A stretch of 54,301 nt of DNA from Bacteroidia bacterium (lineage in GTDB: Bacteria > Bacteroidota > Bacteroidia > AKYH767-A > OLB10): assembly GCA_020847635.1 (NCBI GenBank), contig JADLBQ010000075.1:1-54301 (forward strand), given 5' to 3'. Positions 1 through 54,301 of this stretch are shown piece after piece (the first letter of the stretch is position 1; each line of letters starts with the position of its first letter). Position numbers and translations under genes: made by a program. Below the pieces are notes generated by a model. The model was not told the DNA's origin. It saw only the letters and a list, made by a program, of their open reading frames with translations, and ran no database searches.

Positions 1-3000
1 ATGCAATACTTTGTTCCGGTTCCTGTACGGGTTATAGATACGTTGTTGTTTTTGATGTCCAATCCAGTGCCATACCCATACATACCATAAGTAGTTCCGG
101 CAGTTGCAGTTGTTCCATCTAATGAGATGGTGTTATGATAAAACTGAACATTGGTATAACCTAAACTGTAAAAACCATATATCGCTCCGTTTGAGTTTAT
201 ATCACTAACCACATTGTTATACCATTTGTTTTCAAGTCCTAAACTGCCACTGGCACCATTATACAGGCAATAAGCTGATGAAGTACTTGACTGTTGTGAT
301 TCAAATAATTTCTGAACTCTGTTCTTTTCTACCGTACAATTCAATGAAGAGGTTGATAAATAGATCGCATAAACAGTGGTTGTATTTGTACGGTTTAGTC
401 TTTCAATGGTATTGCCTCGAATTATTGTATTCTGGCAATACATATTACGTATACCATATGAGTAAAAATCCTGTAAGTTACAATTGACCAGCTGATTATT
501 AACATTAAAAGGAGAAATGCTTGAACCCAGAATAGCAACCTGATAAGTGCCCCCACCAATCATCGTACATCCTGAAATCAGGTTATTATTACCTGAATTT
601 CCTGAAGTTGTTACATCTGTTGGTGAACCATTTAATACAAATGCCGATAATAACGATGTCGTGGAAGTTATATTCACTTCAAATGTACAGTTGTTGAAAG
701 CATTATTATCAGCACCACCGTATAAGTGACATGCTATAGCATAGGTAGCATCTAGTCCCTCAATATTAAGATTATTTATTATAAAATAATCAGCACCATT
801 TAATGACAGTGTATTTGGCTGACCGGCATTACCTGTATAAGATAAGGTACGGCCATTTCCGTTAATGGTAATGGTATTTACAGCAGAGGTTCCGGTTATC
901 TCAGGAATAACAACACTTTCATTATAAGGGCCACTGCCTGATGCCACATTAAATACTATAGGTGATGATATTCCACAACTTAAAGCATTGATGGCATCTG
1001 TAAATGTCTGGAAGTTGATACCACCTGTTGGAAAATTTGAATTGATAGTATATGTACCGGACAAACTAACACATAGGAAATATGTATCGGTATTGTTGGC
1101 ACTTACAGCATCAGAGCCTCCGTTAACGCTTAAAATTTCGACTGTCATGGTTACACTGCTGGCCAGGTTATACTGAGTGGAAAATGTCAAATTCTGATTA
1201 TTGCCTGCTGTAATGTTCAATCCTGTAAACAACTGGGTCACCGGACTGCCTCCATCGTTATATGACAGATTTAAACTTGTTATAGTTTGTGCCTGTGTAT
1301 TGCTAATATTAACAGTAACAGGATACAACCCAACGGTTGCCGGACTGGTAGGGCTTACCCAGGAGATAGCAGCATCTAAACCTCCAAGTGAAAATTCATA
1401 AGCTCCCGGGTCTGGTGTGGTTACAGAACGAGTGGCATTATTAATATCTGTAGTTACTCCTAATGGCGCACCTATATCATTTACCAATCCATTATTAGGA
1501 GTATAATCATAAGAACCCGGTGCCAGATACATAGGATCTACGCTAACGCTGTTCAAATCTTTGCCTGAACCTGCTTGCCATGCACTAAGTGTTGTATAAC
1601 CTGTTCCGTTGTATCCTACATAGCGAGTACCTGCTGCAGCATTCATGTATAATACATTATGATCACTGATTGTAACTGCAGGGGTAGTATAATATACACA
1701 ATACTTGGTTCCTGTACCACCGCGTGATATTGAAACAATATTGTTTCTTACATCTTTGGCCAATGTTCCAGTTGCATAAATTCCATAGGTTGGAGAAGTT
1801 GACGTGGAGGTGGTTTGATCTAAGGATATGGTATTATGGTAAGCCTCCCAGTAATCAGAGCCGGTCATATACATTCCATAGATTGAACCATTAGAATTTA
1901 TATCTGAAATCACATTGTTGTAAAATTTATTCTCATTTCCCGGTGAGGCATCATTTAAACAATAAATAACATAAGCTGAAATTATAGCACTTGTATTGGT
2001 TGCACAAGGATTTCTGATTTTGTTTTTCTCGACCAATGCATTTGTACATCCTGTACTGATATAAATTCCATAAAATGATGAAAAATTAGTACTTGTAGGA
2101 CGTTCTACAGTATTATGACTGATTACGACTCCGTTCTGATATGTATTATAAGATCCATAAAAATAAAAATCCAGGATATTGCAATTGATAACCTGATTGC
2201 CGGTACTTGCTAATGAACTGTTACCTGCCATTACACAGCCATAATAACCACTAAATATGGTACTGTTTGAAACCACGTTGTTATTTCCGCTCACACCGGA
2301 AGTTATTGCAGATGTTTTAGAACCGGAAACCGAAAATGGCACCTGAGTTGAATATGACCCGTTAGCAGGTGCATTGAAAGTACAATTATTAAAAGTATTA
2401 TTATCGGCCTGATTCCACAAGTGACATGCAAAAGCATACTGAGCACCTGTAGCATTTACGGTCAGATTATTTATAGTCATATAATCTGTACCATTCAACT
2501 CCAGTGTCGAAGGATTACCGCTTGAAGAGGATGCATAGGTAAGTACATTACCATTTCCGTTAATGGTGATGGTGTTAACAGAAGAAGCCCCTATAATCTC
2601 TCCAAACTCCACCTGCTCGTTATAAGGACCACTGCCTGCCGCCACATTTACTACAATGGCTCCTGCAATACCACAATTCATAGCAGCTATAAAATCATTG
2701 AAACTCTGGAAATTGCTACCACCGGTTGGCAAACCCGAATTGATGGTATAGTTACCTCCCGGAAGATTTGGATTAATAGCAACATAAACAGGAGTTGAAG
2801 AAGCACTCAAGCCACTGTTTGTACAGGTAAGCTGGCAACGATAATATTTAGCTGTTGTTTGGCTGGTGCCTTGGGTACTTGAAGTTCCAAGATTAGCAAC
2901 ATTCATGGTAAATGCTGCATCATCAGCACTCTGCCACTGGTAATTGATGCCTGAATCATAAGTGGCCCCAGCCAATGATAAGGTAAAACTCTGACTTGGG

Positions 3001-3683
3001 CATACCGGTGTCTGGGATGTAATTGTAGTTCCTGCTGAAGGTGTTCCTGAACATGGAGATGAAGGATAAATTTCCAATTGCATGGTATTAAAAACAGCCA
3101 GTACAGCATTTGCTGTGGGAGGGCTGGCAGGATCCGGATTCGTACCATCACTATAATAATGTATTGCTCTGCCAGTTCCAGCTGTTGTCATAAACATATT
3201 ACTTGTGTAAGTATAGCTTGGATCATTCTGGTCAACTGCAATCACTAAGTTACCATTTGCCTGGGCATAGTTAAAAGGTGTGGTAAGAAGTACCTCGCAC
3301 GTGAAGCCGGCAATCAGAGGCTGCACGATATTACCTGAAAAGACTTGTGTAAGGTTTGCTAACGGAACCCAGTCTGTCGTTGATGAAAAAGTACTGGATG
3401 ACTTGTAGCCCATATAGACGGTCCAGTCATTGTTATTCGTCAGACTTCCGGCATTCCAGTAAAAAGTTAGCTTGGTAATGGCTCCGTCCATACCTATTTC
3501 AGATGCCAGAACAATCTGCTGGGTATAGCTATAATTCCATAAACTGTTAACCGGAATCTGATAGGAGGAAGTTCCCGATCCGGGGTTTCCAATAGTAACA
3601 GTCATTTGTGCCTGAGCGATTGTTATTAATAGCATAAAAGCCATTAGGCTACTCAAGATTGATGTAATTGTCTTTTTAAGCAT
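1..3683 (-). CDS. Large secreted beta-helix repeat protein, C-terminus outside the window
   Basis: The frame is open from an ATG at 3683 to the left edge (1227 codons, no stop), so the C-terminus is missing. Residues 1-25 form a signal peptide ending in AQAQ. An N-terminal beta-sandwich-like region follows, then an Ig-like segment rich in Ser/Thr (about 225-300). From about residue 312 comes a module with right-handed parallel beta-helix character (many short Asn-rich strands such as NNTFNNCTF and GNNNVVSNS), followed by a CARDB-like region at about 725-860. The whole module then restarts at about residue 878 (NYTINSGLPTGG matches TYTINSNFPTGG) and the second copy is cut by the edge. A T9SS sorting domain is expected outside the window. 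Probably an exported surface or matrix protein; polysaccharide binding or lyase activity is possible, but I see no catalytic motif. Confidence 0.85.
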   Translation of the reverse strand, partial: MLKKTITSILSSLMAFMLLITIAQAQMTVTIGNPGSGTSSYQIPVNSLWNYSYTQQIVLASEIGMDGAITKLTFYWNAGSLTNNNDWTVYMGYKSSSTFSSTTDWVPLANLTQVFSGNIVQPLIAGFTCEVLLTTPFNYAQANGNLVIAVDQNDPSYTYTSNMFMTTAGTGRAIHYYSDGTNPDPASPPTANAVLAVFNTMQLEIYPSSPCSGTPSAGTTITSQTPVCPSQSFTLSLAGATYDSGINYQWQSADDAAFTMNVANLGTSSTQGTSQTTAKYYRCQLTCTNSGLSASSTPVYVAINPNLPGGNYTINSGLPTGGSNFQSFNDFIAAMNCGIAGAIVVNVAAGSGPYNEQVEFGEIIGASSVNTITINGNGNVLTYASSSSGNPSTLELNGTDYMTINNLTVNATGAQYAFACHLWNQADNNTFNNCTFNAPANGSYSTQVPFSVSGSKTSAITSGVSGNNNVVSNSTIFSGYYGCVMAGNSSLASTGNQVINCNILDFYFYGSYNTYQNGVVISHNTVERPTSTNFSSFYGIYISTGCTNALVEKNKIRNPCATNTSAIISAYVIYCLNDASPGNENKFYNNVISDINSNGSIYGMYMTGSDYWEAYHNTISLDQTTSTSTSPTYGIYATGTLAKDVRNNIVSISRGGTGTKYCVYYTTPAVTISDHNVLYMNAAAGTRYVGYNGTGYTTLSAWQAGSGKDLNSVSVDPMYLAPGSYDYTPNNGLVNDIGAPLGVTTDINNATRSVTTPDPGAYEFSLGGLDAAISWVSPTSPATVGLYPVTVNISNTQAQTITSLNLSYNDGGSPVTQLFTGLNITAGNNQNLTFSTQYNLASSVTMTVEILSVNGGSDAVSANNTDTYFLCVSLSGTYTINSNFPTGGINFQTFTDAINALSCGISSPIVFNVASGSGPYNESVVIPEITGTSAVNTITINGNGRTLSYTGNAGQPNTLSLNGADYFIINNLNIEGLDATYAIACHLYGGADNNAFNNCTFEVNITSTTSLLSAFVLNGSPTDVTTSGNSGNNNLISGCTMIGGGTYQVAILGSSISPFNVNNQLVNCNLQDFYSYGIRNMYCQNTIIRGNTIERLNRTNTTTVYAIYLSTSSLNCTVEKNRVQKLFESQQSSTSSAYCLYNGASGSLGLENKWYNNVVSDINSNGAIYGFYSLGYTNVQFYHNTISLDGTTATAGTTYGMYGYGTGLDIKNNNVSITRTGTGTKYC

Positions 3684-4128
3684 GATTTATAATTGTTTAA
3701 GGGGTTAATAAAAGAGATATTGACTAGGCTCAAAATTAAAATAATTCTAAGGATAAAATCAAATAATTTGAATAACTTTTTGAGTTAGTACTACATTTGT
3801 ATTAGCTGAGTAGCTGTTTTAGGTATTAAAAACGGTAAAACTACTTATATACCATCAACTTCTTTTAATAAATGATAAGTGTTAGCCAAGCAGTTAAAGG
3901 TTAATTCTGCTGATTAGCAATTTCGGGTCAGAACTAACAAGAGGTTTGTCAGCACGTTCCTATGTCAATCACATTTATACCATAACTAAATCAACTATGA
4001 ACTCAGGTACAAATTCCGGATTAATGGCCCTGCTCCACCATATTATCACACAACTAAGTCTTCAGGAGAATTACCCCAGACAAACCTCTTATACCCGATA
4101 TTGAATAGACGGCCGAATAAACTGTGAC
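3684..4128. other. Gene-free 445 bp interval with a 12-bp inverted repeat
   Basis: No credible ORF in either strand. The right part of the gene 1 promoter lies here. AAGAGGTTTGTC at 3939-3950 is perfectly repeated in inverted orientation at 4079-4090, enclosing 128 nt. I recognise no RNA family and no run of T that would make it a simple terminator. Confidence 0.5.
3731..3763 (-). promoter_or_regulatory. Bacteroidota-type promoter of the beta-helix protein gene
   Basis: On the minus strand a TTTG at 3763-3760 is followed after 21 nt by TAATTTTG at 3738-3731. This matches the Bacteroidota consensus TTTG-N19-TAnnTTTG. It lies about 48 nt upstream of the ATG at 3683, allowing a 5' leader of roughly 40 nt. 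Confidence 0.5.
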
Positions 4129-6189
4129 CTAAAGCTTAATAAGCCTGATATAGTCTGTTGACTGGAAATTACTAAACTTCAGCAAATACATTCCTTTTGC
4201 CAGATAGCTAAAATCCACTCTTAAAACACTTTGCTGTAAGCTGGTATAATGTTGGATGACCTGACCTGAAAGGTTCATTACTTCAATAGCTGAATGTGCA
4301 GGTGCTTCTATGATGGCAATATCCTGAACAGGATTTGGAAAAACTGAAATCTGAGCCGACACATCAAGAGTTAAAACATTCACTGTATTCATTGGGAATC
4401 CATTCGAAATTGCCTGGCATCCGTTCTGATTCGTAACCCCTACTGTATAGTTACCATTTTGCTGGGGAATATAGTAATTGCCGATTGCTCCTGGCAGTGG
4501 TATTCCATTGAAATACCACTGAAAAGTTCCGCTGCCTGTAGCAAGAAGACTATCACCAGACAATGAAATCTGAGGCACTGCCGGTAACGGATGTACAATA
4601 ATGGGTATGACCGCTGAGGAAGTGGTTCCACATGTGTTTGATACCATCAAAGTATAATCGCCTTCGGTATAAACCAATATTTCAGGGTTTATTTCCCCGG
4701 TAAGATTTAAACCATTCACCTGCCATTGATACATATAAGCCGAATCAACATTTGCCGATAGAATCACTGAATCTCCCTGGCAGAAAGACAGCGGACCGGA
4801 TGCTGTAACAGTAACAACCGGCAACGAATGAACAGTCACCTGGACCATATTGGAAGTAACTACGCCACAACTATTGCTGACATTTAAAGAATAATTTCCG
4901 GCAACCTGAACATTCAGGACACTATCTGTTGCACCCGTCAGATTATTTCCATTAAGCTGCCATTGATAACTGTAAAAAGGATTCACAATCCCAGCCTGTA
5001 AAACCACTGAATCTCCATTACAAAAACTTGTATTCCCGTTAGCAAGAATAACTGCCTGAGCCAACGATTCAATCCGGATATCTGAGCCATTATCACTGCC
5101 GGTTAAAGCAGGACTGGATGATACAATACGGATACGGTATGCGTTACCGGGAGGCGTACTGGCAGGAATGGTTACATTGATATTTCCCGAAACTCTTGAA
5201 GTTATTGAGCCAATTATGACCGGGTTACTGAAATCACCTGAAGAATCACTTAGCTGAGCTGTAAACACATTAGCCGGCTGAAGAAAGGCAGCACCGTTAT
5301 AACTGCCGGTAGCCGTGTAAGGAAGGGTTAGCTGACTTCCTGCACAATAAACAGGATCCAGACTACCCGGCTGAACTGTGTTATAATCATCCCGGTAAAT
5401 AATTTCAGTTACAATTTCCAAACCTAACACTTCTGTCGTTGTAATCTGAAGAACAGGAACAATTTCATTATTTGTGAGCCATTTATAGTGAGTTGTCTTG
5501 GGTCTGTTTAATGAAAAATGGAGATTCAGTGTGTCAACACTGATTGTATCTTTAGCATAAAGCTCGGTTTTAACTCTGAGGACATTATAAGTTGCATGCG
5601 GAGTTATAAGAGTTCCCCATCCATCTACATAATTAATCCGGGTTTGAGTAAAGCCATAGTACCCCAGTCCCGGCAGTCCGATGTTCCAAGCAGAATAAGA
5701 AGTATCCCTGTTATTATAATTTACAGGGAATTGATAAATAACATCATGCTGACTGAATGTGACCGGAGTCGGGATATTAGCAATTCTGAAACCCAGGCCA
5801 ACCTGCTTAAAGGCTGCAGAAGAACTGTAATAAAAATTGAGTGGATCAGTTATTGTCAGCAGCGGATTTGCCGGTAATTCCTGCCCGGCTTCAGCAACAT
5901 TAGCCCGGTTGGGATTAAAGGGCAGATTGGCATAGAATAGCGAATAGACCAGGCCGGTTGAAGCAATGCTGAAATATTCTTTTAAATCCTGGTTACTATT
6001 CCGGAGGTTAGAGAAATTCCACGAATGATTAGGACCGGTTGCACTATAATTGATCAGTGGATTCACAACTGCCTTTGTAAACCGTCCGGAATCTCCTGCA
6101 GAAGGCATATCAGCAGAAGTAATCGTAATTTGTCCAAATACAGCCGATGAAAGAAATAATAATGCAGAAAGTGTAAAAATATGTTTCAT
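4129..6189 (-). CDS. Secreted Ig-like domain protein with T9SS sorting domain
   Basis: 686 residues. A signal peptide (MKHIFTLSALLFLSSAVFGQ) precedes an N-terminal region of about 270 residues resembling uncharacterised T9SS cargo. A CHU-type stretch follows (YCAGSQLTLPY), then three successive Ig-like units of roughly 85 residues. These carry recurrent motifs such as SFCNGDSVVLQA, SFCQGDSVILSA, YQWQLNG and YQWQVNG. The last about 75 residues (VFPNPVQDIAII to YIRLIKL) are a type A T9SS C-terminal sorting domain, so the protein should cross the outer membrane and be released or anchored. No enzyme motif is visible; an adhesin or matrix role is inference. The gene is separated by 115 nt from the transporter gene on the same strand. 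Confidence 0.85.
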   Translation of the reverse strand: MKHIFTLSALLFLSSAVFGQITITSADMPSAGDSGRFTKAVVNPLINYSATGPNHSWNFSNLRNSNQDLKEYFSIASTGLVYSLFYANLPFNPNRANVAEAGQELPANPLLTITDPLNFYYSSSAAFKQVGLGFRIANIPTPVTFSQHDVIYQFPVNYNNRDTSYSAWNIGLPGLGYYGFTQTRINYVDGWGTLITPHATYNVLRVKTELYAKDTISVDTLNLHFSLNRPKTTHYKWLTNNEIVPVLQITTTEVLGLEIVTEIIYRDDYNTVQPGSLDPVYCAGSQLTLPYTATGSYNGAAFLQPANVFTAQLSDSSGDFSNPVIIGSITSRVSGNINVTIPASTPPGNAYRIRIVSSSPALTGSDNGSDIRIESLAQAVILANGNTSFCNGDSVVLQAGIVNPFYSYQWQLNGNNLTGATDSVLNVQVAGNYSLNVSNSCGVVTSNMVQVTVHSLPVVTVTASGPLSFCQGDSVILSANVDSAYMYQWQVNGLNLTGEINPEILVYTEGDYTLMVSNTCGTTSSAVIPIIVHPLPAVPQISLSGDSLLATGSGTFQWYFNGIPLPGAIGNYYIPQQNGNYTVGVTNQNGCQAISNGFPMNTVNVLTLDVSAQISVFPNPVQDIAIIEAPAHSAIEVMNLSGQVIQHYTSLQQSVLRVDFSYLAKGMYLLKFSNFQSTDYIRLIKL

Positions 6190-6304
6190 TCGTATAATTT
6201 TTAGTAAAATATACTTTGAGTTGAAACACGGATCATAATAATTTGGGTAAACACTCCAAATCTCAGGGTGAATACAAATTAAACCAGCTAAGCGTAGACT
6301 GATC

Positions 6305-7939
6305 CTATCCTCCGTGCTCTTTAATAATCCGGTTAAGCCACCGGAGCATCATCAGTATGATGAGTGTTGTAATGAGAACGAGAAAAAAGTTAACAAGAAA
6401 AAAATTGGCTTTATGTTCATAGCTATCCCAAAGGCTTGCCAGGACTCCGCTTAATTTATTCCCGATTGAAGTTGACAAAAACCATCCTCCCATCAACAGG
6501 GCCGTAAGCCGTGGAGGGCTGAGCTTTGAAACCAGTGAAAGTGCCATTGGGCTGAGACACAATTCACCGACCGTAATGACCCCGTAACTACCGATAAGCC
6601 AAACTATTGAACTTTTCTCCAATCCATTATGGCAGGCATAAGAGGCCGTAACCATTACAAGCGTTGAAAGGGCGGTAATCAGAAAACCATAGAAAATTTT
6701 CCAGGCAGTAGATGGTTCTTTGTTTCTCCTTCTCAGAAAACTCCAGAGGGCAACTATTAAAGGAGTCAACACAATTACCCAGAACGGGTTTATTGACTGG
6801 GCCAATTCGGTAGAAAAAAGAACCAGTGAACTGCCTTCTGCCGGCAATTCTTCTTTGCTGAGATTTTTAAAATACAAAGGATAATCCCATGTCTTGATAA
6901 CCTTATCTGTTGCATCTCTTGCAAAACGAAACTGCTCATCGGCCAGCGGAACTGAGTCTTTCTGATAAGTAACCAGTTGAGTCATGCCAAGACCAGTGGC
7001 CAACGGAACTACCGATTGAGGAATTTGACGGTCGGTATAGCTTTCAGCCCAAGTGGTAAGAGCTGTACCATTCTGTTTAAAGACTGCCCAGAAAACAATT
7101 GCTACTGCAAATACGGAAAGCAGGGCAGCCAGTGGCTTGCGGTCTTCCGCATCCGAACGAAGTAAAAGAGACAAATAGAAAACAACCACCGGAAGAGCTC
7201 CGAAGATAAAGGCATCAGTCGAGTCACTGCCGAAAATATTTTCCGGGATTATCCATCCGATGTAGCCGGTAATGAGTGCCGGCACTAGCGTCAGACCCAA
7301 AATTTTTGCAACCGGCATATCTTCCGGCTTAACCGGTTTTCTCACATCTGCATGACCGTAATGCTTATTACCGGCCCAAAGTACAATCACACCAATAAAC
7401 ATACCGATACCCGCTGCAATGAAGGCCGCACCCCAGCTGTAATTATTCCTCAGATAAGCAGCAAAAAAATTACAAATAAAGGCACCGATGTTAATCCCCA
7501 TATAAAAAATATTGTACCCCGAGTCCTTCTGTGATTTATATTCGGGCTTGTTGTAAACATTTCCTAACAGGGTTGAAATATTCGGCTTAAAGAAACCATT
7601 TCCAACGATGATAAGTAACAATGAAGAATAAAATGCAGTCATCCCCGGCAATGCCAAACCACAATAGCCTACTCCCATTAATATTCCGCCAAGGGTTATG
7701 GACATGCGGTAACCCAGCATTCGATCAGCAATCAAACCGCCCATAAACGGAGTGAGATACACCAGGGCTATAAATGTTCCATAGATATCGGCTGCCTCCT
7801 TTCTGTCTAAGGACATACCACCGCTTTGGGTATCCGTCATATAAAGAAAGAAGATACCAAGCATCATATAAAAACCAAAACGTTCCCACATTTCGGACAG
7901 GAACAGGTAGGGTAATGCTTTAGGATGTTTGCGTCTCAC
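6305..7939 (-). CDS. Proton-dependent oligopeptide transporter (POT/PTR family)
   Basis: 544 residues, an inner-membrane major facilitator protein that imports di- and tripeptides with protons. The N-terminal helix carries the family motif ExxERF (EMWERFGFYMM, about residues 16-26), whose Glu and Arg couple protons to peptide. A second signature (GNGFFKPNISTLLG) follows in helix 4. About 12-14 hydrophobic segments are present, with a hydrophilic loop at about 275-365. The likely start is GTG at 7939: an in-frame stop lies 12 nt upstream with no ATG between, and the family motif sits at its usual distance from this start. Single gene between a secreted-protein gene and pdhB; no operon partner is obvious. 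Confidence 0.9.
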   Translation of the reverse strand: MRRKHPKALPYLFLSEMWERFGFYMMLGIFFLYMTDTQSGGMSLDRKEAADIYGTFIALVYLTPFMGGLIADRMLGYRMSITLGGILMGVGYCGLALPGMTAFYSSLLLIIVGNGFFKPNISTLLGNVYNKPEYKSQKDSGYNIFYMGINIGAFICNFFAAYLRNNYSWGAAFIAAGIGMFIGVIVLWAGNKHYGHADVRKPVKPEDMPVAKILGLTLVPALITGYIGWIIPENIFGSDSTDAFIFGALPVVVFYLSLLLRSDAEDRKPLAALLSVFAVAIVFWAVFKQNGTALTTWAESYTDRQIPQSVVPLATGLGMTQLVTYQKDSVPLADEQFRFARDATDKVIKTWDYPLYFKNLSKEELPAEGSSLVLFSTELAQSINPFWVIVLTPLIVALWSFLRRRNKEPSTAWKIFYGFLITALSTLVMVTASYACHNGLEKSSIVWLIGSYGVITVGELCLSPMALSLVSKLSPPRLTALLMGGWFLSTSIGNKLSGVLASLWDSYEHKANFFLVNFFLVLITTLIILMMLRWLNRIIKEHGG

Positions 7940-8332
7940 AGGATCAGGTTACAGGTTCGTTTTTATCCATTTGCCAAGTGTGCTAATATCTGCATTTAAA
8001 TTCAGAAATTAAATAGCTTTAGAAAAAACATTCCCGTTACAAAGCTGACTATCCAGGTTGAAAGCAAACCGGGGTAACGATCTTTTCAACTGGCTGAATG
8101 GATTCCGGCAAACAAAGTGATGAATGATTATGATGTGCTTCAAAAAAGCGATTTTCATGTCCGATTATACCCGCTAACATTTCTATCCTGTAAAAATTGT
8201 AAAAAGGATTTAAAAGCCTGTTCTTAAGAAATCACATAGATTTAATGAACAATAAGGACAAACCAGGCTTTATTGAATGCACCCGGGCAGTTTTCTGATC
8301 CGGAAGTTTTTGCAAACAGGAATTTTTCTAAG
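7940..8332. other. Gene-free 393 bp interval
   Basis: Lies between the 5' end of the peptide transporter gene and the 3' end of pdhB, both on the minus strand. I find no credible ORF, no recognised RNA and no clear hairpin followed by a T-run. Confidence 0.5.
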
Positions 8333-9319
8333 TCAGTTCAGATACATAACCTTTTTAACTGCATCTATTACCTTCCGTGGATTGGGTAAATATTCTTCAA
8401 TTAAGGTCGGTGCATAGGCAAGAGGTGTATCTGCCGCTGTTATCCTCTGAACCGGAGCATCTAAATAGTCAAAGGCATTTGACTGAATTGTAAAGGCAAT
8501 TTCAGTTGCAATACTGCCCAGTGGCCATGCTTCTTCTACGATGACAAGGCGGTTTGTTTTCTTAACCGAGTTCAAGACTGTAGGATAATCCAATGGGCGA
8601 ATACTACGTAAATCTATAACCTCTGCATCAATATTGGATTCCTGCTGAAGCAATTCTGCAGCTTTTAGTGCAACTTTCATCATTTTACCAAACGAAACGA
8701 TGGTTACATCCTTTCCTGTTTTCCTTATATCAGCAACACCAATTGGCATCAGAAATTCACCTTCAGGCACATGTGCTTTATCACCGTACATTTGTTCAGA
8801 TTCCATAAAAATAACAGGGTCGTTGTCGCGGATTGCTGACTTCAGTAATCCTTTCGCATCAACCGGATTAGACGGGACAATCACTTTCAGTCCCGGGCAG
8901 TTCGCATACCAGCTATCAAAGGGATTGCTATGCTGAGCTGCCAGCATCCCGGCAGATCCGGTAGGGCCTCTGAAAACAATTGGAACTGAGAAATGACCCC
9001 CGCTCATCTGGTGCATTTTGGCTGCAGCATTAACAACCTGATCAATTGCCACCAATGAAAAGTTAAAGGTCATAAACTCGATAATGGGTCTCAGGTTATT
9101 CATTGCAGCACCGACACCAATACCCGCAAAACCAAGTTCGGTGATTGGAGTATCGATCACCCGTTTGGGACCAAAATCAGCCAACATTCCCTGACTTACC
9201 TTATAGGCACCGTTATATTCAGCCACCTCTTCACCCATCAGAAAGACCGATTCATCCCTACGCATTTCCTCGGACATAGCTTCACGCAAAGCTTCTCGAA
9301 ACTGTATTTCTCTTATCAT
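8333..9319 (-). CDS. pdhB: Pyruvate dehydrogenase E1 component, beta subunit
   Basis: 328 residues, the normal length for a stand-alone E1 beta chain. With an E1 alpha chain it forms the thiamine-diphosphate enzyme that decarboxylates pyruvate and acetylates the lipoyl group of E2. The start MIREIQFREALREAMSEEM is characteristic, as are GEEVAEYNGAYKVSQG (about 29-44), the ThDP-activating Glu region, and the C-terminal transketolase-type domain from about residue 200 (VTIVSFGKMMKVALKAAE). E1 alpha, E2 and E3 are not in the window, so the subunits are dispersed. A branched-chain 2-oxoacid dehydrogenase beta subunit is the main alternative. The AEYNGAYKVSQG segment favours pyruvate. Confidence 0.88.
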   Translation of the reverse strand: MIREIQFREALREAMSEEMRRDESVFLMGEEVAEYNGAYKVSQGMLADFGPKRVIDTPITELGFAGIGVGAAMNNLRPIIEFMTFNFSLVAIDQVVNAAAKMHQMSGGHFSVPIVFRGPTGSAGMLAAQHSNPFDSWYANCPGLKVIVPSNPVDAKGLLKSAIRDNDPVIFMESEQMYGDKAHVPEGEFLMPIGVADIRKTGKDVTIVSFGKMMKVALKAAELLQQESNIDAEVIDLRSIRPLDYPTVLNSVKKTNRLVIVEEAWPLGSIATEIAFTIQSNAFDYLDAPVQRITAADTPLAYAPTLIEEYLPNPRKVIDAVKKVMYLN

Positions 9320-9334
9320 AAATTAAAAGGCATG

Positions 9335-9342
9335 CAAAAGTA
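9335..9342 (-). promoter_or_regulatory. -7 box of pdhB
   Basis: TACTTTTG on the minus strand, a perfect TAnnTTTG, 15 nt before the ATG of pdhB. The -33 element is weak. A very short leader is implied. Confidence 0.45.
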
Positions 9343-9387
9343 GCTAACTTAAAACAGACCGAAAGCTAAAAGTTTGATTGCTATTCG

Positions 9388-9417
9388 TTGCAAATTCAAT
9401 TATAAATTTTATTTTTA
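9388..9417 (+). promoter_or_regulatory. Probable promoter of the Asp-box secreted protein gene
   Basis: TTG at 9388-9390, a 19-nt spacer and TATTTTTA at 9410-9417, one mismatch from TAnnTTTG. The 12-mer TTTTATTTTTAC over this box is found identically upstream of both DUF2911 genes. About 49 nt separate the box from the preferred ATG at 9467. Confidence 0.4.
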
Positions 9418-9466
9418 CGTCCGAATATTAGTTAAATTCATTTTAAACCTCTTAAAACCAACAAAC

Positions 9467-11347
9467 ATGAAAAGAATTTTACTTGGAGCTGCCTTTTTAG
9501 TAGCCTTCTCTGCCAATGCTCAAGTGCAAAAGCAAAAGAAATTTCTGAATAATCCAAACCTGAATCATCAGTTCCTGACTGAACTTCCAGTTGCCGGCAA
9601 TACGATACCTAAAGCAACTGCTCATGTATTAAGAAATTCACCGGCAACAGTTGCCTGGACTTCCATTCCACTTGGCCATTCAGCTAATTCGTATTCCAAT
9701 GCTTTCAGTCCAAAAGAACCCTTATGGTATGATCCTCAGATTAACACCCTTACATTTGTTCATCGCGGAGGTGGATCAGGAATTGCTACCGGTAATGATT
9801 ATGTTGCTGACGTTTCAAAAGATGGCGGAGCCACCTGGTCAGCAGATCAGGGGCCTGTGTACTCAGAAACCGGTTTAGCTTCTGGCCGCTACCCGCAAGG
9901 TGTAATTTATAACCCAGCCGGCAATACCAATCCGGATAATGCCTTTGTTTATGCAACGGGTGCGGGATTGGCCGGTACGAATGATGCATGGGGAGGCCAT
10001 GCTGAAGGAGCCTGGAAGCTTGATAATTCAGCTCCTGCTGTTTCATCTATGTTAACTCCGTTTCACTATTACGGGGCTAGCGGAACAAGTCAGTCATTTG
10101 TAAACCGTACCGGTGGAGAATTCTGGGAAGCCGCTCAGGATTTAGATATACCAGCTAATACCTTAACCGGGACAATCACAGTATTTCACGGTACATGGAA
10201 TAATTCTACCAATACATACACCCTCGACACTGTAAAATATGCCTATCCCTCAAGCGATATGTATGGTGGTGATTGCGATGTTGCCTTTGGTCCGGATGGT
10301 GTGACTGGTTATATTGTTACAATGGATGGATACCTTACTGCTGATCCAGCTGTTGCAACTGCTTATATCTGGAAAACAACCGATGGCGGTGCTACCTGGA
10401 CTGCTCTGGGTTTTTTAGACCTGAATAATATAGGAGCTGATTTTGGCGGTGCAAGCCCGATTACAAGTCATATAGAATGTGATATTGCAGTGGATGGTGC
10501 CGGAAACCTGCACATTGCCACAACTGCAGGATTAACAGATGCCAATAGTGTTTGGTCACAAGTACAAGGCTCATGGGGAGTTTATGACTTATACACTACA
10601 GACGGTGGTACAACCTGGAAAGCACAGCAGTTAGGACTACCGGCTCAGTATGGAGGTGATTATGGAACTGACAATGCAGGAGGCTGGCGCCAGTCGCCCG
10701 GTATCCAGATCGCTACCGACTGGAATGGAGACAAAGTATTTATTGTTTGGACTGAAACCGATCCTACTCTTGATCCGGATAACAATTATTATCCTGATAT
10801 TCATGTAAATGCCTGGGACAGGACAACTGGAAACTGGACAGGTGCTTTGAATTTAACTTCTGGTTCCGGTGAGTTTTTTTATCATAATCTGGCTCAATTT
10901 GTTTCAGCATCTTCCGGGCAGTATCAGCTTCATATTGCTTACCAGACGATTGCCGATGCTACTATTAGTGTAAATCCCATTGAATATGCATATTTAAGTG
11001 GTTTAACGGTTGATGATACTCAATTTTCCACACCCGGTAACCCTACTACAATCGTATTGGTTACCGGAATTAATGAGCACTCATTAACTTCAGCCAATGT
11101 GAGCAATGTATATCCTAATCCGGTTTCTGATGTTTCATTCATTGACATTACATTAGAAAAAGCACAGCCGGTTACAATGACGATTACCAGCCTTGTTGGA
11201 CAAACTGTTAAAGAAATTAATTTAGGCCAGTTAAATGCCGGAGTTAACAAGATTGCAATTAATAAGGATAACCTGGCTGCAGGAGCTTATTTTGCTCAGA
11301 TCAAATCAGGTAATGCAGTGGTAACACGTAATTTTATGGTGAAATAA
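9467..11347 (+). CDS. Secreted Asp-box (BNR) repeat protein with T9SS sorting domain
   Basis: The preferred start is ATG 9467, giving 626 residues and a clean signal peptide (MKRILLGAAFLVAFSANAQ). An earlier in-frame start at 9374 would put 31 extra residues before it and would begin upstream of the promoter. Three Asp-box motifs (SKDGGATW at about 117-124, TTDGGATWT, TTDGGTTWK) indicate a beta-propeller of the sialidase/sortilin/BNR type. The asparagine- and aspartate-rich loops fit calcium or glycan contact. The C-terminus (VYPNPVSDVSFIDITL to NFMVK) is a T9SS type A sorting domain, so the product is exported. Catalytic residues of true sialidases are not evident, so I do not assign an enzyme. 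Confidence 0.87.
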   Translation: MKRILLGAAFLVAFSANAQVQKQKKFLNNPNLNHQFLTELPVAGNTIPKATAHVLRNSPATVAWTSIPLGHSANSYSNAFSPKEPLWYDPQINTLTFVHRGGGSGIATGNDYVADVSKDGGATWSADQGPVYSETGLASGRYPQGVIYNPAGNTNPDNAFVYATGAGLAGTNDAWGGHAEGAWKLDNSAPAVSSMLTPFHYYGASGTSQSFVNRTGGEFWEAAQDLDIPANTLTGTITVFHGTWNNSTNTYTLDTVKYAYPSSDMYGGDCDVAFGPDGVTGYIVTMDGYLTADPAVATAYIWKTTDGGATWTALGFLDLNNIGADFGGASPITSHIECDIAVDGAGNLHIATTAGLTDANSVWSQVQGSWGVYDLYTTDGGTTWKAQQLGLPAQYGGDYGTDNAGGWRQSPGIQIATDWNGDKVFIVWTETDPTLDPDNNYYPDIHVNAWDRTTGNWTGALNLTSGSGEFFYHNLAQFVSASSGQYQLHIAYQTIADATISVNPIEYAYLSGLTVDDTQFSTPGNPTTIVLVTGINEHSLTSANVSNVYPNPVSDVSFIDITLEKAQPVTMTITSLVGQTVKEINLGQLNAGVNKIAINKDNLAAGAYFAQIKSGNAVVTRNFMVK

Positions 11348-11361
11348 CTTCATCTGTTTTC

Positions 11362-11395
11362 AAAAAAACCGTCTTCAATTGAAGGCGGTTTTTTT
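11362..11395. terminator. Bidirectional intrinsic terminator
   Basis: A hairpin with arms at 11362-11376 and 11381-11395 and an AATT loop, with one G-U pair. A-rich on the left and T-rich on the right, it can end the plus-strand Asp-box gene and the convergent wecB gene. Confidence 0.8.
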
Positions 11396-11421
11396 ATTGT
11401 CTCAATATTATTCCGGGTAAT

Positions 11422-12492
11422 TTATTTCTGAGTTAACAATGCTGCAATTTTCTCACCTGCCTTTCCGTCTCCATAAAATGATTGATCAAACCGGAATGTC
11501 TCCTTTTTAATTTTTTCAAAAACCGTGATAATCTTTTGCGTGCCATGTCCGGCTAAAAAATTGCAGCCTGAGTCAACCAGCTCAGTCCACTCCGTTTCAT
11601 CCCTCAGGGTGAGGCAGGGTCTTTTCATAAAATAGGCTTCCTTTTGTAATCCTCCGCTGTCAGTCATTACCAGTCTGCTAAATTTAAGCAAAGCCATCAT
11701 CTGAAGATATCCAAGCGGCTCAAGAAGGAAAAATTCAGGTACGGCTCCGCTTTGTTGCATTGCCTGGCGGGTTCGGGGATGGACCGGCATTATGACCGGT
11801 AACTCCTGATGAATCTGATTTAATGCTGAAACAATACTTCTGATATGCTCATCGGATGTATTTTCCTGGCGGTGTACCGTACATAAAACATATTCCTCAC
11901 TTTTCAACTTACTGTTTACAACAAAAGGGGGAATGTCCAGGGATGGGCCAAAATGCAACACTGCATCATACATCACATCCCCCGTTAGGTAAACCCGCGA
12001 ACTGAAATGATTGAATCCTTCCATCTGAAGGTTATCCATAGCTTTCTGAGTGGGGCAAAAAAGCAAATCTGAAATCCTATCGGTCAGAATCCGGTTTATT
12101 TCCTCGGGCATTCGCATGTTAAAACTCCGGAGTCCGGCTTCGACATGAGCCAGCCTGATATTTTGCTTACCGGCTGCCAGGGCTGCAGCCAACGTAGAAT
12201 TGGTATCCCCGTAAACCAGAACGGTATCTGGTGCTTCAGCAAGAATAACTTCCTCAGTTTTTTCAAGCATTCGGCCGGTCATTGCACCATGATTCAGATC
12301 ACTGATGTTTAAATTATAGCGCGGTTCGGGAATTCCAAGCTGACTAAAAAATATCTCCGACATGTTGCTGTCAAAATGCTGCCCGGTATGAACAATCACT
12401 TCGCTGACATCCGCGAAAGAAGCAAACTGCCTGCTTACCACCGCAGCTTTAATAAACTGAGGGCGTGCACCAACAACCGTCAGAATCTTCAT
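11422..12492 (-). CDS. wecB: UDP-N-acetylglucosamine 2-epimerase (non-hydrolysing)
   Basis: 356 residues, normal for the non-hydrolysing family that interconverts UDP-GlcNAc and UDP-ManNAc for surface polysaccharide synthesis. Visible signatures are GARPQFIKAA at residues 7-16, GDTNSTLAAALAA around 95, HVEAGLRSFN around 116, MPEEINRILTD around 128, the catalytic-His region CTVHRQENT around 205, and the C-terminal MTDSGGLQKEA nucleotide-binding loop. It begins 12 nt after the rny stop, so it is probably co-transcribed with rny. No polysaccharide cluster surrounds it. Confidence 0.93.
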   Translation of the reverse strand: MKILTVVGARPQFIKAAVVSRQFASFADVSEVIVHTGQHFDSNMSEIFFSQLGIPEPRYNLNISDLNHGAMTGRMLEKTEEVILAEAPDTVLVYGDTNSTLAAALAAGKQNIRLAHVEAGLRSFNMRMPEEINRILTDRISDLLFCPTQKAMDNLQMEGFNHFSSRVYLTGDVMYDAVLHFGPSLDIPPFVVNSKLKSEEYVLCTVHRQENTSDEHIRSIVSALNQIHQELPVIMPVHPRTRQAMQQSGAVPEFFLLEPLGYLQMMALLKFSRLVMTDSGGLQKEAYFMKRPCLTLRDETEWTELVDSGCNFLAGHGTQKIITVFEKIKKETFRFDQSFYGDGKAGEKIAALLTQK

Positions 12493-12504
12493 GGCTACTG
12501 CTCC

Positions 12505-14073
12505 CTATTTAGCAATATTAACTGCACGCGTCTCGCGGATTACTGTTACGCGAACCTGACCGGGATAGGTCATTTCGTTCTGAATCCGCTGGGCAATATC
12601 AAATGACATGGTTTCTGCCTGCTTATCATCAACTTTTTCACTTTCAACAATCACACGCAATTCTCTTCCGGCCTGGATAGCAAATGCCTTTTCTACACCT
12701 TTATAGCTTATAGCCAGTGATTCAAGGTCTTTTAACCGCTTAATATACTGTTCTACAACTTCACGTCTGGCTCCGGGCCGGGCACCTGAAATTGCATCAC
12801 AAACCTGAACAATCGGAGATATCAGGCTGGTCATTTCAACTTCGTCATGATGCGCACCAATAGCATTACACACTTCTGGATTTTCCTTATGTTTTTCGGC
12901 CAGTTTCATGCCTAAAAGAGCATGTGGTAATTCCGGCTGATCATCAGGAACTTTACCAATATCATGCAACAGACCGGCTCGTTTAGCCAATTTTGTATTC
13001 AGACCCAACTCAGCCGACATAATTGCGCATAAGTTAGCCACTTCACGGGAGTGTTGCAAAAGATTCTGACCGTAAGAACTGCGGTATTTCATTCTGCCCA
13101 CCATCCGGATGAGTTCCGGTGCAAGTCCGTGAATTCCCAGATCAATACAGGTTCGTTTCCCGGTTTCAATAATTTCATCTTCCAGTTGCCTGCGCACTTT
13201 ATTAACCACTTCTTCAATACGGGCCGGATGAATCCGCCCATCGCTAACCAGCTGATGCAATGCCAGCCGAGCCAACTCCCTCCGGACAGGATCAAATCCT
13301 GAAAGGATAATTGCTTCGGGGGTATCGTCCACAATAATTTCGATTCCGGTTGCTGATTCCAAAGCTCTGATATTTCTTCCTTCCCGACCAATTATCCGGC
13401 CTTTCACATCATCATTTTCAATATTGAATACAGTAACAGAATTTTCAATTGCCTGCTCTGTAGCTACCCGCTGAATTGTTTGAATGACAATTTTTCTGGC
13501 CTCCTTATTTGCAGTGAGTTTTGCTTCTTCAACCATTTCCTTGACAGCAGCCTGGGCATTGGTCTTGGCTTCTTCCATCAGTGCTTCAACCAGTTGTTTC
13601 TTGGCATCTTCCTTTGACAGTCCGGAAATTTTTTCAAGCGCTTCCACCTGTTTTTCATGCTGACGGTCTAACTCTTCTTTTCTTTTCTCAAGAACTTGTA
13701 AATGGTTTTTGTAATTCAACTGCAGTTGTTCAGCTTCATTCTGTTTGCGCTGCATTTGCTCCATCTTTTGCGAGAGATTCTGCTCCTTTTGTTTGATACG
13801 GTTCTCAGCAACACTGATTTGCTTCTCCTTTTCCCTGACGGACTGTTCATGTTCTTGTTTCAGTTTATAAAAGCGGTCCTTTGCCTTCATTTCCTTGTCT
13901 TTCAGCAATACTTCTGCTTTTGCTTCGGCTTCCTTTATAATAGCGTTTGCCCTCTCAGCGGCTGCCTGTTCTCTGGCTTTATTTGACTTTCGGGTCAGTA
14001 CCCAGGTAATTGCAATTCCGAGAATCAGTGAGGATGCTCCTACAGCTATGAGTAATATAAGTTGTTCGTTCAT
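12505..14073 (-). CDS. rny: Ribonuclease Y
   Basis: 522 residues, the usual length. A membrane-anchored endoribonuclease that initiates mRNA decay. Domain order is complete: an N-terminal transmembrane helix (residues 5-25), a long Glu/Lys/Gln-rich coiled coil (about 30-200), a KH RNA-binding domain ([15 protein letters not shown], about 226-240) and an HD phosphohydrolase domain with HSREVANL and the catalytic HD in [11 protein letters not shown] (about 368-378). It follows zapA and the candidate 6S RNA on the same strand and precedes wecB by 12 nt. Confidence 0.96.
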
Positions 14074-14199
14074 TTCAAATATGTTGAGAATTTAAATTAA
14101 TACCAATAGATGAATTCAAAGATCATTGTTGGATAGAAAGTTGGCAATTGCACCAGGCAAATATTAAGTACCGGAATTTCCGGATTAACCGACAGATAT

Positions 14200-14410
14200 A
14201 AAAAAACCCGCGATCAATTCTGCTGTAATTAAACCCCAGATAAGAAGGGCGGAGATGCCGGAAATTTCTTTCTTCTGCTGTTGAACTTTCATTCAATCCA
14301 TCCGTGCCAGGCACGGAGATATGCAGCCTGAAATCCACATCCTTGAGCTTGTCTCCTTTTTTGATTTGTGTTGAGTTTAAAACATGATCAGAATCTACGC
14401 GGGTTTTCTT
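14200..14410 (-). ncRNA. ssrS: Candidate 6S RNA (ssrS-like structured RNA) between zapA and rny
   Basis: The 397 bp between zapA and rny hold a long rod-like fold on the minus strand. A 13-bp closing stem pairs 14410-14398 with 14212-14200 (AAGAAAACCCGCG with CGCGGGTTTTTTT, one G-U). After a 3x4 internal loop, 14394-14389 pairs with 14222-14217 (ATTCTG/CAGAAT). After an 8x6 bubble, 14380-14373 pairs with 14236-14229. Further in are a GATG/CATC plus TTTC/GAAA helix and an apical hairpin CCGTGC-CTG-GCACGG. The 3' arm ends in seven U, as in an intrinsic terminator. The 211-nt length and single interrupted hairpin match 6S RNA, which binds housekeeping RNA polymerase. Linkage of 6S RNA to zapA is well known in gammaproteobacteria. 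The fold and position are seen directly; the family name is inferred. Confidence 0.55.
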
Positions 14411-14470
14411 ATTTCATCTGCCAGATCAACCCCAGCCGATGAGAAAATCCATTTACTAATTAAAGAACGT

Positions 14471-14764
14471 TTACAATGAAGAAATAAACTTGCCCAGCAA
14501 TGAATTTGCTTCGTCCAGTTTTGCCAGGTCAGTGTCGCTAAACTTGTCCGAATTATTTCCTTTGGAAGCTTCTGTTGCAAAATAAAGAGCCGTCATGGCA
14601 AGTAAATCACGCATATCGGTATTCTCATATCTTGCTTCATATTCCTGCAGCCGCTCATTCAATTTACGGGCAGCTTCCTTCACAAATTTCTCTTCTTCTT
14701 TTGATACAAGTGTTTTGTATTCTCTCTTGCCAATCTGTACCTTTATAGAAACCTGGTTATTCAT
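14471..14764 (-). CDS. zapA: Cell division protein ZapA
   Basis: 97 residues. ZapA binds FtsZ and cross-links protofilaments at the division ring. The N-terminal part (VSIKVQIGKREYKTLVSKEE) is the family beta-beta motif with the Y-x-L pattern. It is followed by EEKFVKEAARKLNERLQEYE and a helical C-terminal half that dimerises. It lies 13 nt downstream of the coiled-coil gene and upstream of the candidate 6S RNA and rny, a gene order I associate with Bacteroidota. pheT, often the next gene upstream in this phylum, is not here. Confidence 0.88.
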   Translation of the reverse strand: MNNQVSIKVQIGKREYKTLVSKEEEKFVKEAARKLNERLQEYEARYENTDMRDLLAMTALYFATEASKGNNSDKFSDTDLAKLDEANSLLGKFISSL

Positions 14765-14777
14765 TGTTGACTTTCAT

Positions 14778-15080
14778 TTACTGATGCATCATGGTCAGGC
14801 ATTTATCAATCTCGTTAATAAAATGATTAAGTTTCATCTTCAGATCACGGGTGTTCTGATCGGCAACCGTATCTGTTCCCAAGGCCTGTCCCAATCTTAA
14901 TGCTTTATTAATTTCTTCCTGCTTTTTCAGATTTTGTTTTAATTCGTTATTTTGTTTTACAAGTTTGTCATTTACAGATTGTAATTTCAGGTTCTCATCG
15001 GCCAGAAATTTGTAGAGGCTCATCAGTTTTTTTGTTCTGGCATTCAACTCTGCTGCCATTGAAACCTGCTTGTTTACCAT
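14778..15080 (-). CDS. Small coiled-coil protein upstream of zapA
   Basis: 100 residues, no signal peptide and no membrane segment. Residues about 20-62 (LYKFLADENLKLQSVNDKLV and the following Lys/Asn/Gln-rich stretch) form an uninterrupted heptad pattern. A short C-terminal helix ends in LTMMHQ. Position directly before zapA suggests a division-related role, by analogy with the small coiled-coil proteins found at this place in other Bacteroidota. That role is inference. It is the first gene of the unit and has its own promoter. Confidence 0.78.
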   Translation of the reverse strand: MVNKQVSMAAELNARTKKLMSLYKFLADENLKLQSVNDKLVKQNNELKQNLKKQEEINKALRLGQALGTDTVADQNTRDLKMKLNHFINEIDKCLTMMHQ

Positions 15081-15098
15081 AATCTCCTTATTTCAGAG

Positions 15099-15132
15099 CA
15101 AAACTAATCAATTTAAAATTTAATTTGTCAAA
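15099..15132 (-). promoter_or_regulatory. Promoter of the coiled-coil/zapA unit
   Basis: TTTG at 15132-15129, a 22-nt spacer and TAGTTTTG at 15106-15099 on the minus strand. The -7 box is a perfect TAnnTTTG 18 nt before the ATG at 15080. Confidence 0.5.
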
Positions 15133-15179
15133 TGTGGTTAAAAATTATTCACTCTCCTGATAGGATAGTATCCAAAGTC

Positions 15180-15187
15180 CATCTTTG
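15180..15187 (+). promoter_or_regulatory. -7-like box of the M23 peptidase gene
   Basis: CATCTTTG, one mismatch from TAnnTTTG, only 6 nt before the ATG at 15194. The shared string ATCTTTGCAC also sits just before the pruA start. Confidence 0.35.
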
Positions 15188-15193
15188 CACTGA

Positions 15194-16888
15194 ATGCAGC
15201 TGATTAAAGTTTATTTAACAGGCCTTTTTCTACTTTCAGCCTCATTGGGAGTATCTCAAAACTTATTTATAAATCCTTTACCCGTTGAACCAATCCTGGC
15301 AGGTACGTTTGCCGAAATCAGAACTAACCATTTCCATTCAGGGATAGATATTAAGACCAATGAATCAGAAGGGCTTCCGGTTTCGGCAGCTGCTGATGGA
15401 TTTATTAGCCGTCTTAAGGTGAGTGCTTCTGGATTTGGGAATGTGTTGTATATCCAGCACCCTGGTGGTTATACAACCGTTTATGCTCATCTGCATCACT
15501 TCAATGATACTCTCGAAAAGATTGCTGAAGCAGAAATGATCCGTAGGCAAAGTTTTGAATCAGAGCTTTTTTTTGAACCCGACAGACTGGAAATTAAACA
15601 AGGTGAACTCATAGGATATTCGGGAAATACCGGTGGAAGTTCTGGACCTCATTTGCATTTTGAAATCCGGGATTCGAAAACCGAGTATCCGTTGAACCCG
15701 ATGGACCTGGGGTTTTCTGTTAATGATTCCATTCCTCCGGTGATCCAACAAATAATGGTTTCGGATTTTCTACCTTTTAATGAATCCTACTACCCGGTAA
15801 ATCAGACAATCATTGAAACCGGTTCTGCCCGATATGATTCTGTTTTCAGTGATACTGTTTCTATCTGTGGAATGGCTGGCATAGCCGTAAATGTGATTGA
15901 TCAGATGGATTCATCATCTTCTAAGCTTGGAATTAAAGAAATTCTGTTATTGTCTGGATCAGATACCCTTTACCGTTATACCGTTAAAAAGTTTGGTTTT
16001 TCTGAAACCCGGTATGTGAATGCGGTCATTGATTACGAAAAACTGATTACCGAGAATAAAATTTATATTCTTTTATACCTGCTTCCAGGTAATCGTCTCT
16101 CAGCACTCTATCCCTCATCAAAAAAAGGATTCATCCGGTTAAATGATCGTCTTTCTCACGAATTCAATATCCGGGTAAAAGATGAGTCCGAAAATGTATC
16201 TGAAAAAAAAGTCTGGCTGAAAAAAACAGACCTTCCCGTTGAAGAATTGAAACTAAAAGAAAACTGTTTTATTGCCTTTAACAAAAATCCAGTGGCTGCT
16301 GACGAATTCGCCAGAATTGACTTCAGCGGTACACCGGTAACTTACAATATCCATGACTTTACTTTTATGACAAAAGACAGCTTAATCTCAAAATATTCTA
16401 AATTCGTTTCAGCAGGCGATGAGTCCATCCCGGTTCATACTCCATTCAACCTTTCAATAAAAATATCAGCTCTTGACGAAAGGCTCACTCAGAAAGCAGT
16501 TATTGTAAAATGTGACTCCACTGGTCTGGTTGGTTCCCTTAACGGAAGCTTAAACAGCGGGTGGCTGTCTGCAATGTCACGTTCTTTTGGAAATTTTTAT
16601 ATTGATATTGACACCGTTGCTCCAGTTATTCAATCAGAAGGGGTATCTTTTGATACATTATGGATGAAACAGAAGTTAACCTATATTCTCACTGACAACT
16701 TATCAGGCATCAACCAGTATCAAATGTTGATTGATGGTAAATGGGTACCGGCCCGGTTTGATGCAAAAAGCGGGAAGCTGACCTACCCGGTTCCGGAAGG
16801 TACCCCGAGTGTAAAACGATCTGTTGAAATTATTGTGACAGATCAGAAAGGAAACCGGAATACCCTAATCGAACAATTCATCTTTTAA
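15194..16888 (+). CDS. M23 family metallopeptidase (LytM-type cell wall hydrolase or regulator)
   Basis: 564 residues with a signal peptide (cleavage near SLGVSQ, residue 21). The catalytic domain sits unusually near the N-terminus. HFHSGID (46-52) supplies the first zinc His and Asp, VYAHLHHF (96-103) the general-base His, and GPHLHFEIRD (151-160) the HLH motif. All zinc ligands are therefore present and the domain should be active on peptidoglycan cross-links. Residues 75-165 are split by an insertion (about 105-135). The remaining 400 residues are beta-rich, including a segment resembling an Ig-like or cadherin-like fold near the end (TLTYPVPEGTPSVKRSVEI region). The fucP-like gene follows after 38 nt. 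Confidence 0.88.
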   Translation: MQLIKVYLTGLFLLSASLGVSQNLFINPLPVEPILAGTFAEIRTNHFHSGIDIKTNESEGLPVSAAADGFISRLKVSASGFGNVLYIQHPGGYTTVYAHLHHFNDTLEKIAEAEMIRRQSFESELFFEPDRLEIKQGELIGYSGNTGGSSGPHLHFEIRDSKTEYPLNPMDLGFSVNDSIPPVIQQIMVSDFLPFNESYYPVNQTIIETGSARYDSVFSDTVSICGMAGIAVNVIDQMDSSSSKLGIKEILLLSGSDTLYRYTVKKFGFSETRYVNAVIDYEKLITENKIYILLYLLPGNRLSALYPSSKKGFIRLNDRLSHEFNIRVKDESENVSEKKVWLKKTDLPVEELKLKENCFIAFNKNPVAADEFARIDFSGTPVTYNIHDFTFMTKDSLISKYSKFVSAGDESIPVHTPFNLSIKISALDERLTQKAVIVKCDSTGLVGSLNGSLNSGWLSAMSRSFGNFYIDIDTVAPVIQSEGVSFDTLWMKQKLTYILTDNLSGINQYQMLIDGKWVPARFDAKSGKLTYPVPEGTPSVKRSVEIIVTDQKGNRNTLIEQFIF

Positions 16889-16926
16889 AGGCAACCTTCT
16901 TCATTCTAAACTAGCCGCCAGCCACT

Positions 16927-18303
16927 ATGAAAAACAAATATAATTCTTCACTTGCAACATTAATTCTGCTTTTTTTTATGTGGGGTTTTATCACGTCATT
17001 AAATGACATCCTTATACCCTATTTAAAAAGTGTGTTTAATCTAAGGCACTGGCAGGCAATGCTTGTTCAATTTGCTTTCTTTGGTGCTTACTTTATTGGT
17101 TCAGTTGTTTATTTCTTTATTTCAATATCGTATGGCGATCCGATTAACAAAGTTGGTTACAAAAAAGGTATCATTGCCGGATTACTGATTGCAGCAACTG
17201 GATGTGTTTTATTTTATCCGGCTGCACAGCTTCAAAGCTTTTTCTTTTTCCTGGCAGCACTTTTTATTCTGGCACTGGGATTTACCTTATTACAAATTAC
17301 TGCAAATCCTTATGTTGCTATCCTGGGGCCTGTTCAGACTGCCTCAAGCCGGCTAAACCTGGCTCAGGCATTTAACTCTTTCGGAACTTTCATTGCACCC
17401 CTTCTTGGCGGTTATTTGATTTATGAGCTGTTTGGGAATCATCCGGATGCAAGTTCTGTACGGTATCCGTATCTGATCTTTGCCTTGTTGTTTATTCTCA
17501 TTTCATTTATCATTTTCAAAGCTCCACTTCCGCGTTTCGAGAATAAAGAGACCCTTGAAAAAGGGTTTGGAATATTCAACTACCCTCAGCTGGTCCTCGG
17601 AATCATAGCCATTTTTATGTATGTAGGTGCTGAAGTCAGTATCGGGAGTATTATGACAGCCTTTCTTGGCCTGCCCGAAATTGCTGGCCTCAGACATGAG
17701 GAAGCCCCGGTTTATATTTCCCTGTACTGGGGCGGATTAATGATTGGAAGATTTACCGGTTCGTTTACGCTGGGAAATTATTCATCACGCTTCCGGAACC
17801 TGATGGTTGTTACTATCCCAGTAATTACCTTTCTTTTTATTTCCCTGATTTTCTACCTGCGTGATTTTAATATAACAGGACTAAAATTTTATCTTCTTCC
17901 GCTAGTATTTTGTATCGCTGCATTCTTTGCTGGAAAAACAGGAGCAGCAAAATCTGTACTTGTCTTTGCCTTCATTTCTGTAATTATGCTGGTTATTGCA
18001 TTATTTACAACCGGTATAACCTCCATGTTTGCGGTTATTGGAGTTGGACTATTTAATTCCATCATGTGGTCCAATATTTTCTCACTCTCCATTCAGGGGC
18101 TTAGAAAATATACTTCTCAGGGTTCTTCCCTATTGGTTATGGCAATCCTTGGCGGGGCACTGATTCCTCCGATTCAGGGGTATATTGCTGATTTAAAAGG
18201 GGTTCACTTTTCTTTTGTGGTTCCCCTGCTGTGTTATCTGTACCTTCTGTATTACGGATGGCGTATGATTAAACAAACAACTGAGAAAAACGATCCGGTT
18301 TAG
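16927..18303 (+). CDS. Sugar:proton symporter of the FucP family
   Basis: 458 residues and 12 hydrophobic segments, a major facilitator protein of the inner membrane. FFMWGFITSLNDILIPYLK near the N-terminus is the family signature, with the Asn-Asp pair important in FucP. QITANPYVAILGP (helix 4 region) and LAQAFNSFGTF are also characteristic. Family members import L-fucose, glucose/galactose or N-acetylglucosamine; the substrate here is not decided by sequence. It follows the M23 peptidase gene by 38 nt, so the two may be co-transcribed. A role in recycling wall sugars would fit, but that is inference. Confidence 0.85.
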   Translation: MKNKYNSSLATLILLFFMWGFITSLNDILIPYLKSVFNLRHWQAMLVQFAFFGAYFIGSVVYFFISISYGDPINKVGYKKGIIAGLLIAATGCVLFYPAAQLQSFFFFLAALFILALGFTLLQITANPYVAILGPVQTASSRLNLAQAFNSFGTFIAPLLGGYLIYELFGNHPDASSVRYPYLIFALLFILISFIIFKAPLPRFENKETLEKGFGIFNYPQLVLGIIAIFMYVGAEVSIGSIMTAFLGLPEIAGLRHEEAPVYISLYWGGLMIGRFTGSFTLGNYSSRFRNLMVVTIPVITFLFISLIFYLRDFNITGLKFYLLPLVFCIAAFFAGKTGAAKSVLVFAFISVIMLVIALFTTGITSMFAVIGVGLFNSIMWSNIFSLSIQGLRKYTSQGSSLLVMAILGGALIPPIQGYIADLKGVHFSFVVPLLCYLYLLYYGWRMIKQTTEKNDPV

Positions 18304-18322
18304 ATTCTGCCAATGGCCGGTC

Positions 18323-19921
18323 TTAACTGTTCATTGAAATCAAAAACTCCTCATTTGACTTTGTTCCTCTCATTCTTTCAAGAAGAAATTCCATTGCTTC
18401 CAGCGGATTCATATCTCCTAGGTGATTTCTGAGTATCCACATTTTTTGGAGCACATCTCTGTCAAGCAACAGGTCTTCCCGTCTTGTACTTGATGCAACC
18501 AGGTCAATAGCTGGAAATATTCGTTTGTTAGCCAGTTTACGGTCCAGTTGTAATTCCATATTACCGGTTCCTTTAAATTCTTCAAAGATAACTTCATCCA
18601 TTCGTGAGCCGGTATCAATTAATGCTGTAGCAATAATGGTAAGGGAACCACCTTTTTCAATTTTTCTGGCTGCCCCGAAAAAGCGTTTGGGCCGCTGAAG
18701 TGCATTGGCATCAACCCCGCCAGAGAGGATTTTGCCGGATGCCGGGGCAACAGTGTTATATGCCCTGGCAAGTCTGGTTATTGAGTCAAGCAGAATGACA
18801 ACATCATGCCCGCACTCAACCAACCGTTTTGCCTTTTCAAGAACAATACTTGAAATTTTAACATGTTTATCTGCCGGCTCATCAAAGGTTGAGGCAACTA
18901 CTTCTGCTCTTACACTGCGTTGCATATCTGTTACTTCTTCTGGTCTTTCATCTATGAGCAGGATGATCAGATAAACTTCAGGATGATTAGCAGCAATTGT
19001 ATTGGCAATATCCTTAAGCAGGATTGTTTTCCCGGTTTTTGGCTGAGCTACAATTAACCCCCTCTGACCTTTGCCAATGGGAGTAAACATATCAATGATG
19101 CGTGCACTGATGGTTGAGTTTTTACCTGACAGATTCAGCTTTTCATTCGGGAAAAGCGGAGTCAGATAATCAAAGGGAACCCGGTCACGAACCTCTGTAG
19201 GATCATGCCCATTCAGTAGATCAACTTTTACTAAAGGAAAATATTTTTCGCCTTCTTTAGGTGGCCTGACTACCCCGCGAACGGTATCACCTGTTTTGAG
19301 GCCAAACAATTTGATCTGGGATTGTGAAACATAAATATCATCAGGAGAGGACAGGTAATGATAATCGGACGAACGAAGGTATCCATATCCTTCATTTGAA
19401 ATTTCCAGAACTCCTTCACTCAGAATGATATTCTCAAAATCAAATTGTGGCTCAAAGATTTTTCGTTCCTGAGCCTGTCTTTGAAAATGCTGATTTGAAT
19501 ACGAATGTGATTGTTGAGCCTGTGATGGGTGACTGGGCTTTCTGTATTCATGATCATCTGTATTGGTATCAGTTGTTTCCCTTTCAGAAGATTCTACAGA
19601 CGAACTAGTAACTCCGGCTTCTTCATTTACGGCTCTGGCAGATTCTTCCTTAAGCTCAGAAACCGGTCTCAGCTCCGGAACTGGTTTTGCTTCCATAAAT
19701 CCGGCCTTTTCTTTCGGATTGATATGCTTGCGCCTGGGCCGGACAGAAATTTTCTCTTCCTTTTCTGATTTTTCCTCCTTCTTTTCAGCAGAATAGAATT
19801 CAGCAATTTTGTTAATTAGCTCCTGCTTCCGGAGGCCTTCATAACCATCTATACCGGCTTGTTTTGCAATTTCTTTCAGTTCTGCAAGCAGCTTGTCGCT
19901 GAGTGATGCAATATCATACAT
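18323..19921 (-). CDS. rho: Transcription termination factor Rho with long disordered insertion
   Basis: 532 residues, about 110 more than E. coli Rho. Residues 1-45 are the SAP-like N-terminal domain. Residues about 50-155 are a charged low-complexity insertion rich in Glu, Lys, Ser and Gln. Residues about 165-238 form the cold-shock-type RNA-binding domain ([19 protein letters not shown]). The hexameric RecA-type ATPase follows, with Walker A QPKTGKT at 293-299 and Walker B around [16 protein letters not shown]. The Q-loop/R-loop region ends in a conserved [15 protein letters not shown] tail. It is monocistronic and divergent from the DUF4293 gene. Function is RNA-dependent helicase-driven termination. 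Confidence 0.96.
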
Positions 19922-20299
19922 GCATTAATATGTTTTAGTTGTTTATAAAGTTATCTTGCGATGAGACAGGAATAAAATATCTCAGTAAATTAAATGGTGA
20001 TCTGAAGTTAAAGAAACAAATACCCGGATTCATGACCAGCCAGGTGAAAACCAACTGCCGGCCTTTGGTGAATAGGCTGCAATAATAAAACGATTCATTG
20101 AATTGCAACATGAATTCAAAAAAAAATAACTCCTTTCAGACCGGTTCCCTTCTGACCTGGTCTGAAGCATGCAACTAAAAAAGCTAAAAACCAGCCGACC
20201 TCACAGATTTCTAATTTAATCATTGTGAGAGATTGGCATGAAAATGTTAGGATTATATTACTTCAAGGCTTAAATTTGGCTCATTAATCAGCCATTATT
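19922..20299. other. Divergent rho / DUF4293 intergenic region with an 8-bp dyad
   Basis: 378 bp carrying the promoters of both flanking genes. TTCAGACC (20135-20142) and GGTCTGAA (20159-20166) form a perfect inverted repeat with a 16-nt loop, about 215 nt upstream of the rho start. No ORF is credible here. Confidence 0.45.
20271..20278 (+). promoter_or_regulatory. -7 box of the DUF4293 gene
   Basis: TAAATTTG, a perfect TAnnTTTG, 21 nt before the ATG at 20300. No good -33 element is seen. Confidence 0.45.
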
Positions 20300-20767
20300 A
20301 TGATTCAACGAAAACAATCACTCTTTTTATTGATTGCCGGCTTATTATCAATTGCTTATTTTTTCTTCCCATTCAGTGTCAAAATATTTGACAACATGGG
20401 AACCGAAATCATTTATAAACTGACTGTTTACGGAGTTAAAGAATTACCATCAGGTGATATTGATTACAATTACACCTTAATGTTTGAGGTCTTGTTAACA
20501 GGTTTAATTTGCCTGATAGCTGTTTTTCTTTTCGAAAACCGGAACTTACAGATTAATATCAGCTATCTGGCAATCCTGAGCACTTTAGGTGTCATCATTA
20601 CAGATTATATATTTTCTGATTCCATGGGTAGTGAATCAGGAGATAAGAGCCCTGTTTATCTGTACTCTACTTTTATTCCGTTTGTTCAGTTTATCCTGAT
20701 AAGGCTTGCCATTTCGGGAATTAAAAAAGACCAGGCATTAATCCGTTCAGCTGACCGGATCAGGTAA
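20300..20767 (+). CDS. DUF4293 family membrane protein
   Basis: 155 residues with four predicted transmembrane helices (about 7-25, 55-75, 85-103, 115-135). The opening MIQRKQSLFLLIAGLLSIAY is diagnostic of this Bacteroidota family, which commonly neighbours rho. The loop between helices 1 and 2 is the only sizeable hydrophilic segment. Function is unknown. Convergent with the phosphoesterase gene, with 10 nt between the ends. Confidence 0.82.
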   Translation: MIQRKQSLFLLIAGLLSIAYFFFPFSVKIFDNMGTEIIYKLTVYGVKELPSGDIDYNYTLMFEVLLTGLICLIAVFLFENRNLQINISYLAILSTLGVIITDYIFSDSMGSESGDKSPVYLYSTFIPFVQFILIRLAISGIKKDQALIRSADRIR

Positions 20768-20777
20768 CCACTTGGCA

Positions 20778-21290
20778 TTAAGTTTTCAATTTGCTGCTTC
20801 TCAAACCTAATTCAATTACCTGCAGGTCTTCGATTTTGCTTTTTATTATTTCAAAAGTGACTACCGTTCTGACTGTGTGGAACCCTTCGGTTCCGGCAGC
20901 TCCCGGGTTGATATGAAGGAGGTTATTCAGTTCCCTGTCCCTTACAATTTTAACAAAATGAGAGTGGCCGGAGATAAATAATTGAGGTTTAAACTCCATT
21001 AATTTTTTCTTCACTCCTGCAGCATATCTTCCGGGATAGCCTCCAATATGAATCATCAGCACCTTCAGTCCTTCAATTTCAAACTGGTTAATAAGCGGAA
21101 AACGCTGCCTGATTTGCTGGCCATCTACATTGCCGTACACGCCTCTCAAAGAAGCTACTGATTCAAGTTGGTCAGCAATTGATTCGGATCCAAAATCTCC
21201 ACAATGCCAGATTTCATTACACCCTTGGGCGTGATGCAGAATTCTGCTATCAAGGAAATCATGTGTATCACTAAGAAGTAAAATTTTCAC
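20778..21290 (-). CDS. YfcE/MJ0936-type metallophosphoesterase
   Basis: About 170 residues. All metal-binding blocks of calcineurin-like phosphoesterases are visible: LLSDTHD near the N-terminus, HCGDFGS, GNVDG and GHSHF, then NPGAAGTEG. The domain fills the protein, as in YfcE. The substrate is not evident; relatives hydrolyse phosphodiesters. The start is not ATG. GTG at 21290 gives the canonical opening MKILLLSDTHD, while another GTG three bases earlier and a TTG at 21299 are also possible. TTACTTTG lies just before these starts, so a leaderless message is conceivable. Confidence 0.86.
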   Translation of the reverse strand: MKILLLSDTHDFLDSRILHHAQGCNEIWHCGDFGSESIADQLESVASLRGVYGNVDGQQIRQRFPLINQFEIEGLKVLMIHIGGYPGRYAAGVKKKLMEFKPQLFISGHSHFVKIVRDRELNNLLHINPGAAGTEGFHTVRTVVTFEIIKSKIEDLQVIELGLRSSKLKT

Positions 21291-21352
21291 CACCAGCAAA
21301 GTAAATGGTATCTGTAAAACATCTGATTAAACTGAATTTTAACTGTGCAGAT

Positions 21353-21360
21353 TATCTTTG
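21353..21360 (+). promoter_or_regulatory. -7 box immediately upstream of pruA
   Basis: TATCTTTG, perfect TAnnTTTG, ending 5 nt before the ATG at 21366. Transcription should start at or next to the start codon, and a GTG at 21345 cannot be the main start because it precedes the box. Confidence 0.5.
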
Positions 21361-21365
21361 CACAC

Positions 21366-22991
21366 ATGTCAACAGGATTTTACAACGTACCGGAAGCGGT
21401 GAATGAACCCATTAAGGATTATGCACCCGGCAGCCCTGAAAGGGATGCACTAAAAAAAACAATAGCCGAACTGCGCTCCATTGAAACAGACACTCCGATG
21501 TACATCGGGGGTAAAACTGTTTCAACAGATAAAAAAGGGCGGATGGCACCACCACATGACCACAGGCATACCCTGGGTTATTACAGTATCGGAGGTGCAG
21601 CACATGTTTCAGATGCAATTCATGCTGCATTAAAAGCCAAAAAGGATTGGGAAAATATGAACTGGGAACACCGGCTTTCAATCTTCCTGAAAGCAGCCGA
21701 ATTATTAGCCGGGCCCTACCGAAATAAAATCAATGCAGCTACTATGCTGGCTCAAAGTAAAAATGTTTATCAGGCCGAAATTGATGCTGCCTGTGAAATG
21801 ATTGACTTTCTCAGGTTTAATGTTCAGTATGCTACAGAAATTTACAGCCAGCAACCCCATTCCTCAAAAGGAGTCTGGAATCGGGTAGAACACCGCCCGC
21901 TGGAAGGATTTGTCTTTGCACTTACCCCTTTTAACTTTACTGCTATTTCAGGCAATCTGCCAACTTCTGTTGCTATGATGGGAAATACGGTTGTCTGGAA
22001 ACCAGCCTTTGCTCAGATTTATTCAGCACAGGTACTGATGGAAGTATTTATCAAAGCCGGATTGCCCGATGGAGTGATTAATCTGATTTATGTTCCTGGC
22101 CAGGTTACCGGTGATACAATCTTTACTCACGCTGATTTTGCAGGTATTCATTTTACAGGAAGTACCGGAGTATTCCAGGGAATCTGGAATGACATTGGCA
22201 AGAATATCAGAAAATATAAATCATACCCCCGGATTGTTGGAGAAACAGGAGGTAAAGATTTTATTGTTGCCCATTCCAGTGCTGATATTGATGTACTTGT
22301 TACGGCTCTTACGCGGGCAGCTTTTGAATATCAGGGTCAGAAGTGCAGTGCAGCTTCAAGAGCATATATTCCAAAAAGCATCTGGAATAAAGTATGTAAA
22401 AAAATGGTTGAGAATATCGAATCTTTTAGAATCGGAGGAACAGAAGATTTTTCAAACTTTTTCAATGCTGTGATTGATGAAAAAGCTTTTACTAAAATAA
22501 CATCCTACCTGGATGCAGCTAAGAAAAGCAAGGATATTGAAGTGGTAACCGGAGGCAACTATGATAAATCAAAAGGCTATTTTATAGACCCGACAGTTTT
22601 GCTGTCCTCAGATCCATATTCGGTAACCATGTGCGAAGAAATCTTTGGACCTGTTCTGACTGTCTATGTTTATGATGATAAAAAGTTTGATCAGATTCTT
22701 GATACGGTTGATAATACCGGAGTTTATGCACTAACCGGTTCAATCATTGCTCAGGACAGGTATGCTATTCAGGCTGCAACAAAAAGACTTACACATTCAG
22801 CCGGAAATTTTTACATCAATGATAAATGTACCGGAGCAGTAGTTGGTCAGCAACCCTTTGGAGGTTCCCGTGCATCTGGGACTAATGATAAAGCCGGCAG
22901 CATGATTAATCTGTTAAGGTGGGTAAGCCCCAGAACAATCAAAGAAGTTTTTGTTCCACCGACTGATTTTCGCTATCCTTTTATGAAGTAA
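21366..22991 (+). CDS. pruA: L-glutamate gamma-semialdehyde dehydrogenase (1-pyrroline-5-carboxylate dehydrogenase)
   Basis: 541 residues from ATG 21366, typical of the stand-alone enzyme. It oxidises glutamate semialdehyde to glutamate with NAD+, the last step of proline and ornithine breakdown. ALTPFNFTAISGNLPTSVAM is the coenzyme-binding region. GETGGKDF carries the catalytic Glu and YQGQKCSAASRAY the nucleophilic Cys; EEIFGPVLTVYVY and QQPFGGSRASGTNDKAG are also conserved. The FxFTAISGN and RASGTNDKAG segments separate it from generic aldehyde dehydrogenases. rocD, which makes the substrate, is 3.2 kb away on the other strand. A terminator follows. Confidence 0.95.
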   Translation: MSTGFYNVPEAVNEPIKDYAPGSPERDALKKTIAELRSIETDTPMYIGGKTVSTDKKGRMAPPHDHRHTLGYYSIGGAAHVSDAIHAALKAKKDWENMNWEHRLSIFLKAAELLAGPYRNKINAATMLAQSKNVYQAEIDAACEMIDFLRFNVQYATEIYSQQPHSSKGVWNRVEHRPLEGFVFALTPFNFTAISGNLPTSVAMMGNTVVWKPAFAQIYSAQVLMEVFIKAGLPDGVINLIYVPGQVTGDTIFTHADFAGIHFTGSTGVFQGIWNDIGKNIRKYKSYPRIVGETGGKDFIVAHSSADIDVLVTALTRAAFEYQGQKCSAASRAYIPKSIWNKVCKKMVENIESFRIGGTEDFSNFFNAVIDEKAFTKITSYLDAAKKSKDIEVVTGGNYDKSKGYFIDPTVLLSSDPYSVTMCEEIFGPVLTVYVYDDKKFDQILDTVDNTGVYALTGSIIAQDRYAIQAATKRLTHSAGNFYINDKCTGAVVGQQPFGGSRASGTNDKAGSMINLLRWVSPRTIKEVFVPPTDFRYPFMK

Positions 22992-23014
22992 GCTCCATAA
23001 AAACCAACCATCAG

Positions 23015-23051
23015 CCCCGGATGCATTATGGTACTCCGGGGTTTTATTTTT
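23015..23051 (+). terminator. Terminator of pruA
   Basis: CCCCGGA (23015-23021) pairs with TCCGGGG (23035-23041) over a 13-nt loop, followed by TTTTATTTTTT. It ends 8 nt before the next start codon. Confidence 0.7.
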
Positions 23052-23058
23052 TACTTTG

Positions 23059-24237
23059 ATGCCCTTGAAATTTATGCAACAAAAAAACAAACAGGTTTGG
23101 TTGGTATTGCTGCTTTATATTGTATTTGCTGTAGCAGCTTCGGTAGGGCAGTTTTTAAAATCAAAGCCTGAAGATCCAATCAGCAGGTATAACAATTACC
23201 TGATTTTCAAATCTTCTTTTCAGTATCTCAGGAATCATGTTAATATGTATTCGGAACATCCTGAAGCTTATTATGACTTATATAAATACAGCCCGTCATT
23301 TGCTGTAATGTTTGCTCCTTTCAGTCTTTTGAATGATCATGCAGGCCTGATTACCTGGAATCTGCTTAATGCCCTTTCCCTGTTTCTGGCTGTCTGGCTC
23401 TTACCTGGTATCAGCGAGAACAAAAAGATTTTCATTTTGCTGTTTGTACTTATTGAATTGATGACCAACATGCAGAATTCTCAAAGCAACGGACTTGTGG
23501 CAGCTTTACTGATCGGGGCCTTTATCTCGTTCGAAAAACAACAGAATGTAATTGCAGCACTGCTGATTCTACTAAGCGTATATATAAAACTTTTCGGGCT
23601 GCTGATGGCAGTCATGTTTTTATTTTATAAAAAGCGAATGCAATTCATAGTCTGGGCAGCTATCTGGGCAGTCCTGATTTTTTTACTTCCATTAGTATTT
23701 ACTTCGTTTGATGGCCTGCAGATGCAACTGGAAGGCTGGGTAGAAATGCTGAAGAATGATCATAGTCTATCGGAAGGAATCTCCCTCTTTGGTATCCTTG
23801 GCTCATGGTTTGGATTACATCATGTAAAGATATTCATTTTAGCAGCAGGCCTTGCTTTATTAATGATTTCACTCTGGCTCTCTAGGTATAAAGCAACCTT
23901 TGAAGTCCGTACCTGGTATTTTGCTTCTCTCCTGATCTGGCTGGTTATTTTCAATCACAAAGCTGAATCACCAACCTACATCATTGCTGCAAGCGGGGCT
24001 GCAATCTGGTTTTTTCAAAAACCGAAACCCATACTGGCTGAGAAGGTACTGATTGCTCTGACATTGATCCTCACCATTCTCTCTCCTACCGATTTATTTC
24101 CAAGGGAAATCAGAAACTCATGGGTCGTTCCTTATTCACTGAAAGCACTGCCCTGCATTCTAATTTATTTTAAAATAACTTATGATTTATTAAAACCGGT
24201 AAAACTCAGTAAGCTAAAGGGGCTGAAGATTTTCTGA
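23059..24237 (+). CDS. Polytopic membrane protein, GT87-like (DUF2029) glycosyltransferase
   Basis: 392 residues with about ten transmembrane helices. The first periplasmic loop after helix 1 (DPISRYNNYLIFKSSFQYLR) and the YSPSFAVMFAPFSLL segment are typical of the DUF2029/GT87 family, whose members move mannose or arabinose from a polyprenyl-phosphate donor. The motif NAQSNG-like QNSQSNGLVAALL also fits. The start is ATG 23059; a TTG directly before it and an ATG at 23074 are possible. Its 3' end overlaps the convergent flippase-like gene by 24 bp. Specific activity is unproven. Confidence 0.78.
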   Translation: MPLKFMQQKNKQVWLVLLLYIVFAVAASVGQFLKSKPEDPISRYNNYLIFKSSFQYLRNHVNMYSEHPEAYYDLYKYSPSFAVMFAPFSLLNDHAGLITWNLLNALSLFLAVWLLPGISENKKIFILLFVLIELMTNMQNSQSNGLVAALLIGAFISFEKQQNVIAALLILLSVYIKLFGLLMAVMFLFYKKRMQFIVWAAIWAVLIFLLPLVFTSFDGLQMQLEGWVEMLKNDHSLSEGISLFGILGSWFGLHHVKIFILAAGLALLMISLWLSRYKATFEVRTWYFASLLIWLVIFNHKAESPTYIIAASGAAIWFFQKPKPILAEKVLIALTLILTILSPTDLFPREIRNSWVVPYSLKALPCILIYFKITYDLLKPVKLSKLKGLKIF

Positions 24238-25299
24238 TTTCTGGTTCATCCATCTCTTAATCCATCTTGGCAGAATAATAGCACCTATAAACAGGTAAGG
24301 ATAGTAGCTGATCCCTCTCCATAACAATGCAAGTGTAGAAGAAATTCTTGCAGGGATAAATTCACTCAGTAATTCTTTGAAGAGGATTTCGGCAACTCCG
24401 CTGGCACCGGGAGTGGGAGTAACCAGCATGATAATCCACATAATCAGCTGACGGGCATAAATAATTGCATTTTCAAGAAGACCCTGTGTCATAAAGGCCA
24501 TGATGATGCAATTAATGACCATGTACCGGGCAGTCCATGAAAAGAAAGTAGCCCCAAAGGATTTCATCCAGAAAACAAACGGCTGATTCCGCATTTCCCG
24601 TGATGAGGTAATCAAATCATTTCCGGTATGATGTGCCCGGTCGCGCCATCTTCTTAAATAAGGAGCTGAAAAAATCTTCAGCAATATCCATTTTACTGCA
24701 CGGGGATTAATAAAAATAGCATACGAAACAACCAATGTATAGATAAGCAAAATAGAATAACCTGTCCAGAAAGAATACAATAACCCTTTACCAAAGAAGG
24801 TAACCTGTTCAAATCGTTCGGGATTGAAGGTACTGAAAAGGTTATCGGTTCCGGCCAGCATAAAAATAATAGGAACCAGCATAATGAAAAATAATTCATC
24901 CAGAAAGGAAGTTGTGAGAACAACTGCAATGCTTCTTCCCATTGTGATTCTTTCCTTATTAAGAATAAAAAAAGCAACGGCTGTACCTCCAATCATGGTT
25001 GGTGTTATGGCAGAGGCAAACTCCCATAACATAATTACAGGGAAGCTTCTTCTCCAGGTTAGTTTATAATTGGTTAATACCCTAATCCGGTACATGTAAG
25101 CAACATCACGGGTAACCATACAGATAATTGCAAGGCATATCCAGAAAGTTGTTTGGGCAGTCCAGTTAATGGCCTGGTAAGCAGTCATGTCAAATTCAGA
25201 GAAAAACAGCCAAAAAGAAACCAGCAGTCCAATTGCAACCGGAATTGCAATTTTCAGCGGTTTGATCTGGTCAAGAGGGTTCCTGATTTCCTTCAGCAT
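24214..25299 (-). CDS. Flippase-like integral membrane protein (LPG synthase TM / UPF0104 family)
   Basis: About 361 residues and 7-8 transmembrane helices, matching the membrane domain of lysylphosphatidylglycerol synthases (AglD/UPF0104). EFASAITPTMIGGTAVAFFI and, near the end, TPTPGASGVAEILF are family signatures. The soluble aminoacyl-transfer domain of MprF is absent, so lipid translocation is more likely than lysylation. ATG 25299 is preferred; ATG 25350 would lengthen the overlap with scpA from 29 to 80 bp. It overlaps scpA in another frame, so the two are probably translationally coupled. The convergent gene downstream overlaps by 24 bp. Confidence 0.82.
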   Translation of the reverse strand: MLKEIRNPLDQIKPLKIAIPVAIGLLVSFWLFFSEFDMTAYQAINWTAQTTFWICLAIICMVTRDVAYMYRIRVLTNYKLTWRRSFPVIMLWEFASAITPTMIGGTAVAFFILNKERITMGRSIAVVLTTSFLDELFFIMLVPIIFMLAGTDNLFSTFNPERFEQVTFFGKGLLYSFWTGYSILLIYTLVVSYAIFINPRAVKWILLKIFSAPYLRRWRDRAHHTGNDLITSSREMRNQPFVFWMKSFGATFFSWTARYMVINCIIMAFMTQGLLENAIIYARQLIMWIIMLVTPTPGASGVAEILFKELLSEFIPARISSTLALLWRGISYYPYLFIGAIILPRWIKRWMNQKSENLQPL

Positions 25300-26065
25300 G
25301 CAGCATGCCTGTTTCAGGATAGCAAAGATAGAAGTTATTAAACCCTTCACTCATCAGCAGTACAACCAGCCTGGCTTGAATCAGGTCCAGGATTGAAAGA
25401 AAAACATAAACAGCATGAATTCTGGTTCTACAATGCTCAAACATATCATCGAAAGAAACCTTCCCTTTTAATTTTACCAGATCAGCAACCCGTGTTTGTT
25501 CTTCTTCAAGTGTAAATGGATACTCAACAATTGTGTGCTTTAGATCTTCCTGATGCTTAAATCGTTCCATCACCTTTTCAAAAGTTGTCATTAGCCTGAA
25601 TAAGGTGAGGTTTTTTAATTCGGCATTGTAATTTGACCCATCGGCAAAGAGTGTAATTTTAGTTAGTTCCCTGGCAATATTCCCCCGCCCGACCATTTTT
25701 TCACGGTCGGTTTCCAGCTGGCGAAACTGTTCTGTCGCTTCTTTAAATTGCTTGTATTCAAGAAGCTTGCTGACCAAATCCGCCCTGGGATCAATCTCAT
25801 TACCCTGTTCATCTTTCTCAACCCGTGGCAATAACATTTTTGCTTTAATCCGCATGAGTGTTGATGCCACCAGGATAAATTCACCTGCCAGTTCAATATT
25901 CATTGACTCGGCCTCATGAATAAAATTTAAAAAGTCATTGGTGATCCTGGAGATCGGGATATTCATAATATCTAGTTCATCCCGTTCAATGAAAAACAAG
26001 AGCAAATCAAACGGTCCTTCAAACTGGTCAAGTTTTATCTCAAACTGATTTTGCTGTAGAATCAT
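25271..26065 (-). CDS. scpA: Segregation and condensation protein A
   Basis: 264 residues, the kleisin subunit that bridges SMC heads and works with ScpB in chromosome organisation. FEIKLDQFEGPFDLLLFFIE at residues 8-27 is the N-terminal signature, followed by DELDIMNIPISRITNDFL and EFILVASTLMRIKAKMLLPR. The C-terminal winged helix is the VSFDDMFEHCRTRIHAVYVF region plus FLSILDLIQ. scpB and smc are not in the window. A perfect -7 box lies 18 nt upstream, and the downstream membrane protein gene overlaps its end. Confidence 0.94.
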   Translation of the reverse strand: MILQQNQFEIKLDQFEGPFDLLLFFIERDELDIMNIPISRITNDFLNFIHEAESMNIELAGEFILVASTLMRIKAKMLLPRVEKDEQGNEIDPRADLVSKLLEYKQFKEATEQFRQLETDREKMVGRGNIARELTKITLFADGSNYNAELKNLTLFRLMTTFEKVMERFKHQEDLKHTIVEYPFTLEEEQTRVADLVKLKGKVSFDDMFEHCRTRIHAVYVFLSILDLIQARLVVLLMSEGFNNFYLCYPETGMLHAEGNQEPS

Positions 26066-26083
26066 AGCATTTTAATCCCGTTT

Positions 26084-26091
26084 CAAACTTA
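26084..26091 (-). promoter_or_regulatory. -7 box of scpA
   Basis: TAAGTTTG on the minus strand, a perfect TAnnTTTG, 18 nt before the scpA ATG. The -33 match is weak. Confidence 0.42.
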
Positions 26092-26189
26092 TAGGATTTT
26101 TTATCAATAGGGGCTACCCAACTTGTCAAGTGTTAAAAACTATTTATCTCAGTCTGGAATTAACCTCCAGCCATTAGCCATAAGAAATC

Positions 26190-27431
26190 TCACCGGTGAA
26201 CTTCTGAGAGCGACTTTTCAATTATAGCCATACACTCACTTAGCTGATCCTCAGTGATAATCAAAGGGGGAGCAAGACGGATAATATCGGAATGTGTTGG
26301 TTTTGCAAGTAATCCGTTTTTCATAAGCTGCATACATACATCCCAGGCACTACATTTATCAGCAGGATGAATAACAATGGCATGGAACAAGCCTTTACCC
26401 CTCACAGTAGTAATGAAGGGAAATTCAGCTTTCATTTTCTGCAGGAAGCTGCCCAGAATTATTCCCAGGTGTTCTGCATTCTCTGCCAGCTTCTCATTAA
26501 TCAATACCTGCATTGCTGCCATTGCAACCGAACAGGCTAAGGGGTTTCCTCCATAAGTTGAGCCATGTTCTCCGGGCTTGATAGTAAGCATAATTTCATC
26601 ATCTGCCAGTACCGCAGATACCGGAATTGTACCTCCCGATAAGGCTTTCCCCAGGATCACAATATCTGGTCTTACATTTTCGTGCTGGCATGCCAGCATA
26701 GCTCCGGTTCTTCCCAGTCCGGTTTGAATTTCATCAGCAATGAATAAAACATTATTCTCTTTACAGATTGAAAAGCAGGTTCTGATATAACCCTCATCCG
26801 GAATAACAACTCCTGCTTCACCCTGAATAGGCTCAACCAGAAATGCTGCCGTGTTTTTATCCTGAACAGCCTTTTGAAGGGCAACTGTATCGTTGTAAGG
26901 AATAATTTCATAACCGGGTGTATAAGGCCCGAACCGGTTGTTTGATTCAGGATCGGCACTAAATGAAATTACATTGATGGTTCTGCCATGAAAATTACCG
27001 TTACAAACAATGATTTTTGCTTTCCCGTCAGGCACTCCCTTTTTATCGTAAGCCCATCTGCGAGCCAGCTTCAGGGCAGTCTCAACCCCTTCTACTCCAG
27101 TGTTCATTGGTAATAACTTATCATAACCAAACAACTTTGTCATAAACTCCTCATAGATTCCCAGCTTATCATTATAAAACGCCCGGCTGGTAAGTGTAAG
27201 TTTGGCTGACTGCTCAACCAGGGCAGCAATAATTTTAGTATGACAATGCCCTTGGTTAACTGAAGAATAAGCAGACAAAAAATCAAAATATCGTTTGCCG
27301 TCAACATCCCATAAAAAAACTCCGTCACCTCTTGAGAGTACAACCGGTATTGGATGGTAGTTATGTGCTCCAAACTGATCTTCCAGATCAATGTAATAGG
27401 AAGCCCGGCTTCCTGTTTTAATATCACTCAT
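26190..27431 (-). CDS. rocD: Ornithine--oxo-acid (ornithine delta-) aminotransferase
   Basis: 413 residues, class III PLP aminotransferase that turns ornithine and 2-oxoglutarate into glutamate semialdehyde and glutamate. [19 protein letters not shown] and [17 protein letters not shown] near the N-terminus are specific to ornithine aminotransferase. [14 protein letters not shown] holds the PLP Asp and [10 protein letters not shown] the Schiff-base Lys. [17 protein letters not shown] contacts phosphate. The pathway continues with pruA, also in this window. A -7 box lies 20 nt upstream. purD follows the same strand 33 nt further upstream. Confidence 0.95.
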
Positions 27432-27451
27432 AATCTTTTTTCTTGATTCAA

Positions 27452-27459
27452 CAAAGATA
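27452..27459 (-). promoter_or_regulatory. -7 box of rocD
   Basis: TATCTTTG on the minus strand, 20 nt before the rocD ATG, in the 33-bp gap after purD. It suggests rocD can be transcribed independently of purD. Confidence 0.42.
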
Positions 27460-27464
27460 AATGA

Positions 27465-28757
27465 TTATGCCTGTCTTATTGTAAATTTCAACAGGTCTTT
27501 GCCGATGTCACTCCGAAAATATTTCCCTTCAAAGCTGATAGGTTCAACTCCCTTATAGGCTAACCTGATTGCCTGTTCAAGCTCATTTCCAAAGGCTGTA
27601 ACTGCTAGAACTCTTCCGCCCGAAGTAATACATTGATTATTACTGGAGCGGGTGCCCGCCTGGAATACCAGACAATCCGTTGCTTGGTCTATTCCGGATA
27701 TTTCAAATCCGGTTGAATAGCTGCCCGGGTATCCTTTCGATGCGAGAATAACCGTTACGGCAAACCGGTTGTCAATAACTAGCTTACATTCATTTAATGT
27801 TCCTCCAGCAACTGCCTGAAATAATTCAACTAAATCAGATTTAATCCGGGGGAGGACTGCTTCAGTTTCAGGATCGCCCATGCGGCAATTGTATTCAATA
27901 ACATAGGGATCACCATTTACATTCATCAATCCGAAAAAGAGGAATCCTTTGTAGAGGATTTTTTCTTCTTTTAATCCTTTAACGGTAGGGCTGATAATGC
28001 GTTCCTCCACCTTTTTGAGAAACAAGTTATCAGCAAACGGGACGGGGCTTACTGCTCCCATACCACCGGTATTTAAACCTGTATCGCCATCCCCGATTCT
28101 TTTATAATCTTTGGCAGCAGGCAGAATTTTATAATTCTCACCATCGGTTAACGCAAAAACCGAAAGCTCGATTCCAGGTAAAAATTCTTCAATCACTACT
28201 TGTTGTGAAGCAGACCCAAATTTTCCTGACAGCATTTGCTCCAGTTCTTTTTGAGCTTCATCAAAAGAATCCAATATCAGAACACCTTTCCCGGCTGCCA
28301 ATCCATCTGCTTTTAAAACATAAGGTGGTTTTAGAAATCGAAGGAATTCGATCCCTTCAGACAATGTTTGCCTGGTAAATGTTGCATAGGCCGCAGTTGG
28401 AACTCCATATTTCACCATAAACTGCTTTGCAAAATCTTTACTTCCTTCGAGCGCGGCTCCTTGTTTTGAAGGGCCGATTACCGGAATTTTATTGATTTGA
28501 GGGTCATTCAGAAAGAAATCTGTAATTCCGTTAACCAGGGGGTCTTCCGGGCCGGCAACCACCATCCCGATTTGATTCTTGATTACAATTCTTTTTATTT
28601 CGTCAAAATCTGTCGTCTTGATATTCACATTAGCCCCAAATTGCGCTGTTCCCCCGTTTCCGGGAGCAATGATGAGTTTTGAACAGTGTTTGCTTTGAGC
28701 AAGTTTCCATGCAAATGCATGTTCGCGTCCGCCAGATCCAAGTAGAAGTATGTTCAT
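27465..28757 (-). CDS. purD: Phosphoribosylamine--glycine ligase (GAR synthetase)
   Basis: 430 residues. ATP-grasp enzyme joining glycine to phosphoribosylamine, step 2 of purine synthesis. MNILLLGSGGREHAFAWKLA opens the N domain. GPSKQGAALEGSKDFAKQFM begins the ATP-grasp domain, and VLKADGLAAGKGVLI is its ATP-binding strand. NTGGMGAVSP and EYNCRMGDPETEAVLPRI are the diagnostic active-site blocks. Length and all motifs are normal. No other pur gene is nearby. Confidence 0.97.
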   Translation of the reverse strand: MNILLLGSGGREHAFAWKLAQSKHCSKLIIAPGNGGTAQFGANVNIKTTDFDEIKRIVIKNQIGMVVAGPEDPLVNGITDFFLNDPQINKIPVIGPSKQGAALEGSKDFAKQFMVKYGVPTAAYATFTRQTLSEGIEFLRFLKPPYVLKADGLAAGKGVLILDSFDEAQKELEQMLSGKFGSASQQVVIEEFLPGIELSVFALTDGENYKILPAAKDYKRIGDGDTGLNTGGMGAVSPVPFADNLFLKKVEERIISPTVKGLKEEKILYKGFLFFGLMNVNGDPYVIEYNCRMGDPETEAVLPRIKSDLVELFQAVAGGTLNECKLVIDNRFAVTVILASKGYPGSYSTGFEISGIDQATDCLVFQAGTRSSNNQCITSGGRVLAVTAFGNELEQAIRLAYKGVEPISFEGKYFRSDIGKDLLKFTIRQA

Positions 28758-28816
28758 AAAAATCTTTCCAAACCTAATCTATTTTTCGTTAGGGACAAGA
28801 AGAAAATTCGGTGATC

Positions 28817-30292
28817 TCAGAAAATCACCCGGGCTAACGATTGCTTTTTTCCTGTAATGCAAGGAATGACTGCTTCATTAACAGAAACCTGCCTGCCAAA
28901 TCGTGGCATCAGTAATACCGGAAGCTGAAGCGGAATTGTTTTTGATTCTTCAAACCTGCCTGCCGGATCCATGACTGAATACTGCACTTCGTTTCTTCGT
29001 TTGTTGAATGCATTATAAATCATAACCAGTTCATTGCTGGTACTAAATTGAAGAAATGAAGAGAATATCCCGCCATCATCGGTTGATTCCTGGGTCTTGC
29101 GGATGATGTGAAGCCAGTGAATCTGATCATCAGGATCAATTGAAATACTAACGATATTATTAAACTGATATTCAATCCGTCTCATATAGGATTGAGTGAA
29201 GTAATCGTAATATGAATATTCATAAACATAGAAAGCTTCGGCAATTAATACAATACCTCCGTCATCTCTGAGAATCATTTTCCGAATAGGATAAGTAAAC
29301 AAGCCATCTCCCTGTTTATCGCTGATGGTTACCAGTTTAAACTTATAGCGGTTATCAATCGGCACCAGTCGTTGTTCACTTTGCCCGGGATTGCTAACCG
29401 GAATTGAATGAATAAAAATGGAAGTTCTTGATGCCAGTGAAGGATCAGCCATAAATCCAGCACAGACAAGCCTGTTATGCTGATTGTCAAAAACAATTCC
29501 TGCTCCTGCCGTTTCAATCTGTTCACGTGAAACCACTTTTTCAAAAAGTACTGCTTCACCAGGTTGACTTAAATAAACCTTGTATTCATCCAACCGCTTC
29601 TTGCCTTCACGCACCTGTTGAATAGTCAGCAAGGCCACATCGCCCGAATTGGACAGAATGTAATCTTCAAGCTGAAAATTCTTTTTCCGGCAACTCAGAT
29701 CAAGAACTTTTGAATTCATCTGATTAAAAGTAGAATCAAGCAGCAAATAATGAATCCTGAGCAACTCATCATTTATAAATTCAGGAATCAGAATGGCTGT
29801 CAATTGTTTATTTTCTGAAACTAAAACCCTCAGTTTTTCAGGTGAACCGGTGAGGTTCACATTGCCGGTTAATCTGGATTCTGACTTTCTATTATCATCA
29901 AAATAATGCTGCACATAGATGCTGACCTGGTTACCGGTATTTACTTTCTGCTGAGCAGTACAAACCGCGGTCATTTTGTTCATTGAAAAAAAGACAGCTT
30001 GAACAGAAGCACCCTGAACACCTGCTTCTACATTTTCATACCAGCGCCTATTGAGCTTATCATCAAAAAATGAAATTCTGTATTTACGACTCCTGAATCC
30101 TACCCGGTCCCGGTCGCTGTCAATTGGCAGATTACTCTGAAGAACAAAAATTCCATTTGCTGAATAGCCGGCTACCATGATTTCATCAAATCCAGAGTCA
30201 TCAAAAACAAAAGAAGTCGTTTGAAGAGATTGTGACCATGCATTGAAGATAGCTGAACAACATAAAAAAATCAGAATCTGAAATAGCTTCAC
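28817..30292 (-). CDS. Secreted protein of unknown function
   Basis: 491 residues with a signal peptide (MKLFQILIFLCCSAIFNAWSQ). No T9SS tail, lipobox or transmembrane helix is seen. The body is rich in beta strands of about 12 residues alternating with charged turns, with repeated patterns such as DSTFNQMNSKVLDLS, NRLVCAGFMADPS and GGIVLIAEAFYVYEYSYYDY. These recall the blades of a beta-propeller or a cell-surface protein of the Bacteroidota periplasm. I do not recognise the family. It lies 59 nt upstream of purD on the same strand. Confidence 0.75.
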   Translation of the reverse strand: MKLFQILIFLCCSAIFNAWSQSLQTTSFVFDDSGFDEIMVAGYSANGIFVLQSNLPIDSDRDRVGFRSRKYRISFFDDKLNRRWYENVEAGVQGASVQAVFFSMNKMTAVCTAQQKVNTGNQVSIYVQHYFDDNRKSESRLTGNVNLTGSPEKLRVLVSENKQLTAILIPEFINDELLRIHYLLLDSTFNQMNSKVLDLSCRKKNFQLEDYILSNSGDVALLTIQQVREGKKRLDEYKVYLSQPGEAVLFEKVVSREQIETAGAGIVFDNQHNRLVCAGFMADPSLASRTSIFIHSIPVSNPGQSEQRLVPIDNRYKFKLVTISDKQGDGLFTYPIRKMILRDDGGIVLIAEAFYVYEYSYYDYFTQSYMRRIEYQFNNIVSISIDPDDQIHWLHIIRKTQESTDDGGIFSSFLQFSTSNELVMIYNAFNKRRNEVQYSVMDPAGRFEESKTIPLQLPVLLMPRFGRQVSVNEAVIPCITGKKQSLARVIF

Positions 30293-30821
30293 GCTTCAAA
30301 GAAAAGAGATTTCCGATGAAGTTCTGTTGTATTGATATTTACCAGGCTCCGGATTTGCAGTTCTTCAGTTTCATCCTTAAACTATACCTCTGATAGTAAA
30401 AACCGTACCTGAATTAGGTGGTGCTTGTGGACAGCCGGAATCATTCGAACTTTATGAAATGCTCAGTCCTGATTTTAAGGTTCTTCAACATAAAAACGGG
30501 TGAGTATTCTCAGGATTTTCTCAACAACCAGACCGGTTTAGCATTGAATCATTATCAAAAGTTTTCTGACCGGGTCAGGCTTTGAACCGGATGAGAACTC
30601 ACTAAAAATTTTTGGAGCTACCAGCCTGATTCTTCTTAAAAAAAAGAATCTTTCCCGTTCATACAACTTAAAAATCCAGGAAGAACCTAATCTTAACGGC
30701 ACATGGGTTACGATTGAAAGGAGATTGGCGGCAGTTGTCCGGAATAAGTTACCCATTATTCAACTTCTACAGATTGCAATACAACTGATCAACTTGTTAC
30801 ATTTACCGCCTGCATTGCACT
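30293..30821. other. Gene-free 529 bp interval
   Basis: Divergent region between the unknown secreted protein gene and the amino acid permease gene. It holds a possible permease promoter (TTG 30774-30776, 21-nt spacer, TACATTTA 30798-30805). One 72-codon ORF on the minus strand has no protein-like features. GATTCTT/AAGAATC forms a small hairpin near 30630-30652. Confidence 0.45.
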
Positions 30822-32567
30822 ATGTTGAAATCACTCTTTCGTAAAAAATCCATTCCAGATATTTTAGAACAGGTTGACCTTCCTCATGATGATATTGAAA
30901 GGCCACAGCTTGCACGGAATCTGAATGTCTGGGATCTGACTGCATTCGGAATTGCAGCTATTGTTGGAGCAGGAATTTTCAGTACAATTGGTTCTGCCAG
31001 TGCCGATGGCGGACCGGGCGTTATTTTGCTTTTTATTTTTACAGCTACAGCCTGCAGCTTTGCAGCTTTTGCTTATGCCGAGTTTGCTTCCCGAATTCCG
31101 GTTTCCGGCAGTGCATATACTTACTCCTATGTTGCCTTTGGAGAAATTCTGGCCTGGATTATCGGATGGGCCTTAATTATGGAATACGCGGTTGGCAATG
31201 CAACTGTGTGTGTTTCATGGTCAGACTATTTCACCGGATTACTGGCATCATTAAAAATTGAGCCCTTGGGAATTCAAGGGATTATTATTCCTGCTTGGGC
31301 TGAAATAGATTATGTTTCTGCGCAAACCTATTATAATGAAGCAGCCTTAGCAATGCAGCAAGGCAGTACCCTTCAGGATCTTCCAGTTCACCTGCAAACC
31401 GGCTTTTTAGCCTGGGAGCAGGCTCCATCGCTGCTGGGTCTGAGGCTCATTGCCGACTGGCCTGCGCTATTTATCAATATTGTTATTACTTACCTGGTAT
31501 TTCGTGGCATAAAAGAAAGTAAACGGGCTGCTAATACAATGGTCATTTTAAAACTCATTGTCATTTTTGCAGTAATTGTTGTCGGTGCCTTTTATATTGA
31601 CACTACTAACTGGTCACCTTTCCTGCCAAACGGAATTGGTGGTGTTTTAAAAGGCGTATCAGCTGTATTTTTTGCTTACATTGGTTTTGATGCAATCAGT
31701 ACCACTGCTGAAGAATGTAAAAATCCGGAACGGGATCTGCCCAGGGGTATCCTCAACGCCATTGTGATTTGTACCATTCTCTACATTCTGATTGCACTGG
31801 TACTGACCGGGCTGGTAAGCTATAGCTATCTGAGGGTAGGCGATCCGCTTGCTTTTGTTTTTGGTAAACTGAATATGCATTTCTTTTCAGGAATCATTGC
31901 TATCGGAGCTGTTATTGCTATTACGGGTGTTATTCTGGTTTTCCAGATCGGCCAGCCCCGAATCTGGATGAGCATGAGCCGGGATGGGCTACTTCCAAAA
32001 AAATTTGCTTCTATTCATCCCAAGTATAAGACTCCTTCATTTGCCACTTTCATGACCGGGGTTATTTGCGGATTACCCATTCTTTTTATCCCCAGTGAAA
32101 CGGTTCTTGATTTATGCAGTATGGGAACACTCTTCGCCTTTGTTCTGGTTTGTGGCGGAATACTCCGTCTTCAGAATGACACCTCTTCCCAACAAGGGAA
32201 ATTCAAAACTCCTTATTTGAATGGAAAATACATTCTTCCCTTATTATTTATTGTTTCTGCAACCTTATCAATTATCTATGCAAAAGAATGGACTTCCGGA
32301 TTACTGAAATTCGAAAATTGGGATCAGTTCAGGCATTTAATTCCTATGTGGCTGTTCATTTTTCTCTTTGCAGGAATTTCAGTCAGAGCTTTTTTAAAAA
32401 ATTATTCTGTGATTCCTGCTTTGGGAATGATATTTTGCTTTTATATGATGGCACAAATTGAATGGAAAAGTTGGATTGGTTTTTTAATCTGGCTGGCTGC
32501 TGGATTAATTATTTATTTTGGATTCAGTTACAAGCACAGCAAATTGAATCATCCGAAGAAGGCATAA
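30822..32567 (+). CDS. Amino acid permease (APC superfamily, cationic amino acid transporter-like)
   Basis: 581 residues, about 14 transmembrane helices. NVWDLTAFGIAAIVGAGIFS is the helix 1 signature of the family with the unwound GAGIF segment. YAEFASRIPVSGSAYTYSYV, AVFFAYIGFDAISTTAEECK and NPERDLPRGI are also conserved. This pattern is that of the YfnA/CAT-like transporters. An insert of about 70 residues (IDYVSAQTYYNEAALAMQQG and after) sits in an outside loop. The exact amino acid is not decided by sequence. The closing terminator is bidirectional. Confidence 0.88.
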   Translation: MLKSLFRKKSIPDILEQVDLPHDDIERPQLARNLNVWDLTAFGIAAIVGAGIFSTIGSASADGGPGVILLFIFTATACSFAAFAYAEFASRIPVSGSAYTYSYVAFGEILAWIIGWALIMEYAVGNATVCVSWSDYFTGLLASLKIEPLGIQGIIIPAWAEIDYVSAQTYYNEAALAMQQGSTLQDLPVHLQTGFLAWEQAPSLLGLRLIADWPALFINIVITYLVFRGIKESKRAANTMVILKLIVIFAVIVVGAFYIDTTNWSPFLPNGIGGVLKGVSAVFFAYIGFDAISTTAEECKNPERDLPRGILNAIVICTILYILIALVLTGLVSYSYLRVGDPLAFVFGKLNMHFFSGIIAIGAVIAITGVILVFQIGQPRIWMSMSRDGLLPKKFASIHPKYKTPSFATFMTGVICGLPILFIPSETVLDLCSMGTLFAFVLVCGGILRLQNDTSSQQGKFKTPYLNGKYILPLLFIVSATLSIIYAKEWTSGLLKFENWDQFRHLIPMWLFIFLFAGISVRAFLKNYSVIPALGMIFCFYMMAQIEWKSWIGFLIWLAAGLIIYFGFSYKHSKLNHPKKA

Positions 32568-32568
32568 A

Positions 32569-32598
32569 AAAAACGCTTTCTTAAAAGAAAGCGTTTTT
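32569..32598. terminator. Strong bidirectional terminator
   Basis: A 12-bp perfect stem (32569-32580 with 32587-32598, loop TTAAAA) with A-run and T-run on either side. It serves the permease gene and the convergent T9SS gene. Confidence 0.85.
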
Positions 32599-32618
32599 CC
32601 CTGTTAATTAACTCTTAC

Positions 32619-33569
32619 TTACCGGATAACTACCTTTTGATTTATTTTCTTACCGGCTGAAGAAAGCGTTACTAAATAAACTCCGCTTGTCCAGCCTGAT
32701 ACATCAACCTGGTGATTAAAAATTGCACCGCTTTCAAGTGCTGAATAAACAACCTGGCCTAAGGTATTGGTTACTTCAATAGTGATGTCCGATTCAGCTC
32801 CGCTGACCTTAATTGACATCAAATCAGAAGCCGGATTTGGACTGATTGAAATTCCTGATGCCAGTTGATTTTCATTTACTCCCGTAGTAACAGTTCCGTA
32901 AATTAAAAATGGGAAACCCTGAGGATCTGAAGTTGCTCCATCGAGGACATCTGTCCAAGTTGTTCCGTCAAATTGCAATCCATTACCTGTAGCAGCAACA
33001 CCATTAATAGTAATGGGCGGAGCCCAGGGTCCGGAAGATAAAGAACCACCTGTTTGCCAGTCAAGCCAGTAAGTACCAGAACCTAATGTAAGCTGCCCCA
33101 CTGTTGCTACCCGATTAGCCATTACCGGCCGCTGGATATTCTGCAAATCTGCTTCTTGTGTACGATATATATTTGACCAGTACGAACCATCAAGATCATT
33201 TGCGGTCTGATCTCCTGCAATGATATTTCCACCTGTTGCAGGCGAAGCATCCCAAATTGCCCAACTCAAATCGGTTATTGTTGACGTTGTTGTTGAACCG
33301 GTTTGATAAGCAAAAAAGATTAGTGAATCGATATGCCAGGTTTGACCCGCAGGTATCTCAAAATCATCAGCAATGCGATATCCAGTAGATGTAGCATGGC
33401 CAAATCCAAAGGTAGATAAACCGGTGGCAGTTTCAATGTACGAGGCATCGGCTCCGCCCAAACCTTGTCCCGGGCCATTAACCAGTGGACCATTATCATA
33501 AATCAATTGTGCTGAGGCAAAAAAGGGCAGTATTAAAAGAACTGCAATCTGTGTAATCATTTTTTTCAT
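32619..33569 (-). CDS. Small secreted protein with T9SS sorting domain
   Basis: 316 residues from ATG 33569, which begins the signal peptide MKKMITQIAVLLILPFFASA; an upstream in-frame ATG at 33596 falls inside the promoter. The central 220 residues are a beta-sandwich of the type found in secreted proteins with conserved YRIADDFEIPAGQTWHIDSL and SGTYWLDWQTGGS segments. The C-terminal 75 residues (ISISPNPASDLMSIKVSG to NQKVVIR) are a T9SS type A sorting domain. Function unknown; cell-surface or extracellular location expected. Confidence 0.85.
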   Translation of the reverse strand: MKKMITQIAVLLILPFFASAQLIYDNGPLVNGPGQGLGGADASYIETATGLSTFGFGHATSTGYRIADDFEIPAGQTWHIDSLIFFAYQTGSTTTSTITDLSWAIWDASPATGGNIIAGDQTANDLDGSYWSNIYRTQEADLQNIQRPVMANRVATVGQLTLGSGTYWLDWQTGGSLSSGPWAPPITINGVAATGNGLQFDGTTWTDVLDGATSDPQGFPFLIYGTVTTGVNENQLASGISISPNPASDLMSIKVSGAESDITIEVTNTLGQVVYSALESGAIFNHQVDVSGWTSGVYLVTLSSAGKKINQKVVIR

Positions 33570-33593
33570 AATCTGAGTTTTTTTGAATTTGGG

Positions 33594-33621
33594 CAAATAT
33601 ATTTAAACTTCAAATTTACAA
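33594..33621 (-). promoter_or_regulatory. Promoter of the small T9SS protein gene
   Basis: TTG at 33621-33619, 17-nt spacer, TATATTTG at 33601-33594 on the minus strand. The -7 box is perfect and lies 24 nt before the ATG at 33569. Confidence 0.45.
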
Positions 33622-33911
33622 TATTGTATGTAAAAAATTTATTACTGAACTTATAAACACTTAAGCTTCCTATCTAGGTACAGGCAGTTCAGCAGCAGAG
33701 CCGGAAGTTGACCATATTTATAGAAACGGCAGCTTCATCGGGTCTGGTCCTGTTGGAAATTGTTTTTCATTGTAAGTGCTGATGAAGCTTATTTCAGTTG
33801 ATTGAGTTTCTGTCCTTGAATCACACTGAATTAAAATACTACACTATCCAGATTACCCGCCAGCCGAAGTTTCTCAGGTCAGTGTACTTTTGTCTGAATT
33901 GGAATCAGAAT
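33597..33911. other. Intergenic region upstream of pfkA
   Basis: 315 bp, divergent, carrying parts of both flanking promoters. An ORF start at 33798 in frame with pfkA exists but would begin upstream of the pfkA -7 box. No other coding or structured element is recognised. Confidence 0.45.
33885..33892 (+). promoter_or_regulatory. -7 box of pfkA
   Basis: TACTTTTG, a perfect TAnnTTTG, 19 nt before the preferred ATG at 33912. Confidence 0.45.
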
Positions 33912-34883
33912 ATGATAAAAAAAATAGGAGTTTTTACTTCAGGAGGTGATGCTCCCGGTATGAATGCCTGTATCAGGGCAGTTGTCAGGTGTGCTGCTTC
34001 TCATAAGAAAGAAGTAACAGGCATCCTGCATGGCTTTGACGGAATGATTAAAGGAACTATGATCAAACTGTTCCCGAATGATGTAAGCAATATAATTCAC
34101 CGGGGAGGAACCATTATTAAAACAGCACGCAGTAAAGAGTTTATGACCCATGTCGGAATGCGAAAAGCATATGAAAATCTGAAACGACATCACATTGACG
34201 GACTGGTAGCTATTGGCGGTGAAGGAACGTTTAAAGGATGTAGCGAGTTTAGCCAGAAATACGATTTTCCGTTTATTGGCATTCCCGGAACAATTGATAA
34301 TGATTTGTGTGGAACAGATTATACTTTAGGGTTTGACACTGCCATTAATACAACCCTTGAAGCCATTGATAAAATAAAGGATACAGCTGCATCACATGAC
34401 CGGCTTTTTTTTGTTGAAGTCATGGGGCGGGATACCGGTTACATAGCTTTATGGACAGGTATTGCCAGCGGAGCTGATGAAATTTTATTGCCGGAAACAA
34501 AAACCGATATTCCGGCATTGATTAAGCTGCTTGAGCAACGGCAGAAACAAGGTAAATCAACCATAGTGATTGTTGCAGAAGGCGATGAAGCAGGAGGCGC
34601 CTTAAAAACAGCAGATGAAGTACGTAAAAAACTTCCTGAACTTGATACCCGGGTAACAATCCTTGGACATATTCAACGTGGTGGAAGTCCGACCTGCTTT
34701 GACCGGATAATGGCAACCCGGCTTGGAGTTGCTGCGGTTGAACTATTGATCAGTGGTGAGTCCGGCAAAATGGTTGGTATGATAAATAATCAATTGGCAA
34801 TTACACCCCTTGAAAGTGCTTGTAAAGCACGCTCTCCTTTAGACAAGGAGTTGCTCAGATTTATTAAGATGATGACAAGCTGA
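33912..34883 (+). CDS. pfkA: ATP-dependent 6-phosphofructokinase
   Basis: 323 residues from ATG 33912, the usual bacterial length; the longer reading from 33798 adds 38 residues without family similarity. The enzyme phosphorylates fructose 6-phosphate, the committed step of glycolysis. GGDAPGMN (11-18) binds nucleotide. GGEGT (102-106) has Gly at 105 where PPi-dependent enzymes carry Asp, so ATP is the predicted donor. TIDND (127-131) has the catalytic Asp, MGRDTGYIAL follows, and HIQRGGSPTCFDRIMATRLG closes the active site. Monocistronic, upstream of tRNA-Ser. Confidence 0.95.
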   Translation: MIKKIGVFTSGGDAPGMNACIRAVVRCAASHKKEVTGILHGFDGMIKGTMIKLFPNDVSNIIHRGGTIIKTARSKEFMTHVGMRKAYENLKRHHIDGLVAIGGEGTFKGCSEFSQKYDFPFIGIPGTIDNDLCGTDYTLGFDTAINTTLEAIDKIKDTAASHDRLFFVEVMGRDTGYIALWTGIASGADEILLPETKTDIPALIKLLEQRQKQGKSTIVIVAEGDEAGGALKTADEVRKKLPELDTRVTILGHIQRGGSPTCFDRIMATRLGVAAVELLISGESGKMVGMINNQLAITPLESACKARSPLDKELLRFIKMMTS

Positions 34884-35001
34884 TGAGTTTTGAAGAATTG
34901 TTCAACAGCAGCATATTAAAAGACAGATCTTTCTGTGATACCTGTGCTCTGACTTGTTTAGAAACTTTAACGTCTGATTAAAAAAACGATTTCTAATCCT
35001 G

Positions 35002-35088
35002 CGGAGAGAGAGGGATTCGAACCCCCGTTCCGGTAAACCGGAAAACAGATTTCGAGTCTGCCGCATTCAACCACTCTGCCATCTCTCC
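35002..35088 (-). tRNA. tRNA-Ser(CGA)
   Basis: 87 nt on the minus strand. The acceptor stem GGAGAGA pairs with TCTCTCC. The anticodon arm GCAGA-CTCGAAA-TCTGT gives anticodon CGA (codon UCG). A long variable arm (TTCCGG-TTTA-CCGGAA), required for a serine tRNA, and the T-loop GGTTCGAATCC are present. CCA is not encoded. No other tRNA lies nearby. Confidence 0.95.
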
Positions 35089-35273
35089 GAAAAGTCAACC
35101 TGGTTGCAATCACTGAATCTGCCGGATTGAGTCGGCATTCAGATTACCTGAGAATTAAAGGACGCAAAAATCATTTATTTTTAAATATAAAACCGGATTC
35201 AGCCAAACCATTCTCTTGCAGGTGTTGAAACTTTTCCAACAACCCATAGTAAAACGCATTCAAACCAGCCTGG

Positions 35274-35615
35274 ATGAATACTGATAGCCGCTCTCGGACT
35301 TTAACAGCAAAATGCCAGTACATTTCACTTGATACATACGGTTTTGTGATTGAAAGTGACAACACGTTGTTTGCTACTGAAGCACTCATGGGTATGCCAA
35401 TTATGCTGATTCTGCCATCTATGAAAAAGATTTATCGTAAAATCAGAAGCCTGCAACCGGCTGATCAACCGCTTTTTTACCAGAATATTCGCGTTCAGAT
35501 GAATGGCTTTTCTTCAGTCTGCGATTTTATTTTTTCAAAAGTTGAGAGATCAGAAGGCGAATCCATTGTTTGGTTTATTTATGATAATTCAACGCACTTT
35601 TCACTGAACAGGTAA
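35274..35615 (+). CDS. Small PAS-like protein
   Basis: 113 residues, cytoplasmic by lack of any signal or membrane segment. The pattern of strands and helices (GFVIESDNTLF, then a helix, then LQPADQPLFYQNIRVQMNG, VCDFIFSKV, ESIVWFIYDNS) is that of a lone PAS fold such as precedes histidine kinases in Bacteroidota. Here no output domain is attached. A 72-codon ORF on the opposite strand overlaps its first half and looks like a shadow. It ends 37 nt before the polyprenyl synthase start, so co-transcription is possible. Function is unknown. Confidence 0.6.
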   Translation: MNTDSRSRTLTAKCQYISLDTYGFVIESDNTLFATEALMGMPIMLILPSMKKIYRKIRSLQPADQPLFYQNIRVQMNGFSSVCDFIFSKVERSEGESIVWFIYDNSTHFSLNR

Positions 35616-35652
35616 AATTTATTTCCGGTAATAACCTGACTTTACCGTTTAT

Positions 35653-36663
35653 TTGCAGGCTGCTGCCGTAAGCAGCATTAAAGCCTCAATCTTGAATCTT
35701 AAGGACATCAAGCAGCCGATAGCCAGCGAAATGGCTGAATTTGAAATTCGATTTCGCGATGCCATGCGGAGCAAGGTGCCCATGCTTGACCGCATTATGT
35801 ATTACATCGTAAAAAGGAAGGGAAAACAAATGAGGCCCATGTTTGTTTTTTTAACTGCCGGTGCTTGCAATCAAATTACAGACTCAACCTATATTGGAGC
35901 TTCGCTGATTGAGTTACTTCATACGGCTACTCTGGTTCATGATGATGTTGTAGATGACAGTTTGCAGCGAAGAGGCTTTTTCTCCATTAATGCCTTATGG
36001 AAAAATAAAATTGCAGTTTTAGTAGGCGACTACCTCCTTTCAAGGGGCTTACTGATTGCCATTGAAAAAAAAGAATTCTCCATTCTTGAAATTGTTTCCC
36101 AGGCTGTTCGAATGATGAGTGAAGGTGAGTTATTACAACTTGAAAAAGCCAGAAGACTTGACATTGATGAATCAGTTTATTATGAAGTAATCCGCCAGAA
36201 GACGGCTTCGCTGATTGCATCCTGCTGTGCAGTTGGTGCCTGCAGTGCCGGAGCTGATCAAGATACCACTGCTCAGATGTTTCGGTTTGGCGAGCTTACC
36301 GGGCAGGCCTTTCAGATTAAGGATGACTTGTTTGACTATGAAAAAAATCTTGATACCGGCAAACCTTCGGGTATTGATATTAAAGACAGTAAAATGACTT
36401 TACCGTTGATTCATTCACTGAGTAAAGCATCAAAAAATGATAAACGGCATATCATCAATCTGATAAAAAATCATGGTGATGATAACCGCAAAGTGGCTGA
36501 GGTAATTCAGTTCGTTCACAACTCCGGAGGAATTGAATATGCCATATCAAAAATGATTGAGTTCAGAGACCAGGCCCTCAGCCAGTTGAATGGTTTGCCT
36601 GAGGGAATCTATCTTCAGTCACTTAAAAACCTTGTCAGTTTTACAACCGGCAGAAAGCACTAA
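35653..36663 (+). CDS. Polyprenyl (all-trans) diphosphate synthase
   Basis: About 336 residues. The enzyme elongates isoprenoid diphosphates for the quinone tail. First Asp-rich motif: LVHDDVVDDSLQRRG (about 96-110, DDxxD form). Second: QIKDDLFDYE (about 221-230). KGKQMRPMFVFLTAG gives the IPP-binding Lys and Arg. GDYLLSRGL and the PLIHSL segment also match. There is no ATG between the preceding in-frame stop (35632) and residue 27, and the N-terminal helix NLKDIKQPIASEMAEFE is conserved in the family. A TTG at 35653 or another non-ATG codon is therefore likely. ATG 35731 would remove that helix. Confidence 0.88.
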   Translation: MQAAAVSSIKASILNLKDIKQPIASEMAEFEIRFRDAMRSKVPMLDRIMYYIVKRKGKQMRPMFVFLTAGACNQITDSTYIGASLIELLHTATLVHDDVVDDSLQRRGFFSINALWKNKIAVLVGDYLLSRGLLIAIEKKEFSILEIVSQAVRMMSEGELLQLEKARRLDIDESVYYEVIRQKTASLIASCCAVGACSAGADQDTTAQMFRFGELTGQAFQIKDDLFDYEKNLDTGKPSGIDIKDSKMTLPLIHSLSKASKNDKRHIINLIKNHGDDNRKVAEVIQFVHNSGGIEYAISKMIEFRDQALSQLNGLPEGIYLQSLKNLVSFTTGRKH

Positions 36664-36740
36664 ACCCAGCTTGCATAAGCTAACTCACTACTGACATGAT
36701 TCATTTGCATAACTTCGCACCAATCAGTTTAGAATAGATT

Positions 36741-37886
36741 ATGGAATTTGCCACACGGGCCATTCATGCAGGCCAGGAACCGGATCCGGTAACTGGAGCA
36801 ATAATGACACCCATTTACCAGACTTCAACTTATGTTCAGGAAGCTCCGGGAAAAAATAAGGGATATGCCTATGCCAGAGGAAAAAATCCGACCCGTCATG
36901 CGCTCGAACAATGCATTGCCTCACTTGAGAATGCAAAATTCGGATTGTGCTTCAGCAGCGGCATGGGTGCCAGTGATGCTATTATCAAACTCCTGAATCC
37001 GGGTGATGAAGTCATTGCCACCCACGATTTATATGGCGGAGCCTACAGAATGTTTATGCAGGTCTTTGCGCGAATGGGTATTAAATTTCATTTTGTGGAT
37101 ATGAGCCAGGCTGACGATATCCGTCACCGCATTTCTCACAAAACCAGGATGATCTGGGTTGAAACCCCAACCAATCCAATGATGAACATCATTGATATCC
37201 ATGCTTGTGCAACTATTGCACGAGAACATAAACTGATCCTTACTGTTGACAATACGTTTGCCTCGCCTTATCTGCAGAATCCGCTGGATCTCGATGCTGA
37301 CCTGGTCATGCACTCCGTTACAAAATATCTGGGTGGACATAGTGATGTAGTGATGGGTGCAGTATGTACAAATAAAGAAGATTTGCACCAGCGGCTTTCT
37401 TTTATTCATAATTCATGCGGAGCAACACCCGGACCCATGGACTCGTTTCTGGTATTACGTGGAATTAAGACCCTTCCAGTCAGAATGGAACGCCACTGCT
37501 TCAATGGAAAAGAAATTGCTCATTTCTTACGGTCACAACCAGAGGTAGATAAAGTTTACTGGCCCGGTTTTGAAGATCATAAAAACCATCTGATTGCCAA
37601 AAAACAGATGCGTGATTTTGGAGGAATGATTTCATTTACCCTAAAAGGTAACAAACTGGAAGATGCTTTCCGGGTAGCCTCACACACCAAAGTATTTTCA
37701 TTAGCTGAATCACTTGGAGGAGTTGAGTCGCTGATCGGGCATCCGGCAACAATGACGCATGCAGCCATTCCTAAAGCTGAACGCGAAAAATCGGGGGTAA
37801 CTGATTCATTGCTCAGATTAAGTGTAGGAATTGAAGATATTAAAGATCTGACTGAAGATTTAAAACAGGCTTTACATTCAAAATAA
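36741..37886 (+). CDS. Cystathionine gamma-synthase / gamma-lyase family PLP enzyme
   Basis: 381 residues, the normal size of the trans-sulfuration family (MetB, MetC, MdeA, CGL). ATRAIHAGQEPDPVTGAIMTPIYQTSTY opens it (quoted in parts: ATRAIHAGQEP, PIYQTSTYVQ). YARGKNPTR supplies phosphate-binding Tyr and Arg, FSSGMGASDAI holds the stacking region, and MHSVTKYLGGHSDVVMG contains the PLP Lys. SLGGVESLIGHPATMTHA is the substrate-side loop. Sequence alone does not separate synthase (MetB) from lyase. ktrA-like starts 12 nt downstream, an adjacency probably due to one operon. Confidence 0.9.
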   Translation: MEFATRAIHAGQEPDPVTGAIMTPIYQTSTYVQEAPGKNKGYAYARGKNPTRHALEQCIASLENAKFGLCFSSGMGASDAIIKLLNPGDEVIATHDLYGGAYRMFMQVFARMGIKFHFVDMSQADDIRHRISHKTRMIWVETPTNPMMNIIDIHACATIAREHKLILTVDNTFASPYLQNPLDLDADLVMHSVTKYLGGHSDVVMGAVCTNKEDLHQRLSFIHNSCGATPGPMDSFLVLRGIKTLPVRMERHCFNGKEIAHFLRSQPEVDKVYWPGFEDHKNHLIAKKQMRDFGGMISFTLKGNKLEDAFRVASHTKVFSLAESLGGVESLIGHPATMTHAAIPKAEREKSGVTDSLLRLSVGIEDIKDLTEDLKQALHSK

Positions 37887-37898
37887 CAACAATCAACT

Positions 37899-38594
37899 AT
37901 GGCTGAAAATAAATTTGCCGTTATTGGATTGGGACAGTTTGGAACTGCAATTGCCCAGACTCTTGCCAAACGAGGTGCCGAAGTAATTGCCATTGACAAT
38001 AACCCGGAGTATGTTGACGATCTAAAAGATGATGTATCTGTTGCTGTTTGCCTGGATGCAACAGATGCCAAAGCATTATACGCTCAGAATATCCATGAAA
38101 TGGATGCAGTTGTTGTTGCGATTGGAGAAAATTTTGAATCTCTGCTTCTTTCCGTAGTTCTGCTTCTGGAAATGAAAGTTCCTAGAATCATTGCCCGAGC
38201 AAATGGTAAACATCAGCGGATGATCCTCGAAAAAATTGGAGTTAAAGAAATCCTGTCGCCCCAGAATGATGTCGGGCTAGCAATTGCAGAACGGTTAATC
38301 AATCCTACCATTCTCAACACGCTTATGCTGCCTGATGACTATGAGATTGTAGAAATCAAAACTCCCCGCACGATGATAAACCGTACCTTAAATGACATTG
38401 GTCTAAGAACAAAGTACAACCTGAACCTGATAACGATCAAGCGAATTTTTACAATCGAAAAAGAAGGAGAAAAGACTGAAGAGCAACACATCCTTGGGGT
38501 TCCTTCACCTGAAACCATATTACTTGATACGGATTCAATTCTGGTTTTTGGCCGGGTAAATGATATCGAAAGATTTATAGAAATTAATAAATAA
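37899..38594 (+). CDS. TrkA/KtrA-type RCK regulatory protein of potassium uptake
   Basis: 231 residues. An N-terminal RCK_N Rossmann domain with GLGQFG (10-15) and acidic strand end VIAIDNNPEYVD binds nucleotide. CLDATDAKAL and ARANGKHQRMILEKIGV follow, then a TrkA-C domain from about 140 (YEIVEIKTPRTMINRTLNDI). It should gate a KtrB/TrkH-type channel by ATP/ADP or NAD(H) binding. No such membrane gene is in the window, so the partner is elsewhere. A strong terminator follows. Confidence 0.88.
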   Translation: MAENKFAVIGLGQFGTAIAQTLAKRGAEVIAIDNNPEYVDDLKDDVSVAVCLDATDAKALYAQNIHEMDAVVVAIGENFESLLLSVVLLLEMKVPRIIARANGKHQRMILEKIGVKEILSPQNDVGLAIAERLINPTILNTLMLPDDYEIVEIKTPRTMINRTLNDIGLRTKYNLNLITIKRIFTIEKEGEKTEEQHILGVPSPETILLDTDSILVFGRVNDIERFIEINK

Positions 38595-38610
38595 GAGAAT
38601 TTCAGGTAAA

Positions 38611-38645
38611 AAAGAAAGCCTGCTCATATGCAGGCTTTCTTTTTT
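38611..38645. terminator. Strong bidirectional terminator
   Basis: A 13-bp perfect stem (38611-38623 with 38630-38642, loop TCATAT) with T-run to 38645. It serves the potassium regulator gene and the convergent peptidase gene. Confidence 0.85.
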
Positions 38646-38660
38646 ATTTTAACAGCTAAA

Positions 38661-39344
38661 TCAGTTTCTGCGGCTCGAGTAAATCATAATGTAATACATC
38701 AGCGTTGCCAGTGATCCAATTGCAGCAACCACATAGGTTAAAGCTGCCCATTTCAAAGCATCCTTTGCCTGGCTATGCTCCTGGGACGTTGCTACTCCAC
38801 TTTTTATCATCCAGGCTAATGCTCTTCTGCTGGCATCAAACTCAACGGGAAGTGTAATGAAACTGAACAGAGTTGTTACCGCAAACATGATAATTCCGAT
38901 CAGTAACAATTGTGGAAATGTCTGGAGCAGCAGGATACCTGCCAGCAAAATCCACATCATCCATTTGGATGCAACAGAGACAACCGGTACCAGTGACGAA
39001 CGCAACTGCAACATAGAATAAGCCTGGGCATGCTGAACAGCATGACCGCATTCATGAGCTGCAACTGCAGCTGCAGCAGCATTGCGGCCATTAAATACTT
39101 CATAACTCAGATTTACCGTTTTTTCCATCGGGTTATAATGGTCGGTCAGTTGTCCCTGAACGGAAATGATTTTAACATCGTCAATTCCATTATCATGAAG
39201 CATTTTTTCTGCAATTTCTCTTCCGCTCATCCCTGATCTGATTGGAGTTTGGGCATACTTTGCAAACTTGTTTTTTAACCGCATTTGCACAACCATGCCT
39301 GCCACCATAACGACAAGCATAATAACATAGATTCCTGATATCAT
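38661..39344 (-). CDS. YugP-type membrane zinc metallopeptidase
   Basis: 227 residues. An N-terminal helix (2-22) anchors a domain with HECGHAVQHA (about 91-100), an HExxH-type zinc site. The Zn_peptidase_2 family residues LRSSLVPVVSVASKWMMWIL follow, then two further transmembrane helices and a C-terminal helix (KDALKWAALTYVVAAIGSLA). GMSGREIAEKMLHDNGI is the family entry motif. All active-site residues are present. Cellular substrate unknown. A -7 box lies 13 nt upstream. Confidence 0.85.
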   Translation of the reverse strand: MISGIYVIMLVVMVAGMVVQMRLKNKFAKYAQTPIRSGMSGREIAEKMLHDNGIDDVKIISVQGQLTDHYNPMEKTVNLSYEVFNGRNAAAAAVAAHECGHAVQHAQAYSMLQLRSSLVPVVSVASKWMMWILLAGILLLQTFPQLLLIGIIMFAVTTLFSFITLPVEFDASRRALAWMIKSGVATSQEHSQAKDALKWAALTYVVAAIGSLATLMYYIMIYSSRRN

Positions 39345-39357
39345 TTTAATTTTATTG

Positions 39358-39365
39358 CAAAGATA
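39358..39365 (-). promoter_or_regulatory. -7 box of the YugP-type gene
   Basis: TATCTTTG on the minus strand, perfect TAnnTTTG, 13 nt before the ATG at 39344. Confidence 0.42.
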
Positions 39366-39431
39366 GCATGGAGCCAGTGTATCAGAATGAATTCATGATA
39401 AACTGAACTTTGATTTTTTATCCTTAAGTTA

Positions 39432-41561
39432 TCAATAGAATTTCCCCCGTCTGTCTTCGACCTTGGCTTTTTCTTTTAGTGCATTAAAGACCTCGTAATT
39501 AGCCCTGGCTCCCAGATTCTGAGTTTGTGACTTCTTATCCTGTGCAAAATCAGTTTTTTCGTTAGGCTCGGTAAACTGGTCAACTATAAAAACAAAAACA
39601 CCATTTTCACCAACTACAGGCTTTGAAAGTTCGCCCTGCTTACTGGCAAAAACAGCACCGGCCAGGTCTGGTTCCATTCCAATATTGACGATATAAGGTG
39701 AGGCAAAACTTAATCCGGTTGCCGGCTGAGCCGTATAGCCTGATTTGGCACCAATCTCATCAAGGTTCTTTGCACCTTCAGCAATGTATTTATTGAGGTT
39801 CTCAACTATCTGCTTTCCTTTTAATTCCTTAATGTAGGATTCGGTAACCGAAGTTCTGACATCATCCACCGTGGAAGTCCCTTTAGTGCGGATAGCATCA
39901 AGTTTTGCAACAACAAATTTGTTATCAAATTCGTATGCTTTAGAGACTTCGTTCTTTTTTGCCTGAAATGCCCAGCGAACCAATTCCCTGGGATTTTCCA
40001 GTCCCGGAATGTTTTTTTCATTCTCAGTTAATGTTTCAACAACCCGCTTATCCAATCCCTGGTCAGTACAGGCTTTATCAAACTGTTCAGCAGTATTATT
40101 CTTCCCTGCAAACTCATTCACTCTTGAATAAACAGCATTATATGTCTTCTGCGAGGCTTCATTCTGCCTGTCAAGATAGGCAATGTGAACCTGCTTAACA
40201 GGTTTGGTAGCATCAAACACCTTAATTATATGAAATCCGAAATTGGATTCAACCACATTGACACCTCCCTGAGGAATGTCAAAAGCACCCGCCTTAAAGC
40301 GCTCATCCATCGGACTGCTCATGGTTATCCATCCGAGGTCTCCTTCTTTTTCAGCTGAAGCTTTATCATCAGACTGGTTTTTTGCAAAATCAAGGTACAT
40401 GGTGTTGTCTTTTTCACAGAGCTTAAAGAGGCTGTCTGCTATTGCCTTTGCTTCTTCTTTGGTTCGGCTTGCTGTTGAGCGTTCTGCTCCGGCAAATGAC
40501 ACCAGAATATGGCTTACCTTAACCGAATCCGGTGCATTTCTGATTTCAGAAAGTTTGGCTGCCTTAAAATATCCACCTTCTTCATAAGGCCCGATAACAG
40601 TCCCTAACGGTGCATCAAACATCACCGAATCAAGACGGGGTGCTAAGGTGCCTTTGATATTGAAAATAGTTGTAGGTTTTAGATCTGAATGCTCAGCAAC
40701 AAATGCCGAATCATTAACAGCATTGCGGAAGGCATCAATGAGATTTGAGATGTAGCTTTCTGCTGCTGCTCTGTCTTCAGCAGATGGTACAACTTCAAAA
40801 ACCACATATTCAATTTTACGGGTAGCATCCTGTTGATATTTTGAAGCATTTTCCTTTATATAATTGCTGAGTTCACTGTCAGTAGGATGAAATGTTGAAT
40901 CCGGCATGGATGCATAAGGAATATTGATGAATCGGATTGAAGCCAGCCGCTGAGTATTTTCATATTGCCTTTTTGCCTCCTGAGTGGTTACATAAAGTCC
41001 TCCTTTGACCAGAGCATCAAACTTCTGACTAAGCCGTTCTTTGGTAATTGCTTTTTCAAAGTTTACCCATTGCCAACGGGTTCGGCCTGTTTGGTCATTA
41101 TCCATATTTTTCAGGAACTGAACAACATTGGCCGGATTGAATTCGCCCGTCTTTGGATCTTTGAAAGCTTCCTTAATCTGGGGATGCACATTTTTCCCCT
41201 GAACCATATCAAAAACTTCTTCAGGACTTACAAAGAGCCCAGTTTTGGAATATTGTTTACCTAAGAGTTGTTCATTCAGTAGATCACCCCATGCCTGATT
41301 TCTCAACTGCTCTAAGGTATTCTGATCAACATTATCCTTATTGTTATTAATTTTATACTGAACCTCCAGTTCATTAACCTTTCCTTCAAAATCCTGAATT
41401 TTTATTTTCTTACCACCAATAATACCGACTGTGGTATCTGATCCGGTTAAAAAGGAGCGGTTTGAAGTGAGCAAGTCTCCTAAAATAAAAGCCAAAAGGC
41501 TGAATCCTACAATTCCAATCAGAAGGGCGGCCTGATTTCTTATTTTTCCAATTACTGCCAT
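39432..41561 (-). CDS. PpiD/SurA-like periplasmic peptidyl-prolyl isomerase, membrane anchored
   Basis: 709 residues. MAVIGKIRNQAALLIGIVGF with one transmembrane helix (14-33) anchors the protein. A SurA_N-type region follows (LLNEQLLGKQYSKTGLFVSP). A parvulin domain lies at about 345-455 (KVSHILVSFAG and GDLGWITMSSPMDERFKAG to NFGFHIIKVFDA). A second, less typical parvulin-like segment precedes the C-terminus. It is a folding factor for exported and outer-membrane proteins. Last gene of the lptC to ppiD cluster, 49 nt after the CNNM protein; the gap may hold its own promoter. Confidence 0.88.
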   Translation of the reverse strand: MAVIGKIRNQAALLIGIVGFSLLAFILGDLLTSNRSFLTGSDTTVGIIGGKKIKIQDFEGKVNELEVQYKINNNKDNVDQNTLEQLRNQAWGDLLNEQLLGKQYSKTGLFVSPEEVFDMVQGKNVHPQIKEAFKDPKTGEFNPANVVQFLKNMDNDQTGRTRWQWVNFEKAITKERLSQKFDALVKGGLYVTTQEAKRQYENTQRLASIRFINIPYASMPDSTFHPTDSELSNYIKENASKYQQDATRKIEYVVFEVVPSAEDRAAAESYISNLIDAFRNAVNDSAFVAEHSDLKPTTIFNIKGTLAPRLDSVMFDAPLGTVIGPYEEGGYFKAAKLSEIRNAPDSVKVSHILVSFAGAERSTASRTKEEAKAIADSLFKLCEKDNTMYLDFAKNQSDDKASAEKEGDLGWITMSSPMDERFKAGAFDIPQGGVNVVESNFGFHIIKVFDATKPVKQVHIAYLDRQNEASQKTYNAVYSRVNEFAGKNNTAEQFDKACTDQGLDKRVVETLTENEKNIPGLENPRELVRWAFQAKKNEVSKAYEFDNKFVVAKLDAIRTKGTSTVDDVRTSVTESYIKELKGKQIVENLNKYIAEGAKNLDEIGAKSGYTAQPATGLSFASPYIVNIGMEPDLAGAVFASKQGELSKPVVGENGVFVFIVDQFTEPNEKTDFAQDKKSQTQNLGARANYEVFNALKEKAKVEDRRGKFY

Positions 41562-41610
41562 GTTTTAAAAATGAGGGGCGAATATACAATAATGGGTGAA
41601 AGTAAAAAAG

Positions 41611-42879
41611 TTACGCTCCTCCCACTATAGTAAACCTGACGGATTCAATCCTGGAACTTTTAACTGTCTGAATTTTAACTTTAAATGGTGAAATTTCAAT
41701 CACCTGCCCGGGTTCAGGAATGCTTTCATAATTGAAAAGGATAAATCCGGCCAGCGTTTCATAACTGCCGGTTGGTATTTTAAAGCCATACTTTTCATTC
41801 AGGTAATCAATTTCCAGCGAACCGGAAAAAATAAATTCAGAATCGGAAATTCTGGTTTCTGTATGACTGTCCAGGTCATACTCGTCTTGGATTTCACCAA
41901 AAATTTCTTCGATCACATCTTCAACTGTAACCATTCCGGCTGTGAGTCCATGTTCATCTACAACTACTGCTACACTTCGGTGCTCATTGGTAAAATGCTT
42001 CAGAACCTGGAGTGCCGGGGTTGATTCAGGGAAAATAGTTACCGGCAACATAATTGATAACACATCCTGAGGATTGCGAAACATTTCAAACGAATGAACA
42101 AACCCGATAATGTTATCAATGGATTCCCGGTAAATAAGAATCCGTGAAAGCCTGGTTTCAATAAATAATTTTTTTATCCTTTCAATCGGAGTACTGATTT
42201 CAACTGCAACAATTTCATGACGGGGAACCATACAGTTCCGGATTTTTACTTTACTAAAATCTAAAGCTGCCTGGAACATTTCCAGCTCGGTATTGAGTTG
42301 TGCCTCTTCACTTGTATTCTGCTGAATATTCTTAACATAAACATCCAGGTCAATCCGTCCGAATTCCGGTCTGGTTTCAGAAACCTGAACACCCAAAATC
42401 TTTGAGAGCAGCCAGTTTGAAAATTTCAAAATGACAAAAACCAACGGATAAAATAGCGCATAAAAAACCAGAAACGGAATGGATAAAAGTGCTAAAGTCT
42501 CGTTGGGGTTAATTCTTGATAAAATCTTTGGTAAAAACTCTCCGAATAATAAGATGATGGCTGTTGAAATCAGTGTCTGAATAATCAACCGGTATCCTTC
42601 AAAATCAAAGGAAGCCGGTAACCAATGGCTTACTATCGGATCAAGCTCTTTGGATATATAAATTCCATAAATAACCAGTGCAATGTTATTCCCGATCAGA
42701 ACGGCACCAATAAACCAGGACGGACGTTTGAGAAAGTAACTCAAAATTGTTGCCTGAAGCTTACCTTGTTTTTTATCAATCTCAATCCGGAACTTATTAC
42801 TCGTTAGAAAAGCAAGTTCTATTCCCGAAAAGAAAGCTGAAAATAAAAGTGTAAGAATAATAATGCTGCCGGTTGTCAT
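41611..42879 (-). CDS. CNNM/CorC-type transporter protein (DUF21 + CBS pair + CorC domain)
   Basis: 422 residues. A DUF21 membrane domain with four helices (residues 1-150) is followed by two CBS domains (MVPRHEIVAVEISTPIERIK and VDEHGLTAGMVTVEDVIEEI, about 215-340) and a CorC_HlyC transporter-associated domain at the end (ISDSEFIFSGSLEIDYLN). Such proteins are implicated in Mg2+/Co2+ efflux; in Bacteroidota a paralogue is the gliding protein GldE. I cannot tell them apart here. It overlaps the 65-residue gene by 4 bp (ATGA), so the two are coupled. Confidence 0.87.
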   Translation of the reverse strand: MTTGSIIILTLLFSAFFSGIELAFLTSNKFRIEIDKKQGKLQATILSYFLKRPSWFIGAVLIGNNIALVIYGIYISKELDPIVSHWLPASFDFEGYRLIIQTLISTAIILLFGEFLPKILSRINPNETLALLSIPFLVFYALFYPLVFVILKFSNWLLSKILGVQVSETRPEFGRIDLDVYVKNIQQNTSEEAQLNTELEMFQAALDFSKVKIRNCMVPRHEIVAVEISTPIERIKKLFIETRLSRILIYRESIDNIIGFVHSFEMFRNPQDVLSIMLPVTIFPESTPALQVLKHFTNEHRSVAVVVDEHGLTAGMVTVEDVIEEIFGEIQDEYDLDSHTETRISDSEFIFSGSLEIDYLNEKYGFKIPTGSYETLAGFILFNYESIPEPGQVIEISPFKVKIQTVKSSRIESVRFTIVGGA

Positions 42880-43073
42880 TCGGGTTTCTCTGAATTAACT
42901 TGTTCCTGTCGGATTCGTTGTTTTCGCCTGTAAAGATAAAACCCCAGTGCTATTCCGGTTAGCATCAAAATGAACACAGCTCCCTGTAAACCTTCACTCA
43001 GAATTTTAATTACTGCAAAAACTCCGCTGCAAAGAGTGACAAGAAGCCAGGAAATTTCCAGCACTTTCAGCAT
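42876..43073 (-). CDS. 65-residue membrane protein between lptC and the CNNM gene
   Basis: 65 residues with two predicted transmembrane helices (about 5-25 and 29-47) and a basic C-terminal tail (YRRKQRIRQEQ) that should face the cytoplasm. Its stop codon overlaps the start of the CNNM gene by 4 bp and its start is 3 nt after the lptC stop, so it is a real, coupled gene. No family is recognised. Neighbours suggest an envelope role. Confidence 0.8.
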   Translation of the reverse strand: MLKVLEISWLLVTLCSGVFAVIKILSEGLQGAVFILMLTGIALGFYLYRRKQRIRQEQVNSEKPE

Positions 43074-43076
43074 GCT

Positions 43077-43634
43077 CTATTTTTTAACACTAATACTTCC
43101 CTTTACTTTAAGAATCCTGTACCACGAAAAATCCTCATTTGCTTCCAACCCTTCACCGAAGATTATTTCATCTGCAGTTGTAATTTTTGCAAATGCCTCG
43201 GTTCTGATTTTCTTAGTACGCTCATCCCATATCAGATGTTCAGTATTTAAGGTTTCATGTTTTTCATTAACAACAACCACATCATCCTTTGCTTCCATTA
43301 TTTTTTCATTCTCTCTTCTTATCGCCCAATTGGCTGTCAGACTTGAGGTAACTTGTTTATCTTTATTAAAGAATCGCAAATGAACCCCTTTTGGCATAAC
43401 TAACCGCGGGTCGTTCCCGGCATATCGTTCCATCAGAGGAGCTTTAAGAATGGCTTTGAGTAAAAATGAATCACTATAAACAATTTCAACATCCTTACCG
43501 GTTTCAACCGGCAACTCTTCTTTTCGAGATGCCTTGATCACATCTTCGTCTTTAGTCTGGCAGGAATAAATCATAACCGACATTAAAAAAATCATTGGCC
43601 AGTTTAACCCATCAGTAAAACCCATCCGGTGCAT
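43077..43634 (-). CDS. lptC: LptC-like lipopolysaccharide export protein, lipoprotein type
   Basis: 185 residues. A short signal ends in a lipobox-like VMIYSC, so Cys 25 would be acylated, and the rest is periplasmic. From about residue 45 the beta-jellyroll pattern of LptC/LptA/OstA is seen: VEIVYSDSFLLKAILKAPLM, RFFNKDKQVTSSLTANWAIR, MEAKDDVVVVNEKHETLNTE, and LIWDERTKKIRTEAFAKIT. LptC carries LPS from the LptBFG ABC transporter to LptA. It heads the four-gene cluster that includes the PpiD-like chaperone. Two ATGs, at 43634 and 43625, are possible starts. Confidence 0.82.
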   Translation of the reverse strand: MHRMGFTDGLNWPMIFLMSVMIYSCQTKDEDVIKASRKEELPVETGKDVEIVYSDSFLLKAILKAPLMERYAGNDPRLVMPKGVHLRFFNKDKQVTSSLTANWAIRRENEKIMEAKDDVVVVNEKHETLNTEHLIWDERTKKIRTEAFAKITTADEIIFGEGLEANEDFSWYRILKVKGSISVKK

Positions 43635-43755
43635 TCTGCCTGTAAAAATAGGTGATAGATGATTTATATCCCCGTTTTGTTAATCAAATTTTGAGCCTGT
43701 TTACTGCCTATTCAGCATACAGGCTTTGCTGACTAGTGTGCCGCTACCCGAAAGC

Positions 43756-43763
43756 TATATTTG
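43756..43763 (+). promoter_or_regulatory. -7 box abutting the mutS2 start
   Basis: TATATTTG, perfect TAnnTTTG, 4 nt before the ATG at 43768. An in-frame TTG at 43726 lies upstream of the box and is unlikely to be the start. Confidence 0.48.
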
Positions 43764-43767
43764 CCAG

Positions 43768-45876
43768 ATGCTTGTTTTTCCGGAGTCATCAATGCTGATA
43801 GCTGAATTTGATCAGATTAAATTACGCTGGGCTGATTGTTGCCTGGGAAACGAGGCAAGAGTTAGGGCATTGCATAACAAGCCTTCAACTGACTTTGAAT
43901 TTGTTAATACAATCCTGAACCAGGTGAATGAAATGAAATCTGTTTTAGAGGCAGGATTGCATTTCCCTATTGAGCCGTATCCCGAATTGCTACCCGTTCT
44001 GAAATTCCTGAAAGTAGCTAATAGTTCATTATCAGCAGCTCAGTTCATTCAAATCAGAAGGGTCACCTCCATGGCGATTGAGGTTATTGAGTTCTGTAAT
44101 AAACAGCAAACTAAATACAGTTACCTTACTGCACCGGTTGCCGGAATCGAGTTAAATCCGGGAATTTTAAGACTGATTGAAACGGTATTTGATGAGTCAG
44201 GAAATATTTTAAGTTCTGCTTCGGATAACCTTCAAAAAATCCGAAAAGAGCTGCAGCAGAACCGGTATCAGTCAGAACGACTCTATCAACGGGTAATTCA
44301 ACGCCTTAAAAAAGATGACTGGCTTGCTGAAACCGGGGAAAGCTGGCGACACGGACGCAGGGTTATTGCTGTTCATTCTGTTTTTAAACGGCTGGTTAAA
44401 GGTACTATTCACGATATCAGTACAACCGGGAAGACCGTTTTTATTGAACCGGAAGAGACAATTGAAATCAACAACCTGCTGCTGGAGCGTGAATATGAGG
44501 AGCAGTCAGAAATTCACAAGATCCTTTTTGAATTATCAGGTAAAATCAGGAAATACCATCATTTAATTGAATGTTACTATAAACTGCTGCTTGTTTTTGA
44601 TGACCTCCGTTCGCGGGCATTGTTTGCAATTAATCTGAATGCTTCCCTGCCGGTTCTGAAAGAAACGCCAGGGTTTAAAATCAGTAAAGGTTTTCATCCT
44701 TTACTTTATCTTCAGAATAAACAAACTGGGAAAGAAACCATTCCCTTCGACTTAACCCTTGGCCGGCAAAACCGGATATTGGTTATCAGCGGGCCAAATG
44801 CCGGTGGAAAATCCGTTTGCCTGAAAGCGGTTGGGCTGCTTCAATTAATGCTGCAGAGCGGATTGCTCATTCCGGTTTCACCCGATAGCGAAATCGGACT
44901 GTTCCATTCCGTATTATGTGATATGGGAGATACCCAATCACTTGAATACGAACTGAGCACCTATAGTGCTCGTTTGAAGAATATGAAGGTTTTTCTTGAA
45001 CAAGCGGATGAATACACACTTTTTCTGATTGATGAACTTGGTACAGGAACCGATCCCCAGCTTGGAGGTCCCTTAGCTGAATCCATTTTGATTGAGCTGA
45101 ATAAGAAAAAAGCAACCGGCATTGTTACTACCCACTTCATAAATCTGAAGACATTGGCAGCTCACGCTGACGGAATGATAAACGGAAGCATGGCCTTTGA
45201 TTCCGTAAATCTGTTACCGCTATACCGGTTAATTATCGGTAAGCCCGGAGGTTCATACACCTTTGTGGTTGCTCAACGGAGCGGTCTTCCGGCACCTGTT
45301 ATTCAGAGAGCTAAAAGTAAAGCTGAAAAAAAAGTGTTAATGCTGGAACGGCTTTTAAATGAAGCAGAGCATGAAAAATCAGTTACTGAAAAACTAAAAG
45401 CAGAGTTACTGAAAAAAGAGAAAGCCTCTGATGAAGTTCTTCGTAAAGCAGAAAAGTTATCTCAAGAATTAGAACAAATCAGTATAAAGACCGAGCAACA
45501 ACTTTTGAAAAAGGAACTGATATTACTCAGACGATCTGAGGACGTTTTAAACCGCTTTTTCAGAGAGTTTAAGCAGGCCCGAAATAAAAAGGCCGTTATT
45601 GAGCAATACATTGAACGATTTAAATCTGAGAAGGAAAAGCTGAAACCAGTACCTGATGAAAAGGCAGTTGCCGAACTACTCAGAAGAAGAATGGAACAGA
45701 TCAGGCCTGGAGTTTCAGTTACGCTGAACAATGGAAAAGCAAAAGGAACCGTTAGAGAAGTTAAAAAAGACAAGGTAGTGGTTCAGTTTGGATCCATGAA
45801 AGTTCAATGCAGCATTGAAAGTCTTATCCCTGTGGAGACTTGTGCAGATGAGAAAACCAAAAGGAAAAAAGAATGA
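43768..45876 (+). CDS. MutS2-family ATPase lacking the Smr nuclease domain
   Basis: 702 residues from ATG 43768; MLVFPESSMLIAEFDQIKL is the family N-terminus. Core MutS-type clamp and lever regions lead to Walker A GPNAGGKS (342-349), Walker B LFLIDELGTGTDPQ (about 418-431), the D-loop/STYSARLKN region, and MTTHF-like TTHFINLK. A long coiled coil (about 500-640) follows, then a KOW-like segment VTLNNGKAKGTVREVKKDKV. It stops there, whereas typical MutS2 proteins of about 780-800 residues continue with a Smr domain. No Smr reading frame exists after it. Possible roles are ribosome rescue or suppression of recombination. It overlaps the next ORF by ATGA. Confidence 0.9.
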   Translation: MLVFPESSMLIAEFDQIKLRWADCCLGNEARVRALHNKPSTDFEFVNTILNQVNEMKSVLEAGLHFPIEPYPELLPVLKFLKVANSSLSAAQFIQIRRVTSMAIEVIEFCNKQQTKYSYLTAPVAGIELNPGILRLIETVFDESGNILSSASDNLQKIRKELQQNRYQSERLYQRVIQRLKKDDWLAETGESWRHGRRVIAVHSVFKRLVKGTIHDISTTGKTVFIEPEETIEINNLLLEREYEEQSEIHKILFELSGKIRKYHHLIECYYKLLLVFDDLRSRALFAINLNASLPVLKETPGFKISKGFHPLLYLQNKQTGKETIPFDLTLGRQNRILVISGPNAGGKSVCLKAVGLLQLMLQSGLLIPVSPDSEIGLFHSVLCDMGDTQSLEYELSTYSARLKNMKVFLEQADEYTLFLIDELGTGTDPQLGGPLAESILIELNKKKATGIVTTHFINLKTLAAHADGMINGSMAFDSVNLLPLYRLIIGKPGGSYTFVVAQRSGLPAPVIQRAKSKAEKKVLMLERLLNEAEHEKSVTEKLKAELLKKEKASDEVLRKAEKLSQELEQISIKTEQQLLKKELILLRRSEDVLNRFFREFKQARNKKAVIEQYIERFKSEKEKLKPVPDEKAVAELLRRRMEQIRPGVSVTLNNGKAKGTVREVKKDKVVVQFGSMKVQCSIESLIPVETCADEKTKRKKE

Positions 45877-45986
45877 GTTCTGAAAAACAAAAGCCTGTCA
45901 GTTGGAAGAAGTGGTATTGGTTTGTCTTGCTTTTTCTTGCCCTCCAAATCCTTATTTATACCTGGTTAACCCATCATTATTCATGA
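45873..45986 (+). CDS. 37-residue membrane microprotein coupled between mutS2 and the symporter
   Basis: A short ORF reads MSSEKQKPVSWKKWYWFVLL and continues to ...TWLTHHYS. A basic N-terminus precedes one transmembrane helix (about residues 14-32, aromatic-rich ends), so the C-terminus is probably outside. Its ATG overlaps the mutS2 stop (ATGA) and its stop overlaps the ATG of the symporter gene (ATGA). This two-sided coupling argues for translation. Family not recognised; small single-helix subunits are known partners of some transporters, and that is a plausible but unproven role. Confidence 0.68.
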   Translation: MSSEKQKPVSWKKWYWFVLLFLALQILIYTWLTHHYS

Positions 45987-47674
45987 GTGTAATTGACTGG
46001 CTCGTTCTGTTACTGAGTATAGGTGCCATTGTTTTTTATGGTGTCTGGAAAAGCAGGCATCATCAGAACCTTGATAGCTTTTTAATTGCCAACCGCCAGT
46101 TACCCTGGCACAGCATTGCCTTAAGTGTGATGGCAACCCAGGCCAGTGCAATCACTTTTCTTTCTCTTCCGGGTCAGGCTTTCTACGATGGGATGAGGTT
46201 CCTTCAGTTTTATTTTGGACTACCTCTGGCAATGATTGTTATTTGTATTACCTTCATTCCTGCCTTCCGGAAACTGGATGTTTATACGGCTTACGAGTTT
46301 CTGGGCAAGCGGTTTGATAAGAAGACACGAATATTCACGTCTGTTCTTTTTCTGTTGTCACGCGGAATCTCAACCGGCATATCCCTTTATGCTCCGGCAA
46401 TTGTGCTGGCTGTTATTTTAAATTTGAGTATAACGGTTACAACGGTTTTCATCGGCTGCTGTGTTATTATTTACACGGTTTATGGCGGTACACGGGCAGT
46501 ATCCTATAGTCAGACACTTCAGATGTTTATCATCTTTTCAGGAATAGCTGCTGCCGGAGTCATTGCCGTTAAGCTGTTACCCGAAGGAGTCGGTTTAAAC
46601 CAGGCATTAAAACTTGCCGGCAGCGCTGGCAAAATGAATTTGGTTGATTATTCATTCGACTGGAACAACCGGTACAATATCTGGTCAGGAATCATCGGAG
46701 GTTTTTTTCTTCAGTTGTCTTACTTTGGAACGGATCAGTCACAGGTTGGCCGTTACCTCACCGGAAGTTCAGCAAACCAAAGCCGGATCGGAATGATTGC
46801 TAACGGGTTGGTTAAAATTCCAATGCAGTTTTTTATTCTCTTTATCGGGATTCTTGTCTTTACTTTTTACCAGTTTAATCCTTCACCTCTCTACTTTAAT
46901 CCTGCCAGAACAGCACAATCACTAAAAACCGAATCAGCTGAAAAATATTCCAGACTGGAAAATGAGTTTAAACAAGTAAATGACCAGAAAATAACAAGGG
47001 CGCTCCTGGCAGTTGATGCATTGAACAAGAACGATGATGCTTCTTTCCGGCAGTATGCAGGGGAGTTACGCGTACTCAACAACCAGGCATCAACGCTGCG
47101 TAGTGAAGCCAATAAACTCTTCTCAGAAAAAACTGATTCGAATGATACCAATTATATCTTTTTGTGGTTTGTTAGGCAGAATTTCCCAAAAGGATTAATT
47201 GGGTTACTCATTGCAGTCATTTTTCTGGCATCAATGGGTTCGCTGGCAGCCGGGTTAAGCTCCTTGGCCTCTTCAGCGGCAGTTGATCTTTACATGCAGT
47301 CAGGGAAAAAAGAAAGTAATGAAAAGCGGGATCTGTTGTTTTCCAGGCTGGCTACTCTTTTTTGGGGGATATTTACAATTGTAAGTGCCTTATACACCGG
47401 TAAAGCAGGTAACCTGATTGAAGTTGTAAATATTATTGGCTCGGTCTTTTATGGTGCAATTCTTGGGATTTTCCTGGTTGCCTTTTATGTTAAATCAGTC
47501 AATGGCCATGAAGTTTTTTATGCAGCACTTATTGTTGAAGCGGGAATTATCAGCTGCTGGTACTTTGATGTTATGGCATTTCTTTGGCTGAATGTTGCCG
47601 GATGTTTATCTGTTGTTGTTTTTGCATGGCTACTTAAATTAACCGGTCTCTTCAGAAAGGGAAAGTCACATTAA
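45983..47674 (+). CDS. Sodium:solute symporter (SSS family)
   Basis: 563 residues from ATG 45983 (MSVIDWLVLLLSIGAIVFYG), with about 13 transmembrane helices of the LeuT-like fold. LIANRQLPWHSIALSVMATQ and YTAYEFLGKRFD match helix 1-3 signatures, GTDQSQVGRYLTG is the helix 7/8 motif, and LASMGSLAAGLSSLASSAAVD is the helix 9 segment. A hydrophilic helical insert of about 80 residues (308-388) separates two helices. Substrate not decided (sugar, acid or vitamin). A start at 45902 would break the coupling with the 37-residue ORF and begin out of register. Confidence 0.9.
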   Translation: MSVIDWLVLLLSIGAIVFYGVWKSRHHQNLDSFLIANRQLPWHSIALSVMATQASAITFLSLPGQAFYDGMRFLQFYFGLPLAMIVICITFIPAFRKLDVYTAYEFLGKRFDKKTRIFTSVLFLLSRGISTGISLYAPAIVLAVILNLSITVTTVFIGCCVIIYTVYGGTRAVSYSQTLQMFIIFSGIAAAGVIAVKLLPEGVGLNQALKLAGSAGKMNLVDYSFDWNNRYNIWSGIIGGFFLQLSYFGTDQSQVGRYLTGSSANQSRIGMIANGLVKIPMQFFILFIGILVFTFYQFNPSPLYFNPARTAQSLKTESAEKYSRLENEFKQVNDQKITRALLAVDALNKNDDASFRQYAGELRVLNNQASTLRSEANKLFSEKTDSNDTNYIFLWFVRQNFPKGLIGLLIAVIFLASMGSLAAGLSSLASSAAVDLYMQSGKKESNEKRDLLFSRLATLFWGIFTIVSALYTGKAGNLIEVVNIIGSVFYGAILGIFLVAFYVKSVNGHEVFYAALIVEAGIISCWYFDVMAFLWLNVAGCLSVVVFAWLLKLTGLFRKGKSH

Positions 47675-47675
47675 C

Positions 47676-47707
47676 AAAAAAAGTGGGCTGCCTGTTTCAG
47701 ACAGCCC
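47676..47707 (-). terminator. Terminator of the DUF2911/TPR gene
   Basis: On the minus strand GGGCTGTCTG and CAGGCAGCCC pair over ten base pairs with a 3-nt loop and one G-U pair, followed by a run of seven T after AC. It stops the DUF2911 gene; on the plus strand the hairpin has no T-run. Confidence 0.7.
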
Positions 47708-47732
47708 CGAAGGTATATAGCAGATACCACAA

Positions 47733-48599
47733 TTACTTTTTGCCTGACATTGCCGCACGGGCTTCTGTAATCAACTTGTCATTCATTTTAACATAATCAT
47801 CGCTCTTTTGCTCTGTTGCCAAACTTTTTGACATTTCAGCATATTTAACAGCAGACTCATAATTCTTTCGCTTCATTTCGATTTTAGCCATCAGATGCGA
47901 AACCCAGAACAATTTTGGACTGGATTCAACTGCTTTGGCACACCACTCTGCAGCCTTATCCATATCTTTATTATTCTCATAATAATAATTTGCCGCCTGG
48001 TAATACGGTTTCTTAGTTTCACCCATCACCTCATCAATCTGCTTCATTATTCTACCGTCAATGTTCACCTGCACCGGAATGCTGATTCGTGTTTTATCCC
48101 AGTTCAAATCAACCGTACAGCTGGAACTGCTTAAGTTATTTACAGCAATAGTAAATGTTTCAACCTTTTCAGACATCGGTGCTGATTTGAGTTTGAAACG
48201 GACTACTTCATTGGCAGTGTTATAGTCTGAAGTATTTCCACCTAATGTCAGGTCATTGTAAAGCATCACTTCCCATTCGCTCTGACCGGGAATGGTATAA
48301 ACCGCATAAGTACCTGCCTTCACCTCTTTACCTGCAATAATTACATCATCACTAAAGGTAAACTTTGTAGAGGCATTGGCTCCGGTTCTCCAGATTTTAC
48401 CATACGGAACAAGATCTCCGAAAATAACTCTTCCTTTAACTGAAGGACGGGAGTATTCAATTTGAATTTCACCCAATCCAAAAGCCTGGGTAATCTTTTG
48501 AAACGGACTGGGTGCAGGAGTCTTTAAACCACCCTGGGCTATTGCCAGGGAAGATACTGACATCCAAAAAAATGTAATTGCAATAAGTTTTTTAATCAT
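47733..48599 (-). CDS. DUF2911 protein with C-terminal TPR region
   Basis: 288 residues from ATG 48599, where a signal peptide begins (MIKKLIAITFFWMSVSSLAI). DUF2911 occupies about 20-170: IEYSRPSVKGRVIFGDLVPY, KIWRTGANASTKFTFSDDV, GTYAVYTIPG, EWEVMLYNDLTLGGN and DLNWDKTRISIPV. From about 195, three helix-pair repeats resemble TPRs (KPYYQAANYYYENNKDMDKA, YESAVKYAEMSK). Periplasmic, function unknown. A second DUF2911 gene without TPRs lies 119 nt upstream. The earlier start at 48677 is not supported. Confidence 0.88.
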   Translation of the reverse strand: MIKKLIAITFFWMSVSSLAIAQGGLKTPAPSPFQKITQAFGLGEIQIEYSRPSVKGRVIFGDLVPYGKIWRTGANASTKFTFSDDVIIAGKEVKAGTYAVYTIPGQSEWEVMLYNDLTLGGNTSDYNTANEVVRFKLKSAPMSEKVETFTIAVNNLSSSSCTVDLNWDKTRISIPVQVNIDGRIMKQIDEVMGETKKPYYQAANYYYENNKDMDKAAEWCAKAVESSPKLFWVSHLMAKIEMKRKNYESAVKYAEMSKSLATEQKSDDYVKMNDKLITEARAAMSGKK

Positions 48600-48718
48600 G
48601 ATTTTAGTTTTAGTGCGCGTAAAAATAAAAATCTTATCCGAATATAAAAGTTGTAAATGAAATACCGGATTCAGCAAACCATTACCTGTCTCTATCCGGG
48701 TGATAACAAATAATTCTG

Positions 48719-49276
48719 TTATTTCTTTTCTTCTGTCTTAATGGGGATACGTACGATTGTTTTATCCCATGCAAGGTCCAGACTACACGATGAATTCGTG
48801 ATATTGTTGATTGCAATGGTAAACGTTTCAACCTTCGACTGATTTTCTTCTACGTTAACCTTCAGCCGCGCAACTTCATCTGCTTTATCATAACTTCCGG
48901 TGTTACCGCCAAGCGATAAATCTCTATACAACATAACTTCCCATTCTTCCTTTCCCGGAATGGTATATAAGGCATACACTCCCGGTTTTATGGGTGTATT
49001 TCCAAATTTAATATCCTGGGTAAATTCAATGGTAGTTGCCGCATTGGCCCCGGTTCGCCAGATTTCATCATAAGGAACAAGCTCACCGAAAATAACCCGT
49101 CCTTTGACTGAAGGACGTGAGTACTCAATTTTAATTTCACCTAATGCAAAACCCTGAGATAGTTTTTGTAATGGACTGGATACCGGAGATTTTCGTAATG
49201 AGGTCTGGGCATTCAGTAAAAAAACAGAAGATAACAGAACGGCTATTAATGTGAAAAGCTTTTTATTCATAACCAT
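48719..49276 (-). CDS. DUF2911 protein, short paralogue
   Basis: 185 residues (or 183 from the second ATG at 49270), signal peptide ending LLNAQ, then a single DUF2911 domain filling the protein: IKIEYSRPSVKGRVIFGELV, EIWRTGANAATTIEFTQDI, GVYALYTIPGKEEWEVMLYR and LDLAWDKTIVRIPI. It is roughly 60% identical by eye to the first 180 residues of the downstream gene. It has no TPR tail and is the ancestral-looking form. Divergent from kdsA. Function unknown; periplasmic. Confidence 0.88.
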   Translation of the reverse strand: MVMNKKLFTLIAVLLSSVFLLNAQTSLRKSPVSSPLQKLSQGFALGEIKIEYSRPSVKGRVIFGELVPYDEIWRTGANAATTIEFTQDIKFGNTPIKPGVYALYTIPGKEEWEVMLYRDLSLGGNTGSYDKADEVARLKVNVEENQSKVETFTIAINNITNSSCSLDLAWDKTIVRIPIKTEEKK

Positions 49277-49369
49277 ATAATTTTAGGTGTGTGTAAAAAT
49301 AAAATTCTTTTTCAAATATTCACAAGCAACGGCCTGGTTATGCTTCAGAACTTTGAAGTTCAATTCATT

Positions 49370-49377
49370 TAATTTTG
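49370..49377 (+). promoter_or_regulatory. -7 box of kdsA
   Basis: TAATTTTG, perfect TAnnTTTG, 8 nt before the ATG at 49386. A TTTG at 49352-49355 is only 14 nt upstream, so the -33 element is weak. Confidence 0.42.
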
Positions 49378-49385
49378 CCACAACT

Positions 49386-50207
49386 ATGTATCCAATTATC
49401 CCTCATTTACAAAACACATATTCGAATAACTTTTTCCTGATTGCCGGTCCTTGTGTTGTTGAAAGCCATGAGCTAGTGATGGAAACAGCTTCTGTTATAA
49501 AAGACATTTGCAGTAAGCTGACCATTCCTTTTATTTTCAAATCGTCTTATCGCAAGGCTAACCGGTCTAGGATTGATTCTTACACTGGGATGGGTAATCA
49601 GAAAGCACTGGAAATTCTTGCTGAAGTCAGACAAAAATTATCCGTTCAGACTCTCACCGATATACACAGTCCTGATGAAGCAGCTTTTGCTGCAGATTAT
49701 GTGGATGTGCTTCAGATTCCTGCATTCTTATGCCGTCAGACTGAAATACTGCAGGCAGCAGCAGCTACAGGAAAGTGTGTAAATATTAAAAAAGGCCAGT
49801 TCCTCTCGGCCGATTCAACCCGGTTTATAGTTGAGAAAATGCGCATGGCCGGTAATGATAATATTATGCTTACCGAACGGGGAACCACTTTTGGCTATCA
49901 TGATCTGATTGTTGATTTCCGGTCAATCCCGATTATGCAAAAAAACAAAGTGCCGGTTGTGCTTGATGTCACTCATTCCCTTCAGCAGCCCAATACAACC
50001 AGCGGAGTAACTGGTGGAATGCCTGGCTTAATTGATGTGATTGCTTCAGCCGGTGTGGCTGCAGGTACTGACGGTGTTTTCATTGAAACCCATCCTGACC
50101 CATCCAAGGCTTTATCAGACGGAGCCAATATGTTAAAACTTGATAAGCTCGAAGCATTACTTCATAAACTAATTCACATCCGAAAAGCAATCCTTCTTCC
50201 TTCCTGA
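49386..50207 (+). CDS. kdsA: 3-deoxy-8-phosphooctulonate synthase (KDO 8-P synthase)
   Basis: 273 residues from ATG 49386; a longer reading from 49287 would start upstream of the promoter box. It condenses phosphoenolpyruvate with arabinose 5-phosphate for the lipopolysaccharide inner core. FFLIAGPCVVESHEL (17-31) carries Cys 23, the residue that marks metal-dependent KDO8P synthases, where the E. coli type has Asn. FKSSYRKANRSR, KKGQFLSADS, ERGTTFGYHDLIVDFRS and DVTHSLQQPN are the remaining active-site blocks. It precedes the repeat protein by 4 nt. Confidence 0.95.
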   Translation: MYPIIPHLQNTYSNNFFLIAGPCVVESHELVMETASVIKDICSKLTIPFIFKSSYRKANRSRIDSYTGMGNQKALEILAEVRQKLSVQTLTDIHSPDEAAFAADYVDVLQIPAFLCRQTEILQAAAATGKCVNIKKGQFLSADSTRFIVEKMRMAGNDNIMLTERGTTFGYHDLIVDFRSIPIMQKNKVPVVLDVTHSLQQPNTTSGVTGGMPGLIDVIASAGVAAGTDGVFIETHPDPSKALSDGANMLKLDKLEALLHKLIHIRKAILLPS

Positions 50208-50211
50208 TCTC

Positions 50212-51108
50212 ATGAAAATAAAAACCACAAAGCGTTATACCCGTATATTCAAAGCACTTGCATTCAACAACCCGGCTGAGAGTGAAAATGAATTTTTGTC
50301 ACTTCAGAGCCATTTTGATGAGAAGGGCAACCTGGTGGAAGAACTGAAATATGTTGAAGATGGTTCGGTTGAAGAGCGTAATGTTTATACACTGGAAAAT
50401 GAAAAGCTCATTTCACATGTGATTGAAATGCCATCAGAAGGTACCTTCGAAGATTTCAGGTATTTAAGAGATGATCAAGGCAGGTTGGTTAAAGAACAGA
50501 AGTTTTATGGTGATGACCCGGGTGAAGCAACCGATTATTTTTATGATGAGCAGAGCAGTGTTGTTTCTCTGCTTAAGTATGATGCTGATGGTGAACGAGA
50601 GCAGGAAGAGAAATTTGAATATGATAAAAAAGAGCTGAGAAAACATTTTATTTATGACAATAAAGGTGAACTTATTTCCGGTTCAGTATTTGAATATAAG
50701 GATGGGAAGCTATCCAGGAAAAATGATTTCAATTCAAAAAATGAGCTGATTGCTGTCACGCAATATGACTATGATGATAAAGGCAACCTTCTTAGCTCAA
50801 TAACCCGTGATATGAACGAAAAAATTATTGAGAGTCATTTAATTGAGATGGATGAACGCGGTAACATCATAAAGAAGACAATCCGAGACTTCCATCCCAG
50901 AATTTATCAATATGAATTTGATGAAAATAACCGCTGCATCACAGAAGAAATGCTGAACCCGTTTGGTCAACTTTCTGCCCGTATAGTTTTTGAATATGAT
51001 GAAGCCGGAATGTTGATTTCAGAAATCAATTATAATCTTGATCCCCATCATTCTCATCACGACTCCAATAAAGCTCACCGGTTTGAATACACTTTTTACG
51101 AAGATTAA
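50212..51108 (+). CDS. Cytoplasmic RHS/YD-like repeat protein
   Basis: 298 residues, no signal peptide or membrane segment, very acidic. About ten repeats of 22-26 residues share an aromatic strand, Y/F-x-Y/F, an acidic turn and G-x-L/I-I: for example YLRDDQGRLVKEQKFY, YDYDDKGNLLSSITRD, YEFDENNRCITEEML and FEYDEAGMLISEINY. These are the strand-turn-strand units of YD/RHS-type sheets. The C-terminal end is HRFEYTFYED after a His-rich stretch. It starts 4 nt after kdsA, so it is co-transcribed. Function unknown; with kdsA the link may only be operonic. Confidence 0.75.
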   Translation: MKIKTTKRYTRIFKALAFNNPAESENEFLSLQSHFDEKGNLVEELKYVEDGSVEERNVYTLENEKLISHVIEMPSEGTFEDFRYLRDDQGRLVKEQKFYGDDPGEATDYFYDEQSSVVSLLKYDADGEREQEEKFEYDKKELRKHFIYDNKGELISGSVFEYKDGKLSRKNDFNSKNELIAVTQYDYDDKGNLLSSITRDMNEKIIESHLIEMDERGNIIKKTIRDFHPRIYQYEFDENNRCITEEMLNPFGQLSARIVFEYDEAGMLISEINYNLDPHHSHHDSNKAHRFEYTFYED

Positions 51109-51160
51109 TTTATTTCAGCCCCGGTGTCTCTGTTTTTGTGTTTAGTGTAAACCATCGTAA

Positions 51161-52585
51161 TTAAAACACGACTGCTCTTTTAGAAGCTTTTAATTGCTTA
51201 TTTCTTAGCATTACAGAATAAATTCCTGTTGCTAAATGCTCAACTTTAAGTTTCCCGGCAAACTTCACTTCTGTACTAAAAACTTTTCGACCATCCATAC
51301 TTCTTACCTCCAGTTCGGTCCCTGCCCCCACATTTCCGGCTATTGAAACTTCAATCTGCTGATATGAAGGATTATTAATGACCTGAAATGAATTTGCTAT
51401 CAAAAGGTTTTCCTGAACTCCGGTAATCACAATCGTATCGGAAGTATTGATGCATCCGGAGGTATCACTGATCTGAACAAAATAGCTGCCCGGAAAAACA
51501 GCAATGTAACAGTAATTGGTAGCTCCCGGAATCAGGTTGGTGATGTTATAAAACCACTGGTAAGAATAGCCTGCGGAAAATGTTGCACACAACGTATCAC
51601 CATGAATTGTAACAACTGGTTTTGGCGGATTTGGATAAACCTCAATATAACCCGGAATGGTAATTGAATCACAACCATTGCTGTTACAGGCTATGAGCGT
51701 TACATCATAGTTCCCTGGATCCTTATAGCATGATACCGGATTCTGAAGGGTTGAAGTATCCGGAATGCCACCGGGAAAGTACCATTGCCAGCTAACTGGA
51801 TTGTTAACTGACAAATCGGTAAACTGAACACATGACTCTTCACAGAATGACTGAATATTAGAAGTAAAATTAACCACGGGTATCACAACATTTTGAACTG
51901 CCGTTACAACAATATCATCTATACCAAAGCCGGGATCGCTGGCTGCGATTGCTACCTGGTTTACAAACCTGAAACCAAATCTGAGTGTTGACTGATTTGA
52001 AAACTGTGGAAGCGTGATGATCTGTTGGGTCCAGTTACCTGTGTTATTATAATTTGCAATTGGTGAAGTAATCTTACTCCAGGTATTTCCTCCGTCCAGG
52101 CTGTAATAAACTTCTCCGAATGAATTGTTACCGCCCTGGCAAAGCCACCAGAATGAGAGACTGACTGTATCATACCCGGTAGTTGAAAGATCATTGTTCA
52201 TAGCAGCAAAATATTGCTCGGCATTGTTACATAGTCCGTCAGCAGCCAGGAAGCAACAGTTTGAAACTCCGTTTGCAATTCCTGCATCACTTACTATATG
52301 CATGTAATGGCTGTTTGGGCCTCCTGCTATAGCTGCCGGCTGAGTGGCAGTGGCAGGTACAGTAAAAGAGAAAGGCATACCAAAACAAATGACGGAACCA
52401 TTACCTCCTGAATAACTATTGTTGATAGTCCAGAAATTATAGCCCGCTGTGGTTGAGCCCACATCAGCAGTATTCAATACAAATGAAGTGTTCCCCGAAT
52501 TAAAATTTTCAGCGAATAAAACCTGTTGGGCTGACAGGTAACTTGTTTGTAACAACATTGCAAAACAGAGTAATGATTTTTTCAT
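51161..52585 (-). CDS. Secreted PKD/Ig-like protein with T9SS-type C-terminus
   Basis: 474 residues from ATG 52585 (signal MKKSLLCFAMLLQTSYLSAQ); a longer ORF to 52717 adds an unrelated prefix and overlaps the divergent gene. The N-terminal part (FAENFNSGNTSFVLNT to about 230) is a jelly-roll like choice-of-anchor domains with SFWWLCQGGN and YYSLDGGNTWSKI. A PKD domain follows (VQFTDLSVNNPVSWQWYFPG to VTLIACNSNGCDSITI), then an Ig-like unit, and a C-terminal 75-residue tail ending in SKRAVVF. That tail is a somewhat degenerate T9SS sorting domain. Function unknown; surface location expected. Confidence 0.82.
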   Translation of the reverse strand: MKKSLLCFAMLLQTSYLSAQQVLFAENFNSGNTSFVLNTADVGSTTAGYNFWTINNSYSGGNGSVICFGMPFSFTVPATATQPAAIAGGPNSHYMHIVSDAGIANGVSNCCFLAADGLCNNAEQYFAAMNNDLSTTGYDTVSLSFWWLCQGGNNSFGEVYYSLDGGNTWSKITSPIANYNNTGNWTQQIITLPQFSNQSTLRFGFRFVNQVAIAASDPGFGIDDIVVTAVQNVVIPVVNFTSNIQSFCEESCVQFTDLSVNNPVSWQWYFPGGIPDTSTLQNPVSCYKDPGNYDVTLIACNSNGCDSITIPGYIEVYPNPPKPVVTIHGDTLCATFSAGYSYQWFYNITNLIPGATNYCYIAVFPGSYFVQISDTSGCINTSDTIVITGVQENLLIANSFQVINNPSYQQIEVSIAGNVGAGTELEVRSMDGRKVFSTEVKFAGKLKVEHLATGIYSVMLRNKQLKASKRAVVF

Positions 52586-52650
52586 ATTCAGAACGTTTAT
52601 CAAGATGCCTGCAAAATAGCTTTTTTTGCCCGAATGAATCAAGTACCCTG

Positions 52651-54301
52651 ATGAAACAATTTTTAAGAATTTTTGTACCAACTTGCTTTTTATCTCTGTT
52701 CCTGTTCTCCTTTTCAACAGCCCGTATGATTACCGGCCAGGTAAATGATGAAAATAACCAGCCGGTACCCTTTGCCAGTGTTTTTATTAAAGGAACATCA
52801 AGCGGAACCACCTCCAATTCAGAAGGAATTTACAAACTGACTGTGCCTGAAAAAAGTTTCACTTTAGTTGTCAAGCATATTGGTTACAAATCAGAAGAAA
52901 AACGGATTGACCCCGGAACCGGAAATCTTCAAATTAATTTTATTTTAAAAGCAGAAAGTTATTCTTTAGGTGAAGTTGTGATAAAAGCAGGCGAAGACCC
53001 GGCTTATCAGGTGATGAGAAATGCAATTGCAAGGCGGAAGTTTTACAGGTACCAGGTTGAAAGCTATCAATGTGCTGCATATATTAAAGGAGTACAACGA
53101 CTTTTAAAATGGCCTGAGAAAATTCTTGGTCAACCGGTTCTGGTTTCATCCTTTATTGACACCTGCACCAAAATCATTTACCTCAGCGAATCAATTTCCG
53201 ACTTCTATTATCAGAAACCCGACCAGTTTTATGAAGAGATGATTTCATCAAAAGTAAGCGGAAGCAGCCAGGCTTTCAGCTGGAATAGCGCTATGGATCT
53301 GCAGTTTAATTTTTATGATGCATTAATTAAAAGAGGAATTGCCCCAAGAGGCCTTATTTCTCCGCTTTCTCCTTCTTCCTTTTTCTATTATCAATTCAGG
53401 CATGAAGGAACTTTTATTGAGAATGGAATCTTGATTCATAAAATTGCAGTCATCCCCAAACGAAAGAATGACCCGGTTTTTTCCGGTAGTATTTTTATTC
53501 AGGAAAACAGCTGGCGGCTGCATGCTGTTGATCTGCTGGTAACCCGTAATGCCCAGTTACAATTTATTGATTCGCTTTCATTGAAACAAGTCTTCATTTC
53601 AATTACTGAAGATGTTTGGCTTCCGGTAACCAGCAGCTTCAGCTTTTCATACCGGATTTTAGGGTTTGAGGGTAATGGTAACTTTACCGGTACTTTCTCT
53701 GATTATCAGGTAAACCCGGATCTGCCCGAAAAACTCTTCAAGGGGCCTTTAATGAAAATCAGGGAAGAATCAAATAAACGGAATTCTGTTTACTGGGATC
53801 AAGTTCGTCCAGTTCCGCTTACTGAAATTGAAAAACATGATTATATCATAAAAGACAGTTTACAAAGCATACGTCATTCAAAAGCTTTTCTCGATTCTGT
53901 TGATCGCGAAACTAACCGGTTCACCCTTGCCAAGATTTTACTGACCGGGTATAATTATCATAACCGTTTCAAACATGTAACCTGTTCTTTCACTCCTCTC
54001 ACAGAGAATGTTTTATTTAATACAGTAGAAGGATTAGCTGTCGGATTAAATATGTCTGTCCGGTATGTACTGGATACCTTATACAATACCAACCTTGTTA
54101 TTGATCCGTATCTTCAATATAATTTCTCATCAGAAAATCTATATGCCACTCTGAAGGCAAGCTGGTCTTACAACACGCTGAAATCAGCCATATGGTTTGT
54201 TGAAGGTGGGATCCGCTCCTTTCAGTTCAATCCTGAGAATCCCATCCATCCGTTTATCAATACTGACTATGTATTATTTGGAGGTAAGAATTACATGAAA
54301 C
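52651..54301 (+). CDS. DUF5686 outer-membrane protein with carboxypeptidase-like N-terminal domain, cut by the right edge
   Basis: ATG 52651 opens a frame without stop to 54301 (550 codons seen). A signal peptide (MKQFLRIFVPTCFLSLFLFS) precedes a CarboxypepD_reg-like domain (VNDENNQPVPFASVFIKGTS, about 30-105), which is typical of TonB-linked and related Bacteroidota proteins. The body matches DUF5686: GEVVIKAGEDPAYQVMRNAI, YRYQVESYQCAAYIKG and SFFYYQFRHEG. A beta-barrel is expected further on. An outer-membrane protein, role unknown. It diverges from the PKD protein gene by 65 bp. Confidence 0.88.
   Translation, partial: MKQFLRIFVPTCFLSLFLFSFSTARMITGQVNDENNQPVPFASVFIKGTSSGTTSNSEGIYKLTVPEKSFTLVVKHIGYKSEEKRIDPGTGNLQINFILKAESYSLGEVVIKAGEDPAYQVMRNAIARRKFYRYQVESYQCAAYIKGVQRLLKWPEKILGQPVLVSSFIDTCTKIIYLSESISDFYYQKPDQFYEEMISSKVSGSSQAFSWNSAMDLQFNFYDALIKRGIAPRGLISPLSPSSFFYYQFRHEGTFIENGILIHKIAVIPKRKNDPVFSGSIFIQENSWRLHAVDLLVTRNAQLQFIDSLSLKQVFISITEDVWLPVTSSFSFSYRILGFEGNGNFTGTFSDYQVNPDLPEKLFKGPLMKIREESNKRNSVYWDQVRPVPLTEIEKHDYIIKDSLQSIRHSKAFLDSVDRETNRFTLAKILLTGYNYHNRFKHVTCSFTPLTENVLFNTVEGLAVGLNMSVRYVLDTLYNTNLVIDPYLQYNFSSENLYATLKASWSYNTLKSAIWFVEGGIRSFQFNPENPIHPFINTDYVLFGGKNYMK

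Follow-up and report, generated by a model that had tools for sequence, protein, structure and literature searches.

What does the gap between zapA and rny encode in the genome of this Bacteroidia bacterium? In the window, the 54,301-nt stretch of contig JADLBQ010000075.1 analysed here, the two genes are separated by 397 bp, and both lie on the minus strand, which is therefore the transcribed strand of the gap as well. The gap measures ~210-470 bp in most relatives. The original prediction assigned an interrupted hairpin in this gap to 6S RNA, pointing to zapA as a known neighbour of 6S RNA genes, and the gene order zapB-zapA-6S is indeed documented for beta- and gammaproteobacteria (PMC7641849, which also gives the background on 6S function). 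The locus is arranged as follows.

12505-14073, minus strand: rny (ribonuclease Y), with Pfam RNase_Y_N, KH_1 and HD; downstream neighbour of the 6S RNA
14200-14406, minus strand: the ~206-nt RNA assigned here to 6S (gene ssrS), matched over the full length of model R1 (see below) at 14201-14406; fold z -4.4
14471-14764, minus strand: zapA (Pfam ZapA, E 7e-14)
14778-15080, minus strand: small gene preceding zapA, resembling zapB in position and length

The small gene at 14778-15080 had no Pfam match; a small gene preceding zapA is also conserved in relatives.

A rod-like RNA with a conserved bubble

The minus strand of positions 14198-14413 folds with -67.3 kcal/mol as opposed to -47.9 ± 4.4 kcal/mol for 200 dinucleotide shuffles (z -4.40), none of which was as stable, whereas the plus strand of the same region folds more weakly (z -2.64). 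The minimum free energy (MFE) structure consists of a closing stem of 15 bp, a small internal loop, a 7-bp helix, a bubble, more helices and a branched distal arm, with the apical hairpin CCGUGCC/GGCACGG and a U7 tail at 14206-14200. This rod-like succession of closing stem, central bubble and distal arm is a defining feature of 6S RNAs. The hairpin of ~211 nt, its strand, coordinates, anatomy and seven terminal U had been described correctly within a few bases, and the closing stem was likewise recognized; its length, given as 13 bp, proved to be 15 bp in the MFE structure and 14 pairs in the consensus drawn from covariation. Both the centroid and the comparative structures contain the second helix, UAAACUC/GGGUUUA, part of which is paired otherwise in the MFE structure. 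The parts of the RNA, from its 5' to its 3' end, are listed here.

14389-14404, minus strand: 5' arm of the closing stem, ACCCGCGUAGAUUCUG, from the fold; helix 1 of the covariation analysis
14373-14379, minus strand: 5' side of the second helix, UAAACUC; helix 2 of the covariation analysis and conserved block
14357-14372, minus strand: 5' strand of the central bubble, starting with AACA(C), from the fold and the bubble comparison
14352-14356, minus strand: 5' side of the helix beyond the bubble, GGAGA, from the fold; helix 3 of the covariation analysis
14251-14255, minus strand: 3' side of the helix beyond the bubble, UCUCC, from the fold; helix 3 of the covariation analysis
14238-14250, minus strand: 3' strand of the central bubble, from the fold and the bubble comparison
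14230-14237, minus strand: 3' side of the second helix, GGGGUUUA, from covariation and the bubble comparison
14207-14222, minus strand: 3' arm of the closing stem, CAGAAUUGAUCGCGGG, from the fold and the covariation analysis
14200-14206, minus strand: U7 run after the closing stem, terminator-like, from the sequence

Comparison of 36 sequences supported this architecture. In a 49-pair consensus structure derived from these same sequences, 88.5% of the cells were paired, as opposed to 31-55% after the partner strand had been slid by 1-3 columns, and compensatory changes, counted as at least one change on both sides, were found in 41 of the 49 pairs. The covariation score was 0.409, compared with 0.186 ± 0.008 for shuffled data. 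Covariation in the closing stem, named beforehand as the point on which the prediction could fail, was present, with 96.8% of cells paired and changes on both sides in 11 of 14 pairs, counts that are favoured by the alignment used (A3), which had been fitted to the 22 pairs of model R1, the closing stem included. The second helix and most of the distal arm are absent from R1's pairs, and double changes occurred in four of the six pairs of the second helix. A purely sequence-based alignment (A2) showed compensatory changes in 12 of 20 predicted pairs.

The block AAACUCAACA, at the place expected for the 5' strand of the bubble, is among the most conserved and is common to 6S-Flavo RNAs. Across families, the half of this block that lies in the helix changes together with its partner (AAACUC/GGGUUU, GAACC/GGUUC), and YAACA just inside the bubble is kept in most sequences.

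Homology to recognized 6S RNA families

No 6S family was reported for the window at the Rfam gathering threshold, nor for the gap in a permissive scan. Failure to reach a gathering score is a test of model sensitivity and not a biological defining feature; as Rfam reported no 6S RNA in the window, the identity of the RNA had to come from its relatives. Weak matches to BTnc005, Tombus_5 and snoRNAs in the Rfam scans were at chance level, and a match to RF01685 in the same genome (E 8.25), elsewhere than the gap, was rejected. The sole Rfam match in the window at the gathering threshold is a tRNA with a long variable arm (35002-35088, minus strand).

Across 198 phylum genomes, the 20 best matches to RF01685 (6S-Flavo; E 8e-22 to 1.5e-6) were all found directly upstream of rny, and at many of these loci zapA, or the small gene that precedes it, could be detected. 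The canonical 6S model, RF00013, matched one of 41 relatives exactly in the zapA-rny gap, over its full length and below the cut-off (E 6.2e-5), and, in a permissive scan, a second family member in the same gap, also full-length and sub-threshold. RF01693 (Bacteroidales-1) matched two further relatives in this gap, below its cut-off.

We built a covariance model, R1, from 29 orthologous gaps, leaving out the window, the 6S-Flavo loci and any Rfam member. R1 matched the window with 131.8 bits (E 6.9e-36), and the genome contained no other independent match better than E 0.2; a weaker match on the plus strand is the mirror of the same hairpin. R1 recovered all 20 RF01685 loci (E 7e-9 to 5e-19) and, at E 0.01 or better, matched 45 of 61 relatives and 64 of 148 phylum genomes, with rny located within about 20-210 nt 3' of the 6S RNA in most of the phylum-wide matches examined. 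R2, a refinement of R1 with the 49-pair structure, matched both loci that lie above the RF01693 cut-off, over the full model. An Rfam scan of the R1 matches in other families gave no 6S family at E 0.01. Both the conserved position beside zapA and the covariance-model homology to recognized 6S families are features that the RNA shares with 6S RNAs.

Identity of the RNA and alternative explanations

Position before rny, covariation and covariance-model homology are independent pieces of evidence, and all of them support the originally predicted 6S identity. We conclude, with a probability of roughly 0.95, that positions 14200-14406 on the minus strand constitute an ssrS gene, encoding a divergent 6S RNA of ~206 nt that is a homologue of the known family. 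Transcripts of 6S RNA have been reported in F. psychrophilum (PMC9723704), and 6S RNA together with pRNAs in B. thetaiotaomicron (PMC7366714).

Two readings without 6S RNA have to be weighed. Within an operon, a closing stem with a GC-rich end and a U7 run behind it is what an elaborate intrinsic terminator or attenuator setting the expression of rny and wecB would look like, with no trans-acting RNA involved, and the gaps of two relatives, L068 and L076, hold only a short terminator-like hairpin devoid of a 6S body. However, the conserved bubble motif, the second helix and the distal arm would be superfluous for a terminator, and in other lineages the same RNA stands alone, away from rny. Moreover, relatives of genus g6 have kept the closing stem and lost the U-run, from which it follows that termination is not the sole role of the stem. 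We therefore regard a mere terminator as very improbable, while the 6S RNA may terminate transcription in addition. A structured trans- or cis-acting RNA of another kind, located by chance in the 6S position, could explain why the direct Rfam scan of the window lacked 6S, but R1 and R2 tie the window to the RF01685 and RF01693 loci, and RF00013 matches members of the family over its full length, so that such a coincidence is extremely improbable.

A 71-aa open reading frame with a GTG start (14123-14338, minus strand) was rejected as a protein-coding gene, as inspection of its orthologues revealed lengths varying by non-multiples of three while base pairs were kept. A dispersed repeat was ruled out by the single strong copy in the genome.

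Several relatives depart from the common form. In genus g6 (L021:2305-2467, L022, L026, L028), the 6S RNA is short (162-169 nt) with one distal hairpin, and the U-run after the retained closing stem is replaced by GAGCUUC, so its 3' end must arise some other way. The hairpin of L068 and L076, of the CCCGCAUU type, lies in the zapA-rny gap where relatives have 6S RNA and is possibly a remnant of the closing stem. Four genomes of genus g5 in the family of the window (L007, L008, L009, L011) have neither 6S RNA nor boxA in this gap, and a search of g5 genomes with R1 and R2 for a moved 6S gene gave no convincing match. Judging from these genomes, the g5 6S RNA is lost, moved or diverged beyond recognition, and would be dispensable or unrecognizable there.

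Predicted function

6S RNA, typically an abundant small transcript that peaks in stationary phase, occupies the housekeeping holoenzyme of RNA polymerase and is freed by pRNA synthesis, which in 6S RNAs starts at about the place of the AAACUCAACA block. By analogy, the bubble of the RNA described here would mimic an open promoter, so that the RNA would occupy the housekeeping sigma-RNA polymerase holoenzyme during slow growth and would be released when the polymerase copies the 5' strand of the bubble into a short pRNA. The predicted template is UAAACUC (14373-14379) with the adjoining CAAC, and the pRNA is predicted to start with 5'-GUUGAGUUU (or GUGUUGAGUUU), opposite the conserved CAAC.

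A boxA-like motif after the zapA stop codon

A second conserved element is located between zapA and the 6S RNA.

14460-14469, minus strand: putative boxA-like element CGTTCTTTAA, 1 nt past the zapA stop codon

Allowing up to one mismatch to CGTTCTTTRA and no more than 60 nt between match and zapA stop, we found the motif in 31 of 38 zapA-6S gaps as opposed to none of 14 zapA-rny gaps without 6S RNA, and in 0.5% of base-shuffled segments. The co-occurrence of motif and 6S RNA gave a Fisher p of 7e-8, which overstates the case because the genomes are related. Several of the seven misses come down to the calling of the zapA stop, masked bases or a variant motif. Motif and 6S RNA are jointly absent, in separate instances, from genus g5 in the family of the window, from G030, although both are present in its congener G027, and from several families of the class. 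The motif also precedes the 6S match in L128-L156.

The rRNA leader before 16S and the 16S-23S spacer are the usual places of boxA, an element that binds NusB/S10 and counters termination by Rho. The assembly of the window has no 16S gene, and the rRNA comparison rests on two relatives from its order, G038 and G035; both carry the core GTTCTTTGA at two places, ~105-110 nt ahead of 16S and, within the 16S-23S spacer, behind the tRNA-Ile/tRNA-Ala pair. The corresponding stretch of the window, GTTCTTTAA, agrees with the published boxA consensus GYTCTTTAANA at 10 of 11 positions (PMC5725501). A match to the core, and the same motif in the rRNA leader and spacer of the lineage, are what is expected of a boxA.

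Could the motif instead be a processing site, a site for another protein or part of the 3' end of zapA? We consider this possible, at slightly less than even odds. The exact 10-mer was not enriched genome-wide, its copies being no commoner than those of a reversed control, so that the boxA claim stands on position and co-occurrence; no Nus-factor data were found for the phylum; and the motif drifts in Flavobacteriaceae to GTTCATTACATA and CGCTCTTTACATA. Nor was a boxA visible in other families of the phylum where the 6S RNA nearly abuts zapA, which limits the claim to the order of the window and neighbouring families. On the other hand, the recurrence of the core at the rRNA genes of two relatives and the fit to the published consensus argue for boxA, its absence from all 14 gaps without 6S RNA argues against a mere feature of zapA, and the varying distance between the motif and the 5' end of the 6S RNA (about 18 to 106 nt) is ill-suited to a fixed processing site or promoter.

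Promoters and a model of expression

Upstream of the zapB-like gene, a candidate operon promoter was identified by its match to the consensus; it is the sole full match of the Bacteroidota type on the minus strand from 13900 to 15350.

15132-15099, minus strand: candidate operon promoter TTTG-22-TAGTTTTG

A search directly upstream of the 6S RNA revealed no promoter. Among 6S genes linked to zapA or rny, none of 67 had TANNTTTG within 60 nt upstream, compared with 5 of 11 unlinked ones. This difference suggests co-transcription of linked 6S genes with zapA, and several moved copies seem to have a promoter of their own. Five loci with 6S RNA away from zapA and rny (L192, L193, L113, L116 and L199) carry an exact TATATTTG box 10-21 nt upstream, and in L192 the 6S gene comes after dnaJ. 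An unlinked 6S RNA in G052 (L159:1999-2161) has nevertheless kept GTTCTTTGAACATA at a distance of 25 nt upstream, within a called ORF that may be spurious.

In the window, a zapB-like/zapA/6S transcript starting near 15090 would yield the 6S RNA by processing or termination. The boxA-like element at the zapA stop might help the polymerase through the untranslated 6S segment, for which we see about an even chance, and the simplest reading, a hypothesis about equally balanced between true and false, is that it does so by shielding the polymerase from Rho in this stretch. More generally, we propose, with the odds evenly divided, that throughout much of the order of the window and in neighbouring families 6S RNA is carried untranslated on the zapB-zapA transcript and depends on a boxA located at the zapA stop codon. 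The polymerase would be escorted through the 6S gene by the rRNA antitermination complex, which would couple the supply of 6S RNA to the availability of Nus factors and S10, while several lineages with a moved 6S gene would use a promoter of its own.

If the boxA reading is true, a regulatory non-coding RNA would join rRNA, suhB and CRISPR arrays as a target of rRNA antitermination, which would suggest how a non-coding gene can sit within a translated operon. None of the literature that we searched reports a boxA ahead of 6S RNA, and the boxA study that provides the consensus states that non-coding RNAs were not considered (PMC5725501). The 6S assignment itself fills a hole in annotation: what looks like a single 6S RNA throughout the phylum is split up or overlooked by Rfam, and R1 and R2 unite RF01685, RF01693 and unannotated copies. 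The assignment also shows that the zapA-6S linkage reaches from Proteobacteria to Bacteroidota.

Comparison with known systems

With 6S-Flavo (RF01685; PMC2864571), the RNA in the window shares its place before rny, the closing stem with the U-run and AAACUCAACA. However, the window is not matched by the Rfam model, which spans 108 positions, and the RNA in the window is longer and has a branched distal arm. Bacteroidales-1 (RF01693), described by Rfam as "6S-Bacteroidales RNA suggested", is linked to the window by the R2 matches to both loci above its cut-off and by its own sub-cut-off matches to two relatives of the window. Unlike the gene in the window, that of Bacteroidales-1 is a solitary gene downstream of dnaJ that has a TATATTTG box of its own and lacks a boxA-like motif. 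The canonical 6S/SsrS RNA (RF00013) resembles the RNA in overall architecture, in the zapB-zapA-6S order and through its full-length matches to two family members, but the RNA in the window has diverged too far for the Rfam threshold, and its downstream neighbour is rny instead of ygfA/FAU1 or EVE.

As for boxA elements of rRNA and suhB (PMC5725501) and of CRISPR arrays, which set a precedent outside rRNA (PMC7862264), the motif in the window likewise has the core GTTCTTTAA/GA and precedes a structured RNA that is not translated. It differs from them in lying where a protein gene ends, at the stop codon, and in preceding a 6S RNA. This association with boxA is the part that could be new.
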